The notes below the pieces were generated by a model that saw nothing but the letters and a program-made list of their open reading frames with translations, did no database searches and had not been told where the DNA came from. Of a stretch of 64,000 bases of DNA, positions 1-64,000 are shown in pieces. The stretch lies in NCBI GenBank assembly GCA_950295325.1, contig OX485805.1:21067501-21131500 (forward strand), written 5' to 3'. A program made the translations under genes and the position numbers. Positions within the stretch are counted from its first letter, which is position 1. The number at the start of each line of letters is the position of its first letter. This DNA comes from Polytrichum commune (lineage: Eukaryota; Streptophyta; Polytrichopsida; Polytrichales; Polytrichaceae).

Positions 1-276
1 TCGACTCGAGTTTGATTTTCTCAAAAACCAAGCAACGTATGTTTTGTGTTCATTATAATTGCTCAATATTGAAAACTCCACACAACTTGAAATTTTCTTT
101 GTATAGAATATAAGACAATGGAACAAGCATTGAACATCACAAATAGTCTAGTGAGATTTAGTTGGCAAGAATCAAACACAAAGTTAAAGTTATAGGAGAT
201 AGGTTCGACCAGACCCAAAATAAGATGGCTGCCACAAATCCCACAAGAGTTTGAGTGGCTTCTCCCATGTAACTAA

Positions 277-788
277 GGGCCGCTTCACACACAAGACTGA
301 AGGCCCGTGACCATTGTAATCTAAGAGCTCTCATTGGTTGAAAGGGCAGAGACCGTCCAAGTTCACTTCACACACGAAGGTGAAGGCGTAAAAGGTCCAA
401 AGAAGACTTCATAGATGAAAAGTCTACATGGAGTCCTACATGGCGGACTATGGATAAGGTTATGGAAGACTGTGTTTTTTTTTTAGTAGGACAAATTTCA
501 AGACAGATCGCATGGCAGATTCTAGAACATATTCCATGATAGATTCCAGGACAGGTAAACACTACCAAGTAATTTTCTTAAATTGGTAGAGTTTGAAACA
601 TATTATACTAAACCAAATCCTCCCCTCTTTTGGTCTCGCAACATGGTCCATTTTCACTTCACACTATGCTTAGGGCCCGTGACTACATAAAACGGCTTTC
701 CTAACACTCATGGTACGGCCTTTGGATGAGAGTCAAGAGTCCTCACCATTTCAAGGTCACGGCTTTTGGCTCATGTGTGAAGTGGCCC
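277..788. mobile_element. Tourist-like (PIF/Harbinger-type) MITE, copy 1
   Basis: A 512-bp noncoding element. The left end reads GGGCCGCTTCACACAC and the right end, reverse-complemented, reads GGGCCACTTCACACAT; the similarity of the arms runs on to a shared GTGACC about 35 bases in. TAA stands immediately outside both ends (274-276 and 789-791). A GGGCC terminus with a TAA/TTA duplication is the Tourist/PIF-Harbinger signature. There is no transposase, so it would depend on a Harbinger transposase elsewhere. A second copy with matching ends lies at 11499-11995. Confidence 0.82.
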
Positions 789-791
789 TAA

Positions 792-3700
792 GTACCTCTC
801 AAAGTGCACACATCTTAGGGTCAATGTATTATATTGCATAATCACAGATTTCCATTCCCTTGGCACACCTCTCAAAAATCCTAGAGTGCATTCGGTATGG
901 AATTGAGTCACTACTTAAGTCCTTGCTTCTTAAGAAGTTGTTTTTCTAATAATATTTTTTTTAATAATAAAAACTAAAAAGCATGCAACATATGCATCCC
1001 TATAGTATTCAAGACTTACATTTGGACAAATGTTGCAATGCAACCAATATTATCATAGAGACTAAACTTGCGATCTTACATTTTATATGAGATGATAATA
1101 CGTGGTCTTACATAAAGGCAACACACATCTTAAACCAAGAAACAAAGGTTTTTGCCATATATGTGGTAGCCGTATGATGGGTTTAGGGTTTAGGGTTTAG
1201 GGTTTAGGCAGTGGGATCATATTGTTCACATGTTGAACATTGTCATAATCAATGTGTACTTATTATAAAAGATTGGAGGGTGTTGATTTTAGCGTTCTCT
1301 ACTTTAGATTGCATACCTTGAAAAATGTTTTTTCTTGTTCCCAAAGATCCAAGTGAATAAAGAATGATCACATATATGATGACCTCCTAACTCATGTTGT
1401 TTGTTTGTTTGTTTGTTTTTGGTTTTGTTAGTTCAAATGTGTTTCTTTTTCTGGGGTTCTCAATTAAGTTGCCTACACATAGGATGCCATCTCCCCACCT
1501 CACCATGTGTTTATTGTTTGATGATTAAAATTTTGTGTTCAAAGGTCTAACTTCTTCAGACTAGCAAACAAAGTTTTGAACAAAGTAGGGTCAATGGGCT
1601 CAAATTCATGTTCAAAACAAGACCCACATTCATATTCCTTTTCTTTTCTTTTCTTTTCTTTTCTCATACTATCAAAGTGACCTTTTGCAGGTGCCTCCAA
1701 ATCCTCCATATCCACCCTTAGAATGTACATGTCCCCAACCATTGACATTATTTCTCAAATTTTTGCAATTACTTCTTTGTAAATGGAGAATAACACCCTT
1801 ACTAAAGAAGGCAATTTCTTGGTGAGGATGCACTTGCCCAAATATGTAATCATAAATAAGACCACAACAATTGTTTTGCCCCTAAGGCATCTCCATTATC
1901 ACCACCACATGTTCCTCCAATTCTTATTACAAAGTAGTAGTGGAGGAGCTTGTCAAGTATTATATGGAGGGATATTGAGATTATAGTGGGGGAGGCTCCA
2001 CTGCCACAACATCAGTTCTTACTCTAGATGTGATACTAAAATCCAAAAACATGTGAAAATAATAATGTACATGTGTTAACATTGAGACAACATACATGTG
2101 AAAATGAAAATTGAACTTGAAATGTCATGATTAAAACACTTTCTACCATGGAAAGAAGTTTTGATTAGGGTAGTGGACCCTCTATACTTGTATACATCAA
2201 ATATAGCATATTCTTTAGTTTGTTTCTCTAAGTTTACCATGACCAAATGTGATGGGATGCGGTGTTGTGTTCGTTGCATCTCGGTTGCCTCTAGCGCAGT
2301 GTTGGAAGGAGATACGATAACAACTATGGAGATGGTCTACTTTTGCAAAAGTGAGGTGAGCATGCTTACTTTTGGGCATTGAATCAAGAACACACTATTT
2401 GTATACCAAACATAGTTTACCATGGTGACCTATAATGCATTCACCTTTACATGAGTATGTTAGCACATGCTTATCCATGTTGCCTCATGTTAGTGCATAG
2501 TGTTACCTCATGTAATATCACTAGCAACTTGGACTCGTATCATTCCCGCATGTTGCACCCTTGCATGTGAATTAATATCCAAGTCATCCCTAAGCACATG
2601 CATTCATTTACCCATACTAGTATGTTAAACATGTTCATGTGAACTAATATCTAAGCTATCCCATTATGTAAGTTCATGCAATCATTTGCCACCCAAGCTC
2701 ATGTGTATTTGACATGTGCATCTATGTCCATGCTCATGCGCCTCCCAATCCCCCAGGTTTTCTCCATTATTCCCACATTTTGCTATCATAGTCTCCCCCC
2801 CCCCCCCCCCCAGCCCCCACCTTTCCACCTCATTCCATTTTTCTTTGCCCACATGTTTGTTTTGGTGGGGATTCTCTTGCATGTGAAACATATTCTTAGG
2901 ATTCTATTTTTCAATTTCTAGTTTTTTAGGTAAGAATGGTGGGGCAATGGCCTCACCACCACGTCTTCCATTGTATATAGATTTCCTCGATGATGCAATA
3001 CTGACAATGTTTCATAATTATGATGTTACAATGTAATGGTGTTTTGTGTCAAGGGTGGCTTAAACCCCAAAGCCTTAACACGGAGCCCTATGGGACCTTT
3101 GAGCTTAAAGCCATAATAGTGGTTGACTGGGTGACCTTCCTAATACTCTATTCCTGGTGCACCCTACCATCTTTGGTCCACCCAATCATAGTGGGGCATA
3201 AGATATTTCCCACTGCCGGTGGTGGAACCTAGACGCTTCCTCTCGAGGGAGATGTGTGTGGGTTGGATTGTTTGCGCCCATTCAAGGTCTTCACCTTTTA
3301 AATGAGGCCATAGTCCTCAAGAAACCTCAATTTTTTGGCGATGCTTGTTCTTGGATTACAAGATTTTGACCGACTTCAAATGAAGCATCATCATAATCCA
3401 TGCCAATGATAAAATCATAGGTAATATTTCTTTCTTTTTGTTAGGTTTAGTGTTCACATTAGCTCCTTAAATGTTCAAAGATGATAAAGAACAAGGTGGA
3501 GGTTTATTTGGGTGTTCCCTATGGCACTCCCTTTTGGAGGATGTTGTGCGAAATACCAAAATACACTTTCACCTTGTTCTTTAGTATTTAGTTTTCTAAA
3601 TGATATTTCATCATCTCCGTCAAGAAATACGTGGTTAGGATGACAACTTTAAGATGGAAATGATGTGGATTTTAATCTTTCCCTTGCACATGCACCCATA

Positions 3701-4534
3701 GATTATTATTATTATTATTATTATTAAATTTTTGGTACACTTGAAAGACGATTCATTGCATGATAGTGCCCAAATTCAAATATTATGTTCACACAATGAT
3801 TTCCCTTTCTAAGCACCTTCAATTCTTCTTGATTTTTTATTATTATTAATTTCTCCACAAATGTAAAACAACAAAACATTGAATGTGGTAGTTAATTACG
3901 AGGTGTCTTCATCCAAAGTGACAATTTTCAAGCTGGCTCTCTATTCCTTGCTTTTGGGTGTCTACAAATAGAAATGATTATTATTCCACGATATTGGTGG
4001 ATGAAATATCCCAAAATCTATAACCCTAAACCTAGATGAAGTTGCCGACGTTTAGATGATAGCCCTCAAAGTTGGATGAAATTTTTGTACTCATCATCCA
4101 TCTGCAAAGGTTGTAGCCGATGCTTCTCTCCCAAAAAGTTGCAATAGAAATGACAAGTGTTTCAAGGCGACCGCCGCACGGCCATGGGGGATGTTTCGCC
4201 CGCCTTGAAATGCGAATACACTTTCAACCCATCATGGGAAACTTAACTTTAATTTGCGTTGTTGGCCGCTATGAATAGAATAGTTGTGCTTGAAGGACAA
4301 CAACAATTCACACTTTTGACTCACTTACCTAGGGATTCACACATGTCATTCATCCTAGGAATGGGTGCCTTCTCATACTAATGTCATGTCCTACTTTCCC
4401 CACGCGATACCCCGAGTGTTTGTTATGGGTCAAGCACCAAGTAAGTATCTATATCTATTTCGCAAAAAGTGCACGTAGAATAACATATACACACAACAAA
4501 TACAATACCATATAGCTTCCTAGGAACCGTGTAT
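792..4534. other. Intergenic stretch with microsatellites, no gene seen
   Basis: Short frames here are not conserved-looking and have no recognisable domain. The stretch holds the telomere-type run at 1179-1208, a (TTTG)n run near 1396-1418, a (TTTTC)n run at 1637-1664, 17 C in a row at 2795-2811 and an (ATT)n run at 3702-3726. The bases around 2946-2990 resemble those around 10021-10065 (CTCACCACCACG and flanks), so part of it is a low-grade dispersed repeat. Confidence 0.6.
1179..1208 (+). repeat. Interstitial telomere-type repeat (TTTAGGG, about four units)
   Basis: Three complete TTTAGGG units and a partial fourth follow a GGG. TTTAGGG is the common telomere unit of green plants. This is a short internal tract with ordinary sequence on both sides, so it is not a chromosome end. 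Such tracts arise from break repair or telomerase action at internal sites, and similar short tracts also occur in plant promoters as telo boxes. Confidence 0.85.
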
Positions 4535-4772
4535 AAGCTTTGGAGCTTGGGGTCATGGCGTCTATGTAAACTCATACATTGTGGATGAAGGGGCTGTAGT
4601 AAAAACAAGTCCCCTACAAAGGTGAGGGTCGGTTCAGTCCGGGATTTTTGATACCCTCTTCGGAGTCGAATGATCTAACAATAGTTGTTTAAAGACTATA
4701 AAATAATTTGTTGCGTTCTTGCCTTACTAGCAGATGAGTTTATGTAGATGTTACAAATCCTAGTCTAAGCTT
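4535..4772. mobile_element. Small inverted-repeat element, family E, copy 1
   Basis: A roughly 240-bp noncoding unit that begins and ends with AAGCTT. The left arm contains GTCTATGTAAACTCAT and the right arm reads as its diverged reverse complement (ATGAGTTTATGTAGATGT). Related copies lie at 9548-9788 and 53711-53975 with the same arms and similar length. A second left-arm-like stretch (GATGTCTACATGAACTCAT) follows directly at about 4773-4795, suggesting a partial tandem copy. I could not assign a target duplication or superfamily. Confidence 0.55.
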
Positions 4773-4795
4773 CGTGATGTCTACATGAACTCATG

Positions 4796-6216
4796 GGTGC
4801 AAGCATGAAAGTGCTCCGGTATCTTAAAACCGTCTTTTTTTGGGTCAAACACCTAGAAGTAGTAGCAAAATGTTATTGGTGTATGGTTGATACATCCAAC
4901 TTAACTAGTCCACACGGAATACAAGGTTGAAGAATTGACAAAAATATAAATTGAACTTTTATTATGATTTGGACCACATCAAAATGTTCATGCTTGTGAC
5001 TTGTCGGGGACACAAGCCACTCTAATTTCCTACTTTCAAATTTAGCACGAAACACTTAGTCATTCAAAGGGGAGTTACTATAGGATAAAAAATGTAACTA
5101 ACGTGTAAGTATATTTGAAAATATGACTAACATGTAAATATTGGCGGTTGGAATTGTCCAAAATTCATCATGATTTCAAATATACTTAAAATCTTAGTGA
5201 TATCAATTTTAACGTCTATGATATTTTCCTTCTACATTATTTTCACATTTATACTAGATAGTATGTTCACATCTATGTTATTTCCACATCCCCACTATTT
5301 ATCATCAACATTTCTAGTATGTAAGAATTCTCAAGAAATAGTTATAACTGACATTTTTTAACATATGTTGTTCACTAATGTAAGTGGGCTGAATTTGGTT
5401 AGTGATCATAAAAGGATACCTATATTTCATTGTTACATGATTAGGTGTGGGTTTAAGAATGCACACTTGAACAACATGTGTTCAAAAGGAATACACTACA
5501 ACATAGTATTCATGAAAATGTCACATTCACATGCAGAGATTTTTTTTCAAATGCCAAGATAGTTTTTAGTTTTGTGGAGTGCACTCCAACTTTGGAAAAA
5601 TTTACATTTTAAAACTAATTTTGTATGGTCACCTACGGTACAAGTTCATAGAGTAAAGAAGAAGTCTTTTTATATCATGAATGCTATGTTCTAATTACTA
5701 TCAAGAGTGTATGAAGAACATAACATTCATGATGTTCAAAGACTCTTTCCCTTGTTATCACTTGCACATGCTATTAGCATTTTGTAAATACATCCACATG
5801 TAGTTTGTAAAAGTTGCCTCCAAAGGTCAATTCAAGCCGGCGTTCCTTGCATTCAAGAAAACAACAATTATGGTATTTTTGTGTGCCATGTGAAGTTTTC
5901 ACAACTACCATGTTTATATGTTCAAGAGTTGTCAACTAATCTAAGTTCATTATCCAACATAATTGGGAAGATCTATATGTTTATCAGACAAGAAGCAAAA
6001 CCTTCACATTGATAATGTGTAATATATTTATATGAGCTCTAAAATCTATGAGAAAAATAGCTACATACACAATTTAGATGTCTTTGTTTGTCTCACACTA
6101 CATGTGTATTCCATATCCTATAAGAAGGGGGGTGCAAATCTAAGAGTGTTCATTTAAGATGCATTGACCTTTATGTCTAACACATGTTTTGAATATATCA
6201 ACTTCCAAGAAGGAGC
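4796..6216. other. AT-rich noncoding stretch with dispersed-repeat fragments
   Basis: No gene recognised. Two pieces recur elsewhere. Bases 5395-5480 and 6085-6170 resemble parts of dispersed family D (copies near 8150-8650, 35340-35626 and 61684-62004). Bases 5808-5925, with AAGCCGGCGTTCCTTGCATT, resemble 16492-16606. The short frames at 5170-5562 are low-complexity and AT-driven. Confidence 0.5.
5808..5925 (+). repeat. Short dispersed repeat, family F, copy 1
   Basis: About 110 bases share order and wording with 16492-16606: a stretch like CCAAAGGTCAATTCAAGCC, then TTCCTTGCATTC, then GTGCCATGTGA and GTTTTCA. Similarity is obvious by eye with scattered substitutions. No termini or coding content were found, so its class is unknown. 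Confidence 0.55.
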
Positions 6217-6590
6217 ATTAGAGTAGAGGCGCCCCTAACTGATCACTTCAGAGATTGTGCGCCAAATTTGGAAAAGTATAATATCCCGTGTAGCAAGAAA
6301 GAAGAAAGGAGGATTGTAAAGGTTTTGGTAATTTTATGCCTAAAATTGAAATCAATGTGAAAATTTGAAGCCAAAAGTTGGCCCAAATATATTACCAATG
6401 TCTAGAGTATGCCATACCTGCTTATTTTAACCACTCATTCCTCCTCACTTTAGCACTCAAAAACATGACATGTGTCGTGGCATTATTCAATATGACTTGG
6501 TCTAAATTCAGTCCCAACCTGATCGAAATTGTGGTACTCTATAAATTGCCGATGAAGTCCTCATTGAGAATAAGCGCCTCTACTCTAGTT
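6217..6590. mobile_element. Putative MITE with GAGTAGAGGCGC inverted ends
   Basis: AGAGTAGAGGCGC at 6220-6232 recurs as its exact reverse complement near 6573-6586, giving a unit of about 370 bp with inverted ends. Similarity of the arms fades after about 15 bases. A 119-codon frame overlaps the right half but has no recognisable domain and crosses the arm, so I treat it as chance. No clear target duplication could be fixed. Confidence 0.5.
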
Positions 6591-9547
6591 ATGATACGTT
6601 ATGCATTGAATCATTCAATATGGTATTTAAGGTGGAGAGGTCTATTATGGATACCTTACCTAAAGCGACCACCAATGAGTGAGGGTTGGTTTACACATGT
6701 GACCAAAGGTTGGGAGATTTTTTTAAAAATAATTTAAATATATATCGTGGTCATCTTGTGATGTGCACTTTGACATTAGAACTTTAAAAAAAAAACTCAA
6801 TAGCATACATGTAGTGAATCTTATAATTTAAGTATTCAATGTTGAATTTGAACCAAATGTAAATTACAGTGGACATTTGGGAGATTTTTTCACTTCATAG
6901 AAAACACAAATAATGTGCCACACCTCATTTCAAATTTTGGACTACAAACACTTCACTTGCACCAAAGCCAACACCAACATACACAACAAATCATAGTTAT
7001 TTGCAAAGCTCCTCAAAGGTGGCCCAAACAAGGAATTCGGTGCCCCTGTGCAACATTTATGTATCAAGTCATCAAGAGCTCATTAAACCATAATAAGTCG
7101 GAGCCTAATTTTCAAAACATAGGTGACATTTGGACCTCCTCTTGAAATCCATATTTTTTTTGAGACAATTTTAGCTTTTAAAATATGGTATGACCAATGA
7201 TTCCCACATTTTTAAATCCATGATTGACTTATGCAAAGCTAGATTGGCCCATTGATCCTTGTATGACAAGCTAGAAAATCAATGTCTTTATAACTTGATC
7301 CCACTCGCAGAGCATGTTTATACAAGCCTTAATAAAACTCACAAAAATTTACGCATTAGCTCTGAAACTTGTCTTTTAGATCACTTACCAAAAGATTCAC
7401 TTGCGAACTTTACTAATAACATTTATAACACCCTCCAATATTTGGAAAATAACACACACACACACACACACATTCTCATGTTGGAACTAGAGTCCATATG
7501 TCACATTGCAATGCCCATGTTGGGGGAGAGGGTGGTTGCCACATTATAGTTGAAATAAGAAATGACGTGTGTGCATCATCCCTAGACCAATACCCTATTT
7601 CCAAAGTCTTAGGCCACAAAAAGGATATACACACAAACTTATAGGTAAGATGTACTCTCAAGTATTTACATAAGTTGGAAAAGATGATAAACAATGAAAT
7701 GCTTTTTACACATATACCCTAGAAAGATGATGTCTATAACCCTCAATATAAGCTTAGAACTCTTATTACATTAGGAATAGCCTTGTATATCTACGAAATG
7801 AGGAACACCAATACGTTGTAGCTAGGTGTAAAATTGTATTTCGTCCTCTTAAATAACATCTCTTTTGTGCATCCAAGTGGATAGGTATACAATCAATACC
7901 AATCAACCTCCATGTGCTTGGACTCGATATACATATGGTTCAAGATGCAAGTGTAAGAAGTGCGTCATGCCACAAGTGCCTATGAGCTTTAGCAACTTTT
8001 GTTGGGAAATTTTCACAAGCAATCAATGAACCATTGACTTCAATGGACCTTGGTGCGGCAAAGCAAAAACATCATGCAATATTTGTTCACATCCATTGAA
8101 TCTCCTTCCAATCTTCCATCACCATAACAAAGGATGAGCATATTCTAAGGCTTTGTATTGCCACACATAGTGCTCGACACAAGTTTGTATGCGGGATGTC
8201 TACGTGGAGACCCATTTTGGCCTTATGCATTTATATATAGGCACTTGACATTTGATTTTGTAAAGCATAATTTCAACATAATAATTTGGACATCTATAAT
8301 TAGGTGTCTAGATTATGTAGTTAGGTGTGAATCTAAGAATGGACATCAGAAAGACATTTGTTCAAAAGAGATTGGCCTCTGCGTTCAATAAATGATAACC
8401 ATTCCAGGTTCAATGATTAGCATGATGTTCTATTCTTTTTGTTGAGGGGAGGGGCTAATGTGTGACCACTTCATAAGCACGGGAACCTTCACCTTGATGA
8501 TGGATAAGATATTCATTTGGGCACTGAAAGATACGAGATAAATGGTTATGGACATTATTTGGATTTGGTAATCATCTTGCACTAAGTGTGTGTTTCATAT
8601 ACTACAAGAAGTGGGTGTAGAGAGAAATGTATACAAATGACACACGTCTACATTATTATAGAACTTCATGAGCACTTTGAGTTCCTTCTAAGAGTTGTTT
8701 GAAATTTGAAGAGTCTCTTCATCCTCTTAGTGTGAGTTTATGGAAACCTCTCCAACATTTATGGTATTGGGCTCAGTACGGGAGTCAAAGGAAAAGCTTG
8801 AGAACCTGATAACCTGCGTTTCATTCATGAAGGCTAGAGATTACAAATTGTGTCGAATTTTGGTAGCATGGAGAGAAATGGGAAAAGGCCCGTATATATA
8901 CCATAGGACATAACGAAAGTTCGATATGTAAATACTAGATGAATTGTTGTTGTTGTTGTCGTCGTCTTTTGATTTTGTTTTTTGGGTGCAAGATTCTTTT
9001 AGACTAGGATCTAATGCGATAATCATAGGTGAATTCAAGGGTTAAGGTGCCAGTTGCAGTGGAGACGTTGGAATTAAAAGGTGGTTGAGATTGCCTCCAT
9101 GAATTATGTTTATACTCTTGATGGTTGTCATGGGACCAAATTGTCCCCGGGGGGGGGGGGGGGGAGGGGGTGTTGTTTGGGCAATGACTGAATGAATGAA
9201 TGAATGAGATAAATTTTAAAGTACAAATTATACAAACTTAATAGTGTATAGTGTCGTGCAACATAAATGTCTTAATTGTCTATACTCCTCTTGACATGTC
9301 AAGAAGTATATTTGTTGTACTTATAAGTTGGCTAAAAAATTATTATATGTAAATTTACCTCCCCCCCCCCACCAACCACAAATTAAATACCCTCTGATCG
9401 TATGTGTATTAACTTCAAAGCTAGGTGACCTCCTAGGGGTCTAGTGGGGTTAAGTTGGGATGGGTCTACTACAAACCTACAAGGGGGACATTATTATGAA
9501 AACCCATACTTGGATGCCATGAATCCTAAGTCCCTAAAGTTTGGTTC
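6591..9547. other. Noncoding stretch with CA repeat, G and C runs and a family D copy
   Basis: No gene recognised. It includes a (CA)n run at about 7452-7471, a family D dispersed-repeat copy at about 8150-8650, 16 G in a row at 9149-9164, a short (TGAA)n run near 9188-9206 and 10 C at 9361-9370. The frames at 7259-7549 and 8158-8391 contain microsatellite or family D sequence and are not credible genes. Confidence 0.55.
8150..8650 (+). repeat. Dispersed repeat family D, partial copy
   Basis: Shared blocks with 35340-35626 and 61684-62004 occur in the same order: a GTTAGGTGTGAATC-like start, then TTCAAAAGAGATTGG, then TAATCATCTTGCACTAA, then AAGAAGTGGGTGTAGAGAG. No coding capacity was seen. 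The family is useful because two younger insertions elsewhere in the window (35627-37120 and 62005-62449) landed in its copies. Confidence 0.5.
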
Positions 9548-9788
9548 AAGCTTTATGATGTTTGTGTAAACTTGTTCATTGTGGATGAAGGACCTCTAAT
9601 ATTTATGTCTAAAAAAACAAAAATCTTGTAAAATAAGGATTGTTTCATTTCCAATTGAGTTCAGTTGGAATGAATTGAAGTCTTACATGATATTTTTGAA
9701 GTCAAATATTGTTAAATATAACAAAGAAAAATGTTATAGAATAGTTTCACCTTCCTTATGGATGAACTTGTCTAGACACCACAAAGCT
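9548..9788. mobile_element. Small inverted-repeat element, family E, copy 2
   Basis: The left arm starts AAGCTTTATGATGTTTGTG and continues AAACTTGTTCATTGTGGATG. The right arm (GGATGAACTTGTCTAGACAC, then CACAAAGCT) is its diverged reverse complement. Length and layout match the copies at 4535-4772 and 53711-53975. Noncoding; transposase source unknown. Confidence 0.55.
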
Positions 9789-10671
9789 GAGATTTCATAT
9801 TTGAATGACGTATAGTTTGGTATGTCCGTGTAATATCAAATCTATTATAGTAGTGGTTCCAATTTGTTGTTGAAAATTTTGAAGACCATGTGGACTGTAC
9901 ATTGGAAGGATAAAATTCCACTTAGGTTTCCATGTAAGCTCCCTAGCTCGAACCAGTGCCATCCCAGCCCTTCACATATGTGGTCCCCCCCCCCCCCCCT
10001 CTGTATTTCCGGAACATTGGGGCAACAACCTCACCACCACCACGTTCTTCATTGTACATAGATTGTTCCACAAAAGAGCAAAAAATCTTACAAAATGGTC
10101 AATGGATGAACAACCAAATACATGTTTTGGATAAGTTACAACTCCCAACACAATGTTGTAATTCTTCTAGGTGTCATGGGCAAATAATGTTTCCAAGTTT
10201 TATCAATCTTTCTTGTTGGTACCTAAATGCCCACCAATAGGTCAAAGTGTCTATTGGACCCAAAAAGGAACACATTCCATTACCGTAATGAGAAGACACA
10301 AGTTGTGTTTGCCAAGACATATTGAGAGGTCACTATTTCAATTACACTACACTAGATGAGACAAAAAGTGCACGGAGAACTTTGTGTGTCGAAATTCGGG
10401 AGGGAACTCGAGATGCAAGACAATAACATCTACAATTTAAATTTGAAGATGTCCACGTTTAGGTTCTCAATCTCGTTATGCTTTAACACTAGACCATTTT
10501 AAAGACATTGTCAAGGTTGTTGTGTTTAGCATTGCAACTGCGATAAAGGACTAAATAGATCGCATCAAAGTTGAATGTTGTTTTAGGTGATTATGATTTC
10601 TATTCATAGATTAAAATCATTTGATATACCATTCATTTTACATACTTATAAATGCTCCAATACTATTACTT
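9789..10671. other. Noncoding stretch with C run, no gene seen
   Basis: Contains 15 C in a row at 9985-9999. The short frames at 9864-10359 run through the homopolymer or end quickly, and none shows a domain. Nothing else supportable was found. Confidence 0.5.
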
Positions 10672-11320
10672 AATAATACCACGGGTAGATCACTCTAAGG
10701 CATTTTTGTGCACCACGTGCGGCTGGGGGTTTTTTTTTGTTTTGGGGCTATTTACCTTCAAGGGATGAATTAAAGCCTCCCTATAATTACTTAAATTTAA
10801 AAAATGGCCCATTTGTTTGCACCCTTCCATTACTTATATTGTCCAAGTCATTGCAATTTTTTGTACTCTATATTCCTTTTAAGTAATAAAAACTAATCTG
10901 CTTCCTAACGCAATTGATGAGTGTTGAGGGAAAGCATGGAAACAAAGAAGGGTACAAACAGTAATACCATTGAAACAGAGTTATGAAGAAAATACATTGG
11001 AGGCCATAGCAAAGTAATACCATTGCAAACACTATTATGATGAAAACACATAGGAGATGCCAACACAAACACCACATAGGACGTGCCAGCAACATACCTT
11101 CTAGGATCCTTATCTTCAACCCCTATATTAATTTTACAAAAAATAATGGCCCATGTTTTATGTCCATCTAACTTACTTATAATGGGATTGTCTACATTTA
11201 ATGGCCCCTTCATTATTTGGAATTCCTTTATAATTTTTATTTCAAATGATTTTAATCCTCTCTATATTATGCCGCACGTCATTTTCAAAATGCACTAAGT
11301 GATCTACCCGTGAATAATAC
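10672..11320. mobile_element. Non-autonomous DNA transposon with 8-bp target duplication, copy A
   Basis: The element proper is 10680-11312 (633 bp), flanked by perfect 8-bp duplications AATAATAC at 10672-10679 and 11313-11320. Its ends are inverted: CACGGGTAGATCACT on the left and AGTGATCTACCCGTG on the right, with similarity continuing through GCATTTT to ACGTGCGGC about 40 bases in. No transposase frame is credible; the 83- and 102-codon frames are accidental. An 8-bp duplication with ends starting CA fits hAT-type elements, although P- and KDZ-type elements also make about 8 bp. A second copy in inverted orientation lies at 27172-27730. Confidence 0.9.
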
Positions 11321-11495
11321 ATGAATAAGGATATTTGGGTTTTGTTTTGGACAATGATATAAATAACCCAAATTGAGGCATCTATGTTATCCAATAAAAC
11401 TGCTCGGAGCCCATAATGGCATTTTCATCATTTCTTAAGACTTGGATTATAGACAAATTGGGTTAATGAAAGAAACAATCCATCCTACAAACTAC

Positions 11496-11998
11496 TAAGG
11501 GCCACTTTACACACAAGCCAAGAACCGTGACCATGAAATTGTCACAACCCGAAAGAAAGTGTCCAAAGGCCGTCCCAAGACACCTCCACAATCATGTAGT
11601 GTGGTCACGGATCCTCAAGTGTAGTGTGAAGCCATATGTGACCGGGTCCTCAACCAAATGCTATTTGAATGAATTTCTATTCATGTGGATCCTCACACAT
11701 GACAAAATAGAATAAACCAACGGTTGTAAGCATTGGGAGTGTCATGGTCTCCCGGTTTTGTGCTCGGCATACCTCCAAGAGGCGATTTTTGAAAATAGTC
11801 CTGGTGAGCATGAAACATGATCCATTTGATGGCATGTAGGAATCCATGTAGACTTTACATCAACCTTGCATTCACATACTCTATTGGTCCCTCAAGCGTA
11901 GTGTGAAGCAAACTTGGACCGGCTCCACCTTTTCCACCAATGAGAGTGCTTCAAGTGTAATGGTCACGGGCTCTCAGTCTCGTGTGTGAAGTGGCTAA
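11496..11998. mobile_element. Tourist-like (PIF/Harbinger-type) MITE, copy 2
   Basis: The element is 11499-11995, flanked by TAA at 11496-11498 and 11996-11998. Its left end GGGCCACTTTACACACAAG matches copy 1 (277-788), and the right end mirrors it (TCGTGTGTGAAGTGGC), lacking the last two bases of the expected terminus. Internal GTGACC/GGTCAC stretches are shared too. It has the same orientation and nearly the same length as copy 1 (497 versus 512 bp). Noncoding. Confidence 0.8.
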
Positions 11999-14703
11999 GT
12001 AGTCTAGCAGACTTAGACCCAAAAAAAAAAGGAAAAAAAAAGAGTAGTCCTAGAAATGCAACAATGACACGCTCATGAAATAAAGTGGGGTCTAACTCAC
12101 AAATCTCATCCGGAGAGTGCAACTTCCTCTACAAGCTTACAATTATTTCATAACATAATTTCTCATAACATGCAGGTTGTATCATAATGCGTGTCTTCAT
12201 GGGTCTTTCATGAATTGTCAAAACAATCAAGGTGTGAGAAACCATCAACACAATTCACATCCTTGCACTAATTATCAAATCGCAAAATCAAAACTTCATC
12301 CTCCCATATTGCATTTAGAAGTCCCTACTCCCCAAAATTGTCACAAACACAAGTCTCATTGTACTCATGAGATGCTTCATAGGAATGGCTACAATCATAA
12401 GAATAATGGAAAGGCAGAAGCATTATATGCTTTTCAAGTGTTGAATTTGCCTGGACATCTTCATGACGCATGAAGTACATATATATATATATATATATAT
12501 ATAATAGCCTGTATTTTGGTTTTTTCTGATCAAGTGTTTAGAAGTGGCGGACAATTTCAATGGATTGTGAAATAAAATATAACTGAAAGTGGAGAGTCAC
12601 ATTTTTGAAAGTCAACCCCTAAAAAATCAAAGAGAAATTGTCCCAAAATTGTCCAAAACAATGTAGTTCAATATAAAAGTTCATTGAACAGAATCAACAT
12701 CTCGTATAGTAGATCTAACCATATAGATGGAACCTTCATAGAATTAGTATTATTCATGCAAAATTTTGACCATCCATGTGTTCAAAGTCATAATATTTCA
12801 ATATAAACATGTTTGCCAGTACGGTCGGAGGACAGTGACTGCTTGAACAAAAGCACCCGCTTCAACCTTTAGGGGTTAAGGTTGTTAGAGGTTAAGAATT
12901 GAGATTCAAGTCAAATTATGCTAAATCCAAGTCCAATTAGAACATGTTGAATTGTATGATAGGATCCTCTGCAATTATTTACAGAGTGGATTATGATAAT
13001 ATTATAATAATTTTCTCACTACTCATCACCTAATCATAAAAAATTCACATCAAAATTAGAAATATGAATTTTCATCATTGTGTTTGCCAAAAAAATTAGG
13101 TTTTTACTAAGCATTCATGCGTTTCCCATGAAAGTAAAACATATTAAAAACATATCAACAGATATGCCCATAGAATTGAAGCAACCCAAACACCTAGAAT
13201 TGAGAATATGTCCACATCTACTTAAATACAAATTTAAGTGAGAGTTAGTGAGACAAACAAAAACTCCACACCCTAGAGCTTATGTATTGATCGGTGATAA
13301 CAACGTCCTTTCTTGAAGAAGGATATGCCCTCTAAATTATATTTGTCCTACTGCACTCATGCTTCGTGGTGTTACCTAGTAGTACAAAATAAGTGACATT
13401 ATTGGAGCCCAAAATTGCACACCATGAACTCGAAATTCCAATGCATGGAGGCTCATCGTGATGAGCGGTTTTGGTCGCATTCAAAATACATTCATTGGGG
13501 TTGATGTACCAAGGGAATGCCTCCTACTACGAAGGTAAAGTGGCGCCCGCTTCGACACTTTGAGTGTTGAAAGGTAACTTCCACGTGGGATTCAACAAGG
13601 TCTTGACCAATGTGAATCCGACACGTGGGAAGTTTCTTCCATAATGTAATAATTCGGTCTTATGGTATTGTGGTTTCTAATCTAGGCACTTCCAACTTTT
13701 TCCACACTATTTTGGTCGTTGTGTCGGATCATGAGTGGTCTCATTGGGTTAGTAATTGGGAGTTGCAAAGATTATCCTTTCAAGTTTCATGATCGGAGTT
13801 GAGATGCATATGATAGAAGAGGTCAAATAAAGATCATATTTCTATTTTTAAAACCAACTTGGTCTTTCCGAGAATCCAGACGTGTTCATTGTTGACCTAA
13901 GGAATCCTAATGAATCTAATGTGAGCGGTCCTTAAAAACACTCTTTAACCTCAACATTCACTGTCACATATGTTCACAACCAACAATCAACAATGTAGGA
14001 GAAGTATACATTTGAAGGCTTCAAATGTATGACGATAACATCGTCAAAATTTGTCCACACTGTGACACCACATGTTTTGGAGTTTGTGGAGCACATGTTT
14101 TATGTATATCCACTTGCTCACATGGCATGAAGGTACCAATATTCTTTCAAAACTTCATTATGTAGTAGGTTGTCCTCGCTAGCTCTTAACCTCTTCCTCA
14201 ATGTTTTTTTTAACTAAGAGCTTGCTTGAGGATTTGATTAAATTCAACATGCCATGGTTGTTCTTGAGGTGTTCCATTCCTTGGCTCATGTGGAAGGGAG
14301 AGTGCTAACACGTGAATGGTGAGCAATGAGTGGTAACTTGTGAGCAATGAGGTTGGAGATGCACCCACTAGTATCCTTTAACCGTGGTATTTTGGCAAAA
14401 ATAATAACATATTTTCTTATAATAGTATAAGTGGAAAGTTCACACAAAGTACACTCAACCGAATGAATGCTTTACTTTAATATTAAAATCAACAACCGCA
14501 AGCTTGGCATGAGAGTTTCGAGATGTTTTTTAACATTGTCATTAGATTCAACATTCAATTTTTTTATTATAAAAAAGACAACCACATTCCAAGTATTGAG
14601 CATTCTCTAGACTGTATTTCTAGAATACATGTAAGTTTGAGAAATGAATTGATGGAGGCATTGTGGTTAATTCATAACTTAAAGTTTTTGGACATAGATG
14701 GAA
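11999..14703. other. Noncoding stretch with AT repeat and a small hairpin
   Basis: An (AT)n run occupies 12479-12503. A 99-codon frame at 12177-12473 is rich in His, Asn and Gln and has no recognisable domain. An inverted repeat at 13576-13594 and 13613-13634 (arms like AACTTCCACGTGGGATTCA) would fold into a stem with an 18-base loop. Bases around 14230-14340 loosely resemble 45190-45290. No gene was supported. Confidence 0.5.
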
Positions 14704-15310
14704 CTACAAGAGGAAATTATTCAAACATATCAATGCCCAAAAAATAATGAGCATATTCCATGTAGTCGTTGTGGAACCATGCATAGAAGCTCTGGAACTA
14801 CCCCTATTGTCTTCCATTCCCTCCTCTTTGTCACTAACATGTTCAATATACTCATTTGCCTCGACATCTAAGAATGGCAGGATGTGACAAACAGAACCCA
14901 ACAACTTGCTGCAGTGTGATGGTGTTGAGGTTGAATTCACAACCTTTGTGACCGCCTTTGCATGTAATGGGATACTTATGCAAGTGGAAGGGGAAAACAC
15001 ATTTTTCATTTTAAGGAAAAATAAAATAAAATGAAATGGACAATATTCATTTTTGGATAATAGCATGCTGAATGATTTCAAAATCAAAGAAACATGAAAC
15101 AATTGTTGAACTTACGTATTCCATTGGGATTTTGTGAAATGTTTTGAATAGGTTCCTCATCATCATCAAGGGAGGTCATCTTCGCCATCAAGCCAATTAA
15201 AGTAAAATTAAAAATTACACCCGTATCTAAATACCGGCATGAAAGTGAGCCCGTTGGTCTAGTGTTGATCATGGTATTCCGTGATGCAGCATAAGATTTA
15301 TGCCTCCGTT
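14704..15310 (-). pseudogene. Unidentified coding-like stretch with a possible intron
   Basis: On the minus strand a frame from about 15272 contains an acidic patch (SLDDDEEP) and ends at a GTAAGT-type donor near 15115. The sequence below 15000 reads open in two frames, one of 132 codons with another acidic stretch (VSDKEEGMEDN). The pattern suggests an exon-intron-exon remnant, with an acceptor somewhere between 15000 and 14960. I recognise no domain, and the phases do not join cleanly, so this may be chance or a decayed element gene. Confidence 0.25.
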
Positions 15311-16491
15311 CATCATTAAGCCAACACTATAAGGTGAGGATAGAGTATTGTACAATGGTGCCAAAATGAAATTAAATATTGAAGAGTCTCTCTCAAATGC
15401 GATGAAGTAGTGCTACTACACCACCAAGCTTGAATAAATGCATGTGCAATCCATGTAGAAATATAGATTAAATGTAGTGTTTGAAATCCACAATTACATT
15501 TTCAAAAATTTACAGTAGATGCATAAGAATCAATAAATGATCCCAGTTTAGTAAATGCCTCTATTAAGAATTGCAAAGATTTTATTTTATTTTATTTTTC
15601 CTTTCTTGTGCACCTCTTCATGACACGTGCTTACTTTCATAATTTTTGTTTATGCAATAGTGCTATTAACAAAGGTTGGTAACTCTAATGGAATTCTCTC
15701 TAGTATCCATGTTAGCGACCCCTTCTAGTCTAAATAACCCTACTACCTAGACCTTATTACTACCATGTTACTAGTGATATTATTCTTGAAGGTTGTACCA
15801 ATATTGCCCACCCGTGATATTGGTCAAAACTCATAGATGTAATACCCTAAAAACTGACCTACTTTAACCATATTTTTATGCTAGTTATAAGACATATAAT
15901 CCGATTTACTCCCTCTTATCCTAGCAACATCATAATTAGTAATGGACTAGTAAAAATTAATAATTAGTAATGGACTAGTAATAATCAATTAGGCATCAAT
16001 AATCAACATTAGTATTGGTATGAAAGAACCTACCCAAGGACATCATAATTTCAATACCAACCAAAATTTGATGTTTGGTGGGTATGGTTACAAAAACTTT
16101 GTATACCCAAGTTATTATTTGAGTTTGATCATATTGACTTTGTATACCCAAGTCAATACGAGTTTGATCATATTGGTACTAGTACGATTTTACCCAAGTA
16201 TGAAGGTCCCACGGGGAGGTCACTTCATTGTCAAGTTGACACCACGTGCGGACAAAGTTTGCTACCCCTATATTACATGCCATATATAATTTTAAAATTT
16301 ATGATATTTTTTCTACATATACATAACCATTGATAGTATTTTTTATATATTTTTTGTCATCTTTTTTTTAAGTAAATTTTTTAGTTCAATTTTGTGTCAT
16401 TCTAGTTAGAAACGGTATGTTTTAATAATCCTAACATACCTAGTCCTAATTGATTATTGATACCTTTGGAAAAAGTTGTAGTTGGCAAAAA

Positions 16492-16606
16492 CTTTCTTCT
16501 TGGCAAAAGCTGCCCCCAAAGGCCAATTTAAGCCGGCCTTCCTTGCATTCGAGAAACTAGCATATATGACAATTTAATGTGCCATGTGACGTTTTCATGA
16601 ATAGCA
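16492..16606 (+). repeat. Short dispersed repeat, family F, copy 2
   Basis: Matches 5808-5925 in order and wording (CCAAAGGCCAATTTAAGCC, TTCCTTGCATTC, GTGCCATGTGA). Same orientation. Class unknown. Confidence 0.55.
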
Positions 16607-17697
16607 TGTTCTTTATACAATCTTAACATTGGGTATAAACTTCCAACTTGTGATTATGCACTTCTGCCCTTATTGATCTACCCTATTTACTTCTAGCTTC
16701 CCAACTTAACCTATAATGACCAAGATTACCGCACTATACTATAGAGGGTGGGTCCCTAGCCGTGAGTGATATTGAGATATTGACCAACTTAGTCCTCTTA
16801 ATTCTAACACTAATGCAGTAGATACTTCTTGTTATTAGTGAAACTGTAGGTAAGTCGACACACATGAGTCTCGTCTCTCCAAGACTTCTTGGAACTAATT
16901 GCTTACACGATGACTTAAACATAAACAAGTTAGGAATCCCTTCTAACCCAATTACTAATATTCCAAGGACCAACACTATTACATTCATTAGCAAGGTTGT
17001 ACACCACAAAACTTCACCACTCCCTTGTACAACTCACTTGCTTTTGCACTTTCTAAGTAGGTACTAGGCTTTGTGGCTAAGAAACCCTTTTTCAATATCC
17101 TAACCACCCCCTTCATATGCGGTCATCATGAGGGTTACATACACCCATAGTTTGAAGTCCAAACATTAAAAGAATAAATCCAAAACATCCATAAACCATA
17201 AACCCTAAACATCCGTAGGATATAATTAATAAATATATGACCCTAAAACATACGTCATTTGGTAGCACATCTATTGTCACTTAGCCTCTAAACCTTAGGG
17301 ACCCCTTTGTGCATCTATCTTTAGTATGAAAACCTTCATATTCTTTTTACATATACAAACTAGAGAAAAATAATACCTCTGCCTTTTATATATTATGTAC
17401 ACTAATGCCTCAAATAATACCCCTTCCTACATTCACATTAGTTTGTACGTGGTATGGAGGGTCCACCTTGGGACAAAAACCTTGGAAAAATTAGATGTAC
17501 ACAATACATTGGAGGATGTGCAAACATAATACTATTTTGGTGGTTGTATTCTAGTGTGGTCATAAAGGAATGCTTTCATAATCTTTCAAAATAGTTGAGA
17601 TTGCGGCCTTTCTATTACAGACAATGAAAAGATTCTCTTGATAAAATTCTTAGGGAGGACAACTAACATGTGTTGTGGTATACATATGTGTTAAGAG

Positions 17698-17699
<2 letters not shown>

Positions 17700-17737
<38 letters not shown>
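17700..17737. repeat. (AT)n microsatellite
   Basis: About 19 uninterrupted AT dinucleotides. Other long AT runs are at 12479-12503 and about 61645-61681. Confidence 0.95.
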
Positions 17738-17739
<2 letters not shown>

Positions 17740-20700
17740 GGGTATAAAGTGAATGATCTTGATTGGACTGCACCCAATTGCTATACATAACACCATTTCT
17801 CTTCAAATTCATTAATCCTACCATTACTTAGACGGTGTAGGAGATGTAATTTTCTAGCACCCTCTAGTTGTTGTAAATTTTAGTTTTTGACAAATAACTT
17901 TTAGTGTTCCAGAACTTATGTGCATGCATCCAACAACCCAACATAAGATATACAAAGTACAGATAGTACAAGTCTACTATGTAATAGCTTAGGCTCCTAT
18001 TCAAAATTTGGCTTATAAATATACATATCGAAGGGATAGTGTTCTAGCTAGTTTTCTACAAACCAATTGGGTGCTACGATTTTTGTTTTGGAGAGGTAAG
18101 TATGTTCTTTGACACCACAAATTAAATAACACGAGTGTATAAAAAGGGATTTTTAGAAGCATTGATGTTTATACCATATGTAAGGGGGAACTATTGTTTA
18201 GTGTAATTTTGAGTCGTCTACAAATAAATTGGTTGTTGAGAATTTTAAAGTAGAGGTAGATGTACAAATCACAATCCTAAAGTTTTTTAAAAATTGATAG
18301 AATTTTTTCTTACCTTCTGAGTTAAGCAAATTTTTGTTGATAAATCTAGATTCTATCATTTCCCTAGGTTCAATTGCACATGTTGCATGGTCAAATTCTC
18401 ATGAGCCACAACATATGGATGGAACAAAATATCTTATTAACCTTTCTCAAATTTGAAAGAAAAAATGTGCATTAGGGATTGTGCCAAGTTTTTGGAGTTG
18501 GAAACCAACATCTTCTAGATTAAATATCTCATCCCGAGGTTCACTTAAAAATTGAATAGATCATCTCCAATTTCAGATAAATACTAGGTTGATTACATGA
18601 TAATAAACCCCTTGACAAGATGTAGAGCATGACGTCCACGGTAATAGGATTTATTTTTTCAATGTCAAATGTCCCCTTGCATTTCATTTATATCCAAGTT
18701 ATTAAAAATTATGAAATATATTTAAAAAATGGAAACCAATATCTCATGTTGTTGCTCACTGCTCATGTGGAAGGGGAGGAAGGACATTGTTTTCAACCAA
18801 CAACAACTACATGTTCAAAAGGTCTATCAAAACATTTGGATTGCACTCATCGATTATGGTAGGCTTGAGTGGCTACTTGGGGGGGGGGGGTTCACTTCCC
18901 TGTATTTAGTGGGAACACGTGAGATCACAAGGTGTTTTTAGGGGGGGGGGGGTAATTATATTGGAGAAGGTAAATGTTGTGGACCTTATTATTATGTGAT
19001 CTTCTAACATCCGCTAATTTTGAAGACCCTATGGGTAGGTTAATTTGGTATTTATTCTTCTTTTACATGAGCGTATAGTTATAACAAATTATAGCTTTTG
19101 CTGATATTATGAGAAATCTAACACTTACACATACAAGATCATAATTAACACATCAACACAATATCCACACAATTGAGCTTCCCAATATGCACTCTATTCA
19201 TTCAAAACATACACACATGAAAATGATGATAAAATGCTTGTGTCAAAAACCACATGCAAATGCGTCCAAAATTTGTGTTTCATGCAAAAATGCATACATA
19301 CATGTAGCATTAGAACACAAGTAGTCAATGCCAATCACAAAATTTGTATAGGGTTTACACATTCAAATATGAAACAGTTTTTGTCATTGTTCAGGTTCAA
19401 GTGGTTAATACCAATCAATACATAACATCCAACTATCTATGCTCAAGGCAAAAAGCCCAAACCCTAACTCTAACCCCAACGCTCCACACGATACAATCTG
19501 CTTGAAATCTCACCCAAAACAATTCAAAACTGGAGGTTGGTGCTCTTGCATTTCCTCAAACAAAACAATTATTCAGTTCACCTCCACATCATAGTAAGGA
19601 TCACATAGGGAACCTCAGAGAACCTTCAACTCAATGACACTCTACTAAACTAATGGCTCAAACAACAACCTGCAAATTTGAGGCGCTTTGACAAGTGGTG
19701 GATCCTCTTTAAACAACCCATGTTTTGCACATACAAGTTACTCACATACTCATTGGTTATCATCCACAATGCCCCTCGATTGTCTGCCATATCCCCAACA
19801 TGACATGACTTCCTTCAATTCACAATCCAAACTATAGTTTTTTTCACATTGGCACTTAGTGTATGAATGCCTTTAGCCAATAATGCTTGATGGTTACATG
19901 CGGCAAAGCAATAGACCTCCCTTTAGAGGCTTGTGATTGGGGATGATCACTAAACTAAACTCCCTTTCTTTGGCACCAATTTTGATTATGTATGTTCGAC
20001 ACGAGGTGATTTTTTGAATTGGCAAGGAGGTTGTGGATTCAAGGTTGAGATAAAGTAGTGGCAAAACATTTACATCCAAAAAAACCCTATTGAGACGCTT
20101 AAACTTGTGGTTAATCCTGCATCTACTCTCAATATCAATGAATTGAAAGGCCTAATCTACAATGTTAATACCTTCAAGTAATGGTATGAGTTTTGCATAT
20201 GTGTCACCCTCAACACACTCGCAAGATCCAATATGTTCTGGACTAGCATAGGCATTAGCAAGTGAGAACAATTTCAACTTCAGAGACTTTGCAAACATGG
20301 TTTGTGTCCAACAACCTCACTAGAATCAAGTACCTCGAGTCGCTATTGGTGTTAATCATATGATAGCCTCTTACTAATGTTGCCACCCCTTCTTTGCATC
20401 AACACTGTTGCCTTAAAAAAAAGATTTCACAACAAGAATTCGTGAGCAAAAACTGAAAGTAGGGTTGATGAAGCTTGACATGGGTGCACCTGAGGAGCGC
20501 ATGTGCCTACAATCCAACCTTCAACAATCAACTATTAACATTTGCCAAATTTCAAAGATGGTGATAAGCAAACAAACTGGTAAATCTAGGTGTCATGGGT
20601 TTAGGAGGGTCTCAAAGAAGATTGAGTTTGTGTCTATAAGGATTAATGTCACATTGAATTAAGATTCCTAATCACAATTACGTTTTTACATCTTTATTTC

Positions 20701-21274
20701 TTTTTAATTATGTTACATTCATACTGTTGTAATTTGTTTGGGCCTTCTTTGTCTTGTGTGGTTTTGTCTTATATTTGGACTCCTATCACTCTAGTTTGAC
20801 TCTCTACTTTAATTATAAAGCTCAATAGCTTGGCGAATAGTCACTGGCTCATAGTCAAGATAAAGTTTGAGGTAAAGTCTTTGAATAACCCCATAGTCTA
20901 TAATTGTTGTGAATTATGATTGTGATAATCTCACAACGAGGTTCTTATAATCAACTTACATTATCATGCAAGTCTTTTTAGAAATTGAAAGCACCACTTT
21001 CATCTTGAGGTAGGTCTGGCAAGTCAACTCAAGAATCACCTACATAGGTCAATATAATAATAACGCATAAACAAGTTAGGCTATAGCCTTTGTTATATGC
21101 TTTAACATGTTTTGCATAATTAAATCATCTACGTTGGTTGTAAACTTACTCCAATAAGATAAAGTCTTCATCCTTCCAAGCTAATATCCATGGCAACTTA
21201 TAGCTTGCACAAAGCATCACTAGGCCTTGGTCACCTTGCATGCAAACTCTCTATCTTTTATTGGCAGGGTGCAA

Positions 21275-21309
<35 letters not shown>

Positions 21310-22321
21310 TCCTTTTGATGACGGTTGTGCCCATTCCATGCCCTTATGGTCTCTTCACTTCCTCTTAGGCTATTATGCAAGTTTGAATCAATTCTGGATC
21401 ATTGCATTAATTAAATGTTTATTGTTATCTCATATATCATTGTCATTTCTCATTGCTCATTTCTCAAGCTTAATTCATCACTCATACATATTGCCCAAAT
21501 ACTTGTTTAGATTTCTCTAAGTCTTAAAAAGTTTCTTTTATATCATTTTTCTCATTTAAGTCAATGGCCCCTTTTGGACTCCAAATGACTCTTGAGATTC
21601 TGTGGTTTCACCCACTCACATTACCTCTCAAAGCCTCTTGACTATGGATTATGCACTGCTATTCATGATATTGGCTTATGATTTAATTGCCATGTATTGA
21701 GATGATAAACCAACTGCCAAATGTTGGATGTAGGCAACATAATTTGGAAATCGCCTACTCAGTTGGACTATAGGTAGATAACATAGTTTATATTTGTCCA
21801 TAAATATAGGCTATAGATAAAATTGAAAAATGCCATGTTCCAATCTTCAAGGGTGGCATCTCCTCCTATCAGACCATACCCTTCTAAAATCTCCATTTTG
21901 CATATCTCATAGATTATGACCTTCTAGTGTACATGTGATTGAAGTTCTACTATGATTAACGTCTATTCACATTGTTTTTCCTACTATGGGAAAATTTCCA
22001 AAAAATTTACTCCATAGAGGTCCACAAATAATTCTAAAGCCACAAATAAATTAAGGGTTTCAAACAAGTGAAAAATTTTCAAATAATTCTATGGCTTCAA
22101 CTAATTCAACCACTAGTTCAAGTGTCACAACCATTCTCATGTACAAATAGGCTACCATACTATCAAACCTTTATCTCTTTATTTTTTTGTTAGTTTGTTT
22201 AGAGCTTGCTAGTAAGGCTAGAGTGTGGAGGTTGTTTTTCCCCTCAAAATTCTTAAGGCAAACTAGAAGAAGATGACATTCAAAGAAAACTTGTTCATTA
22301 CAATCATCTTTTATGACTTGG

Positions 22322-22466
22322 CCATTGCGACTCATGATGAGAAAATGCATATATAAATCATTTTAATTGTCAACTGGAGGATTTTGGTTACCCATGGTGC
22401 AAAAATGGCAGCCAAAATCCTCCGGTTGACTTATTTATGCATTTTCTCACCATGAGCTACAATAGA
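22322..22466. repeat. Long imperfect hairpin (fold-back element or small-RNA-like precursor)
   Basis: The arms at about 22322-22388 and 22411-22466 are reverse complements over more than 45 bases with a few mismatches and one 10-base bulge in the left arm. Landmarks are CTCATGATGAGAAAATGCAT on the left and ATGCATTTTCTCACCATGAG on the right, then GGAGGATTTTGG against CCAAAATCCTCC. The loop is about 22 bases. The size and near-perfect lower stem suit either a tiny fold-back MITE or a precursor hairpin; no target duplication was found. Confidence 0.7.
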
Positions 22467-22493
22467 CAAGTGTTTTTCTTTTCTTCTTCCTAG

Positions 22494-22793
22494 TATGATA
22501 AGGTGGATGACATCATCATGAACAACGCTCTTCGAGCATTAGTCTTTGACTCCGATGAGTCTCCCCCAAGCATACAAGGGGCCTCACAACATGGAAAGAA
22601 AGGAAATAGGGGGAGACATGGAGAGAGTATATACGAGAATCTAGGATTATTACTTTACAGACAAACCCCGCTTCCTTGGAAAACTTTAGAAGATCCCACT
22701 GTATCTTCTTCTTCTTCTTCTTCTTCTTCTTCATTGTTTTACATTTTGAGTGTAGTGTGTGAATATGATGACTACACTGTTTATCCCAACTAA
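22494..22793 (+). CDS. Possible exon of unknown gene (weak)
   Basis: A pyrimidine tract ending CTTCTTCCTAG at 22493 looks like a splice acceptor. It is followed by a 96-codon frame starting MDDIIMNNALRALVFDSDES, with a basic patch (KKGNRGRHG) and a serine run made by a (TTC)n microsatellite (22704-22732). The acidic start then basic patch faintly recalls the N-termini of Harbinger-type transposases, but I cannot show homology. The 3' part overlaps the end of a repeat (22772 onward), so it is at best a fragment. Confidence 0.2.
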   Translation, partial: YDKVDDIIMNNALRALVFDSDESPPSIQGASQHGKKGNRGRHGESIYENLGLLLYRQTPLPWKTLEDPTVSSSSSSSSSSLFYILSVVCEYDDYTVYPN

Positions 22794-23085
22794 TGCTTGT
22801 CATACGAATTCCCGAAATGAGCACTATTTCGCCAAGTCTCAAAATTAGTGAAGGCTGAAAGTTTTACTAAGTGATATTAAATTCATGAATACATTCTCAT
22901 GTACCATATGTTTCAAGAAGATTAGTGCATGGTCTAAGGCGCTTGTAGAGTGGACAAAATAACTCTATCCAAACACATGCTTCGTAGTGAATGGTGCCAT
23001 GATGAATAGTGTCGCTACTTTAAGTGAATAGTGTTGCTATGATATTGTAAAACATATGAGAGTTAATGAAATGATAGGCTTTTTG
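22772..23085. mobile_element. Family B inverted-repeat element, copy 1 (right end unclear)
   Basis: The left end reads CTACACTGTTTATCCCAAC. The interior shares blocks with three other copies: AAAATTAGTGAAGGCTGAAA, then AATTCATGAATAC, then GCTTGTAGAGTG. The GAATGGTGCCATGATGAA section is shared specifically with the copy at 43645-44040. The right terminus was not found, so this copy is probably truncated. Confidence 0.6.
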
Positions 23086-25100
23086 GGTATGTTCGCTAGC
23101 TGTGATTGTATGCAATGGTAATGGTAAAAAAATTCTTGTTGCATATTAGTGGGCCTCTCTCTCTCCCTCTTCCTAGCTCTTGTTAAATGCCTTACCATGT
23201 AATTTTCTGAAATTCATAAACTACCTTTATGATCAAGCACGTGGCAGTGGTCTTTATTGATAGCATAAATGACCAATAAGCCAAAAAATACTAAGACCCA
23301 AGCACATGGCAAGAATTTGTACTTACCATGAAGCAAAGACTATGGAGGAATGGATGAAAAAGATGATATGAGCTTAGTGACAGACGGGACCCACGTCTCA
23401 AACCTAAAGCCAAAATTAGGGTTGAGAGAACTTACCATAGGTAAGAACTCCAATTTAAACCCTTAACCCTAAAACGGAGCCTCTTTTCTACTATTCACGG
23501 TAGTGGAAGGTGCGGCCAACTTAGTGTGAATTAGGGTATTAGTTAAGTGCTAAGAGTGAAGGATTAGGAGTCACCACCAAGAAGAGTATTCTACTTGGAG
23601 TTACCCCATCATGGCAAAAGAACAAGTTTGAACACTCATATGTGGTTTGACAATGAGTGTAACTTTTTTGAAATACTTTGATGTTTTTGAAATGGAGTCT
23701 AAGTGTGCGACATGGATAACAACTGGGTCCTGCTGTTATTTACCTCGTGTACGTAACTAATCCTCATTTTTTGTTGGTTGGTTGCATGGGCACGAGTGAG
23801 GCACGCCCTTCACACGTTCAATGCAGTAATGTTTTGTGATTATGACATTTTATGCATTTCCATTGGTTGAGGCTAATAGGATTATTTCCTTTTTGTTAGT
23901 ACCTCATACATGTAGTGGATTAGATAGATACATTTTGGATTAGAGCAGGAAGGTTGGGGATTAGACTCCAAAGCATGGGATTAATGGAACCATACAAATG
24001 GGTAATGAAAACCATTTGTTCACAAAGCATCTAAATGAGGCACTCATCATTGCAAGGCAAGTTAGGATATGGCATAGAATATTTAGGTGATACAATACAC
24101 CCATCAATATATGATTGCAAAGGACTCTCTTATGCAAAGCATTATGTAATGGTGAAATAGGGCAAGGTAAGTGACTTAGAAAGAGTCTTGTAAACATTCC
24201 CACCCACCCACCCTTGCATTACAATGAAGAAGAACTTGAAGGATTTGGCCTTTGAAAAGAGGAAGTTCAAACTTTGTGAAAGTTTTGAAAATTCAGCTCT
24301 CTCTCTCTCTCTCTCACTCATTTGGAAGCGGTTTGTGATCATTCACATCATATTTGGCATTTTTGTTGGCATTCTCAAATGAAAGATATATTGTTGTATC
24401 ACTCCCCCCTCATATGTAGTATGAAAGCTGAATCAAACGATATAGTATTTTGGGTTAATGGGAATTACTATCCCCATTATTACTTACTTTTGGATGGAAT
24501 CTATCCAAATTGGTTGTGTTTTGTTAATAATGTCCCTCAATCCGAAGATGAAATGACAACCCACTAAGCAAAGGTCCAGGTGGTTTGTTACAAAGATGTG
24601 GAGCAATGGTTTGGTCACCTGCAACATCATTTGGCAAAAGTAGAACATTGACGGTATAGGTTATTTGATGATTGCATGCATCATTTTCTATAGTATGACA
24701 CGGCATTACGAGCATGGGGAAAGGTTGACGTTATTGACGAAAGCAACTCAAACAACCCCTCTAACTTGAGCAAGCATTTATGGGATGAGAGAGGCCACCT
24801 ATGTTCGGGGAAAACCGACGGCTAGTTCATTATCAGCCGATGGATTTCCCCTCATGGCCGGTCCAAATTTCCAACCATCGGATGGCAATCCGACTGTATT
24901 TTCAATCCTCCGGTAATTAGCCGATGGACCAAAAAATGTCCCGGAATTGTAGCCGATTCTTCTTCTGAGTTACTGGATTTCAGCCGGAAGCATCCAGAGC
25001 GCTATTTGTTTGGGGCATCTCATGATGCACCTGTGGAAGTACCCTAAACCTTAAACTTTTTTAATTATGCAACCTTTCCATGACCAAATCCAATTGCTTC
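23086..25100. other. Noncoding stretch, no gene seen
   Basis: Contains (CT)n runs near 23154-23170 and 24297-24315. A G+C-richer patch at about 24800-25010 has several CCGATGG/GCCGAT words, echoed at about 25290-25360, probably a diverged repeat. Short frames here have no recognisable domain. Confidence 0.45.
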
Positions 25101-25111
25101 TATGAAGAATT

Positions 25112-25170
25112 GGGGGACCCTTGGCCTTCAAGCGGTGAAGGCATTGCTAGGTTCAATTCCTGCCAAGGAT
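25112..25170 (+). repeat. tRNA-like (SINE head-like) patch, very tentative
   Basis: A stretch with TGGCCTTCAAGCGG followed about 30 bases later by GGTTCAATTCC resembles the A and B boxes of an RNA polymerase III promoter, and so a tRNA-derived SINE head. A full tRNA cloverleaf is not seen, no second copy was found, and no tail is evident. It could be chance. Confidence 0.18.
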
Positions 25171-26340
25171 ATTAACTCTTCAAATTTAAAGTTTTGAACA
25201 TGCCTTTCTTTTCACTTATTCAAGATTTTGTACTAAGAAATGATTTCTAATAACTTTTCATACATTTTTTAAACAGTTAGTGCCGATATGAATTCCATTT
25301 AATCGGATATTGGCCAATGAAAATATGAAAATATGGGCAATTGGCCGGCAATTAGCCACTAAGGCTTCAAAAACTTCTGGAGGCCACAACCATTATTGAC
25401 AGCTGTGTGTACCTCAATTAGGGGATTACCAAATACATGATGATTTACTATGTAATCTAATCTTCCATTTTGTTTGGAATCGTTGTGTGGGTGTTTTGTA
25501 GCATGTATTCCTTGCTTTGTAGTGAATGCAACTTGCAATAAGGGTATGTGATTAGGAGAAGGTCTTGCATTATAGTTGATGCAACTTCAATACCGAGCCT
25601 TGCATTTTTTATCATTATGTTTCATCATATTATCTGATTTCAGAATTACAAAATACCATCAATGTGTATTGCAAGGCACTATGTAAGGTAAAGTTTCTTT
25701 CTTTTGGTTTAGTATTTTGAAAGTCTTTGGTAAGTTTAGATATGATATGATTGAGCTTATGGCATTGAACTATTGGTAGGGTATTAAGCTTGAGCCTTGA
25801 GCCAATGTTAAGCCTTGAAGTCCTCAATACAATCTGCCCACCACAAGAACCAACAAGCATAGGGTATTGTCACAACAAGAAGTGGAGTTAGATGGTTGAT
25901 TCTTAATTGTTTACATTATATTAGAAACATGTATCATATAACTCACGCACAAGTTTAATATGAGTTTCGTATTTCATTTCTATATTCTTAGATTAACGTC
26001 TTGACTTTGAACAAGCCTTTCAACTGAAGGACTGAAATTTGAAAGCCCTTCAAAATGAAATTCATATGAGGGCTTCAATCTTGAACACTGAAGACGAAGC
26101 CAATATCAAAAACCGATCATGCCAGGATCAACAAATCACGTGAGCTTATGATCAGAAAGTGAACCTGACCATCAGAAGAAGAAGAACTCCGATCCCGACT
26201 AGGGGGGCCGGAGTGAATAAAGTGTATGTTCGTAGGACATCCGTGGCCATACCCCAGGGTAGTGGCGTTGGATGTAATACTACTTCACCCTTTGCAGGGA
26301 GTAGACACTATGTTAGTAACTAGGGGTTTTACCAGTTAAC
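25171..26340. other. Noncoding stretch leading into an LTR-like boundary
   Basis: No coding domain was found on either strand. The last part (about 26150-26340) has the feel of the 3' end of an LTR retroelement interior, ending in a G run at 26342-26352 directly before TGTTGGG. If that is right, the expected pol gene is missing or too decayed to read in the kilobases to the left. Confidence 0.4.
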
Positions 26341-26381
26341 TGGGGGGGGGGGTGTTGGGTTCATAATTTTTATTTTTATTT

Positions 26382-27171
26382 TTAATTATAATTTTGTAAG
26401 TATGTGATGGGTTGTCTATTTTCTATCCGTCTTTTATGGATTAATATTGAGTGTGCGTATTGTATGGCGATTATATTGATTTGTTTGAACGTGCTTCTAA
26501 TTTGTGATGTAGGGAGTTTAAGCTTTGTTTCGAGTTCGTTCATTGAGGGGATGTGAGTTGTGGCTCTGGCACCTGATGCTAATACTATAAGTGGGGCTAC
26601 GTTCCAGCCTCTTGCTATTATATTGTTGATGAGTGGTTGATATTTTGTAATTTTCCGTTCTCTTGTTTCAGCAGAGAATCTATCATTACAGTATGTGAAT
26701 TCAATGAATTGTATAGTAATTTCTGGTGTAGGTGCTTCTGGTGGTGGAGAGTTGTATGGATGGCCTAAGATGCATATTATGTCGGGTTTGAGCCTGGTGT
26801 TACAGTGACATCTTTGGGTATCGCATGTGCATGGTAGTAACCATGTTGGTACTGTGTTTTCTTGGGGTAGTTCATTGTATGTGCCTGCATTCATAAGTAT
26901 GTAGTGTCTTGTTACTTTGTTTGAGACGAGAAGCTTGCATATTTCCCATACTGCTTTGTTATGTCTATTTGTTATGAGTGCGTGGATGTGTTGTTGTTTA
27001 TATTTTAGGAGTACATGTAGCCATGTATCTGCTTCTAGTGAGTTACAAATAGGACATGTATGGGATGGATATGCGTTTCTACCAAAGAAGAGTTGTTTCC
27101 GAGCATATCCCATATATTGTCTGGTCCGAAATTTTATTAAGCATGTTTTTTGTCTATCTATAATGACTGGG
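26382..27171 (-). pseudogene. LINE C-terminal part: CCHC knuckle plus restriction-like endonuclease
   Basis: The frame ends at 26382. Numbered from the first residue of the open frame (27185), it has Cys44, Cys47 and His57, with Tyr62 where the fourth zinc ligand (Cys) is expected. RHN follows at 74-76, Lys-Pro-Asp at 133-135, Glu162 in IEFT, the basic run RERKITKY at 175-182 and GW at 193-194. This spacing matches the zinc knuckle and PD-(D/E)XK-like endonuclease after the RT in R2/Dualen-type LINEs, which nicks the target site. The first three or four residues of the open frame belong to the inserted transposon. The Tyr62 change and the split make it non-functional. Confidence 0.7.
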
Positions 27172-27738
27172 CACGGGTAGGTCACTTAGTGCATTTAAAA
27201 AACGACGTGCGGCATAATATAGAGAGGATTAAAATCATTTGAAATAAAAATTATAAGGAATTCCAAATAATGAAGGGGCCATTAAATGTAGACAATCCCA
27301 TTATAAGTAAGTTAGATGGACATAAACTGTGGGGCATTATTTTTTTGTAAAATTAATATAGGGGCTGAAGATAAGGATCCTAGAAGGTATGTTTAGTATG
27401 TTTGCTATGGTCTCCTATGTGTTTTCTTCATAACTTTGTTTGCAATGATATTACTGTTTGCACCCTTCTTTGTTTCCATGGTTTCCCTTAACACTCGTCA
27501 ATGCGTTAGGAAGTAGATTAGATTTTATTACTTAAAAGGAATATAGAGTACAACAATTGCAATGACTTGGACAATATAAGTAATGGAAGGGTGCAAACAA
27601 ATGGGCCATTTTTGAAATTTAAGTAATTATAGGGAGGCTTTAATTCAGCCCTTGAAGGTAAATAGCCCCAAAACAAAAAACCCCCAGCCGCACGTGGTGC
27701 ACAAAAATGCCTTAGAGTGACCTACCCGTGTGACTGGG
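27164..27738. mobile_element. Non-autonomous DNA transposon with 8-bp target duplication, copy B (nested in the LINE)
   Basis: The element is 27172-27730 (559 bp), inverted relative to copy A at 10680-11312. It is flanked by perfect duplications TGACTGGG at 27164-27171 and 27731-27738. Ends are CACGGGTAGGTCACT and AGTGACCTACCCGTG. It interrupts the LINE coding sequence between the linker (NDFWNNPV) and the endonuclease part. Compared with copy A it is about 74 bp shorter. Removing the element and one duplication restores a continuous frame across the junction, which dates the insertion after the LINE. Confidence 0.92.
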
Positions 27739-28626
27739 TTGTTCCAAAAGTCATTTGATAATGTTTTGTCGATGTCTTTGTTGTCTAACCATTTGTGTAA
27801 TTGGTGTGTTTGGGTTGCTATGAGGGCTAGGTTATGTTTTTTGTCATATTTAATGATGTATTTACCCAGGTGTCGGATGGGGCCTTTGTCTGGTGTTTCT
27901 TGCATTGAGTGCCACCAACCTTTTTGGAGGTAGTATGGCGTGGGGTGTGCATATTCATATGTTGCTATGGCATCTCTGTGGCTTAGTTCACATCGCCTTT
28001 TGGCTAATTTGTCCGCTTGTTCATTGCCACTTATATTCGTGTGGCCTTTGACTTTATGTAGTGAGGTAATTTGTGTACGGGATTGTAACATCGTAATTAT
28101 TGATTCAAGTATTTTCTTGTCTGGGTGACTCTTGTGTGAGGTTGGGTGTTTTGTTTGTGTGTTTAGGAGGTATAAAACATTAAGACAGTCTGTGAAAATA
28201 TGGGCTGGTTCATTTCGGTATGTAGTAGTGAGGAGGCATAGAGTGTGATGGATAGCCATCAGGTTCTGCTCGTAGTATATTTTGGAGTCCTGGTAGTCTT
28301 TCTGCAATTTTAAGGTTTTTAAAAGGGTTATATATGCCATATCCTGCCTTTTCTCGTCTCCAATGTTCTTGGGTTATTGCTTTGGGTGGTATAAATGACC
28401 CATCGGTATAGTAGCAAAATTGCGGTGGGTATTTGAGGGGTAGGCATATGTTATGATTTGTGATTGGTAGTTTGGGTCGGGGGTGGGGGGGGGGCGGATA
28501 TGTGAGTTGAGACCAGTTCTTACTGCAGTTAACTGAGGTGTTTATTGGTGTGGGTGGTGCAGTTGTGTTAAAGATAGTGGGTATTTGTAAAGATTTGCCA
28601 ATAGTGTACATGCGATGTATGTATCC
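27731..28626 (-). pseudogene. LINE RNase H domain and linker
   Basis: The domain is split by a frameshift near 28260. The upstream frame holds the first catalytic Asp (YYTDGS) and the Glu (ILRAE). The downstream frame holds the second Asp (IFTDCLN) and the C-terminal His...Asp signature VKGHTNISGNEQADKLAK. Together they give the D-E-D-D set of cellular-type RNase H, which removes RNA from the RNA-DNA hybrid during retrotransposition. The linker ends in NDFWNNPV at the transposon insertion. An in-frame stop lies near 28652. A host RNase H gene is unlikely given the fused endonuclease part. Confidence 0.75.
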
Positions 28627-28638
28627 TGTTGGTTCGAT

Positions 28639-31590
28639 GGGTGTAATTTCCTAACGTCACGGCTTGACCATCAAAGAAGATCAAACCCAGCCTGCAAACT
28701 TGTGCATCTGAGCATGAAGCCTAATATCAAGCAACATGCACACCCGAAACCAACATCAAAGCTTGCAACTGATTCACTTCAAAAGTCGACATCTGAACTA
28801 CAAAACGACGCACCTAAGCATCAATAAGTCAGCATCTAAACCTGGAGGTGACTCTTAACATACATGCTTTGGCAAGTAACAAATGAGCAAGCATGCAAGA
28901 GAACATCTATGCACATGTTTGGTAATTAGCTCATACCCATAGGACAGCATGACACGGCTTCAAATTCAATATACATGTTACCTACATTCTATCCAGATTG
29001 ATCTCCAGACTTGAGTTCCTCAATTCCAAGAACGATGTGTTTCCTGTATATGTTTCCTTGAGAGGGTTACAACGTTAACTAACAAAGCTTTATCAGCCCC
29101 CCCCCCCCCCCTCCTCTTTCCCAAAAGGGCCTACAGAGCCCTTGTTATTTGTTACTAAGAGGGACGAGTGATTGGGGAGATTTTTGGGCATAATGGGTTC
29201 AGATTCTAGTGTTTGCAAGTCCAACCGGTTACATGTTGACATCCTTCGGTTTTTTCTATATTAATTTGAGGTATATTCCATAGGTTTCTCTAAAGTGATC
29301 AGTAATTCTCTTGAAGTCCTGAACTTCAACTGGTTATTTCTCAAACTCAACCGGTTCATCTGTAACTAACTGTCGGTTTTCTCTGATCATAGATAGGGAC
29401 CACCTCCAACAGGATGTGCGTTCGCAACATATTCTTAAGACCACCTATATACAAGATTATTTTTGTAAAATCAAGGGATACACGTACAATTTTAATGAAA
29501 AAAATACAAGTAACAATATGTTTATGTAAACTAAATTACATTCATCTATAGTCGTTAACATAAGCATACAAATATACATTTGTCTAATGATGAACCCCTG
29601 TCATATGTATAATGTAGAACCCTAGCATTCCTTAATAAAGTTATTGAAGGTGCTTTCATCCCTTGGTTGTAACTCATAAGCATTTGAGTTTATAATATCT
29701 ATCATAGAAGCTAATGCAATCCTTGATTCTGAAGCTACCATCAAATAATCCGCAATGTATGTCAATAGATTGTAGGGTTCTTATCTTGTAATGGTTTTTC
29801 TAGTCAAGTAAGATTGAATGTCCATAAATATCCAAACTTTTGTTGGAAAATTATGATATTTATTGGACCATTTTCATGGTTTTTATTTTACAACTCGTTC
29901 AAGGATTTTATTCTCATTTGATTCATCTTCTATGACCAAACAATTGTTAAAGCTATAAAATTACATTTCTCACATTTAATTATGTTTCTTATTTTGTAAG
30001 TTTATTATTGTCTCTTTGTTGTAGATGGATACTAATGATTTTTCCAACCTCTTGGCTCTTAATGTTAAGTTGCGTTATGATTTATTAGACTTTTATATCA
30101 ACTCCACTTCTTCTCACATGAAAGTGAATGTAATTTGACTAATCATATGTTTGATTCAAAATCATTAGTTGAGAGCTTTTGTTTTCAATGCTCTTGAAAG
30201 TCAAGGTTCTCTATTCCTTTATTTTATTTGTGATTTATGCATTTAGTTCAGCCCACTTTGATATCAGATGTCCTAAATTTGGAGCAAAGCTTTATTCATT
30301 AGTATGTATATATATATATAGAAAAAACATATAAAAACCTTAAATGTCACCTCAAAGTTGATAGATTTTTGGAGTGTGCACTAAAAAAAATAATGAAGAA
30401 TTCAATGATTTTTGAAACAAAATAAGGATCTCAAAATCTTCATGTGCAAAATATTTTGGGTTTGGATAGAAAATCATTGTTTGCAAAATGGAGATTGGTT
30501 ATTGATAAAGTACATTATGGAAAGGTAAATTAAAACATTTAAGTGGACTTCATATTGTTAAATTCATCCTCTTATACTGATGTACTACACATTGAAATGC
30601 ATGACCTCAATATATGATTTTTTAAAATATGATTTTTATTTTTTATTTTTTATTTTTTTATTTTTACTTACTTGCTATATATTCAAATTTTAATTGAATG
30701 TATATTGATTGTCTTGGTCTTGTTGAACATTCTCACTTGAAAACCAATCTTGCTGATCAACCAATTTTCTTTATCAATTGAATTGGGTGCAAGTTAAGGA
30801 TTATTTATTGGAGTGTTTATTGTATTTGTGTGGGAATGGTGAGGTTCAGTGTGCTTGTTGCAGGTGGTTGAGTTGCTTTGTGGATGTTGACAAGTGGCAA
30901 TAGGTGTGGAGGTACGTGTGTGGGAGTTGGTCCCTATTTGATGTATGAACTTGTTGTTTTGTGTGTGTAGAACGAGTGACTCTGGGTGGTGAACTTTATG
31001 GATTATGTCTAGTGTGAGACTTTGTATGTGTATACTATTGCATTCGGTTGATTCTTGTGATAGACTTTGTGAAATGGTGCCTTGCCACTCTAAATTTGTA
31101 TGTGTGATGCCAAGATTGCTAATGTTTTGTGTACTTTTGGAAGGGATGTGTGGGTGTGGAGGTGGCCAAAAGGGACGTGGATAGTTTTGTGGTAGAAAGG
31201 TGGAGCGTTGGGTGGTGAAGTCTATTATTGTAAGGATGGTAATGATAGATCTTTGTAATCTTGGTAGGACAATGGAGGGAGGTAGTGATAAGGGATTGAT
31301 GAGTATTGGAGTGTTGAGTGTAAGGAAGCATACCTTAGGAGAAGTCGCCTTGGGTGGTGTGTCGGAGCTCCTTGGTGGAGCATTGGCATTGCGCCTCTTG
31401 ACACTTGGTGAGAGGTAGGTATGTTGTCTTCTATGCCGTATGGTTGTGGGTGGAATTTACATGGTGGACAACAATAATGATTGTTTGTTTGGGATTGATG
31501 TTGATTACAATTAGGGTGAGGATGATGAAAAATAGTGTTTGTAACAAATTTTGAAGTGGTCAGTGTTTGCTTTGGGATGTGAAGCGGATG
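28639..31590. other. LTR-like sequence then noncoding stretch
   Basis: To about 29429 this is the inferred remainder of an LTR, with 15 C at 29097-29111 and repeated ACCGGTT words. Beyond it no domain is seen. A pyrimidine-rich tract ending TTGTTGTAG at 30024 precedes a 37-residue frame (30025-30138, MDTNDFSNLLALNVKLRYDL...) that could be an exon, without supporting homology. The minus strand of about 30840-31590 is strongly A/C-biased like the LINE coding strand, and may be another decayed fragment, but no motif could be matched. Confidence 0.4.
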
Positions 31591-31628
31591 CATGAGTGCA
31601 ACAGATTATCCTGGCTTCCAATTTGATT

Positions 31629-32125
31629 GCCGTCTCCTCTTCTTCTATGCCGTTGAATAAATTTGTGTTGGTCTTCTCTAGCTCTGATACTCCAACTCGA
31701 TGGATCTCGGATTTGTCTCACGCATTGCTCTCCAAATCAAGGGTCCTTCGATGGTGTAGCTCTTGCTCTGATGCTGTGGTTTGTTGTCAATGTATGAGGG
31801 TATTTGAAGTTGCAGCATGCAAGTTTTACATCGAACACCATTGCCCTAGGGCATGGCCAAGAATGTTCCACGAACATACACTCTTCTTCTTCTTCTTCTT
31901 CTTGCGGCATGCTCTCTTCGTTTTTTGGAGCCTCCTCACTTTTGGCTTTTGTTGGCGTCTCCTCTTCTTCTATGCCCTTGTGTCGGTCTTCTCTCATTCT
32001 CAAACTCTGGCTCAATGGATATGTGTTGGATTTGGGTTGTTTTTCTTACCTCGCTTTCCAAGTGAAGGGTTCTTTGTTGGGTCATCCTTTGTGCTCCTTC
32101 TCTTGGTGATGATTCAGCTCCAATG
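31629..32125 (-). repeat. Diverged tandem duplication, possibly coding on the minus strand
   Basis: About 160 bases at 31629-31790 recur at 31953-32120, offset by about 324. Both start with CGTCTCCTCTTCTTCTATGC, then have GGTCTTCTCT, a CTCGATGGAT/CTCAATGGAT word and TCCAAATCAAGGGTCCTT against TCCAAGTGAAGGGTTCTT. On the minus strand the second unit reads open with a basic stretch (ERRPTQGHRRRGDANKSQK) and the gap between units is a Glu run from (TTC)n. I recognise no family. The 177-codon plus-strand frame across it is hydrophobic low-complexity and likely spurious. Confidence 0.5.
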
Positions 32126-32196
32126 TTGAAATTCGTTAGCGATGTGTGAGAGTATTCGGAGTGTTGTGCGTTCTCTTTGATCCGGCGTCCATCTGC

Positions 32197-34078
32197 CTTG
32201 GTGTGAGCCCAAAATGATGCCCACATGTGGTGATTAACTCTTCGAAACCAATTTTAGTTTGACTTTGATGTGTTATGATTATTCACAAAACATAAAAAGA
32301 GTGAAGTGTGGTTTGGATTTAAGTTTAGGCTTTAGAATGTGTTGGGTGGTTATTTCAAGGGTTAAGTCCAATAGGATAATGCCTTGATTATGTGAGTAGG
32401 GGGTAAGGTGAGGCAAGGTGAGCTCCACGGGTTAAATGCCCACTTTTGGATCCACCTTGGTAGTTTAGGAAGAAGGAAGCTTGGTGGAAGGGGATTAGTC
32501 CCTACTTTGAAGGTGAGGGTTAAGGGATTGTGATTGGAGGTGCTAATCCTCTCACCCTATCCTCACCTCTCTCTCCCTCTCTCCCTCTTTGCTACTTAAG
32601 GTGTTTTCTCTCTCATTTTCCTCTCTCTCCATCAAGTGCTCTCAAGGGAGCAAGCTCTTAGGAGCTTGAGCCACGTGGGTGGGTTATTAGTTTTTAGCAA
32701 AGTTAAGTAGTAAGCCCTCTCTCTCAAGCCTTATCAAGGGAGATGAGCTTTTAGAGCTTGGGGCCACGTGTGTGGATTAGTTAATGATGTTAGGTAATTA
32801 GTTAGCTTATTAGCCAAAGGATAGAAGAGTTAGCACTTGTCCGATTAAGCATCTTGAGGGGATTACAATTAAGAGTGTAGTTAAAAGGCTCGCATGTGGG
32901 CCTTTGAGCAAGTAAGGGATTAGGTGGTTATGGTGGATTTTAGTTCGGCTTGATAGAGCCTAAGTTGAGACTAAGGAAGCCTGGAACGGTTGGACTGTGG
33001 CTAACTCGGGGACTAAGCCTGGAACGGCTGGACTGTGGCTAACTGGTGGAGTAAGCCTGGAGCTGCTGGACTGTGGCTAACTCGGTGGAGCTAAGCCTGG
33101 AATGGCTGGACTGTGGCTAACTCGGGGACTAAGCCTGGAACGGCTGGACTGTGGCTAATTGGTGGAGTAAGCCTGGAGCTGCTGGACTGTGGCTAACTCG
33201 GTGGAGCTAAGCCTGGAGCGGCTGGACTGTGGCTAACTCGGTGGAGTAAGCCTGGAGCGGCTGGACTGTGGCTAACTCGGTGGAGCTAAGCCTGGAGCGG
33301 CTGGACTGTGGCTAACTCGGTGGAGCTAAGCCTGGAACGGCTGGACTGTGGCTAACTGGTGGACTAAGCCTGGAACGGCTGGACTGTGGCTAACTCGGGG
33401 ACTAAGCCTGGAACGGCTGGACTGTGGCTAACCGGTGGAGCTAAGCCTGGAGCTGCTGGACTGTGGCTAACTCGGTGGAGCTAAGCCTTGAGCTGCCGAA
33501 AGGGGATCGATATGAGAGGGCATTAGAAGCCGGTTAATTAGGGGACCTAACCACATCGTATTAACCTTAGAAGCTAGTTAAGGCTGGTCCTAAATAACCA
33601 TACATTAGTATCCCTAGAAACCATTACATTAGGTGTTTAGAGTTGTAATGCAAGCCAAGTAGTTAAAAGCATTAGTTTATATAGGATCACGTGTGGCCTC
33701 AAAGGCAAGTGTAATTGTGATTAACCATTGAGGGAGTGTTTTTCAACACTTACGTCCTTTTTGGGAAACTCACTCACTTATGAAAATGGATAAAGTGGAA
33801 GACTCTAGCAGGGGCAATGTGGAGGAAAGGATAATCAAAGGCCAAAGGGGAATATCCCTAAGAGCTTGTGTTGCCAAGGCCGCCGGTTGGACCCTAGAGA
33901 AGGCCAACGCGACCACGAGCCAAGAGGCTACTTCTAAATAAACAAAGTGATTTAAAATGATGTGAATGCTTAAGGATGTGACGAGATCAATTTTCATGCT
34001 ACATACACTACATGTGATTCTCAAGACCATCACCCGGACTAGGACGCTTAAGGGTGGTGGGTTTGGCCTCACACTTGG
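32197..34078 (+). mobile_element. LTR-bounded element 1 (solo LTR or non-autonomous), with 5-bp target duplication
   Basis: The element is 32202-34073 (1,872 bp). It begins TGTGAGCCC and ends GGCCTCACA, short inverted ends of LTR type, and is flanked by perfect 5-bp duplications CTTGG at 32197-32201 and 34074-34078. No internal second LTR, primer site or pol gene is visible, so a solo LTR from recombination between two LTRs is the simplest reading. The 3' part (ATCACCCGGACTAGGACGC, then AAGGGTGGTGG) is shared with element 2 at 35627-37120. The interior holds the minisatellite at 32975-33498. Confidence 0.75.
32975..33498 (+). repeat. 38-40-bp minisatellite, 13 copies, with higher-order structure
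   Basis: The core GGACTGTGGCTAA starts at 32992, 33030, 33068, 33108, 33146, 33184, 33224, 33263, 33303, 33343, 33381, 33419 and 33458: thirteen units with periods of 38, 39 or 40. Unit types differ in the linker (CTCGGGGACTAAGCC, GGTGGAGTAAGCC or CGGTGGAGCTAAGCC) and in the AACGG/AGCTG/AGCGG word. Units follow the order 38+38+40 twice, giving a 116-bp higher-order repeat at 33005-33120 and 33121-33236. The period is not a multiple of three, so it does not encode a repeat peptide. Confidence 0.95.
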
Positions 34079-34163
34079 GTGTCAAAATAAGTTATTACGG
34101 AGTCCCCTTGCCTCATAAACCCATCTCATGCCTCCATATGAGTTTGCGGCTATGATCAAGTGT

Positions 34164-34198
<35 letters not shown>

Positions 34199-35339
34199 GT
34201 ACCCAAGTTGTATGTTTGGGCTCCAAGTTTTCAATGACATGAAGGTATTCAACTGGTTTTAAAAATGCACTTGAAGAATGAATTCATTTTAGATTGGGTT
34301 AATATTCACACAATTAGCTAAAAATGAAAGTTTGTAGCTTAAATGGACATTATTGTGGATGGAGAGATCCAATTTGGACATGTTGGTTGCTTTAGGAATG
34401 AAGAAATTAAAGTCAATAAAAGGGATGAATGATTCTCTTTGAGTGGAAAATCTTGTAATATATGATATGTTTGTTTTGTGCATTTGCATCTTGCCACTCG
34501 CCATGTCCTATTTCAAGGTAAGGAAAACCTAAAACGGTGATTGACCACTACTAATGCAATAGACTAGGGGTAGAATGATTCTTGTGTGGACCCAAAATGG
34601 CTAATTGTAAAAGTGGTGGCCCGAAAAGGATGCACTGCTAGGTAAGATGCAATGATTGGTCAGATAGGTGTTGCTTCACACCACTTGCGATCACTTTTGG
34701 GTGCCATTGAGTTAACCGTTTTGTGTGTCTTTGTATGCTGAGTAGGATATTTTAATATTCAAATTAGGGAGACTTTATTGTACAAGTAGGGGGTTTGACT
34801 TACTTGCCTCTTTGAGAAAATGTAACTAATTTTTACAAGGAATAAAATTATAAACCAATGTACATTTCTCATCATTTGCTCTTCTCCATCCCTGAAAAAT
34901 ATTTCACACAAAATCACAAGCCACTCATTCTAGCCGAATCAGCTTATTTTCACTGCTTCTTGTATATCTACGTTATTTCTATGTTTTCCGTTGATTGACA
35001 TATCATCAAACAGATTTATTAGTTCTACAGCTCTAATTTTGTTTATTGTTTGAATTCCTAAATATGTATTTACTTTTTTTATTTTTCCTTTTTATACAAA
35101 ACTACAACTTGTTCGTCTTCATGTAAAAATCTCTTCAATTTCTGAACTGAAGTAGTTTGCAACCTTATGACTAATCTACATACGCGCCCATCTATCAATC
35201 AAGGATGCACATGCCATAAATAAAAGGATATTGTGAAGTGGTTTGGAAGTGATACATGGACCACACTATATAATTGCTAAAACCAACCAAACATCATATT
35301 GGTCTTAAAATTTATCCAATTTCATACACACAAGTGTCA
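34079..35339. other. Noncoding stretch with CT repeat
   Basis: A (CT)n run at 34165-34197 is the only clear element. Frames are short and without domains. Confidence 0.55.
34165..34197. repeat. (CT)n microsatellite
   Basis: About 16 CT units. Another long CT run is at 21279-21312. Confidence 0.95.
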
Positions 35340-37190
35340 AGGTAGATGTCCAAACTTGTACGGATACCTATATTTCAGTGGTGTATGGTTGGGTTCGAAT
35401 TCAACAATGGACACCACAAAGACGCGTGTTGAAAAGAGATTGGATTATGAACTCAAAAATTGTCAATTGTTCTAGATGCAATAATCAAAATATTAGGGTA
35501 TTTTATATGATGCATTTAATAACTCATAAAATCCTCACTTCGATAATGAATAGGACATGCCCACAAGCTCCCAAATCAATAAGGAAAGTGGCTACATGCG
35601 TGATTTGAATTTGCTAATCATCTCGCTGTGAGCGCGATTTCGTGCCCACAACTCAACTTAAACTTTAAAAAACATCAAAACATTAGAGTTAGTAATTGTT
35701 TAGTTAGTTTGGAGTTAGATTCAGTTGGAATTTAGACCCTTGTGGTGTTAAGTTGTATGCTTATGTTATTTAGTGAGGGAGATAGAAAATGAGTTTAATT
35801 GGTTCTATTTGAGTGGGTAAAATGCCTTGTTCAAGGGACTTGACGTCAACGGGTTGGTCGTTAGGCTTAAGCCAGTGTCCATTTTAGGAGGGGGGGTCCG
35901 CAATATTTGGATTAGGCACTGGATCCTTGTATCCAGGGGGCCGGGAGTCCCTGGTAGGGGAGATGAGGTCGTTTTTTTCAGTCTCTCTCGGACGAGTTAA
36001 GGAGGCAGGGGAAGCCGCCGCTAGAGGCACGAAACGACTGCATTCGCCCAAGGGCAGCAGGTGTCACATTGAGTGAATGGACGGGGAGGGGAAGGTAATC
36101 ACATCTGAGACTTTGGCGCCGCTGGTGGGCGAGCTGAGAGTTCGGCGTTGGGAGTTGAAGAGCACCAGGTTGCAGTTTAGATGCGGAACAAGGGAGCTCA
36201 GGTGAGGGAGATCGAGCTTGTAAAGATGGGATGCCAACGGCACAAGAGGCGTCTGAAAAAATTGCGGCCTTAGATTCGGAACTGAAAGTGGGCGGCCACC
36301 CCATATTCACTCTGGGATTGAGCGAAGAATGACGGGATCGTGTGTGACCTCTAAAGATAAACGACGGCATTCGAATTGCTTGGTTGTAATCCACTCTGCT
36401 CAATCTGCAAGTGAGCAGCTGTGTGAATGCTGGAGTTAAGGTGAGAACTGCGGAGCTGGGCGGCCAGGTTGGGAATGAGCATTGAGTTGAAGGGGGTTGT
36501 GGCATCAGGAAAGGTGGATGTTCTGAAACCAGGAGCAAAGCCTGGGAGACGGTGGCCTGGGAGCTTTCGCAAAGGTCAGGGAGCTGGGAGTATACAAGGC
36601 AGTCGGCTGGAACAGTTGGGTGATCCGTAGCAACTGGGCAGCCGTGGAAATGAGGAGGCTGCCAGCCAACAAAAGGGCAGTGAACACCTGGAATCAAAAT
36701 GGTTGGGAGTTGGGTTAGGTTAGGGGGTGAATGATAATAAGGGGTGGGGTTCGTGCTGAGTATATTCATTTGAAGTAGTGGGTGGAGTTGTGGCTATAAG
36801 GGAGGCCAAGCTAATGGTTGATCTTAGTGTTGGCTATGATGCACATTTAGGATAGTACATTGTGGTAGGTTTGTGGTTGTTTTAGTGCAAAAAGAGGAAG
36901 ATCTAAAAGAGTGCATGCGTGTGGCAATGACTCCAAAGGAGTGGAGTATTTCTAAATACTTGTCACTTGTGATCTTTGAATAAAGAATTGTGTGTTCAAC
37001 ATTACTATTGGAAGAGCATTGGAAGTTGGGTTCTGAGGCCATGGGAATTAAGCAGTGACATGTGAGCCATAGGCTCTCACCCGGACTACGACACATAAGG
37101 GTGGGGGTTTATGGCTGACACTCGCGCCAATTGTTTGTTTCATAATTATGAGAAGTGGATGCGGAGGAGAGAAGTGCCACTTTTAAGACC
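35340..37190 (+). repeat. Dispersed repeat family D, copy split by an LTR insertion
   Basis: The left half (35340-35626) aligns with 61684-61925: GGTTGGGTTCGAATTC against GGTTGGGTGTAAACC, AAGAGATTGGA, AACTCATAAA, AAGGAAAGTG and TAATCATCT. The right half continues after the inserted LTR at 37121-37190 with TATGAGAAGTGGATGCGGAG and TTTTAAGACCCGCCTA, again as in 61950-62000. The inserted sequence is 35627-37120. Confidence 0.6.
35622..37125 (+). mobile_element. LTR-bounded element 2 (solo LTR or non-autonomous), with 5-bp target duplication
   Basis: The element is 35627-37120 (1,494 bp). It begins TGTGAGC and ends GCTGACA and is flanked by perfect CTCGC duplications at 35622-35626 and 37121-37125. 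The starts of elements 1 and 2 share a TGTGAGC...TGCCCACA layout, and both end in CACCCGGACTA, GAC and TAAGGGTGG words. The middle is unrelated between them. A 263-codon minus-strand frame (35978-36769) lies inside a G+C-rich patch and has no recognisable domain. I read the whole as a solo LTR nested in a family D repeat. Confidence 0.75.
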
Positions 37191-38455
37191 CGCCTACCTT
37201 ATGTGCCAATATAGCACGGCCCAAAACTTATGTAGCACATTGGAACACATAATAGCAACTCTTTACAAACTACGGAGCTAAATCGGCACTTCAAGTGATG
37301 GCACACGCTCTCAAGAGGAAAGGGGTGCTATGAAAGGGGTCCCAATATTCATCAATCTTTTATTATAAAAAATGATTTTGTTGTAATTATCACACAATCC
37401 ATTAGCTAGTTGGAGGTTTCTACATACTCCAACACAAACAATATCACCACTTAATAAGTGTGGGCCGATAGGTACAGACTTGACATGGTCTACTGGAAAG
37501 CTTGCCGTGATCCACTCGGGCTAGTGTCGATTGAATTACTTAGAGAAATGAGGGCGGGTGTATATTTTGGTCAAGGTCCACGAAACTTGGGGTCCAACAT
37601 TGCCATTTCATGGACTTTACTTTTGGGCTGAAGATTGGACTTGAGCTTGAAATTTAGTTTCTCAAATTGGAAGGCTTATTTTCTTGAGTTGGGGTGGATA
37701 AGATTTGGCAAGAATGTCATGTCACATTAGTACCAATTCATTATTTTTGTATTTGGATTCAAGCTCTAGACTATATTCTTTGGATCCAAAACTTCACTCT
37801 CGATCAATAGGATTGCTCCATTTCAAAGTCTCATAGATCTCAAAACTAATCTCAACCCATGCAAGTCAGCAATGGCCTGATGGGGTTTTGGAAACAAGAA
37901 AATTGATCATTTCTTTTTGTTAACTTGGGTATATTACTTTCTTATAAATATAAACCTTTATTAAAGTAATCATCCTTCTAGTGAACTTTCCCAATTAAAA
38001 ATATACGTTGAAAGTATAGTTCATATAGGGAAAATACTATGTATGGTACAACGTACAATTCCATGCAATATGTAATATTTTTAGTCACTATTTCTACACA
38101 TGGTTGTATTTTTATTTCAATCCTTGAAGCTGTCACTTGTGAAGGTAAGTTTGAGCCTTGAGACAAAATTTCATTCTATAAAACCTTAAAGTGCATTGTT
38201 TACGAAAGTTTACAATCAAAATCTTTCTACATGGATGTATGCCATGTCAAGATGTTAAATTTAAATCTCAAATCATATTGATATAATCTTTGGGTGCTTT
38301 GTAAGAAATTCCATTGTTGTTTGAATGAAATTTGAATATGAAAATTTGGATATCTTAAAATATGATGTCTTCAAGAAACATATGGTATCCTTTAATAATT
38401 AACCCACCCTAAAACTCCATCTCATCTCATCTCATTTCCTTTGGAAACATGTTGT
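37191..38455. other. Noncoding stretch, nothing recognised
   Basis: AT-rich sequence without sustained frames, terminal repeats or microsatellites of note. Confidence 0.5.
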
Positions 38456-39665
38456 AACGTTTTGTAAAATTAGCTCGGGGCGTTCACACCCCTTACGTTT
38501 TGTAACCACGTGCGATAATGGGGTATTTATGCACCTTTCAATACGTTTTCCTTTCCTATTCGTAGATAAAAACCTACATTGACGTATTTTTAGCACTCTA
38601 TGTTTATTTGTAATTTTTTAGAGAGGCTAAAATTTGGCACAATGTTTTTTTAATAAATCATACAACTACCAAATAGTGGACGGACTACTATAGCATTGCG
38701 AAACCAACTATGTGAGCAACAAACATTCCATACTATTCAAATTGTCATTCATTTGGTTTTAATTAATAATACAAATTCTAAAACATTCAAAATACAACCA
38801 ATAGCACTTGATTACTAGTTAAAGAGTTACCAACAAACATGGAGTTAACAAAGTATACAAACTGAAATAGACAAGTTGTAAAATACAGACGAACAAAACA
38901 AGAATTACAACCAATTGTGATTTGACATGAAATTGTGCACAACTACCTACTCCAAAACAAGGTTGTATTCAAATACAAGAAACCTAAATACAAAAAATTA
39001 AAAACATTTACTTTAATTACGTTCACAAACACATTCAACTATAATCCCATTCAAACCTCGTAACAAACATTTACAACCTAATCCCTAAACCAAACACATG
39101 CGGAAAACATTGCAAAGTGGCCACTATGTACCATCAATCTGCATGAAAGAAACCCTAGAAAAAACGTGAGCTTGACGATCAAGGATTGAGGTTGTGACAA
39201 AATCTAAATTGATTGTAGGAAACGATTGAGGGTAATAGTGGAGGTTGTCAGGTTCTAAGCATCTAGCAAGATCCCACATGTTCAACACCGTTGCAAAACC
39301 CAACAACCGTTGAGAAGCACCAACACATTCCGTCTCTCAAAATAAACCCACAACATTTCCCTTCATACTAACGCGCTTGGTTCAAATTTGGACAAAAACT
39401 ACACACTTCCTCATCCAAGTAGTCAAACCCATAATTATGTCTACTAATCCTACTACACACTTTTAGTGGGATCCTATGTTTATAACCTTCTTTAGTATTA
39501 TTAAAATGAAGGAATTATCCACCACCCTATTTTACATATAATCATGTAGGGGTCATATTTCCAATGATATAGTAGATCTAACGAAATTATAAAATTTACC
39601 CTAAATGAATTAAATTGAGCTTATTTCTTTTATCTCACATGGTTTTCTAAAATTCCGATATTCAC
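38456..39665 (+). repeat. Dispersed repeat family H, copy 1 (full)
   Basis: About 1.2 kb that recurs in the same orientation at 55296-56140. Shared landmarks in order include GTGCGATAATGGGGTATTTA, GTGAGCAACAAACATTCCAT, TGTCATTCATTTGGTTTTAA, CATCTAGC, TTCAAATTTGGACAAA, AGTAGTCAAACCCATAA and AATCATGTAGGGG. It carries 384 bp (38876-39259) that are missing from copy 2. A short minus-strand frame (39124-39306) lies mainly in that extra part. No domain was recognised; it could be a low-copy transposon or an old segmental copy. Confidence 0.75.
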
Positions 39666-39730
39666 CTCCCCAAGAAAATTGGGGAGTGGTCAAATAAAAG
39701 AGATGCCATTTATTCAATAAAGTTATCCTC

Positions 39731-39993
39731 TAAGTCATCCAACTACACCGTTTATGATACTTAGTGTCACTAACTATATGGAGTTACGTAGTGCTATAAC
39801 TTTCTACGAAGAATGTAATTTTTATCAAAAATAATAGTACTATTTTATAATGTCCATACAACCTACTCAATCTTCACAAGTTGAAAATGAAATGTATAGT
39901 AGGAGATTGTACCATTGCGTAATTTCCAAAAAGTAAGTGACACTAGATACCATAAATGATGTAGTATTTTGGTCAGTAGTTGGATGCCTTACC
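39731..39993. mobile_element. Family G MITE, copy 1 (long inverted repeats)
   Basis: A 263-bp unit with arms of about 60 bases. The left arm has CATCCAACTAC, then TTTATGATAC, then AGTGTCACTA. The right arm has the mirrored TAGTGTCACTTAC and CATCCAACTA when reverse-complemented. The sub-terminal GGAAATTACGCAATG word (reverse complement) is shared with the copy at 62968-63217. Noncoding; target duplication not resolved. Confidence 0.65.
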
Positions 39994-40011
39994 TACAAAA
40001 AATTTCATGTT

Positions 40012-40459
40012 CAATAAATTATAAGTGCATGCTTGGGTTTAGTACTAATTCCCAAAACATGCATTATTTCACCAACCCTCAGGATTAGTGTGGGCTGAAA
40101 GTTTTGCCAAGTGATATTCAATTCATGAATACAAGTTCATAATCATATCTTCCAAGAAAATTAGAGCATGTTCTAAGGTCTTTGTAGAGCGCATAATTTG
40201 TTTGGGTGAGCTTGAAGAGTCTTCTTCTACTACATCTTTTGTTCAGCTAGCACCACTCACACTTGAGGCATTTCCTAACACCAAGAAATTGAAGAGAGCT
40301 TCTATTGAGAGTTTCGAACACTTTGACACTTTGGACTCCCTAAACCCTATATCTTCTAGTGGCACTAATTTCATAATGCAAAGAAAATTAGTATCACCTT
40401 CACTAATTTCCCACATGCATGATTAGCCCACCTTCACTCAATGGGGACAATCAGTGTAC
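40012..40459. mobile_element. Family B inverted-repeat element, copy 2
   Basis: Interior blocks ATTAGTGTGGGCTGAAA, AATTCATGAATAC, CTTCTTCTACTACA and TCTTCTAGTGGCACTAATTT follow the same order as in the copy at 50909-51339. The right end TGGGGACAATCAGTGTAC is the diverged inverse of the family terminus. The 74-codon plus frame here (MGELEESS...) is open in both this copy and, shifted, in copy 4, but no domain is recognised. Confidence 0.6.
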
Positions 40460-41462
40460 TGACCATGAGGAAAAATGATTTATAATTCATGGTCACAGTT
40501 GGCGATCCGAAGACCATGACCAATACAAATGCATGTCACATTTTCAAGCTTTGGTCAAGCATCATAGTATAAAACATAGCTAGAATGAGATGTGATATTC
40601 ATGATGAGATTAGAAAATTAGAAAATAAACCAATGAAAGAACCAAACATAATTATAATACATTCAACTACTTCTAGAATAAAACTTGCTAAAAAACGTAA
40701 ATTGCTCTTTAACATGACCACCCTTATGTTTTGTTGAGATGACCTATTTGGGTTCGTCACCACAAAATTTGGATGAACACCAAGCATTATCCACTTTTGA
40801 GTATGTAGGATTCCATGCCATTTTCTCGTCCATTTTTTGACATGCTCAACCATTTTCACTGCCAATTTTGGTGACATATGTAAAATGAAGTGGGGCCACC
40901 ACTCGTTTATCAACCAAGTAGAGATTTTTAAAGCAATGGTCATGGTCATGGTCATTGGTCACTAATGAAGTTGGCCCTTAGTTTAGTGGGATACGATTGA
41001 CATAAATCAACAACAAACTTGAGAGAGGTGATATTTTGCCGCACCCACCATGGTAGGTGTTGTGTACCTACTTCAATGAGTAGAAGTAAACAAGAAACGA
41101 ATTGTATAGGAATTTCATTTTTAAAGTTTCCAAGTACTCTCATCTAGAAAGCACAACTAGAGCTAGACGCAAACCTCTCTGAGTTGGGCCCTTACCACTA
41201 TTACCAAGGTAAAGGGGGTCTAGTAAAACAAGACCCGCATAGGTTTGTGACCAGTATATTCAATTTATTCATGTACACCAATTCAGAGTTTTGATGTTAA
41301 TTTTGGGGTCAACTTCTTTTTTAGAGTATTAAATATGTTATATTAAATTTTCATGTGTTTTCACCTCGCGTCAGAGTAGTATGGTCCCAACTTCAAGAGG
41401 TGGGCATCTAGCCATGGCTAAGAAGCACCCAACTCCAAGTTGACATACTAACTTAACGATGT
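40460..41462. other. Noncoding stretch with a Tourist-like end fragment
   Basis: Around 40930-40970 the sequence GGTCATTGGTCACTAATGAAG followed by TTGGCCCTTAG resembles the right end of the Tourist-like family at 277-788, but no matching left end was found. No gene seen. Confidence 0.4.
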
Positions 41463-41799
41463 TAACACAATCCTACCTCTTTAATACGACAATCGATAAT
41501 ACATTAACCTTGATATAATGACATATATTTTGTAAATTGAACTTTCTAGTTAGAATATACCTCTATAATACGATTGTGACACTGTTAAAATGTCATATTA
41601 TAGAGGTAATAAATGCATATCTAAAGGGTCACACACACACACACACATCTATATATATATATAAGTACATAGTTCATATAAGATTTATGTAACTTTCACA
41701 AATACAATGTGGATAAAAATAGAATTTATTGTAAAATGATGTTAGAACATGGGAACTAAGGGAATAAGGTACTCTATCTCAAAACCTAAGCAAAGAAAC

Positions 41800-42400
41800 T
41801 CATTAGTTTTTGTCTCTCTTACAAAAGATTTTACGCAAAGCATGGGACTCTTCCATTGGGATCATTAATTTCATGAATACAAAACATAGGCAAAATGGGC
41901 CTTGGAAACCACTTGATTGGCAACATGGAATTTTTGGTAAAATAATTCCCTCCCCCCTCAACAAAGTCTCCAAAATTTGGCTTTTACTTAGAGGCATCAC
42001 ACTTTGGACAATTTGAATTGCAATGAATGACCTCACCTTTAACAACAGTCGTTGGGAGGTCAACAAAATGCAGCAAACAATCAAGCAAGGAATTCTTGAG
42101 TATGCTAGAAGTGAACGGGGTATTGCACATTGGGCACTAGAGAAGGCTATCAACTACAATGATGTGATTGGTCAATATGATAAGATATGGGGAGGCAATG
42201 AACTCATGTACCATAGAAACAACACTAGAACCATTCATTGGAACATCAAAACGCCTAATGTGGGCTTTGTTAGTCATGTTTAGGTTGCTTATGCAATCAA
42301 GGTTGTTTTGGTTTCACCAAGTTCACCCAAGAGAGACCACCATCTCTATGAGCGGGTTTCGGGTGTGTGGTAGAGGTTTTTTGCAAACGAAATAAACTTG
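41800..42400 (+). pseudogene. LINE ORF2 C-terminal tail, degenerate
   Basis: Two plus-strand frames run through 41810-42283. The first ends in WLLLRGITLWTI and, after one stop codon, the second continues as NDLTFNNSRW, then a segment with ALEKA and WGGNELMYHRNN. Tryptophan-rich segments of this kind follow the zinc-binding region in plant LINE polyproteins. This assignment is from the motif pattern only. Stops and the absence of RT upstream make it a relic. Confidence 0.4.
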
Positions 42401-42412
42401 TTTCAATTGTCA

Positions 42413-42449
<37 letters not shown>
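42413..42449. repeat. (CA)n microsatellite
   Basis: About 17 CA units. Other CA runs are near 7452-7471, 41633-41647 and 61508-61544. Confidence 0.95.
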
Positions 42450-42452
<3 letters not shown>

Positions 42453-42546
42453 TTTCACCTAAACCTTAAACTAAGGTGCACAATCTATTTTCAAGCGTTT
42501 GAAACTCAATATTTATCAATTTTCTTTGATATGCATATTTTCAAGA

Positions 42547-42825
42547 AGCTATTGAGATTGCACTTCTTTTGGTGGTAGTTTTGCTCAATTCCGAGTTGTA
42601 TTGGTTGAGTTATGACCGTTTGAAGGCAAGTTGAGTTTTAGAAGTTGATTTCAAGACAACGATGCACATTCTAAGGTCAGTTCTAATCCGATCACTCTAA
42701 TCTACATATTGATGGAAAGCTATTGAAATTGCAATTCTCTTGGTAGCAATTTTGCTCAATTATCAGTTGTATTGGCAAGTTATGACCATTTGAAGGTTGG
42801 TTGAGTTTAAGAAGTTGATTGACCT
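42547..42825 (+). repeat. Diverged tandem duplication, offset about 171 bp
   Basis: AAGCTATTGAGATTGCACTT...TTTTGCTCAATT...GTTGTATTGG...AGTTATGACCGTTTGAAGG at 42546-42650 recurs at 42717-42820 with substitutions. Noncoding in both copies. Confidence 0.7.
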
Positions 42826-43644
42826 CCACATGTTGTAAAATTGGCATATGTCAACATCATGCTCAATTGTTAGTTACATTTGCGAAGGACAACCCATTAC
42901 ATTTTACTCCTTTGGACGTAATGAGATCGTAGGTAAGATCGGAGAAGCTCAATAAGATAGTTGTTCCTAATTTGAAGTGGCAAGATGAGTGGACTATCGA
43001 TTCCGTTCTTGAAGTCCACATAGATTTCATTAAAGAAATTTGCATATTTGTAAAGACATTTGAAATAATATTTAACCTAATTATCCAATTCTTGATGTTT
43101 GAAGGATTCATATAATTACTTACAAATTATGAAGGAGGTAATTTTTAGGCCTTTAATTTATTATAAATATTTGAAATAAAGTAGAAAAATGAAATCCAAA
43201 GATTAGAAACAAACTAACAATTTGAGTGCCAAAAATAATGTTAAGTTATCAAGGAATGGCACCAAGAATCATTGAGTTCCAAATGACAATTATGACAAAG
43301 AAGTCCAATTTGTCATATTATAGAATTTGTAACACCTCGCTATACAATGGTTTTCTCATTTTCCAAACGTGTCATATTAAAGAGGTTGGACTCTAGCGCT
43401 TGGAAAAGAGACTTAAAAAAACACAATACGTAGGCATTTGAGAAAAAAAAAAAAAGGAAATGTTTGAAATAATATTTTGAAAATTCAAGAACTAGGGTTG
43501 TCTAGTTGGACCCTTGAGCAACTTCATGACCACCATCAACCCCGAAATTTGTTTTTTCAAGAATCATTTAACCAACACTAGCCCAATGGGTTCAATGTGT
43601 ACACACACCCAACCCCACGTGGCCCTTCTTGATAACATATAGGT

Positions 43645-44040
43645 ATACTAATTATACCAAATAGTGCATGTGGTACTAATTCCCAGAACATGCATTAATT
43701 TGCCAAGTCTTAAAATTAGTGAGGGCTCGAATTTTTATTGTTTGATACTAAATTCACAATTACATGTTCATTTACCATTCATTTCAAGATAAAATCAATG
43801 TGTGCTTTGAGGTGCTTGTAGAGTGCTAAAAAAAATTATATACAAGCGCGAGTTTGTCATTGAATGGTGCCACGATGAACAATGATGGCGTTTGCGTTGT
43901 ATAATGCCAAAATGAGTAGTGCTTCCTAGATCTTTTGGCGGCACTAATCTCACAACGTAAAGAAATTTAGTATCACATTCATTAATTCCCCACACACACT
44001 ATTAGCCCTCCCTCACTAATTGGGATGATCAGTGTGGTAG
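43645..44040. mobile_element. Family B inverted-repeat element, copy 3
   Basis: It shares AATTCCCAGAACATGCATTA, AAAATTAGTGAGGGCTC, GAATGGTGCCACGATGAA and the right end TAATTGGGATGATCAGTGTG with the other copies. The right end is the inverse of the copy 1 and copy 4 left ends. Noncoding. Confidence 0.65.
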
Positions 44041-45742
44041 ACCCACCTTCCAGAATTTGATATGACTAATCAAGTGTCCACTTGAACATTGTCATTGAAA
44101 TTGTACTCCCCACATGCAGTTTAACATATAACATTCTCCATTTAATTGATTCCCATTCAAATTTTGTAACTATACCCCACTTTGCATGATACTATATGCC
44201 ATGTTAATACTAATCATCCACACGAGGAATGCTATCTTATGAGTTTCACGTATTTCTAGCCCCCCACCCCCCCCCCTTCTTTTTTTAGTCATGAGAGTTT
44301 AGGAGAGGCTTGCAAAGGGATTAGTTAATCAACTCCAAACCTTGCCTACACATACTTGAAGTTTGCCACATCAAGGGGGAGGGAGGTTGACATGCATACC
44401 AACTAGCCCCCTCTCCCTTACCACATTAGAATGCATCCTAACCACACACAAAAAAAAAGGCCCTGTAGAAACCTTGGGTGCTTGGGAAAAAATAAATATA
44501 TAAAAACCCCATAAATATGTGGAAACATGGTTTCCGTAACAAAGCTATGTATGTTTCCACAAATTTTGGACTTTTGTTTTCAATCATGAAAGTTTATGAA
44601 GGACCTGCAAAGGGGTTAGTTGGTCAACTCCAGCCCCTGCCTACACAAACTGTTCTCCCTAATGGGATTGAAAATACATTAGGATGGTTTCAAACTAGCT
44701 AATTCTCTAGAGCAACATAGTGTGATAGCCTATGTGATGTAGAGGTTAATGTCCACTTGGTAATTCAATTAAAAGAAATACTTGAGGCCCCCTAGAACTA
44801 CATACTCAAATAATGATGGAAATTTATCTCTAATGGGTTTATATAGGGGGCATTCTAGCACAATGCATACCTCATTTTCTAGTACATTATAGGAGCAAAA
44901 GTGTCATAGTCTAGTATCTCTAGAGATAGGGATAGCTGTTCACCGTCCAATTTCAATGGCAAGTCTATGGTTTGAGGTGTAGTAGGCAACAATGATCCTG
45001 CGTTGTGGTGGAGTCAATGGTTGCTTCAAGTACAATTCACATTCAAAATTAGATTCTACCACCACCTCTATTGAAAACCCTCATCCCTTCTTAAAATTTA
45101 AAATACATGTCCCTCATGTTTGTACTCTTACTGAAACACTTGATGAGTAATTGGCATGGTCATTGTCCCATGGCCAAAGTCCAATATGGTGCCATGAACA
45201 ATTGGCACATGTCCTTGAGGCATTTGGATGTTCTATTTCATTTGCTTCATGATGGGGAATGTTATCATGTCAACGGTGAGTGGTGAGTGGTGACATTTGA
45301 TCACTAAGAGGGAAAAACAACATGAATATAGGGGCCCTTGTACCATATACCCGTGACTTTGTGAGACATTTTCCACATAAAAATTAATGAGCCCAAATCC
45401 CCATTATAGGTAGAATCTTTAAACTAACAAATGGATTGCACAAATTTTTCCCTATTGCAGTGTGCAAATTTCCCTCACCCTCCTCAACACCTCTCTCCAC
45501 ATCATTATAGTCAAATGCCATGTCTTCTACAAATGGATGGCTATTCAGACGTCTAGACATGTGTCAAGGTTTAGGTGTAGAAGTCACTTGAATAACCTTT
45601 CGGCATGTGTAGGAATCCCCACCATCTTAGGTGGAGACGTGATGGACATGAACATTCTTCAAACACAAAACCTAATAGTTAGGTGCCACATCAAAAATAA
45701 AAAACGTTGTGGATGCAATAAATACTATTGGGAAGCCTTACA
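44041..45742. other. Noncoding stretch with a diverged direct duplication
   Basis: Bases 44290-44345 and 44585-44640 are a direct duplication (TGCAAAGGG, TTAGTTGGTCAACTCCAG, CTGCCTACACA) offset by about 296. A 13-base inverted pair (TGTGGAAACATGG / TATGTTTCCACA) lies at 44518-44562. The 111-codon frame at 45462-45797 has no recognisable domain and overlaps the opposite-strand methyltransferase-like stretch. Confidence 0.5.
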
Positions 45743-46712
45743 TCACACGACAAGCTTACTTACTAATGTGAGAGTGTTTAGCCACCTTCCCAACTGATGC
45801 ATTGTCATCAACAAGGGAATGTAAATGAGCCTCACTTGCAAAATGGAGGGGAGCATGAGGTGCATCACACAATGGAGCAAGAACAATGCCATAAGTTTTA
45901 GAATCTCCCGCTTATGATACAAGATGGTGATTTCTTTGTTTGCAAGCATGGATAGACACACCCAAATAGTTTTAACCAAATAACAATTAGAAATAGTTGA
46001 ACTTACAACATTCCAAGGATTAATATGAGAATGGGAAAATGCAACACATGTGGATGCATAGGCATCTAGAACCACTCCTCCAAGTTTAATTAATTTTTTA
46101 ATCAACACTTGCATTGACTATGAGTCTTTCTCCCTACCACCTCTCCAAGGGACTGCTCTATTCATGGGCTGAGTACCCGCTTTTGTTAGGTTAAAGAAGA
46201 TATACATGCCCTCAATATCCAAGGTCAATGCAACACTGTGTTTTTTAAAGTCAAATTGTACATAAGACATCTTACTATGCACACTCAATGGCAAGGAAAC
46301 GCCAAGTTTGAAGGCCATGATAATAAACAACAACAACAACAATACCCATTAGTCAAAGGACACAAACATTGATACAAACCACCCAATATTGAAACAATAC
46401 AAACATCAATTCCAAAACTTATAAGGGTTGGTCATCGACGCCTCACTGGTCCTTTGCGGTTGTGAAGTTATGAGTAGCAAAGTAAGTCATTGTGTCCTTT
46501 CTAACAACTTTAAGTTCAATGATCGTTAAGAGCATGCATGCATTATTAGCGAGGTATGCATACACAAATGTAAACAAATCTTCAATATGGCTCCAGTCAT
46601 GTTTGTTCCAATCAATAATAGATTGTGGTGGAGAAGAAACATTGGGCATTGGGAGGCCTTTTGGAGGGTCACCAATAATCAAATCAAACTTGGAGCCACA
46701 TGCATACACCCG
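45743..46712 (-). pseudogene. DNA methyltransferase-like (class beta, N4/N6-amino type) frame, degenerate
   Basis: The first segment (46712-46443) reads FDLIIGDPPKGLP, matching the catalytic DPPY-type motif IV of amino-methyltransferases, then DWNKHDWSHIEDLF and a hydrophobic strand (ACMLLTI). After about 130 noncoding bases a second segment (46314-45743) reads SKMSYVQFDF, VALTLDIEGMYI, PWRGGREKDS, one in-frame stop (46118-46120), then KLIKLGGVVLDAYASTC, matching the S-adenosylmethionine-binding motif I. Motif IV before motif I is the class beta order. A GTAAGT donor at 46006-46001, and a reading-frame shift giving SKTYGIVLAPL near 45890, suggest introns or indels. The partner enzyme, substrate and origin are unknown. 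Confidence 0.5.
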
Positions 46713-47472
46713 CAAAGAAGAAACAAAATGTTACAAAAAAACACAAGTACACAATGTTAAAATAAAATAAATGAATTTTCAAGACATAAATATTACCTTT
46801 TTTTATGTAATCCAAAGTCTCAAGGAAGGTTGGGTTTGTGTCCACACCATTCTCCATGATTGATGGTATTGATGTCTTCTATCCTGTGATAGACACACTT
46901 GGCGACATGATAGTAGAGGAGGAGCCAACTCTGTTTCCAACAACATGTTGTTGTGTGACTAGTTGAGAGTGAATTAAAGTTGGCGTAGGGGTGACTAGGA
47001 CAAAGGTGCTTGAGTTCAAGAAATCGGAGTTTGTGTTACAACCTCTAATGGTGTTGACGAGTCATGGGTCTCTTTAGTAGGAGGGACAATTGCTTTTTAC
47101 CCATGTTTATGCTTACCTACTACCTATGATGGCATTGCATTTACTTGAGTATAATCATACAAGATGTGCATGTCATCTTGTGTTTGTGACAACCTTGCTT
47201 TAGACCTCTCCAACTTCTCCTATGGTGGTTGGAAAGAGAGAGGATGATAATCTAGGAACCAAGTGCATTACAACAAGATGTAATTGTCCCACGATTTCAT
47301 TTGAGATTCGGTGAACATGCAAAAATTACCCTATTGTGGCCAAGCGGATAACAATGTTGGCAGGGATGTTGATACAATAGCCCCCAATGGTACTAGCTCT
47401 CTTATGAGGTACCTAGAAAAGAAGAAAAAAACACACAAAACGCAATACTATCCAAGAGATTCAATATTGCTA
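46713..47472 (-). other. Region upstream of the methyltransferase-like frame
   Basis: On the minus strand a frame around 46860-46801 (ENGVDTNPTFLETLDYIKK) ends at a GGTAAT site that could be a splice donor. The first methyltransferase-like segment then begins after a pyrimidine-rich stretch ending TTTGCGG, where AG would be expected. So an upstream exon with a mutated acceptor is possible. No domain was recognised in it. Confidence 0.25.
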
Positions 47473-47639
47473 TCAACCATGACCAAAGCATATTAAAAGA
47501 TTGTGGTGATAACTACATGTACACCACATGCTTGATGGTAGTTTTACACTTAGGGTAATGAACAAGGGTAGTGGACTTAGTGAGCCTATGGGCTCCCCTA
47601 AACAACAGTTGGAATGCCTTGGTCCAAACAAAAATTCTT

Positions 47640-48473
47640 CATTTCCCCATGTAAGATGTAGGAAGAGGGTGTTGACCTCCTCGATGTAGCTCTTTTGGTT
47701 CATGGTGATGGTATGGGCTTCTCTATTTCTCTCAAATTTCACTCCTATGTAATAATGCAACTCTTCGAGATCACTCATCTTAAATTCTTTCTCGAACTCC
47801 AATATGAACCACTTCAATTGGGATACATTGCTTGCCAATATGATCAAATCATCCACGTAGAGGATTGTAACCAACAAACATTCACCCAATTGTTTGACGT
47901 ATAGCGAATGATCCACTTGGCTCTTACAAATGCCCTCTTTGATGAAAAGCAAATCAATACGGTGGCTCCATGCCCTTGGTAATTATTTGAGTCCATACAA
48001 AGCCTTCTTGAATCTATACACAATGTGGTCATTCCCCTCTTGTACAAAACCCTCCAATTGATCTATGTAGGTCTCCACCTCCAATACTTCATTGACAAAC
48101 GTTGTTTTATGTCCATATAGTAGATCTCCCAATCTATGGCCGCTCTTATTGCAATAACACAACTAATGATGATAAATTTGGCCACTGGGACAAAAGTCTC
48201 GTTGAAATCCACTCCGGCTACTTCATAATCTCCTTTTGCTACTAACCACACCTTACACCTAATAATTTCATCTGGTGCATCCCTCTTGGTGGGGAACACC
48301 CATTTGCATCCTACACTCTTGTGATCCTTTGGAAGGTTGGTTGATTCCCACATGCCATTGGCCATAAGCGAATTGTACTCTTCTTGCATTGCGGCCTCCC
48401 ACTTGCTCGTATATTTGGATCTCAACGCTTTGCACAATTTCAAAGGATCATCCAAAAATGTCACATTGGCCAA
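47640..48473 (-). pseudogene. Copia reverse transcriptase fragment
   Basis: It starts with the pre-RT signature AMQEEYNSLMANGMWE and GCKWVFPTKRDAPDE, passes through GVDFNETFVPVAKF, AIDWEIYYMDIK and, after frame breaks at about 48063 and 47950, DHSLYVKQLGECLLVTILYV-DDLIILA, containing the YVDD catalytic box, then YYIGVKFERN. These are hallmark copia RT blocks. The frame decays below about 47640 before any RNase H signature. Confidence 0.87.
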
Positions 48474-48817
48474 TTCTTCGTTGTGTTGGGGTAGAATGTG
48501 ATTCTTCCACCATTTCCGGGCGGGCGCTGCTCCTTTTTAAGATATCTTCTATCTTTGTTGAATTTCTCATCGTGGCCGTCATTCTCTACGAGTATTTTGA
48601 TTGCTTCCTCATTTGCAACCAAGTAATCTTCCACTTGCTCCCCGCGGTCATCACCGTCATCACACGAAGATGATTTGGAAGATTTATCCACAACAACCAC
48701 CGTAGGGCCTTTATTTTTTCCACTCGGACGCCTCCCCAAATTGCTTCCAACGCTCATGCTATCTTTCATAAATACCACATCTTTATTATTTATGATTTTT
48801 TTTAGTTTGTAAATACA

Positions 48818-49287
48818 TTAGCCTATAGGCCTTAATTTCCTCACAATAAATTTAAAAAACAAACATTTTGTGCCCTTTGCATCGAGTTTACCTCTTTTGT
48901 CATCCGGCACTGTTACGTAGGCAACGCATCCAAACACACACATGTATGCAATGTAAGGCCTCCTCTCGCCCCATGCTTCCTCAAGCGTAATGGAGTCCAA
49001 CACGTAAATTGCACCCTCCTTGGACATAGGTTTCATATGTAAATTGCATTGGCCACCGCTTCTGCCCAAGACGATTTGTCAAGATTTTGACCAAGAAACA
49101 TGTTCCTTGTCATCTCCACGATGGTGCAATTCGCATGTTTTGCCACTCCGTTTTGTTGAGGCGTATGTGAGGTGGACATTTGCTTCTCGATGCCATGATC
49201 CTTCAAAAAATGGTTGAATGCCTTGGAAACGAACTCCCCGCCGTTGTCATTACGAAATGCCTTGATTTTGTATGAAGCAATGTGCAA
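48818..49287 (-). pseudogene. Copia integrase fragment
   Basis: The frame has FRNDNGGEF (catalytic Asp) and TPQQNGVAKHAN, where copia integrases have a Glu in NGVAE; here it is Lys, so the D,D-35-E triad is broken. It then shifts frame into ITLEEAWGERRPYIAYMCVFG, CVAYVTVPDDKRGKLDAKGT and KCLFFKF, the conserved C-terminal part of plant copia integrases. The 84- and 83-codon frames overlap near 49033-49069, which marks the frameshift. Confidence 0.85.
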
Positions 49288-49845
49288 ACATTACCTTAAC
49301 CAACACGAACCTTCAATCACAATATTGTATGAGGCAATATGAAAGAGAGCAAATCCAAACAACACAAGTATGTTATAATAACATTGATGCAACAACAATG
49401 GCAATGATGTTTACAATAATAGCATTAAAACAACCTATGAAAAAAAGATCAAACATGTAAAAAAAATACGATTTGTGCGCAAATTTTGCTTCACATAAAC
49501 TTTGTCAATCTTTAAGCATTCACAAGAATACATTTTCCAAAGGTTTGTAATTTAATTTTTGTCACCACTATTACATTTCGGATCATTTACTAAATACTCA
49601 AAAACTACAAACAAAGGAGCAATGGGTTTTTCCTTGAGATTATCATGCAATGGAATGTCTGCTATGATTTGTAAAGGCTCCTGAAAAAACAAGATTTATG
49701 TTCACTTAGGTATTAATGAGTTTGATTACGTAGGAGACGAGTCTTGCGTGATATAGACCAAAGCTAACTGTGTTTATGCTATAGCAATATCAAAACTTGT
49801 GGGAAAAAAAACAAAGTATTTGATGCAATTCCATGTAAAGTGTAG
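49288..49845. other. Noncoding stretch, nothing recognised
   Basis: AT-rich; could be the remainder of the copia interior, but no gag or protease motif was seen. Confidence 0.45.
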
Positions 49846-50177
49846 CAACACTAGTAGAAAATTATGCCCCAGAAACCGTAGTCAAATTCAGTTGTGGTTC
49901 TTTTGATCAGCCTAATTTGCATTTGTTAAATGACTACAATTTTTTTTTTCCTGGCAAAAAATATCAAGAATTTGGGGGCATATAATATACAATTGGAAAG
50001 GTATTTTCAAGACCTTTTCAACGGTATATTAAACGCCCCCAACATCCTGACATTTTAGTCGCTAAACCCAAAAATTACAAATTTGCATTCATTTAGCGAC
50101 TGTAGATCAGGCTGGTCAAAAGAACCACAACTGATTTCGGCTGCAATTCTTTTTGGCATAGTTTTCTACGAGTGCAA
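49846..50177. mobile_element. CACTA (En/Spm-type) mini-element
   Basis: The element is 49849-50174 (326 bp), flanked by CAA at 49846-49848 and 50175-50177. It begins CACTAGTAGAAAATTATGCC and its right end, reverse-complemented, begins CACTCGTAGAAAACTATGCC. The arms stay similar for about 65 bases, including CAGTTGTGGTTCTTTTGA in both. CACTA termini plus a 3-bp duplication identify the superfamily. There is no transposase, so it is non-autonomous. A 62-codon frame across the right arm is incidental. Confidence 0.92.
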
Positions 50178-50899
50178 TAAGAAAACAAAACAAAACAAAC
50201 TATCACTTTGTTGAGTTGTGCAAAAGAAGCATTGAGGCAGGGAACCAATACCAAACCTCGTAAGAGGAACTCAAGCATCATGAGAATTGGATCAACACAC
50301 TAGAAAACTAGAGAACTATACTACCACTGTAGAACTAGAGAGTTGTATGTGGGCACACAAAGTCACTTCCAAATCAATTCTATTGTCAATCCTAGCACGA
50401 AGACTTTGACCAACAACCGGATGTTGTGAAACAAAACAAAGAATGTGAAACAAGAAGGTAAGAAGTTGAGAAGTTGAGAATACGAAAACCACTTGGTTTG
50501 GAAGATTCATAAGTTGCTAGAGGTAAAGGTTAATTATGAAATTGAGGTGTGCCACATGTCAAGTCAATTTAGAAGAGTCATGAACTAATTTAGAAGGTTC
50601 ATGAAATTGGTAAAACACTCTAGTAACATGAGTTGAAAGATTCATGCAATACTTTGGAACCTTCATGAAGTCATCGTACCAAAGGAGTAATATGATTTTG
50701 AAGGTGAAAAAAAGGTCAACATCAAACTGCACCACATCATTGGAAGGTAACTTACATCATTTTAGCAATGTTTTTGTGTAATGTGCTCAAAACATCATGC
50801 AACTATTCAATCCAACCGCACATGGCCTTACCACAACCTTGTCATCTCAAAGTTTGCATCTTCTTATTATATGTTAGTGTATTGGAATAAGTTCCAAGG
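50178..50899. other. Noncoding stretch, nothing recognised
   Basis: AT-rich sequence; no repeats or domains beyond short simple-sequence patches. Confidence 0.5.
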
Positions 50900-51348
50900 A
50901 CCACTTCACTACACTATTATCCCAATTAGTTCATGTGGTATTGAATCCTGAAACAAACACCATTTTGCAAAATTTCAAAATTAGTGAGGGTTGAAATTTT
51001 TACTGAGTGATATTAATTCATGAATACATGCTCATTTACTATATAATTGAACAAAATAATATGTGTTCCAAAGTGTTTGTACAATGTATAATTTATTTTG
51101 GTGAGTTCAAAGAGGCTTCTTCTTCATTTCAATGGGCGTCACTCACACCTGTGGCATCTCCTAACACAAAGAAATTGGAGAGACCTTGCATTGAGAGTTT
51201 TCGGCACTTTAACACTTCGGGCTCCCAAACCCCTAGATATTCTAGTGGCACAAATTTCATAGTGTACATGAATTTAGTATCACCTTCAACAATTTTCCAC
51301 ACACTATTTAGCTCACCCTTATTGGGATAACCAATGTAGACCACATTA
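50900..51348. mobile_element. Family B inverted-repeat element, copy 4 (best-defined)
   Basis: The element is 50909-51339 (431 bp). It begins CTACACTATTATCCCAAT and ends with the inverse ATTGGGATAACCAATGTAG. The flanks are ACCACTTCA (50900-50908) and ACCACATTA (51340-51348), seven of nine matching, so an imperfect 9-bp duplication as made by Mutator-type transposases is possible. The plus frame at 51007-51330 has serine-rich words shared with copy 2 but no domain. Related copies are at 22772, 40012 and 43645. Confidence 0.7.
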
Positions 51349-52500
51349 AATATTAGTGAATTTTATGATCATGCGTGGATATGTTGAATCATCTCCTCAA
51401 CAAAGGCCGAAGCAGTGGTGGTGGTGTTGTTGTTGTTTGTTGGCGTGCAGTGTTTGGGAGAGGTGGGTGGACCATGTTAAAGTGGCATGTCATATGTACA
51501 GGTGCACATGATTGGGATTGCATGGGCCCAAACTAATTGTGGTACAAGTGTTAAATTTCAAATAATTGTATGCATTAATTTAAGAGTTGTGACAATTTAG
51601 ATCCTCTAGAATTAAGGACTAGAACTATCTCAAGATATTCTCTTTACATGATTATTTGTAATAATTTCAGAAGTAGATTCTTCCTTTAATGTTGGGACCA
51701 TTGTTTGTTGTCTTTTTTTTTTTTAAGGTTTTAATGTTTTCAATCGTACCCAATGGGTGAAATAATGTTCATTGGATGCACACAAACTTCAAGCACATAA
51801 TATGATTTTATGGATAGACTCTTATTGGAGTTTTGGCATGTTGAAGGAAGTCAAATACGATATCTATTGCAACTCAAAATTGAAGCAAAATGATATTTTT
51901 TACATCCTCATCCACCATACTTGAATTTTCTCATGCGGTGTCGGGTAGAGAGGGTTCCGTCTTAGGAAAGCACTGGGCTTTTGGCTGCAACTAGATTTGT
52001 TTGTCGGACCGTCGAATATCTGATCTTCAAGAGTCTCGGTCTTTAGTTTCTTCAAATCTTCAAACTATTTCCCGTCGGCCTATCCTGTTGCGACTCTAAA
52101 TGGGTTAAGGGTAAGGGTAGGGTGATAAGAAACCACAGGCCTCGAATGGGTAAAATGGGATGTCAGAACACGAGCTGACGTCCGAAAGATTGGCTCCTAA
52201 ACTTTCAAACCCACAGTGACCAACAATCGTGCCTCACCAATGGGAACAACAGAAAACAACCTTGTGGGTCATCAATCCCACTTCGTTGTCACAAACATGA
52301 AACGGGCTTTTATGGATTCCCACAAAACCCGCAACAAATTTACGATGCAAAAAAATCAAATGCGACTAGCCTCCAAATCCGGCTGGGAATCACAGAAAGG
52401 ACAACGAACCACAAGGTTGAATCTTGAGAAGTTTTCAAGTCTTCAAATCTTCATATGAACGCCAAATTGAGCGAATGAGATCTTTACAGAAAGCTAACAA
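51349..52500. other. Noncoding stretch, nothing recognised
   Basis: No domain or terminal repeats were found. Bases 51930-52210 are somewhat G+C-richer, with no sustained frame. Confidence 0.45.
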
Positions 52501-52880
52501 TAAGGGCCGGTTTACACTACGGTGGAGAAGTCCACCGGTCATGAAAAAAAGGGCGTTTCTCGATTGTGATTGGTCAAAAATGCAACTCTTGACCGGTGGG
52601 TGTTTACACTAGGTGAAGAAAACAATGGTGGTGAACTTTTCTCATGGATGATAAAATGACATGGCCGCCTACATGGCGGCACTTTTTGGAGTTGGGCTTC
52701 TCCGGAGGAAGAGTTTCTTGTCCGGCCTCAAGAGGCCGGAGAAGCCCAACTCAATAAAAATATTTTATTGCCATTAATTCTTCTCCGGCACATCCACCAT
52801 TTGCCTCATATAACCATGTCTTGGCCAAGCATTCTTGACCGACCGGAGGCCTTCTCCACCGTAGTGTAAACCGGCCCTAA
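52501..52880. mobile_element. Tourist-like MITE with perfect inverted ends and internal hairpin
   Basis: The element is 52504-52877 (374 bp), flanked by TAA at both sides. The inverted ends are identical for about 27 bases, starting GGGCCGGTTTACACTACGG. Inside, GAGTTGGGCTTCTCCGG at about 52690-52706 pairs with its exact complement CCGGAGAAGCCCAACTC at about 52737-52753. GGGCC ends plus TAA place it in the PIF/Harbinger (Tourist) group. The near-perfect arms suggest a recent insertion. Its ends differ from the family at 277-788 beyond the first five bases. Confidence 0.92.
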
Positions 52881-53710
52881 GTACTACACTTCCTCAAAGT
52901 TTCGTTGCAAACAAAAGACATGTCCGTCTTTTATGGTCGGTCGAAGTCTCAGCCCTTCTTTATAAGAGCCAACAGACCTCCCTGCACTCAAACTAACACA
53001 AATTTTAATTGCTAACTTCAAATCAAGCAAGTGAGATCACTCTAGAGAAACAACACCATGAAACACAACTCCATCATATTTTATTTCAATATTCCCATAA
53101 ACTCACACCCATGAGCTTCAAAAAAAAAGAAACCCTCTTCTCCTCACCAACTTCTTCTCTACAACAACCTCTTCTCTACCACCACACAAAAAATGAGAGA
53201 GAGAAAGTCCCCTTTTTATTCTCATCACATGGGCTTCTAATCACCCGTTTGGTCTAAAAGTAAACTAAGAATAAAACAAAAAATAAGACTAAAAGGGTAA
53301 ACTAAGAGTAACTAAGAATAAACTAAGAATAAACCAAGAAAAACTATTTCTATTCCCTTTTACTTTCCTCCAAATCAAAGAATCGTAATGTAATACTAAA
53401 TAAGTACACATCTATATAGTGTACGTATTCACATTACGACAGCAGACCAAAACGTCCTCGTAGACATGTACAAATAAATTTACGAAGGCACCAACATATG
53501 CTTTATGACCTTTGCAATAGTTGAGATGAATCCCCATAAGTATTGAAGTAACTTTAACTTAAGCTTAGAAATTGCAACTATACACTAGACATATATACGG
53601 TCACATGTATCACAATCGTCCTAGAGAGTTTACATAACCAACAGAGGAAGTGAAAATATGGTCTCAAGTACACGTAACTATCTTAGAGATCGTTACTCTA
53701 TTGAACACAT
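52881..53710. other. Noncoding stretch, nothing recognised
   Basis: A short (AACTAAGAATAA)-like simple stretch lies at about 53260-53340. An 82-codon frame at 53009-53257 has no domain. Confidence 0.5.
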
Positions 53711-53975
53711 TTCAAGGCTCGGGGTTCATGACGTCAATGTAAACTCATCTATCGTGGATAAAGGGGCTAGAATAATTTATTTAAAAAAAAAACAAGCACT
53801 TACATGTTGAGGGTTGATTTACTTGAATTAGGTCTCACTAGGTTAATTTGGGTTCTCTAATATCATTTTCAGAGTCATATCACCTTTAAAAAATCATTTT
53901 TATGTCATAAACTAGTTCCTTAAGTTTTCACTTTCTTGATGAATGAAATTACATGGATGTCACAAATCCTTAGCC
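53711..53975. mobile_element. Small inverted-repeat element, family E, copy 3
   Basis: The left arm (CATGACGTCAATGTAAACTC, then CGTGGATAAAGG) and right arm (AATTACATGGATGTCACAAA) correspond to the arms of copies at 4535-4772 and 9548-9788. Same orientation, similar length, noncoding. Confidence 0.55.
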
Positions 53976-54184
53976 CACATTTCCTCTTTGAATACAATCA
54001 CATGTAACAATAATATATATATACACACACACCTAGTGTATATTTATAATTTTGCCAACTCTTCAAGCCCAAATCTTTCAATATTGTACTTTACATTTAT
54101 GTATGCTTCAATTGGAACACTTAAATATGATATAAAAATATATATACTTGGTCAAGATCAGCTTTACATTTTGGGATAAAGAAG

Positions 54185-55176
54185 TACTGTTCTCCCTCTT
54201 TAGTATGACACCTTTGGGAAACGCAAAAAATGTCGTATTATCGAGGTGTCGTCGTCTCGTTAATATGACAAATGGCCTAAAATTGTCGTACTATCGAGGG
54301 AATACAAAAACATAAGAAATATGAGATTCAAACCATATACATTGAGTTTAGGGTTTAGGAAGTGTATGAAATAATAACTTATAACTCCAAACAAATACAA
54401 AAATTCTCAAGAACTCTTGAAATAAGAGTTCATTGATCTCTGGTGTTGCCTACCTAAGTTAGCAACTGTCATCTTCTCTAAATTCCCTACTAGCTTTTGA
54501 AAACTAATAATTTCATTAACACCAAAATGTAAAGAGTTGTCTAATAAGAAATTAGACAACAATGATGCATGATGTTTAGCATCACTAAGCTTTACTGTAG
54601 GTGGAGCAACATCATCCACATCTACTGAATGCAAATCAACATTAAGATCAAAGCCTTGTGCATGATTGACTCCCAAAGCGGCATCCACCAACTCATCAGT
54701 TGTCAATTCTAGCTCAGTAATCTCTTCCCCTTCCATCTGAATATAAGTCTCGATAGACATCTCAAGACAATCTTTGTGCAAGAGAGTGCACAAAGATTGG
54801 AGATTGCATGCAAGAATCCAAGAGAGTGCACAAGAGGCAACATACTAGGGAGGAGGCCCCTCTAACCCTAAACCAAGTCCATTCTACACTTGTAACCCTA
54901 ATTATCATTAAGTTCCCAATGATAAGTGAAGTTCTCAAGTAGTTCCCAAGTGAAAATGGATGTATTCTAGATGTACATATCATGGATGAAAGGAATTTTA
55001 GCATTTATTCCCTCTTTAATATGACAAAATGCACGCTCTATTAAGTGTCGTATTATCGAGTGTCATAGTCGTCTAAAAGAGGGAGTTTTGAACTAAGAAG
55101 TTTGGTCGCGCAAAAATGTGTCGTAATATCAAGGGTGTCGTCTTAACGAGTGTCGTACTAACGAGGTTAGATTGTA
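54185..55176 (-). mobile_element. Pogo/Tigger-type (Tc1/mariner superfamily) deletion derivative
   Basis: The element is 54187-55174 (988 bp), flanked by TA at 54185-54186 and 55175-55176. The inverted ends are about 25 bases with the shared core CCTC.TTAGTA.GACAC. Multiple sub-terminal copies of words such as TCGTATTATCGAG occur near both ends, typical of this group. It retains only the C-terminal end of the transposase (54407-54793). Confidence 0.8.
54407..54793 (-). pseudogene. Pogo/Tigger transposase C-terminal fragment
   Basis: A 128-codon frame. It has an acidic middle (GEEITELELTTDELVDAAL, then VDVDDVAPP) followed by a helical segment (HHASLLSNFLLDNSLHFGV...LVGNLEKM) and ends in RQHQRSMNSYFKSS. 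Acidic tails ending in a helix and a R-Q-x-x-I-x-x-YF-type terminus are characteristic of CENP-B/Tigger-like transposases. The DDE core and the N-terminal DNA-binding domain are missing, consistent with an internal deletion. Position inside TA-flanked inverted ends supports the call. Confidence 0.6.
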
Positions 55177-55295
55177 ACCCCGGACACCTTTGTACTACGG
55201 CGTCGTCATAAGGTCAACTATGGGCCACTTGGCATTTAGTGGTTGAGCTCATAGTTCCTCACGACAATTGTTCCTAAGCCAACAACCCTAAAACA

Positions 55296-56140
55296 AGGTT
55301 TGTAATTGCATTTGAAAGCTCCTCAGGGCAATCACACCCCTTTACATTTTGTAACCATGTGCGATAATGGGGTATTTATGTGCCTCTCAATATTGTTTTT
55401 CCTCCTTATTTATAGATAAAAAACTACTTTGACTTATTCTCTAGCACCTTATATTTATTTGTAATTATTTAGAGGCTAATTTTTGGCACAGTCTTTTTTA
55501 ATAATAAATTATACAAGTACCAAATAGTGGACCGAATACTACAGCACTGCAAAATCGACTATGTGAGCAACAAACATTCCATAGCATTCAAATTGTCATT
55601 CATTTGGTTTTAATTAATAAATTCAATCCTAAATCATTCAAAACACAACCAATTGCACTTAAAACTAGTTGAAGGGTTACCAATAAACATAGAGATAGCA
55701 AAATATACAAGTTGAAATAGACAAGCATCTAGCGAGGTCCCACATGTTCATCATCCTTGCAAAACCCAATAGCCGTTGAGGAGCACCATCATATTCCTGC
55801 CCCCCAAAAAAATCCCACAACATTTCCCTCCATACTAGCACACTTTATTCAAATTTGGACAAAGACTACACACTTCTTCATTCAAGTAGTCAAACCCATA
55901 ACTATTCTACTAATCCTACTACACACTTTTAGGGGGATCCTATGTCTATGACCCTGGTTTTTCCTATTGGTTACTAAAATGGAGGCATTATCCATCACCA
56001 TGTTTTACATGTAATCATGTAGGGGACGTATTTCCAATGTTGTGGTAGATCTGACAAAATTATAAAATTTACCTTAAACGAATTAAATTGACCATTTTTT
56101 TTTTTAATCTCATGAGGTTTTCTAAAATCCCGATAGTCAC
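55296..56140 (+). repeat. Dispersed repeat family H, copy 2 (with 384-bp gap)
   Basis: It aligns collinearly with 38456-39665. The part corresponding to 38876-39259 is absent, and the junction (GACAAG to CATCTAGC) lies at an AAG present at both edges of the missing block in copy 1. That microhomology favours a deletion in this copy over an insertion in the other. Scattered substitutions throughout suggest an old duplication. Confidence 0.75.
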
Positions 56141-57245
56141 CTCCTGGAGGAAAGCTTGGTAAATGAACCATGTAAATTACAATGCTTGAGTAAAAATTTT
56201 CAAATGCAAATCATCATCTAGGATCATCAAACTATGTAAAAATATTTTTGTTTTTTAAATTAAAGTATCATTATTTTCTAGTGATACCTGTAGTATTTTT
56301 CTTAAAGACCCTCATGTATGACCTAGACACGTTGTGCATTGTTGGTCAAGGGTTGTATACAAATGTTTTTGGTATTAATTCATATTCATGAGGGTGGGTA
56401 TGATGATAGTAAGGTGCCTAATTGGTTTCGACATGTGTTAGGTTTGATTCCTCAGAGCCAGCCTCACGTGATTGTCCATCTTGCATTTCAACTAGGTGTG
56501 TTGGTTTGGCCACAATGTTGTAAGGCGCATCCTTGGGATTTTGGTGCATGGGGCTACTAGAGTTGCATTTTAGGTGGTCAGGATAGGGAGTTATTTGAAT
56601 GTCGTATTCTTGGCAATATAACATTTGGGGCTCCATGTCATACTATAGAGGTTTTCCAAGAAAATGGGCTATTTCAATGTAGAATGTCATTTTGTATACA
56701 TAATGAAGCTACATAAGTATGAAAAAAAACATTTGTATTGAAGAAATATGCTCACAACGTCACACAATATGGAGATCAAGAAAATATAGTCCCGTGATGA
56801 TGTCTTCACCATATCGAACACTACAAAAGTAAGATTCTATTGTCTTTTGATGATTGTCGATGTTAGAAATTGACATCTTGTTCAATTTAACCCCCGAAAA
56901 AAATGCATGTTCATCACATCTACAAATGAAAACTCAAAAAATTTCTCTTTCAAAAAGTTTAAGACCAATTGGGCATATTCACGGGCTTGAGAAAGCTTGA
57001 TTATTAGCGTTGGTTGGTCATTCACATCATTCCCCTCAACTTACTCTCATTCAAATTAAAATCAATTGGCTTTTGTTGTTAGCATCTCATCATTGTAACA
57101 ACAACTTGTTGCAAATCTAGACTTGAAAAAACATTTAATTGAACTACTAACTAAAAGAGAACAATCCAACATAAACCAAACTTATTTGCCATTGAATGTG
57201 TGGGAGAAATATGCACCTAATTGAAATGTGTTAAAAGGGACGACT
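56141..57245. other. Noncoding stretch with pogo-like sub-terminal words
   Basis: Around 56600-56660, ATGTCATACTATAGAGG resembles the sub-terminal repeats of the pogo-type elements, so part of this may be the decayed remainder of the element whose other end is at 57801. No catalytic domain was found. The 73-codon frame at 56339-56560 is unassigned. Confidence 0.4.
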
Positions 57246-57530
57246 CTAGCTTTGGGTACATTCTTCTTTGGTCCTCTTGACTTCTTTCAAATCAACCCTT
57301 AATTGGATAATCTTCACAAAGTCTTGTAGAATTCGAGAAACTAGATTTCTCTTCAAATCCATTCCCACATGCATTTGGCTAAACTCGCCAAGTTGTTGTT
57401 GTGTCCAACTCCTATAAGACCTATGCAATAAAACAACCTCCTTCTTCTCTTCTTTAGTCAAGTCTTTTCTATTTCTTTTTGAAGGTTCCATCATGCATGA
57501 GTGCAATGAGAGTACAATGCAAGAGTACAT
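57246..57530 (-). pseudogene. Pogo/CENP-B-type transposase N-terminal helix-turn-helix fragment
   Basis: The frame reads RKDLTKEEKKEVVLLHR, then SWTQQQLGEFSQ, then LKRNLVSRILQDFVKI. LT-x-E-x-K, a Q-x-x-L-x-x-F turn and a R-x-x-V-S-x-I-L recognition helix are the pattern of the CENP-B/pogo N-terminal DNA-binding domain, which binds the element ends. The right-hand terminus, with the family-like CAACCTCCATATAATG read in reverse, lies at about 57801 next to TA, upstream of the start as expected. The DDE core is missing. Confidence 0.6.
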
Positions 57531-57959
57531 TGATCCTAGTCACATAAACCCTAAATTGTAGGAAAAATTAGAGAATTTGTTCCCCAAGGCTCCCATGCAT
57601 GTTCCATAGTACTAATCACATTGGAACTTTGAAATACATGTGGATCCCATCACTATATGACAACTCAGGCCTCAAAAAGTTGTATTACCAACATCGTAGT
57701 CGTAGTATGAAGGAAATTAACATTAGAAAGTGTGGTCAACGGGAAATGCGACATATAGTCAAGGTGTCATGTAGTTAAGTTTCATTATATGGAGGTTGCA
57801 CTATAATATATACATGGATGCCTCCTCGGAATTTGGTTCTAAGTATAGTAAGGGTGACATGCCATTTGGCATCTTATAGTGTATCAATGAACAATTGGTA
57901 TTTGAGTTTATGTGTTGTATTCTTAATTTAGTGTCGCATGATATTAGATGAATTCAATA

Positions 57960-58703
57960 AGTATATACTAGAGTTTGAGTGGTGCACATGTGGTTTTCCT
58001 TGGAGAGGCGATGGTGATGATTAGGATGTCAAGTTTGTGTTGGGCAAGGCATTCACCAGGTCTAATGAGGTATAAGGATGGGTGTAGCCATGGTGGGACT
58101 GTGTTGTCCGCACATTGGGTGCGGGGGGGGGGGGAGATATGGAGTTCATGTATTTGCCATGCCACTTTGTTGTGCCTGGTTATTTTGACGTTATTGATGG
58201 TGAGGTGGTACACATGGAGAGGAGGCATGTACTGACAACTGGTAGTGGGTGTAGGCCAAAAGGGGGAATGTGAATTAACTGGCAAGATTGTGTGTTTCCC
58301 CCATGTTTCAGTTGGTTGCCCATGTATTGGCCATTTTGTAGCTCGAGTGTTTGTGGATTTTGAGTGTCGGTGCATTGAGGTAATGACCATAAATTATTCG
58401 AAATGGTTGAGTGGACGAGGTGGTTGCATGGGACTCTTCAGTGTGCCTGAATGTTTTGAAGTGTAATCGGGTACTTATGGTGTGATAGCCATTTGATAAG
58501 GGGCATTTGTATGAGTAATGTGTTGGGATATGTGTGTTGAGAGGATGAATGGTGGATGTCGTTGATGATGAGGTACAGATATATCTAAAGATGTAAGAAT
58601 AGGCCTTGTTGTCTTTGAGGAGGTGGAGGGTTACAAATATGGTTGTTAATTTTGGTTGACATGGAGTTAGTAAGCACATTGGATGTTTCATGCATGATGG
58701 CAC
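57960..58703 (-). pseudogene. Second LINE endonuclease-region relic
   Basis: Two overlapping minus-strand frames follow the LINE tail at 26382-27171. The first (58703-58308) ends with a FRIIYGHYLN-type segment matching IKFRTRQYMG. The second (58390-57968) has ITRHNKVAWQIHEL, matching TNRHNKAVWEI of the other copy, then NTVPPWLHP matching NTVPTWLLP, then LDILIITI matching PDIICIL. The zinc knuckle is degraded (SCQYMPPLHVYH). The catalytic Glu part is missing, so it is truncated near 57960. Confidence 0.55.
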
Positions 58704-61508
58704 ATTCCTAACCCATTTACACCTTCTTTGCCTTGATGGGCAAAAGGGTAGGTGTGCCTAGGGGCTAGGGTTTTATACAAGGGGAGTTCGTTGAGGCATA
58801 GGGTGAATTCTATGTAGTATTGGGATCTTGGGCAACGATGGGTATGATGAAAGGTGTGTGATATTGGTTCACACTTAGGATGGTGATTGTATAGACGTTC
58901 TATGTATATAAGAGCCAAAAAGACCACTACATATACTTGGGATTGTGTGCATGTATTATGAACCTCTCAAATCTTACAACACTAAATGATATGGCCATCT
59001 TGAATATACATGGTATGAAAACTCTCTCCTTATCATAGGGTGTTGTGTGGTTCAATAATTTGAGTGTTGAAATTCATTGTTCACATTAAAATTGAACATG
59101 GTCTTGGCCAACATGGATACGACATGTGGCGATTTCTTCAAGAACGACTCTTATTTTTGTGTCGAACTAGATAACGCTCTACAACAATATGAGTATGCCA
59201 TTTTATAATTCATCACATTGATACCCTTTTTGGCATGGGTCTACATATCTTCCTAGTTGAATACAACAAAATCACAAAATCATTTAGAAGTAAGGGTTCT
59301 AGTATTCAATTGTCACTTCTCAAATAGACACAACAATTGTTGGAGGGTAGTTTTTATGGATTTTAGGTGTGATATGAAATTCCCTCTTGAACTCGATGGT
59401 TGGTGTCTCCGTTTGTCCATTCCTCGGCATAGGATCACGATTGAAACTTTTTTTTTGAACAATGAAATTCTCATTTTAATCAAATTAGAAATAAATCTAC
59501 TTGAGCTTTATAATGTTCCAAAATTGATGTGAAATGATTTGAACCTCAATAAATCATAAGATTTACATTTCCAAGTAGAATTTTCTTAAATTTACTACAT
59601 TACTAGAGCCTAATCATCACAACGTATGCCACATGAAACACACATGCATTGACATTCGATTCTCACTCAAACTAGCATTTTCTTCTCTTTCTAGCAAATG
59701 AAAAATTTGTGTTGTAGGGGGCCGGGGACAAATAGAAATAGAAAAATATTAATATGGGTAATAACCCCTCCAAGGTTCTCATGTGCAAATAATTTTGTAC
59801 TTTGAGCTGCATACTTCTAACTTTAAGTTTTTTTTAACTCAAACGCAAAGCACCTCAATCTTCAAGTCCGCTTTCTGAATCAATCGGCTAGTTCGATCAC
59901 ATTAAAGTTTGGGTTCAAATGCACATCTTGGATGTCATTGGATGCAAGCAACTACTTAGTATTATGATCATCAACATTGCATATAAGTATATGTTCACGT
60001 TCTTCATGACATAGAATTAGCACCAAACAATGTGATACATAAAACTTATAGTTTCATAAACTATGCATGACTTCAAGACTTGGTGAGGACTTATATGAAT
60101 TTTGTATACGGCTCATATATTCAACCCCTAAGACCATGAATCCCCCTTCATGTCCCATATGGATGTTTTTGTGCAAATGAAGTTGTTTATTTTGAAACTA
60201 TTTTGAGGGGGCAATAGACGGGATATGAAAGAGCTTGTGGTGGAAAAAGAGTACAATTGCAATTATCATGAAAAAGCATGTCTCTCTATTACAAATGTGC
60301 TCAAAATATGTGTGCATTCAATCAACCATTATCATTGGTAGTAACAAATCTAAAAATCATGGGAAAAGAGGGTTCATATGTCCAAATTTCACTTCTTCTT
60401 TTTTCTTTTAATTTTTTTTTTTAAAGTTTACATACGCAACTCTACATTTTGGGGTGAAGGTAGTCATGTCTTACTGAAACCCCAACATTATTCATGTACC
60501 TACTTTTGGATGCAATGGTTGAATACCCTCGTGAAACGAGCACTTCTAGAATAATTTTAACTTACTAACAATATGACGACTCAATGGTTGGAATAGTAAA
60601 AAGGCAATGCTCAACACTAACCACTTTAGTCACATGTGTAGTCATTTATGAAAGCCACATATACACATGTTGAAACTTTGTAACAAGTTGAGGTCTAGTC
60701 ACCTTGATCTCATTCATATTGCATTGGATTCATGTAGGATTTGCCACATTTTTATTTTGTCCATGATGATTGCACATCTGAAGAGGCTAAACTAGTGTTG
60801 GTCTGGTATGTAGGTGAAGGCATGGTATCAATAACATATCAAAGGACCTACTTGTAGGTATCAAAATTGTAATACAAGTAAAACATTACTACTTGGAGGG
60901 TACCGTAGCTCTCTAGTAGCTTGGGCACCTTTATGCCTAGTAATTGATTAAAGTGCAAAAGTAAGTTAGGCAGTCCAAAAAATAATATCCTTAAATTGGG
61001 CATATTAAAAATAAGTAATTCAAAAATAAGGTAGACATTCATCCAAGTCATTTCTATAATTCATGGATGTTTTTTCTAATTTCATTATGGCGGCTATGAT
61101 TAACCCAAACACTTCCCTTAACCCACATTCCTTACCCCAAAGTTTGTCTTTTAATTGTAAGTGAGGGTTTTATGCATTATTTTGATTTTAGGCACTCTTT
61201 GAATGTTTTTTTTTTTGGACACTAAAATGAAATTAATTTCCCAAAAATTTAGGCACCTTCAAAATTAAATCATTTTTTTGCCTAAGCTGCTAGATAGCTA
61301 CGGTTGATCAAGGTGGGAAAATCTTTGGATACATGAGTTATTATTTGGCTCGGTACCATTCTAAAGCGTATCGACACTAGGGCAATTTTTCCTAGGTATG
61401 AATATTCTTGCATGGCATGAAAAATATAAATATCGTCAAAAATACATACCCTACTAGTATCAAAAACATGTGAAATCCTCATTATAAATATATGGATAGT
61501 ATTAGGGA

Positions 61509-61545
<37 letters not shown>

Positions 61546-61641
61546 TGTTATTTTTTGTTATTTTTTAATAATAAAAACGAGACCAACAACGAACTAAACC
61601 TATTGGAATCAGGTAGATGTGCCTAATTCCAACCAAAAAAG

Positions 61642-61681
<40 letters not shown>

Positions 61682-61683
61682 CA
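58704..61683. other. Noncoding stretch with CA and AT repeats at its right end
   Basis: Bases 58704-58930 may be more of the LINE relic, but no motif could be matched. The rest is AT-rich. A 91-codon plus frame at 59257-59532 has no recognised domain. A (CA)n run occupies about 61508-61544 and an (AT)n run about 61645-61681. Confidence 0.45.
61508..61681. repeat. (CA)n and (AT)n microsatellites
   Basis: A CA run of about 17 units near 61510-61544 and an AT run of about 18 units at 61645-61681, separated by 100 bases of unique sequence. Confidence 0.92.
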
Positions 61684-62004
61684 TTGAAACCCTACATTTG
61701 AGTGGTATATGGTTGGGTGTAAACCAAAAGACATGTGTTGACAAGAGATTGGAGTACGTGCGCAAAATGTGTTAAGCACTGTAGCATGTTTGCGAGGACC
61801 TACATGATCACTTATTAACTCATAAAGTAATCTTCGCTTTGACTATGACTAAGTTATTCATACGAGCTCCAAACACTACAAGGAAAGTGAGTACAAACAT
61901 GATGTGGGTCCGTTGATCATCTTACACTAATCGCGTGTTTTGAATGCTATGAGAAATGAAGTGGGTGCAGAGAGTAAAGTGCCCATTTAATTAAGACCCG
62001 CTTA
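61684..62004 (+). repeat. Dispersed repeat family D, copy split by a MITE
   Basis: It aligns with 35340-35626 (GGTATATGGTTGGGTG, GACAAGAGATTGGAG, AACTCATAAAGTAATC, AAGGAAAGTG, ATCATCTTACACTAA) and with the 37121-37190 half (GAAGTGGGTGCAGAGAG, TAAGACCCGCTTA). The inserted MITE begins at 62005, and GCTTAAGTTTAATAGG at 62452 continues the flank. Confidence 0.55.
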
Positions 62005-62451
62005 CAGTCCACCCTCTATAAATGTTACACCTATAAGTGTTAACCCTCTCTAAATATTAACTTTCTTCTACTCCCCACATATTGCACACTATAAATGTTA
62101 AACGTGTTAACTGTTAACAAAATGGTACTCCCTTCTTTGTAAATTTGACTCTATAAATGTTAACGAATGAAATACAACCATAATATGGATGATAGAAACT
62201 ACACATCCATATTATTGATTCATACTTCACCCGTGATTTGTAAACTTGATATTGAATAAAGTTTTGATTGGGTTTGCAATTTATGAATGGTATTCTCTCA
62301 CAAGGACTCTTCACAATTGCTTATATTTATAAATGTGAAGATTTGTATATTGCTCAAAAAAATAATTTTATAATTGTTAACTGTTAACACCTCTGTAAAT
62401 GTTAACTCTGATCCACTCCCGAGGGTTAACATTTATAGAGGGTAGACTGTA
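62003..62451. mobile_element. Stowaway/mariner-type MITE with TA duplication
   Basis: The element is 62005-62449 (445 bp), with TA at 62003-62004 and 62450-62451. The ends CAGTCCACCCTCTATAAATG and, reverse-complemented, CAGTCTACCCTCTATAAATG differ at one base, and the match covers about 23 bases. Further TGTTAAC words near both ends form sub-terminal repeats. It is noncoding; the TA target and CAGTC start fit mariner-type transposition. It is inserted in a family D repeat. Confidence 0.9.
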
Positions 62452-62459
62452 GCTTAAGT

Positions 62460-62789
62460 TTAATAGGCTTGCCGTTGCCGACCTGTAACAAGCCTGCCAC
62501 GGGCCAAGTGAGGAAAGTGAGGAGAGTGAGAGTATTTTGTACCACCATGGAAGGCAGTACGTTTACCAAAAATAAAATTTCCTGTTCTCACTATGAGTTT
62601 GAGAATAGCATTGGAGTAAGTTAGAGCTTCTTCAGTATCAAGGTCAAAACCATAAGCGTGTCTTGAAGAATATTTATCTATGTTCCCGAAGGTATACAGA
62701 CAAAGGTACTTAAAGTGAGTTTCCATGTAGGCGCCTCGTCCACTAGATTCTAGAAAATAGTGGGTCAGAGGTGAAGCGCAAGTCATCAT
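62460..62789 (-). CDS. Unidentified 109-codon frame (possible exon fragment)
   Basis: The frame has fairly even composition (AYGFDLDTEEALTYSNAILK, then VRTGNFIFGKRTAFHGG) and looks more protein-like than neighbouring AT-driven frames. No domain is recognised, no splice sites were fixed, and it starts beside a MITE. It could be a host exon, a transposon fragment or chance. Confidence 0.22.
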   Translation of the reverse strand: MMTCASPLTHYFLESSGRGAYMETHFKYLCLYTFGNIDKYSSRHAYGFDLDTEEALTYSNAILKLIVRTGNFIFGKRTAFHGGTKYSHSPHFPHLARGRLVTGRQRQAY

Positions 62790-62967
62790 CCAACCACATT
62801 CTGGTGGTTTCGTAGAATGTGGAGGGTTGTGAACACGGGCTGCTAGACTTTCATGTGTTTATTGAAGAATCTTCAACTTACAAGTGCCAGTCACCAAAGG
62901 TTTTGAAGACCAGTTTTAGGAGGAGGAGGAGGAGGAGGAGGTTTAGTAGGTGGACCCGGTTTGAGAA

Positions 62968-63217
62968 GATGGGAGTAGCTACACTAAATATGATACAATA
63001 TTTGGTGTGACTTACTATTTGGAATTACGCAATGTTGTATCTATTTACTGTACATCTCATATTTTACCAACAAATGTTAAATTTGTAGTTTTAACATTAT
63101 AGAATACTGACAACTTTACTTGGTAGAAATTCATTTCAATAGTAAAAAGATATAGCACCATGTAAATTCAAATAGTAAGTCACACTACATATCAGATTCG
63201 GTGTAGTTGGCACATAC
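62968..63217. mobile_element. Family G MITE, copy 2 (long inverted repeats)
   Basis: The left arm (about 62968-63034) includes GGTGTGACTTACTATTTGGA and the right arm (about 63157-63217) mirrors it (AAATAGTAAGTCACACTA, then GGTGTAGTTGG). The GGAATTACGCAATG word is shared with the copy at 39731-39993. Just upstream is a short (GGA)n run at 62922-62940. Confidence 0.65.
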
Positions 63218-64000
63218 GAGCCCTACCCCATTGGATCCCCTCTACATTTGGGCGGGTTTGTCCTTAGTCACACTAGAATCTGGTGGACAGGCAACCTGCA
63301 TGGAAACTCATCCCTTAGTATTCTTCAGTACAATAGTGACTTCATGGCAACCTGCCATATGACATCCATTCATTAAAACAATGTAATCCTCCGTTTGTTA
63401 ACCCAATATATCATATTCCACAATAAAGGTGTGTGAGTGCTATTTGGTTTGTTTTTCATGTTCTCCAACTTCTACCAATTATATTTACACAACAAAGCTC
63501 GTGTTGCATTAACACATCTATAGGGAACACATGTGCAAAAACCGGATTCAAAATTGGACTTCCCTTTGTATAGTTTTGGTTATTGGAAATGCATGTTTGT
63601 TGATTTCTTAATTATACATATGGGGTCCTCCCAAGTGTGGTCATTATTGAGTGTAAGATAGTTATTAATATTTGAAGACATAGTCCAATCTCTTACATAC
63701 ATGTGCCATTATGATGTTTGCTCTTTGATCCTCACCAAACCACACACCAATCAAAAACAAGGGTCTGATAAAGAAAACAAGCCACTTAAGACTCACCTAC
63801 CTTTTTCTATGTGTTGTTCTGACTTAACTCACTCGGATTGCATGTATGTTAACCCAAGTTAGTCCTTTATAGTGGATTGTTTCTCAACACCTACCACGGG
63901 GGTGCAGTAAAAACTTGTCCCCCACCCTCCCCCGTATCGATTTGTTTTTGAGCTATCCCGAATTATTTTCAATAGGCTACCTTTGAGTTGTGATCCCAAA
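63218..64000. other. Noncoding stretch to the window end
   Basis: No gene seen. AAGCCACTTAAGACTCACCTACC near 63780 resembles the right end of family D, so another fragment may lie here. Bases 63890-63950 echo words of family E (GTAAAAACTTGTCCCC). Confidence 0.45.

What the first reader, a model, noticed from the sequence alone, without database searches (positions are those of the whole stretch)
26365..28630. LINE tail combining RNase H and a restriction-like endonuclease (Dualen/RandI-like)
Seen: a D-E-D-D RNase H signature followed on the same strand by a CCHC-type knuckle (fourth Cys changed to Tyr), RHN, a KPD...E core with RERKITKY and a GW. Known: early LINE groups such as R2 carry a restriction-like endonuclease after the RT; RNase H normally occurs in other LINE groups, and the combination is reported for Dualen/RandI elements of green algae. 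Inferred: the source genome carries, or carried, a Dualen-like lineage, which would be unusual for a typical flowering plant.
Basis: partly seen in the sequence, partly recalled or inferred. Interest (0 to 1): 0.75.

Follow-up and report, generated by a model that had tools for sequence, protein, structure and literature searches.

The report
Two-endonuclease jumping gene in a moss-like plant
The stretch is a dead, shortened copy of a jumping gene whose full-length relatives in the same spore-plant genome make one very long protein with two different DNA-cutting enzymes, a copying enzyme, RNase H and an unexpected RNA-methyltransferase-like part; a published survey had listed this kind only from green algae.

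Summary
Window 26175-28664 (minus strand) is a 5'-truncated, decayed LINE copy: RNase H, CCHC knuckle and R2-type restriction-like endonuclease (RLE), now split by a 559-bp insertion and mutations; a 9-bp target-site duplication is likely. The same 408-Mb genome holds at least 144 related tails. Full-length relatives encode a polyprotein with 2A-like motifs, APE endonuclease, RT, a PCIF1-like domain, RNase H, CCHC and RLE: both endonucleases in one protein, the mark of Dualen/RandI. APE, RNase H and RLE residues are kept almost without exception in 12 copies, and dN/dS is 0.04-0.18 between subfamilies, so both endonucleases are under purifying selection. Copies end in a hairpin plus (TTC)n, and 4 of 7 truncated copies show 8-14 bp duplications without a shared target sequence. 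The host is a green plant with radial-spoke genes, so very probably not a flowering plant; a moss is likely (inferred). A 2015 survey lists Dualen/RandI only from green algae. New here: the host, the PCIF1-like domain without the catalytic NPPF Asn, and the 2A-like motifs; no algal Dualen sequence was available for comparison.

The parts
26175..28664 (-). whole 5'-truncated, decayed Dualen-like LINE copy (5' end at 28664), including a nested insertion
   Evidence: DNA homology to full-length relatives from 28649 to 26174; candidate 9-bp duplication at both ends; 28650-28664 has no detected match to relatives
28665..28673 (-). 5' copy of candidate target-site duplication TGATGGTCA
   Evidence: 74 of 1988 random window pairs score as well, so weak alone, but it lies directly at the tail end
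26166..26174 (-). 3' copy of candidate target-site duplication TGATGGTCA
27990..28407 (-). RNase H domain (D-E-D-H-D type), split over two frames
   Evidence: PF00075 5.7e-9; tblastn of relative L031 residues 1609-1732 and 1649-1909
27172..27730 (.). 559-bp nested insertion, MITE-like, inverted ends CACGGGTAGGTCACT, 8-bp duplication TGACTGGG at 27164-27171 / 27731-27738
   Evidence: second copy at 10680-11312 with 94-95% identity
26382..27171 (-). open frame of the CCHC + RLE tail, 88.6% identical to L031
27000..27056 (-). CCHC knuckle C-x2-C-x9-H-x4-Y (fourth Cys replaced by Tyr)
26487..26966 (-). restriction-like endonuclease core: RHN, KPD, IEF, K..KY, GARA
26187..26213 (-). 3'-terminal hairpin CTCCGG...CGGAG
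   Evidence: a hairpin is predicted in 33 of 33 folded copies (no shuffle control was run)
26175..26186 (-). (TTC)4 tail
57835..58494 (-). second, much more diverged remnant of the same kind of tail
   Evidence: tblastn with L045, L046 and family-2 tails; 42-45% identity to L044-L047 in the genome search
31822..31904 (+). short 3'-end fragment (61 nt, 82% identical) followed by a CTT repeat; likely an extremely truncated copy

Best explanation
The finding is a dead, 5'-truncated copy of a Dualen/RandI-type non-LTR retrotransposon that has been recently active in this genome. Full-length elements encode a large polyprotein: an N-terminal part with 2A-like (ribosome-skipping) motifs, then APE endonuclease, reverse transcriptase, a PCIF1-like domain, RNase H, a CCHC knuckle and an R2-type RLE. 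Proposed working: the RNA ends in a hairpin and (TTC)n that the RT recognises; one endonuclease nicks the target and primes reverse transcription, the other makes or positions the second nick about 8-14 bp away, RNase H removes the template, and early stopping gives 5'-truncated copies such as this one. Shown: architecture, kept catalytic residues, purifying selection on both endonucleases, common 3' end, duplications in some copies, 5' truncation. Inferred: that the hairpin is recognised, which endonuclease makes which nick (my guess: APE first, because sites look unspecific; RLE second strand or target holding), 2A function, and a scaffold or RNA-binding role for the PCIF1-like domain.
For: 144 related tails (144 scored of 5296 candidates) in the genome. 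Pfam on one 2169-codon frame (L031): RVT_1 2.5e-26, RNase_H 8.3e-15, PCIF1_WW 1.6e-9, Exo_endo_phos_2 5.3e-7. Same order in a second family with 41.6% (RNase H-RLE) and 58.6% (RT) identity; PCIF1-like, RNase H, CCHC and RLE also in two elements with open frames of 2919 and 2924 codons, of which only the last 779 and 790 residues were read. 34 sites checked in 12 copies: seven APE, five RNase H and four CCHC sites 12 of 12; nine RLE sites 12 of 12 except that KPD reads RPD in two copies; one RT Asp lost in each of two copies. NG86 dN/dS 0.04-0.18 in eight segments where dS was not saturated, APE 0.05-0.11, RLE 0.06-0.11. RLE identity. Hairpin folded in 33 of 33 copies with a recognised tail, out of 37 distinct copies. 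Clear duplications in 4 of 7 truncated copies tested besides the window. Two copies (L031, L034) are 98.9% identical over 8.4 kb with different 3' flanks.
Against: No solved-structure or Pfam hit for the RLE by single sequence, and an R2 HMM scores the window ORF below shuffles. Single-sequence structure model failed (pLDDT 33) and the aligned job was interrupted. The first hhalign with near-identical copies gave only E 0.1; hhalign's own probability for the best run is 18%, and the best column shuffle comes near in score (27.0 against 28.4) though over at most 53 columns. Of four frames that span the APE region, L039 gave no APE family hit at E<=1 (hits in L031, L041, L059). No Dualen reference RT was available. 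Duplications were not found in 3 of 7 truncated copies (L004, L008, L028). Nearly all copies examined at full length carry some stop or frameshift.
Confidence: 0.9

Rival explanations
1. An APE-only LINE of the I group (APE-RT-RNase H) whose extra C-terminal domain is a zinc-knuckle tail unrelated to RLE.
For: I-group elements carry RNase H (PMC4640811, passages); no Pfam or PDB hit to RLE by single sequence and no R2-HMM hit.
Against: CCHC, RHN, KPD, acidic, K..KY and G-R motifs in R2 order; 0 of 5000 and, for each of six copies, 0 of 3000 shuffles as high; hhalign E 0.0013 over 130 columns, 0 of 200 column shuffles; the same residues are among those kept across families.
Confidence: 0.05
2. 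An R2/NeSL/Utopia-type RLE element that picked up RNase H, without APE.
For: RT best PDB matches are R2 proteins (1.8e-25); oomycete Utopia carries RNase H (PMC4640811, passages).
Against: APE domain upstream of RT in the same frame with seven catalytic residues in 12 of 12 copies; RNase H lies after RT, whereas in oomycete Utopia it lies before; no shared target site.
Confidence: 0.02
3. The two endonucleases are not both used: one is a fossil kept by chance.
For: Most LINEs manage with one endonuclease (recalled); no biochemical test exists here.
Against: Purifying selection of similar strength on both and catalytic residues kept across subfamilies at 56-65% protein identity.
Confidence: 0.12

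Closest known systems
Dualen/RandI non-LTR retrotransposons (green algae)
   Same: APE and RLE in one element, RNase H present, 3' repeats that are not poly(A) (Dualen as dual-endonuclease group and RNase H: PMC4640811 passages; 3' repeats of RandI: PMC3747384 tables).
   Different: Host is a green plant with radial-spoke genes, very likely a land plant; PCIF1-like domain and 2A-like motifs (whether algal Dualen has them could not be checked).
R2 (RLE-type LINE)
   Same: CCHC and RLE motif order; RT closest to R2 among solved structures.
   Different: R2 lacks APE and RNase H and hits one rDNA site (recalled); these insert at dissimilar sites.
I-group LINEs (I, R1, Loa, Tad1 and kin)
   Same: APE, RT, RNase H.
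   Different: No RLE in that group (recalled).
Plant L1 with RNase H
   Same: Plant host, APE, RT, RNase H.
   Different: Plant L1 RNase H is archaea-like with Arg for His (PMC4640811 passages); here His in 12 of 12, and an RLE follows. Three L1-like RTs of the same genome form a separate group.
PCIF1/CAPAM cap-adenosine methyltransferase
   Same: PF12237 over cut-off in 8 of 8 frames tested of the main family and its L041 subfamily; phmmer to PCIF1 chain 6irx E 0.016.
   Different: The catalytic NPPF reads AHPH, AHPP or AFPT; the Asn is missing in the 17 copies read (12, one, four).

Membership tests
Dualen/RandI | APE endonuclease N-terminal to RT | tested here: met
   PF14529 over cut-off in 3 of 4 frames spanning the region (L031 5.3e-7, L041 1.9e-7, L059 3.4e-8; no hit in L039); seven catalytic residues 12 of 12
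Dualen/RandI | CCHC + RLE C-terminal to RT in the same protein | tested here: met
   motif chain and profile tests with controls; APE to RLE in one frame in L031; no structure obtained
Dualen/RandI | RNase H domain | tested here: met
   PF00075 over cut-off in the window and in relatives
Dualen/RandI | RT falls in the Dualen clade, between RLE and APE clades | tested here: inconclusive
   four RTs form one group beside two R2 and three L1-like RTs (support 100/99), but unrooted, nine rows, long branches, no Dualen reference
Dualen/RandI | 3' end with short repeats, not poly(A) | tested here: met
   (TTC)n in 38 of 42 locus rows, 33 of 37 distinct copies
R2/NeSL/Utopia | RLE as the only endonuclease | tested here: not met
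   APE present
I group | APE as the only endonuclease | tested here: not met
   RLE present
plant L1 with RNase H | archaea-like RNase H with Arg in place of His | tested here: not met
   His in 12 of 12
2A (ribosome-skipping) peptide | D(V/I)ExNPGP motif | tested here: met
   exact in 7 of 12 copies; the other 5 have NPGP motifs only with His or Gln for Glu (motif from PMC4981915 passages)
2A (ribosome-skipping) peptide | skipping activity | not testable with these tools
   needs a translation assay
PCIF1 methyltransferase | catalytic NPPF motif | tested here: not met
   Asn replaced by His or Phe in the 17 copies read; alignment of the motif and by eye

The most novel reading that the evidence does not exclude
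A land plant carries a large, recently active branch of Dualen elements in which two endonucleases of independent origin are both kept by selection, inside a polyprotein with 2A-like motifs and a captured PCIF1 cap-methyltransferase fold that has lost its catalytic Asn and may now bind the element's RNA cap or the transcribing polymerase; the branch would either have been inherited from the algal ancestor of land plants or passed between lineages.
Probability: 0.6. Interest if true: 0.75.

Novelty: new variant of a known kind. Interest (0 to 1): 0.63.

Why it matters
Dualen is the LINE group said to bridge the older RLE lineages and the younger APE lineages (PMC4640811, passages), yet a survey of 257 genomes, 80 of them land plants, listed it only from green algae (PMC4438587, Table 3 passage). 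A young, well-preserved branch in a plant genome makes the open question of why an element keeps two endonucleases directly testable, and adds a methyltransferase-like domain without its catalytic Asn, and 2A-like motifs, to what such elements are seen to carry.

Tried and rejected
Searches for relatives outside the genome found nothing: viral contigs, genome contigs, phages. These collections are of viruses, prokaryotes and phages, so this says nothing about plants. A profile of three R2 RLEs run with hmmsearch did not find the window ORF (0.4 bits, below shuffles), probably because of an insertion of about 30 residues between RHN and KPD; replaced by the block-chain test and hhalign. In the block tests the acidic block fell on a neighbouring stretch, not on IEF, and in the window copy the H..C block fell on SHTCPIC, so these blocks add little.

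Rejected: separate genes (one frame in L031); an ORF1/ORF2 boundary at the TAA in L031 (the other 11 of 12 copies have a sense codon there); target-site specificity (no conserved base in 33 3' flanks). The AC-rich ORFs at 30794-31605 gave no family hit and no match to the element. A piece of the old family (L046:2018-2566) that looks PCIF1-like by eye gave no PF12237 hit. Mistakes corrected: one search printed minus-strand 3' tails in the wrong orientation (redone); one search used a wrong frame for two L1 sequences (redone); one search treated the window copy as starting at the insertion (one search corrects that).

Full report
WHAT IS IN THE WINDOW. On the minus strand, ORF 27645-28373 matches RNase H (PF00075, 5.7e-9); its first motif TDGS lies upstream in a second frame, 28210-28650. 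ORF 26382-27185 carries CPIC...H...Y, RHN, KPD, IEF, RERKITKY and GARA. Between them lies a 559-bp insertion, 27172-27730, with inverted ends and an 8-bp duplication; the same sequence occurs at 10680-11312, so it is a mobile MITE-like insert, and the flanks read open up to its edges. DNA homology to full-length relatives runs from 28649 to 26174. Just outside lies TGATGGTCA on both sides (26166-26174 and 28665-28673). Random pairs of window stretches reach that alignment score in 74 of 1988 trials, so the duplication is probable rather than proven.

IS THE TAIL AN RLE? Single-sequence searches fail: Pfam nothing at E<=10, PDB nothing at E<=10, and an R2 HMM scores it below shuffles. A chain of five R2-derived motif blocks scores 66.7 against a shuffle maximum of 64.3 (0 of 5000 as high) and ranks first among 2112 overlapping six-frame windows of the 64 kb. 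With six blocks, six copies each exceed 3000 of 3000 shuffles, z 4.8-6.5. Profile-profile comparison with three R2 RLEs from solved structures improved as more diverged copies were added: E 0.1, 0.0061, 0.0013 over 130 columns (hhalign probability 18%). Column shuffles of the last two alignments reached the real score in 0 of 200 each, with at most 53 aligned columns, though the best shuffle came near in score (27.0 against 28.4). Invariant or nearly invariant columns of the 16-row alignment include CxxC, H, C, R-H-N, D of KPD, E of IEF and two lysines. A structure was not obtained: single-sequence model pLDDT 33, aligned job interrupted.

FULL-LENGTH RELATIVES. The window lies in an unnamed 408-Mb assembly of 64 contigs. 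The tail finds 144 matches at 67-100% identity; only 144 of 5296 candidates were scored, so this is a lower bound. Twelve 10-kb stretches show open frames up to 2169 codons. Pfam on L031: APE-type Exo_endo_phos_2 5.3e-7 (residues 162-290), RVT_1 2.5e-26 (659-925), PCIF1_WW 1.6e-9 (1410-1525), RNase_H 8.3e-15 (1681-1823), followed by CCHC-RLE (1946-2135). The APE family is also hit in L041 and L059 but not in L039, whose frame spans the region. Upstream in the same frame lie NPGP motifs; the TAA before the APE region in L031 is not shared by the other 11 copies. Laid on the L031 frame, 2 of the other 11 copies (L033, L039) have no stop between APE and RLE but are frameshifted; the rest carry 1-7 stops. 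A second family (L053, L054, L058, L059; open frame of 2372 codons) has the same order at 58.6% RT and 41.6% RNase H-RLE identity. Two elements with open frames of 2919 and 2924 codons again end in PCIF1-like, RNase H, CCHC and RLE (only the last 779 and 790 residues were read). The window copy is 88.6% identical to L031 over the RLE part, and its homology to the L031 protein starts at residue 1609, after the PCIF1-like domain.

ARE BOTH ENDONUCLEASES KEPT? In 12 copies, seven APE sites, five RNase H sites and four CCHC sites are present in 12 of 12. The nine RLE sites are present in 12 of 12 except that KPD is RPD in L041 and L042. RT has lost a catalytic Asp in L041 and in L042. NG86 dN/dS over seven pairs and eight segments lies between 0.04 and 0.18 wherever dS was not saturated: APE 0.05-0.11, RT 0.05-0.08, PCIF1-like 0.08-0.16, RNase H 0.04-0.12, CCHC-RLE 0.06-0.11. 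Many dS values exceed 1, so ratios for distant pairs are rough; the closest pair (L041/L042) gives 0.06-0.18.

ENDS AND INSERTION. 38 of 42 locus rows (37 distinct places; five were fetched twice) show a (TTC)n tail after CTCCGG...CCGGAG or an equivalent stem. The 33 distinct copies with a recognised tail all fold there, -7 to -21 kcal/mol, without a shuffle control. L041 keeps a stem with different bases. Of seven truncated copies (besides the window) whose 5' end lay inside the locus, four show clear duplications: L006 8 bp, L009 12 bp, L016 10 bp, L029 14 bp (one or two edge bases may belong to the tail); L004, L008 and L028 do not. No base is conserved in 33 3' flanks. This fits target-primed reverse transcription at unspecific sites.

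PCIF1-LIKE DOMAIN AND 2A. PF12237 exceeds its cut-off in 8 of 8 frames tested of the main family and its L041 subfamily, is just below it in family 2 (29.0 against 31.1), and does not match a piece of the old L046 family. Genome-wide, 150 of 697 candidates were scored and the 150 listed exceed the cut-off; 0 of 14 control genomes match, but those I recognise are prokaryotes. A host PCIF1 gene was not looked for among these rows. The best PDB match is PCIF1 (6irx, 0.016), where NPPF aligns with HPHT. The Asn is His or Phe in the 17 copies read. I infer lost methyltransferase activity with a retained binding role. 2A-like motifs: 12 of 12 copies have at least one NPGP motif, 7 of 12 the exact D(V/I)ExNPGP (motif as given in PMC4981915 and PMC12846837, passages).

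HOST. Radial-spoke matches (PF04712, 2.6e-38) and 58 chlorophyll a/b matches mark a green plant with motile cells; flowering plants and conifers lack radial spokes (recalled). After a 620-residue LHC chain (9vfj), the best LHC matches are 7xqp and 8htu, which I recall as moss structures. C1-C7 make up nearly the whole assembly (contig lengths). A moss with seven chromosomes, perhaps of the Polytrichum kin, is my guess; it is not shown.

WHAT IS KNOWN. Dualen is described as encoding both APE and RLE, and RNase H is reported from Dualen/RandI (PMC4640811, passages). RandI 3' repeats in green algae are ATT- and CTATTT-type (PMC3747384, tables in passages). Dualen occurs in Chlamydomonas kin (PMC8226300, passages). 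A survey of 257 genomes lists Dualen/RandI only for green algae (PMC4438587, passage). The founding paper (Kojima and Fujiwara 2005) and Odon 2013 on 2A in LINEs are not held and were not read; the latter's title reports 2A in APE-type LINEs (reference list seen). Library searches for Dualen or RandI with plant, gymnosperm, bryophyte and moss terms, for RLE with gymnosperm, and for PCIF1 with retrotransposon or transposon listed no report of this. These cover open-licence papers only; the listings were capped (40 of 95 papers) and several were mostly off topic; I read listings and passages of a few papers. Repbase could not be searched.

Noticed in passing
window 57835-58494 minus: A second, much more diverged Dualen-like tail; its relatives L044-L047 form a decayed family (L045-L047 and this remnant are 27-39% identical to the young family's tail).
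   Followed up: yes
window 31822-31904 plus: 61 nt of the element's 3' end followed by a CTT repeat, flanked by TTGC(A/G)GCATGC on both sides (by eye): probably an extremely truncated copy or a SINE sharing the LINE tail.
   Followed up: partly
window 27172-27730 and 10680-11312: Two copies of an MITE-like insertion with ends CACGGGTAGGTCACT and an 8-bp duplication at the first.
   Followed up: partly
L003, L012, L031 and kin, 3' UTR after the RLE stop: Two classes of 3' UTR on closely related elements, about 200 and about 540 nt; the longer one holds a stretch resembling a reversed tRNA B box (by eye).
   Followed up: no
window 47476-49290 minus: Decayed Ty1-copia-like polyprotein pieces (by eye).
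   Followed up: no
window 32977-33488: Tandem array with a 38-bp unit, 13 copies.
   Followed up: no
G000 C5:1751760-1846160: Fourteen LHC matches with the same score within 95 kb, probably a young tandem amplification.
   Followed up: no
L037, L039, L036 5' parts: A separate upstream open frame of 314-359 residues, probably part of ORF1, overlaps the long ORF in another frame; no Pfam match over cut-off.
   Followed up: partly
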